Source: Candidatus Borrarchaeota archaeon (GTDB taxonomy: Archaea > Asgardarchaeota > Sifarchaeia > Borrarchaeales > Borrarchaeaceae). Taken from it: a DNA stretch of 7,461 nt. The DNA lies in the NCBI GenBank assembly GCA_016840645.1, contig JAEORY010000186.1, forward strand, positions 1-7,461, read 5' to 3'. Of the stretch, positions 1 through 7,461 are shown in pieces. The notes under the pieces are model-generated. The model was not told where the DNA came from, did not search any database, and was given only the letters and a program-made list of their open reading frames with translations. A program made the position numbers and the translations under genes. The stretch's first letter is position 1. Every line of letters begins with the position of its first letter.

Positions 1-390
1 AAGGACTTTCATCACAAGCTTAGTCGAACACTGGTCGATGCTTATGACCTAATAGTGTATGAGAATCTCAAGATCACCAACATGGTGAAGAACCATCATC
101 TAGCCAAGTCGATTAGTGATGCGGGCTGGGGGCAACTGATGTGTTTTACCGAGTACAAAGCGGAGGAAGCTGGTACTCTGGTAGAATATGTGAGTGCCTA
201 TAACACCACACAACTGTGTAGTAGGTGTGGGAGGATTGTGCCGAAAACACTGGCAACCCGTATCCACTGCTGTCCGTACTGTGGTCTTGATGTAGCACGA
301 GATCATAATTCAGCCATCACGATTTTACACCGATCACGCTACTATGTAGCATCACTATCAGGGCAGGAACTGCCCGTTGAGCCTGTTTGA
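1..390 (+). CDS. tnpB: TnpB (IS200/IS605-family OrfB) RNA-guided nuclease, C-terminal part, 5' end outside window
   Basis: The reading frame is open from base 1 and stops with TGA at 388-390, so the true start lies upstream. The visible 129 residues carry the C-terminal half of the RuvC nuclease of transposon-encoded TnpB. They include the RuvC-II strand with its acidic residue in IVYENL (Glu codon 61-63) and the family block KNHHLAKSISDAGWGQ. A four-Cys zinc finger follows (CSRCG, Cys codons 217 and 226; CCPYCG, Cys codons 271 and 280, with a further Cys at 268), then the RuvC-III Asp in RDHNSA (codon 301-303). The protein ends in PVEPV, a usual TnpB tail. TnpB is a DNA nuclease guided by an RNA from the element's right end and helps keep the transposon at its donor site. 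None of the catalytic or zinc residues in this part is missing. Base composition is clearly GC-richer than the neighbouring genes, which fits recent transfer. Whether the N-terminal part, or a tnpA partner, is intact cannot be seen. Confidence 0.93.
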   Translation, partial: KDFHHKLSRTLVDAYDLIVYENLKITNMVKNHHLAKSISDAGWGQLMCFTEYKAEEAGTLVEYVSAYNTTQLCSRCGRIVPKTLATRIHCCPYCGLDVARDHNSAITILHRSRYYVASLSGQELPVEPV

Positions 391-451
391 CATGTCCCGT
401 TGGGGAATGGATGATTCAGGAAGCTATCCTACAAATAGGGTGGTAGTTCAC
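391..451 (+). mobile_element. Right end of the IS200/IS605-type element and 3' part of the predicted omega (guide) RNA
   Basis: Directly after the tnpB stop lies the kind of sequence that ends many archaeal and bacterial TnpB elements: a GATTCAGGAAGC segment, an imperfect hairpin, then GGTAGTTCAC. The hairpin pairs 424-431 with 436-443 around a CAAA loop, eight pairs including two G-U pairs. In this family the right-end hairpin is needed for single-strand transposition and is also transcribed, together with the 3' end of tnpB, as the omega RNA that guides TnpB. The boundary is placed after TTCAC (447-451) by resemblance to remembered elements; the exact end may be a few bases off. If correct, the guide would start at about 452. 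Confidence 0.6.
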
Positions 452-462
452 GATTTTCCCTA

Positions 463-477
463 AAAAAGCATCTTTTT
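463..477. terminator. Short A/T-armed hairpin, possible two-way terminator between tnpB and feoB
   Basis: AAAAAG (463-468) and CTTTTT (472-477) are exact inverted repeats around CAT. Read rightward the structure ends in five T, and read leftward it ends in six (467-462), so it could end transcripts of both converging genes. Archaeal termination mainly needs a T-rich stretch, which this supplies on both strands. The A/T arms make a weak stem, so the call rests on position and T tracts rather than on stability. Confidence 0.45.
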
Positions 478-512
478 CTACAAGAAGTCTATATCCTTTA
501 GGACGGTTTAGT

Positions 513-3500
513 TTACAGAAAAAGCGAAAGAAGTCGAAAAGCAATTCCACCTAGAATAAGTGCTAACGCGATATCAACAACAACTATTATTACAGTTCTT
601 TTCCAGCCAAATTCTCGTAACAATGCTCCTATGGTGGCTATGCAGGGTATGTAAATCATTGTGACAATAGCAAAAACAATCATTTGCACTGGAGTGAGAA
701 TCAGATCAAAATTAACTGTACCTGCTATGTCTGCCAATAAAATCAATGTTAATTCCCTTCTTAAGATTCCAAATACTAGTGGGATCGAAGTGATATCTGG
801 CAGCCCTAGCCATCCCGTAACGACAGGTGCCATCACTATACCAATTAAATTGAGAAGCCCAAATATTCGAAATACTTCTATTAGTAAACTTCCTGTAATA
901 ATTAAAGGGAATGCAATATATACAAAATCCTTGCTTCTATGCCAAGTCTTAGTAAGCACTACTTTTATCGAGGGCATCTTATAAGGCGGCATCTCCATAA
1001 TTAGACCCATAGGTTCACCAGGGACTGTTTTAAATGCAATTCGTCCTAAAATAAAAATCAAAATCAAATTAAAAACATATAACCCCATTGCCCACCCAAA
1101 ACCAAGATACCGACCCACTAATCCGATTATTACTACAGTACGAGCAGCGCATGGAATTAAGACTACCACAAACCCTGCAAGTAGCCGTTCTCTATCTGTT
1201 TCCATTATACGACAGCCAACGCAGGCAGGGACACTGCAACCATATCCAAGAATTAATGGAATGAATGCCTTTCCATGGAGACCAATCTTATGCATGATAT
1301 TGTCCATTAAAAATGCAGCTCGAGGTAGATATCCTGTGTCCTCTAAAAACGATAGAATAATGTAAAATGGAACGATAAAAGGTAACGCAATGGTTATTCC
1401 TGCAATTATTCCTTCTACTAAACCACGAGAAATCAAACTAACTGCTACCGGAGGCAAACCAGCATTTAATAGTATTATTTCAAGTTGTGGCAGCATTAAA
1501 TCATAAAATAAACTTTCTAAAAGACTGATTAAGAAATCTCCAACACCAAAAACTATGGCAAACATTAGAGCCATTATTCCAATTAAAATAGGATATCCGA
1601 GGATTCGATGAGAGGTAAGACTGTCTAGTTTTTCCTCAAGAGAAAGTTGCGGTGGAGAAACGAACTCTTGCGATTCGTAAGCGATACGGTTTGCAATATT
1701 ATATCTTTCAGCAGCTATTGCTACTGGAGCGATATGTCCATGCAAATCTTCTATCTTAACAATAAATTCACGAGCTAATTCGAGTACAGATGATCCATTT
1801 TCTTCTTCTTGTACTTTCTTAACAATAATTTCATCTTTTTCTAGTAGTTTAATACTTAACCATCGTGTAGCATATAGTTTAGAAAGTTTTGGAAGATTAT
1901 TCTCGATTTTTTCTTTTAGTAGTCCAATATATTTCTCAATTTCAGTTCCATATTCTGCAGGCTTAATATCTACTTTTGTTTTCCCTTCTGCAACAGAAAT
2001 TACTTTTGAAATTAATTCACTTATCCCTATACCCGAAATAGCTGTAGTTGGAACGACCGGGATGTCGTTTAATAATTTCGATAACTTTTCACAGTCTAAA
2101 CAAATACCTTTCTTTGCGCAAAAATCCATTTGATTACACGCAATAATAACTGGGACTTCAAGCTCTAGTAATTGAACAGTAAAATACAAATTCCTTTCTA
2201 AATTAGATGCATCTACGACATTGATAATAATATCTGGATGTTCTAAGGCTATATATTCGCGAGATACAACTTCTTCAAGGCTATATGCACTCAAACTGTA
2301 AATTCCGGGCAAATCAATTACTTTAATAGTGTGCCCTTCAAAATAAAGCGTTCCTTCCGCTCGTTCTACCGTTTTTCCAGGCCAATTACCCGTAACTTGA
2401 TTTAGACCAGTTAATTGGTTAAATACGACGCTATTGTGAACAAAAATACCATTGGCTAACATAAAATTTTCATTTTCTTCAACTGTCAAATCATAAACAT
2501 AACCATCATCGGAATCTACTTCGTTGATTTCTTGTATCGTATCCCAAACCACATCACTAAAAGCTATTTTTTCTATCACTTTTAATGCTGGATTGTCACC
2601 AATTGTGAATTTTTTATATAGGTTCGTAAGTCTTTTGAGGAAATTTTTTGTAACGTATCGTCTTTCATTTTCTAGAGCACTAATATAAGTTCCTTTGACG
2701 GATTTCCAGCCCAGTTTTTTTACAACTTCTAATTGTGTTAAGCCAGTTGCTGCTCGTGCTTGTTTTAATATGTTTCCAAGACCCTTGATTCGATCTAGCC
2801 ATTGTGCACGTTCTTTGCTTGGATTTGGAATAAATCTTATTTCAAAATATAGAGTTTCATCTATTGTCTTAACACGTAATCTTGAATGTTTGTTGATTAA
2901 AGCCAGGAGGATAACTAATCCCTTTTGAAGTTCTGCACTCTTCGTAATAGCATGAACAGCAGTAACCTGTTTCCATCCATCACCCTCAAGATAGCCCCTT
3001 AGTAAAGAGTTTATTAGTTTTTCATTAAATTCATAAATAAATGATGGTATCCTTTTTTCTCCAGAATTACATCCAAATTCTTGTAAGATTGGCTTTAAAA
3101 CCTTGGAAATACCAATATCAAAAGCAACTTTCCCAGTACTTTTATGATTGTTGCAAGGAATACTATTTTTCTCTAAGTGATTGATAATAAAATCTCTGAT
3201 TTCTTCATCACCAGTTGTAATCCTAGGAATTTGACATAACTGAGAGATACTTCCTTCAGCAAGATATAAACCAAAAAATCTCGCCCAATTCTCATCAATT
3301 TCTAAAACTCTTTTTATCCTATTTCCATGAACTTTTACATAATCATTATAGATTTGATATTGTTTATTTTCTGAGTCTATAGTTTGTAAGAGATACTCTC
3401 CAAGATCTATGAATGGCTTAGATCCTTCTGTTCTTAATTTTTCTGTTAAAGGGAGCTGATCTCCAATTGATAATTCATCACCATCAACTACGACAATTCT

Positions 3501-3872
3501 ACTGTTTCTTAATACAATGAAATTATGATCTTTTGTTGTTTTCAATTCGCGACCAGATGCTGTGATTAAATGAAGAAGTTTCCTGTTTTCTTTATGACGT
3601 AACAAGTGTGATACTTTCTTTTTTTCAGACTTCAATGTTTTCAAATTTAATGACATAACAAACAGATTATGTGGTTTTGCAACATCTGTATCCTTGATTC
3701 TTTCAGTAGGTAAGACATCAAAAATATTATTCACTAAATTCTTTAGTTTTTGTGTTTGCCAACGTGAATCTTTATTTACAAAAATATACTCATTACCACT
3801 AAGAGATTTACCGACATTCGCATTCCCAGCTAAGGCGATGCGTAAGACTTTCTTCTCTTCCAAGAAAATCAC
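513..3872 (-). CDS. feoB: Ferrous iron transporter FeoB precursor, interrupted by an intein in the P-loop
   Basis: FeoB brings Fe2+ across the cytoplasmic membrane and needs its N-terminal GTP-binding domain. The 1119-residue precursor contains host residues 1-22 and 481-1119, giving about 661 residues after splicing, normal for FeoB. The G motifs are G1 GNANVGK|S (residues 16-22 joined to Ser481), switch I around Thr501, G3 DLPG (520-523), G4 NQMD (580-583) and G5 TAIS (610-613). A helical regulatory region follows to about 750. The membrane part has the gate motif GYGCSVPAC (876-884), PCAAR (907-911), GILRRELT (1035-1042) and a C-terminal IPCIATIGALLREFGW block (1075-1090), among roughly eight to ten hydrophobic segments. 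It is the second gene of the feo operon. The first in-frame start, GTG at 3872, overlaps the feoA stop (GTGA). However, a GGTGAT ribosome site (3868-3873) covers that GTG, so TTG at 3863 (residue 4) may be the real start. No frameshift is seen. Confidence 0.95.
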   Translation of the reverse strand: MIFLEEKKVLRIALAGNANVGKSLSGNEYIFVNKDSRWQTQKLKNLVNNIFDVLPTERIKDTDVAKPHNLFVMSLNLKTLKSEKKKVSHLLRHKENRKLLHLITASGRELKTTKDHNFIVLRNSRIVVVDGDELSIGDQLPLTEKLRTEGSKPFIDLGEYLLQTIDSENKQYQIYNDYVKVHGNRIKRVLEIDENWARFFGLYLAEGSISQLCQIPRITTGDEEIRDFIINHLEKNSIPCNNHKSTGKVAFDIGISKVLKPILQEFGCNSGEKRIPSFIYEFNEKLINSLLRGYLEGDGWKQVTAVHAITKSAELQKGLVILLALINKHSRLRVKTIDETLYFEIRFIPNPSKERAQWLDRIKGLGNILKQARAATGLTQLEVVKKLGWKSVKGTYISALENERRYVTKNFLKRLTNLYKKFTIGDNPALKVIEKIAFSDVVWDTIQEINEVDSDDGYVYDLTVEENENFMLANGIFVHNSVVFNQLTGLNQVTGNWPGKTVERAEGTLYFEGHTIKVIDLPGIYSLSAYSLEEVVSREYIALEHPDIIINVVDASNLERNLYFTVQLLELEVPVIIACNQMDFCAKKGICLDCEKLSKLLNDIPVVPTTAISGIGISELISKVISVAEGKTKVDIKPAEYGTEIEKYIGLLKEKIENNLPKLSKLYATRWLSIKLLEKDEIIVKKVQEEENGSSVLELAREFIVKIEDLHGHIAPVAIAAERYNIANRIAYESQEFVSPPQLSLEEKLDSLTSHRILGYPILIGIMALMFAIVFGVGDFLISLLESLFYDLMLPQLEIILLNAGLPPVAVSLISRGLVEGIIAGITIALPFIVPFYIILSFLEDTGYLPRAAFLMDNIMHKIGLHGKAFIPLILGYGCSVPACVGCRIMETDRERLLAGFVVVLIPCAARTVVIIGLVGRYLGFGWAMGLYVFNLILIFILGRIAFKTVPGEPMGLIMEMPPYKMPSIKVVLTKTWHRSKDFVYIAFPLIITGSLLIEVFRIFGLLNLIGIVMAPVVTGWLGLPDITSIPLVFGILRRELTLILLADIAGTVNFDLILTPVQMIVFAIVTMIYIPCIATIGALLREFGWKRTVIIVVVDIALALILGGIAFRLLSLFL
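2622..2777 (-). other. Cro/cI-like helix-turn-helix embedded in the intein
   Basis: Precursor residues about 366-417 read as an XRE-type DNA-binding unit. LKQARAATGLTQLEVVKKLG supplies helices 1-2 with the usual G-x-T-Q turn, YISALENERRY supplies the recognition helix with its typical S-x-x-E-N pattern, and FLKRLTNLYKKF supplies helix 4. It lies between the endonuclease and the block F splicing motif. The likely role, by analogy with extra DNA-binding modules in other homing endonucleases, is to add grip or specificity for the homing site. A regulatory role cannot be excluded. No separate start or ribosome site suggests it is made alone. Confidence 0.75.
2823..3290 (-). other. Homing endonuclease domain (two LAGLIDADG motifs) of the FeoB intein
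   Basis: Precursor residues about 195-350 hold two LAGLIDADG helices, with Glu206 and Asp298 as the likely metal-binding acidic residues, about 90 residues apart as in single-chain enzymes. Known enzymes of this family cut an intein-free copy of the host gene so that repair copies the intein into it. The target here would be the P-loop codons of feoB. Both acidic positions are kept, although the first helix has Glu where Asp is commonest, so activity is plausible but not certain. Confidence 0.8.
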
Positions 3873-3873
3873 C
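3868..3873 (-). promoter_or_regulatory. Shine-Dalgarno site GGTGAT that argues for a TTG start of feoB
   Basis: On the minus strand GGTGAT overlaps the feoA stop and the first GTG of the feoB frame. It sits four bases before an in-frame TTG (3861-3863). feoA uses the same core, GGTGA, four bases before its ATG. A GTG inside the pairing region is a poor start, so translation from TTG, giving a protein starting MEEKKVLRIALAG, is favoured. The alternative is GTG with coupling to feoA translation. Confidence 0.5.
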
Positions 3874-4564
3874 GGCTTTTTTGCATTGCCAAACGGGTTC
3901 GTAGACTTAATTTTCCTATAGGTTTAACAAAAATTCTTTTAGCTATCTTGTTGCCAATCGCAAGACATGTGTTGCGGATACAGATTTCAATTGGTCCATG
4001 AAACGGCGCTTTGTTATTGATTGTTATTTCTGCCCCGGGAGTCAACCCTAGGTCAGCAAGTCTTTGTACTTGCCCTCTACCTCCAAACATAAACTGAATA
4101 ATACCCTTTTCTCCAGTATGGAGATATGCAAGAGGTAGTATGTCTTCTATCCTTCCTTCAATTTCCTCAAGATTACGATAAAAATAACTTATATTTGAAT
4201 TATTAAGTCCATGTCTATCCCAATCAATGAACTCATCATTCATTTTTCCATGTTGGTGTCTTTTACCACCTCTACCTCTCCTAATCATATTTCGAAGGCC
4301 TTTTCTCGGATGTATAAACCGATCATGTAAATATTTTTCTCTATGGATTCTTAAGACCTCTTTTCCTTTCTCTGTTACCTTAAAAATACCTTTATCTTCA
4401 GAAATCAAATCATTAGACTGAGCAATCGCTATAACATTTTCAATATCAGAAACAGGAACTCCTAACTCATCAGCAATTTTTTGAAGAGGAAATGATTCTC
4501 CACCATTGACATTTATTAGTTCAAGAAAACATGGGATGAGTTCTTCCAATTTCTGGATAGACAT
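3869..4564 (-). CDS. feoA: Winged-helix/FeoA fusion protein (DtxR-like DNA-binding domain plus FeoA SH3-like domain)
   Basis: The 231-residue protein has two recognisable ends. Residues 1-85 look like a winged helix of the DtxR type: a recognition region FPLQKIADELGVPVSDIENV (25-44), the wing DKGIFKVTEKGKEVL (57-71), and then HREKYLHDRFIH (74-85), which recalls the helix after the DtxR wing. Residues 142-215 are a FeoA domain with LADLGLTPGAEI (169-180), HGPIEICIR (189-197) and LAIGNKIAKRIFV (201-213). FeoA domains are small SH3-like folds that assist FeoB. The linker 86-130 is rich in Arg, His and Gly (MIRRGRGGKRHQHGK) and replaces the normal DtxR metal and dimer domain. The ATG at 4564 has AGGTGA four bases upstream (4569-4574), which settles the start. 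The gene is first in the operon and overlaps feoB by four bases. The layout fits an iron-uptake accessory protein that may also regulate its own operon; that second role is inferred. Confidence 0.9.
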   Translation of the reverse strand: MSIQKLEELIPCFLELINVNGGESFPLQKIADELGVPVSDIENVIAIAQSNDLISEDKGIFKVTEKGKEVLRIHREKYLHDRFIHPRKGLRNMIRRGRGGKRHQHGKMNDEFIDWDRHGLNNSNISYFYRNLEEIEGRIEDILPLAYLHTGEKGIIQFMFGGRGQVQRLADLGLTPGAEITINNKAPFHGPIEICIRNTCLAIGNKIAKRIFVKPIGKLSLRTRLAMQKSR

Positions 4565-4568
4565 GCAG

Positions 4569-4574
4569 TCACCT
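4569..4574 (-). promoter_or_regulatory. Ribosome binding site of feoA (AGGTGA)
   Basis: AGGTGA on the minus strand lies four bases before the ATG at 4564. GGTGA matches the archaeal 16S rRNA 3' end and fixes the start codon; no competing in-frame start with a site is seen. Confidence 0.8.
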
Positions 4575-4625
4575 AGTCTGGTTTTCTATACGAGCTTTGT
4601 TTTATGGCATGCTACTATTCTACAC

Positions 4626-4633
4626 TATATAAA
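4626..4633 (-). promoter_or_regulatory. Archaeal TATA box of the feoA-feoB operon
   Basis: TTTATATA on the minus strand matches the archaeal TATA consensus (TTTAWATA). With the usual 22-27 base distance, transcription would start near 4600-4606, giving a leader of roughly 35-42 bases before the feoA ATG and leaving room for the AGGTGA ribosome site. The bases just upstream (AACTTA) are only a mediocre TFB-recognition element. Confidence 0.75.
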
Positions 4634-4638
4634 TAAGT

Positions 4639-4654
4639 TTTAGGACTACCTAAA
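4639..4654. promoter_or_regulatory. Perfect inverted repeat TTTAGG-N4-CCTAAA, candidate DtxR/IdeR-type iron operator
   Basis: The plus strand reads TTTAGGACTACCTAAA, two exact six-base arms around four bases. It ends five bases upstream of the feoA TATA box, where a bound protein would block TFB/TBP. The half-sites and four-base spacing match the first 14 bases of the DtxR/IdeR consensus (TTAGG-TTAG-CCTAA); only the spacer differs. An iron-bound DtxR-family repressor, or the feoA-encoded winged helix itself, is the likely ligand. Binding is inferred from similarity and position. Confidence 0.65.
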
Positions 4655-4746
4655 TCTTATTAATTTAAAAAACTTCTTATAGTTTTTTGTATTTACAAAG
4701 GATTTCACTGATAGAGTGATTAAAAAGCACCATTTAACTTAAAAAC
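4655..4746 (-). terminator. T-rich tracts after glpB, likely transcription end region
   Basis: Minus-strand T runs follow the glpB stop at 4745-4741, 4726-4722 and 4672-4667, the form archaeal terminators usually take. A five-base hairpin, TCACT (4705-4709) with AGTGA (4715-4719), lies between them. No gene, glpC or RNA is seen in this spacer; it separates the glp operon from the feo promoter. Confidence 0.4.
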
Positions 4747-6054
4747 TCACAAGGCATCGACAGCATTTACTCCAGCAATATATCCAGTGGTAAGTGCGAC
4801 GCCAAGACCTGATTTTTCACTAATATAGTCATAACCAGCGAGAATAGATCCTGCTCCAAAAAGATTATCTGCTAGTACTTTTCCATCTAGATCTAGAGGT
4901 CTTAAGGTTTCATCTGTTATAATTCCCGTAAATCCTATATTATGTTTTGCAGATTCAAGACGTTTTCCTGCAAAATGATTGGCTTTATTACTACTACGTA
5001 CTGGTAAATCGAAAATTGGTTCATAGAACTTTGTCCCATCGAAATATAATCCTTCTGCGATAAAGCTGCCTGTCGCTAGAACAAAAACATCTGCCGTAAA
5101 TGTCCGCCTGTAAATATCTGCTACTGTTTCCAAAGTTTTACATTCATTATTTTTGACATGTGCACTTAAAACCTGAATTCCTCTGTGAATCTCGACACCA
5201 ACGTCATTAACTGCATTCTCTAAAATCTGTTGAAGTCTCTGTCCAGCTACTGATGGGGGGAGTGATAAACATTCAAACACTTGAACACCGAGTTCTTCTT
5301 CAAGACGTTGATGGTTTTGAATCCAGTTTTTATATCCTAATATTGCTGGAAAAGCAACTGTATACGCATCTGTTTCATTTACAGACTTTTGCAGTTGTTT
5401 CAGAAACCCTGAAAATAATTCTTCATTATCTAATGCTTCAGCAATCTCTATTGATGTAATTTCTTTATTTTTTCCCAAACTGGGTATCATTATGTCTTGC
5501 GAGACGATTTCTTTGATTATAGTCTGTTTAAAAAAGGAATTCACAACATACTGTAAAGATTTTGAAAAGAATTTAGCATTGAATTCTGAATAACCCGGCA
5601 CTCCAACAGTCATAAGTTTTGAATCTTTGAATTCGAGAAGGTTACCATGTAGCATTGATATAGGGACAATGCAACTTGGTCTGAATGTGCCGAAATAGTT
5701 AGATAATACAACATTTTGAGAAGTTTTACCGGCATAAGTCATGTTTGTGATTTCTAGAAAATCTTGAATCGAAATTTTCAAAATCTCTAAGGTTTTTTTA
5801 GCGTTTCCATTACCAATTTTTGCGTACGGATGACTTGGTGACGTACGAACAAGTTTACTAATGTTTTCTTCGGGATTTATGACCAATTCGTTTTGTAAAT
5901 ACCCGAGTAGATCAATTACTCCAGTACTCATGTTTGTTGTTCCTAAACCCCTACTAAGAACTGCAACTTTCTTTCCTGTTTCTGCAATTTTTCTTGCTGC
6001 CGTTAAACCTGCCATACCTGCGCCAATAACAATTGCATCGTATCGAATATCCAT
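4747..6054 (-). CDS. glpB: Anaerobic sn-glycerol-3-phosphate dehydrogenase subunit B
   Basis: The 435-residue protein is close in length to E. coli GlpB (about 419) and matches it along its length. The N-terminal dinucleotide-binding motif is VIGAGMAGLTAARKI (GxGxxG at 11-16). Further landmarks are the STGVIDLL block (43-50), LPPSVAGQRLQ (265-275), VLATGSF (325-331), DETLRP (381-386) and AGSILAGYD (401-409) near the C-terminus, the last typical of FAD-dependent flavoproteins. GlpA and GlpB together oxidise sn-glycerol 3-phosphate to dihydroxyacetone phosphate in anaerobic or respiratory metabolism; in bacteria GlpC anchors the pair to the membrane and passes electrons to quinone. The ATG at 6054 overlaps the glpA stop by one base (TAATG), so the two are translated in a coupled way. 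A GGAG at 6066-6069 is the only ribosome-site candidate and is rather far. No signal peptide or membrane segment is present. Confidence 0.93.
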   Translation of the reverse strand: MDIRYDAIVIGAGMAGLTAARKIAETGKKVAVLSRGLGTTNMSTGVIDLLGYLQNELVINPEENISKLVRTSPSHPYAKIGNGNAKKTLEILKISIQDFLEITNMTYAGKTSQNVVLSNYFGTFRPSCIVPISMLHGNLLEFKDSKLMTVGVPGYSEFNAKFFSKSLQYVVNSFFKQTIIKEIVSQDIMIPSLGKNKEITSIEIAEALDNEELFSGFLKQLQKSVNETDAYTVAFPAILGYKNWIQNHQRLEEELGVQVFECLSLPPSVAGQRLQQILENAVNDVGVEIHRGIQVLSAHVKNNECKTLETVADIYRRTFTADVFVLATGSFIAEGLYFDGTKFYEPIFDLPVRSSNKANHFAGKRLESAKHNIGFTGIITDETLRPLDLDGKVLADNLFGAGSILAGYDYISEKSGLGVALTTGYIAGVNAVDAL

Positions 6055-7461
6055 TACTCTCGACTCTCCAGCAGTTTTTTGTATAATTGGTCATAATTTC
6101 CAACGCAACTAAACACTGATTGGTTTAATAGTTCTTGTCGAAGCTGGTTCATCCAAAGAACAAATTTAGTACCTTTCCACCTTTCCTCAATAAAATCAAT
6201 AATTGCTTTTTGTATATCGGCTATTTCGTTATCTTTTGAATACTCAAACAATTGATGCGCAAGTTTGAGCGTACATAAACCACCTTGGCAAATCCCAAAT
6301 CCAGCTTGCGTTCTTTTACAAATATCCTCAAGAGTATAAGCCCACATTTCATCGATAATGTATTTCACTTCTGCATTCGATACATATTCACACGAACATG
6401 CCGTTAATCTTGTGACAGGATTTTCTTCCATATTCGCAAAAATTGTCTTAGCTGCGGCTTCCCATCTCCCAATTGTACGCTCTGCAAGGAGCCAAGGTAT
6501 TTTTAATTTTTTAGCAATTTCCACAAATTTAAGATCATGTTCTTCTGCACCAGGAAGTTTAGTTTTATGTGTTACACAATCTGCTCGTATTCCAAGTTTT
6601 TCTGCAACAAGGTCTGCGGTCTTTTCTGCCATAAGTCTATAAGTTGTAAGCTTACCCCCCGTAATTGTAATTAGACCAAAAACACCATCTCTTGTTTCAT
6701 GATCTAGTACTTTGAATGTCCTACTAATTTCCCTTCCTTCTTCGCCAGGCTCAGCTCCAAATAATGGTCTATTACCTGCATACGCTCGTACCATTCGGGC
6801 TTCCTTGACAAATGGAGAAAGAATGGCTCCCTCGCGAATCATTTCATCAACTTCATCCGTTGTAACTGGATATTCATCAGGATCATCCATAGAAACTGAG
6901 GTTGTTCCGATAATAGCCGTACTGATATGAGGAACTATAATATCACCATTCGCTGGAAAACGAAGCCTGTTAACTACTCGTGTGAAAAGTCTTCGATCAA
7001 TAACAACCATGACGCCTTTGGATGGTGTTATTGGAATATGAATATCGGCTAATTTAGCAATTTTTCCAGCCCAAACACCAGTCGCGTTGATCACAAAATC
7101 TGCGTATAAATCATAGATATTTCCTTTTCTATGATCTTTAACTCTGACGCCTGTAATTGTCATATCATCATTATGGAGCGCTATTACCTCGGAATATGTT
7201 CGAATAGAAGCACCTAACTGGGCCGCCTGGAGTGCTGTTTCAACAATAAGTCGAAATGGGTAAACACTTCCATCATTAACGTATAATGCATTCTCAACAT
7301 CTTCATTAATAAATGGCTCCATTTGAAGTGCTTCTTTTGGCGATAATTCTTTTACTTCAACATTGCATTCTCGACAACCTTGAACGAATTTATCTTTAAA
7401 TGCAGGATCGTCAATTCCAGAAATTCCTACAAAAAGTCCTCCGCACAAATGGACGGCGTTA
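6054..7461 (-). CDS. glpA: Anaerobic sn-glycerol-3-phosphate dehydrogenase subunit A, N-terminus outside window
   Basis: The frame is open to the window edge; the first TTG (7448) is internal, not a start. By comparison with E. coli GlpA (about 540 residues), roughly 80 N-terminal residues with the Rossmann GxGxxG are missing here only because the window ends. Counting from 7448, the fragment shows the flavoprotein blocks FVINATGVWAGKIA (118-131), PSKGVMVVIDRR (142-153), YAGNRPLFGA (223-232) and the family signature TITGGKLTTYRLMAE (261-275). A C-terminal BFD-like [2Fe-2S] domain follows with Cys351, Cys353 (CSCEYVS) and Cys387, Cys392 (CQGGLC). That Fe-S domain distinguishes GlpA from aerobic GlpD. 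The ERWKG segment near 422-426 is also shared with E. coli GlpA. The subunit carries out FAD-dependent oxidation of glycerol 3-phosphate and hands electrons on. It is the upstream gene of the glp operon, with glpB starting on its stop codon. Confidence 0.94.
   Translation of the reverse strand, partial: NAVHLCGGLFVGISGIDDPAFKDKFVQGCRECNVEVKELSPKEALQMEPFINEDVENALYVNDGSVYPFRLIVETALQAAQLGASIRTYSEVIALHNDDMTITGVRVKDHRKGNIYDLYADFVINATGVWAGKIAKLADIHIPITPSKGVMVVIDRRLFTRVVNRLRFPANGDIIVPHISTAIIGTTSVSMDDPDEYPVTTDEVDEMIREGAILSPFVKEARMVRAYAGNRPLFGAEPGEEGREISRTFKVLDHETRDGVFGLITITGGKLTTYRLMAEKTADLVAEKLGIRADCVTHKTKLPGAEEHDLKFVEIAKKLKIPWLLAERTIGRWEAAAKTIFANMEENPVTRLTACSCEYVSNAEVKYIIDEMWAYTLEDICKRTQAGFGICQGGLCTLKLAHQLFEYSKDNEIADIQKAIIDFIEERWKGTKFVLWMNQLRQELLNQSVFSCVGNYDQLYKKLLESRE

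What the first reader, a model, noticed from the sequence alone, without database searches (positions are those of the whole stretch)
2433..3806. Intein splits the P-loop of FeoB, so iron transport depends on protein splicing
Seen: all splicing blocks plus a LAGLIDADG endonuclease lie between Lys22 and Ser481, and removal restores GNANVGKS. Known: the GK^S/T point of P-loops is a favoured intein site in RecA, RadA and helicases, because it is highly conserved. I do not recall FeoB among the classical intein hosts, but cannot check. Inference: no active FeoB forms until splicing is complete, giving a possible post-translational checkpoint on iron uptake. The first intein residue is also Ser, so the unspliced N-part still reads GNANVGKS but is cut off from the rest of the G domain.
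Basis: partly seen in the sequence, partly recalled or inferred. Interest (0 to 1): 0.75.

Follow-up and report, generated by a model that had tools for sequence, protein, structure and literature searches.

The report
Mobile intein inside archaeal iron transporter
An uncultured archaeon's gene for the iron importer FeoB is interrupted, exactly in its nucleotide-binding loop, by a self-splicing mobile protein element that a close relative lacks; it is a real intein in a host protein for which we found no earlier report, while control of iron uptake by splicing remains only a guess.

Summary
One 1119-codon frame (513-3872, minus strand) encodes FeoB with a 458-residue intein (2433-3806) between Lys22 and Ser481 of GNANVGK^S. 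It has the splicing motifs, two LAGLIDADG motifs with both acids, and a helix-turn-helix at threshold. An assembly error is very unlikely: 16 other complete database proteins carry an intein at this junction, and two relatives carry the same glp-feo operon, 94.8% and 93.5% identical in DNA, with a precise empty site. The family shows the homing cycle: empty sites, full inteins (5 of 17), one of these with a lost endonuclease acid, and mini-inteins (12 of 17). FeoB and intein trees disagree, fitting horizontal movement. All 17 keep Ser1, TxDH, HN and Ser+1. Best reading: an ordinary homing intein that must splice before FeoB can bind GTP. An iron checkpoint is unsupported: 6 of 17 inteins have no cysteine, empty-site sisters exist, and the nearest relative has a second FeoB-like gene pair. 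FeoB is a new intein host as far as our text searches show; the chemistry, the P-loop target and the accessory domain are known from other inteins.

The parts
3807..3872 (-). FeoB N-extein, 22 residues, GTG start, ends GNANVGK (P-loop up to the Lys)
   Evidence: start overlaps the end of feoA by 4 bases
2433..3806 (-). intein, 458 residues, Ser1 ... His457-Asn458
   Evidence: Pfam PF14890, TIGR01443, TIGR01445; 17-member set
3441..3806 (-). N-terminal part of the splicing (HINT) domain, intein residues 1-122 (limit approximate, from the mini-intein alignment)
3525..3536 (-). block B TKDH, intein residues 91-94
   Evidence: present as TxDHNF in 17 of 17 inteins
3249..3278 (-). first LAGLIDADG motif FFGLYLAEGS, residues 177-186, acidic Glu184
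   Evidence: sequence; aligned with PI-PkoII
2973..3005 (-). second LAGLIDADG motif LLRGYLEGDGW, residues 268-278, acidic Asp276
   Evidence: within the Pfam PF14528 match
2616..2780 (-). XRE-type helix-turn-helix inside the intein, residues 343-397, probable DNA-recognition accessory domain
   Evidence: Pfam HTH_31 E=5.6e-6, at the cut-off; helices in the model, with low confidence at 369-383
2433..2576 (-). C-terminal part of the splicing domain, residues about 411-458, ends FVHN
513..2432 (-). FeoB C-extein: Ser+1, rest of the G domain, cytosolic helices, membrane permease; 639 residues and stop
   Evidence: TIGR00437, PF02421, PF17910, PF07670, PF07664
3869..4564 (-). feoA-type gene, 231 aa, FeoA domain at the C-terminus, weak winged-helix matches (below cut-off) at the N-terminus; directly upstream of feoB
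   Evidence: PF04023 E=1.6e-18; same order in L041-L044

Best explanation
The insert is a class-1-type, Ser1 homing intein. Shown by sequence: a HINT splicing domain interrupted by a LAGLIDADG endonuclease with a helix-turn-helix, inserted in frame at GNANVGK^S of FeoB in an archaeon (most likely an Asgard archaeon, judged from its nearest named and grouped relatives), with intein-free orthologues in the same operon of relatives. Inferred: the 1119-residue precursor splices itself through Ser1, the block B Thr/His, Asn458 and Ser481, giving a 661-residue FeoB with an intact P-loop and a free 458-residue intein; the intein cuts intein-free feoB alleles at the P-loop codons, and repair copies the intein in. 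The site is used because the P-loop DNA is conserved and an insertion there cannot be tolerated without splicing, not for the benefit of iron regulation. After spread, the endonuclease decays and is deleted, leaving mini-inteins.
For: Domain hits. 17 of 17 complete inteins have Ser1, TxDHNF, HN and a following Ser; they were picked by a pattern that asks for GK before S/T and (H/S)N before S/T, but the only long protein among the 120 listed that failed the pattern was P0023, which lacks its N-terminal part. 5 of 17 are full length (458 aa each), 12 of 17 are 175-218 aa; P0015 and P0022 keep a remnant of the stretch before the first LAGLIDADG motif; P0005 has Tyr for the second acidic residue. 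Precise empty site without gap or duplication in L043 and L044, 94.8% and 93.5% identical to the window over about 5.6 kb. Rare and patchy: strong profile matches in 2 of 227 genomes of the Asgard phylum (E<=1e-30) and 3 of 256 of the class of L003 (E<=1e-20), while 143 of 227 Asgard genomes have a FeoB match at 1e-50. FeoB data reject a grouping of P0001, P0003, P0004 and P0006 (AU p=0.00015) although their inteins group together (support 90/93); the intein data reject the host grouping only marginally (p=0.043). Mini-intein dN/dS 0.19-0.26 between two Bathyarchaeota genomes (L003, L004), so the splicing domain is under purifying selection there. The structure model best matches the inteins PI-PkoII, TliVMA, PhoVMA and PI-PfuI.
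Against: No splicing or cutting was measured. The intein tree has few well-supported forks (4 of 14 inner branches starred), and the groups for the AU tests were named after the trees were seen, so horizontal transfer is likely, not proven. Window-specific base changes near the site are only mildly enriched (9 of 299 within 150 bases, 21 of 2317 elsewhere in feoAB, p=0.005, the best of six widths tried), so a co-conversion tract is only suggested. No donor DNA was found, and no viral carrier. Gain and clean loss cannot be told apart for the window itself.
Confidence: 0.92

Rival explanations
1. The intein has become a regulatory switch: splicing is slow or blocked until a signal (iron, redox state, temperature) permits it, so FeoB is held inactive as a precursor.
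For: The cut lies inside the P-loop, so the precursor should not bind GTP normally; conditional splicing is described for RadA (PMC5790916, start of abstract and passages), DnaB (PMC6195587, start of abstract) and SufB (PMC5874633 passage). Endonuclease-free inteins persist on several branches of the FeoB tree, with purifying selection in the one pair tested.
Against: 6 of 17 inteins have no cysteine and none is common to all; both nucleophiles are Ser, which removes the usual thiol-based redox or metal switch, though not a RadA-like switch by intein-extein contact. Sister operons lack the intein. Persistence of mini-inteins is also expected because clean loss is hard.
Confidence: 0.06
2. Assembly chimaera or frame artefact joining an intein to feoB.
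For: The window is a short contig; no reads were available.
Against: Same junction in 16 further complete proteins and in genome contigs L001, L003, L004 and L013 (the two lists overlap, P0024 lies on a contig of the length of that of L003); no stop or frameshift across 1119 codons.
Confidence: 0.01
3. A dead insertion: the intein no longer splices and feoB here is a broken gene.
For: Splicing cannot be shown from sequence; a relative has a possible second FeoB system.
Against: Catalytic positions intact, 97.8% amino-acid identity of the C-extein to an empty-site orthologue, and extein dN/dS of about 0.07 between window and L043.
Confidence: 0.02

Closest known systems
Inteins of archaeal RNA polymerase largest subunit / A'' (NCBIfam NF011491; P0122-P0139)
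   Same: Closest family: NF011491 aligns over the whole intein, residues 1-458, at 201 bits (a whole-protein model with cut-off 783, not met); HINT plus LAGLIDADG; 22-29% identity for P0122-P0139
   Different: Different host protein and site; the one of them that was scanned, P0125, shows no helix-turn-helix match
Inteins in HerA-type ATPases (P0140, P0142)
   Same: Same layout: HINT, LAGLIDADG_3, then HTH_3 above its cut-off inside the intein
   Different: Different host; 24-26% identity
VMA-b inteins of archaeal V-type ATP synthase (TliVMA 7qss, 7qsu; PhoVMA 7qst)
   Same: P-loop site in a membrane ion-transport enzyme; HINT, LAGLIDADG and accessory domain; active and degenerate endonucleases at one site (PMC8966425, passages); second to fourth best fold matches
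   Different: Host is an ATP synthase subunit, not an iron transporter; 13-16% identity in the fold alignment
PI-PkoII (2cw7), which I take to be the PI-TkoII of PMC8966425 (equation from recall)
   Same: Best sequence and best fold match in the PDB (E=1.9e-23; Foldseek E=1.8e-24); PI-TkoII has an accessory domain with helix-turn-helix (PMC8966425 passage)
   Different: Different host; 17% identity in the fold alignment
RadA P-loop mini-inteins of Pyrococcus and Thermococcus (4e2t)
   Same: [quoted passage not shown] HINT fold match
   Different: No endonuclease; conditional splicing shown there, untested here
Mycobacterial SufB intein
   Same: Host protein is in iron metabolism (Fe-S assembly; PMC8891592, start of abstract)
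   Different: Not a P-loop GTPase or transporter (recalled); bacterial

Membership tests
Intein (class 1 type, Ser1) | N-terminal nucleophile Cys/Ser | tested here: met
   Ser1 in the window and in 17 of 17
Intein (class 1 type, Ser1) | Block B Thr-x-x-His | tested here: met
   TKDH at 91-94; TxDHNF in 17 of 17
Intein (class 1 type, Ser1) | C-terminal His-Asn followed by Ser/Thr/Cys | tested here: met
   HN then Ser in 17 of 17; S/T after the site and N before it were part of the pattern that picked the rows, so this row is not independent of the selection
Intein (class 1 type, Ser1) | HINT profile and fold | tested here: met
   PF14890 E=2.3e-28; fold matches to inteins
Intein (class 1 type, Ser1) | Self-catalysed splicing | not testable with these tools
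   needs expression
LAGLIDADG homing endonuclease | Two LAGLIDADG motifs with an acidic residue each | tested here: met
   LAEG and EGDG in the window; second acid lost in P0005
LAGLIDADG homing endonuclease | Cuts intein-free allele and promotes homing | not testable with these tools
   empty alleles exist; cutting not measured
FeoB | FeoB equivalog model above cut-off | tested here: met
   TIGR00437 513 bits, cut-off 315.65
FeoB | Linked feoA | tested here: met
   PF04023 gene directly upstream
Thiol-switched (redox- or metal-controlled) intein | Conserved cysteine that could act as the switch | tested here: not met
   6 of 17 inteins have no Cys, so none is common to all; other metal ligands were not tested
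Conditionally spliced intein of any kind | Splicing rate that answers to a signal | not testable with these tools
   needs expression; a RadA-like intein-extein switch is not excluded

The most novel reading that the evidence does not exclude
FeoB precursor splicing is a sensed step: intein-bearing archaea hold a pool of membrane-inserted but GTP-blind FeoB and release it by splicing when iron or temperature calls for it, which would explain why endonuclease-free mini-inteins persist in several lineages.
Probability: 0.07. Interest if true: 0.75.

Novelty: new member of a known kind. Interest (0 to 1): 0.42.

Why it matters
It adds an iron transporter GTPase to the intein hosts, most of which are replication, recombination and repair proteins (62% and 67% of bacterial and archaeal inteins, PMC5874633 passage). 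One insertion site shows every stage of the homing cycle (empty, active-looking, decayed, mini) in Asgard archaea and Bathyarchaeia, including an empty and a filled allele in operons 94.8% identical in DNA. That makes intein gain and loss in uncultured archaea directly testable, and gives a P-loop GTPase in which precursor and product should differ in GTP binding, a convenient splicing assay.

Tried and rejected
Looked for the window's own genome: none is held. Looked for the intein in viral contigs as a carrier: 25 pattern matches, none confirmed. First scan of genome contigs with the single intein: 35 pattern matches, none confirmed; the scan with an 8-row alignment gave 32 pattern matches and 4 loci. 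Looked for RNA families in the window: none at gathering score. Tested for co-conversion around the site: weak enrichment only; six widths gave p=0.045, 0.03, 0.15, 0.023, 0.0048 and 0.061, uncorrected. dN/dS of the full-length intein against L001, and of L003 against L013, was saturated and gave no value. Considered and rejected: assembly chimaera; cysteine switch. In the phylum of G003, 4 of 398 genomes matched at 1e-20; two of the four (G618, G806) were judged by eye from their frames (a RadA-like frame with two inteins; a topoisomerase VI-like frame) not to be FeoB. Papers: 3 papers hold both intein and FeoB; two were opened for passages and are unrelated; the third was seen only in the listing and is about magnetosome engineering. 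Searches behind 'no earlier report found': 20 of 42 listed; no paper met all six terms; the library lacks most subscription journals, and intein databases were not searched.
Full report
What is there. The minus strand of 513-3872 is one open frame of 1119 codons with a GTG start that overlaps the end of a feoA-type gene by four bases. The frame is FeoB (TIGR00437, 513 bits against a cut-off of 315.65) interrupted by a 458-residue insert at 2433-3806. The insert starts SLSGNEY and ends NENFMLANGIFVHN, and lies between Lys22 and Ser481. Pfam finds the intein splicing domain (E=1.6e-27), LAGLIDADG_3 (3.6e-6) and an XRE-type helix-turn-helix (HTH_31, E=5.6e-6 for the intein alone, 27 bits as printed at a cut-off of 27; below the cut-off for the whole protein). 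NCBIfam finds both intein end models above cut-off. Solved FeoB G domains align with the same loop uninterrupted (3k53 GNPNVGKT, 2wjg GNPNVGKS, made with the intein-free relative P0007).

Is it more than chance or an artefact? A search of 5.8 billion proteins (clustered) with the whole protein gave 4687 hits among 7998 scored candidates, of which 120 were listed: 17 (the window's own included) carry a complete intein at this very junction, one (P0023, Njordarchaeum) is truncated inside the intein, and 102 have no insert, 101 of these with a GN(A/P)N(V/S)GK(S/T) loop by pattern; the one left over was not examined. Named organisms among the 18 are Promethearchaeota (P0003), Bathyarchaeia (P0019, P0024) and Njordarchaeum (P0023); most have no name. 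Genome contigs carry it too: L001 (Asgard group archaeon LC30), L003 and L004 (Bathyarchaeota B26-2 and B26-1), L013 (unnamed) and, in two pieces that end at contig ends, Njordarchaeum guaymaensis (L045 and L002). These overlap with the proteins in part.

Empty sites. Genomes G179 and G180, both in the phylum of the Asgard genome G001, have the same order glpA, glpB, feoA, feoB; FeoA is 97% and 95% identical, the FeoB C-extein 97.8% and 93.5%. Over about 5.6 kb the joined flanks of the window are 94.8% (L043) and 93.5% (L044) identical to them, with no gap or duplication at the junction. Synonymous divergence of feoB between window and L043 is about 0.13, so gain or clean loss is recent. Bases changed only in the window are mildly denser within 150 bases of the site (9 of 299 against 21 of 2317, p=0.005; the five other widths gave 0.023 to 0.15), which is what co-conversion during homing would leave, but the evidence is weak.

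Life cycle. Of the 17 complete inteins, 5 are 458 residues long, with endonuclease and helix-turn-helix region, and 12 are mini-inteins of 175-218 residues; two of these (P0015, P0022) keep a remnant of the stretch before the first LAGLIDADG motif. P0005 has Tyr in place of the second acidic LAGLIDADG residue and is probably inactive; the window, P0003, P0004, P0006 and L001 keep both. The intein is rare: strong profile matches in 2 of 227 genomes of the Asgard phylum and 3 of 256 of the class of L003, while 143 of 227 Asgard genomes have a FeoB match at 1e-50. In the phylum of G003, 4 of 398 genomes matched, two of them in FeoB. In a FeoB tree of 55 rows (17 intein-bearing, 38 of 102 intein-free) the trait needs at least five changes on the best tree, three if only well-supported branches are trusted. 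FeoB data reject a clade of P0001, P0003, P0004 and P0006 (AU p=0.00015), though their inteins group together at 90/93; the intein data reject the FeoB grouping only marginally (p=0.043). The groups were named after the trees had been seen. Horizontal movement is therefore likely but not proven.

How it works. Shown: intact catalytic positions in 17 of 17 (Ser1, TxDHNF, HN, Ser+1), with the reservation that the pattern that picked the rows asked for part of this; purifying selection on the one pair of mini-inteins that could be measured (dN/dS 0.19-0.26 between L003 and L004, against 0.08-0.10 for the extein). Inferred: splicing by the standard class 1 route; no GTP-competent FeoB before splicing, because the P-loop is separated from the rest of the G domain; homing by cutting the conserved P-loop DNA. 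The GTPase domain of FeoB is described as essential in regulating iron import (PMC3153494, start of abstract in a listing).

The checkpoint idea. Nothing found favours it beyond the site itself and the persistence of mini-inteins. 6 of 17 inteins have no cysteine and both nucleophiles are Ser. Where genomes could be searched, FeoB was found once in G001, G003 and G257, as one gene in pieces in G002, and twice in G004, the second hit in two pieces, one with a stop; this would fit dependence on the spliced product in the first three. Against it, the closest relative G179 has one full FeoB with an empty site and a second FeoB-like pair of 235 and 460 residues in neighbouring frames, while G177, G178 and G180 show one FeoB each. 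For the window's own genome the number of FeoB genes is unknown. Conditional splicing at a P-loop has precedent in RadA (PMC5790916, start of abstract and passages), so the idea remains testable.

What is known. P-loops as intein sites in DnaB, PcrA, UvrD, RecA and RadA, and the bias to replication and repair hosts, are in PMC5874633 (passages). A P-loop site in a membrane ATP synthase, active and degenerate endonucleases at one site, and helix-turn-helix accessory domains in TliVMA and PI-TkoII are in PMC8966425 (passages); VMA inteins and PI-PkoII are also the best fold matches (model mean pLDDT 78.9, pTM 0.64). The closest sequence family outside FeoB is the intein of archaeal RNA polymerase A'', and HerA-type inteins share the HINT, LAGLIDADG, helix-turn-helix layout. 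No paper on FeoB inteins was found in the searches in an open-licence library; one search listed 20 of 42. Some intein-bearing FeoBs are already in public databases under the plain name ferrous iron transport protein B (P0003, P0018, P0019, P0023). Verdict: a real, well-supported new host for a known kind of element.

Noticed in passing
3869-4564: The FeoA-type protein is long (231 aa): FeoA domain only at residues 144-215, with weak winged-helix matches below cut-off at the N-terminus; it may be a regulator as well as a FeoA.
   Followed up: no
1-390: C-terminal part of a TnpB-type RNA-guided endonuclease cut off by the window start, convergent with feoB; relatives at 87-88% identity on the same contigs as the operon in L042 and L044, at other positions.
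   Followed up: partly
513-2432, around FeoB residues 579-594: The G4-type motif (name recalled) reads NQMD rather than NKxD and four cysteines lie around it (CNQMDFCAKKGICLDC); P0003 and P0007 share three of the four and P0009 two.
   Followed up: no
L048 and L049 (G179:C4:1017190-1019216): A second FeoB-like system split into a 235-residue G-domain frame and a 460-residue membrane frame next to each other.
   Followed up: no
L046: A RadA-like frame (recognised by eye) with two inteins, the first with GGGY in place of the second acidic LAGLIDADG motif and an XRE-like stretch.
   Followed up: no
4747-7460: glpB and a glpA cut off at the window end (anaerobic glycerol-3-phosphate dehydrogenase) lie upstream of feoAB on the same strand and keep this order in L041-L044.
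   Followed up: partly
G179 and G180: Both genomes have several further, weaker matches to the FeoB intein profile in long frames (best 1.1e-14 and 1.7e-14), probably inteins in other host proteins; not examined.
   Followed up: no
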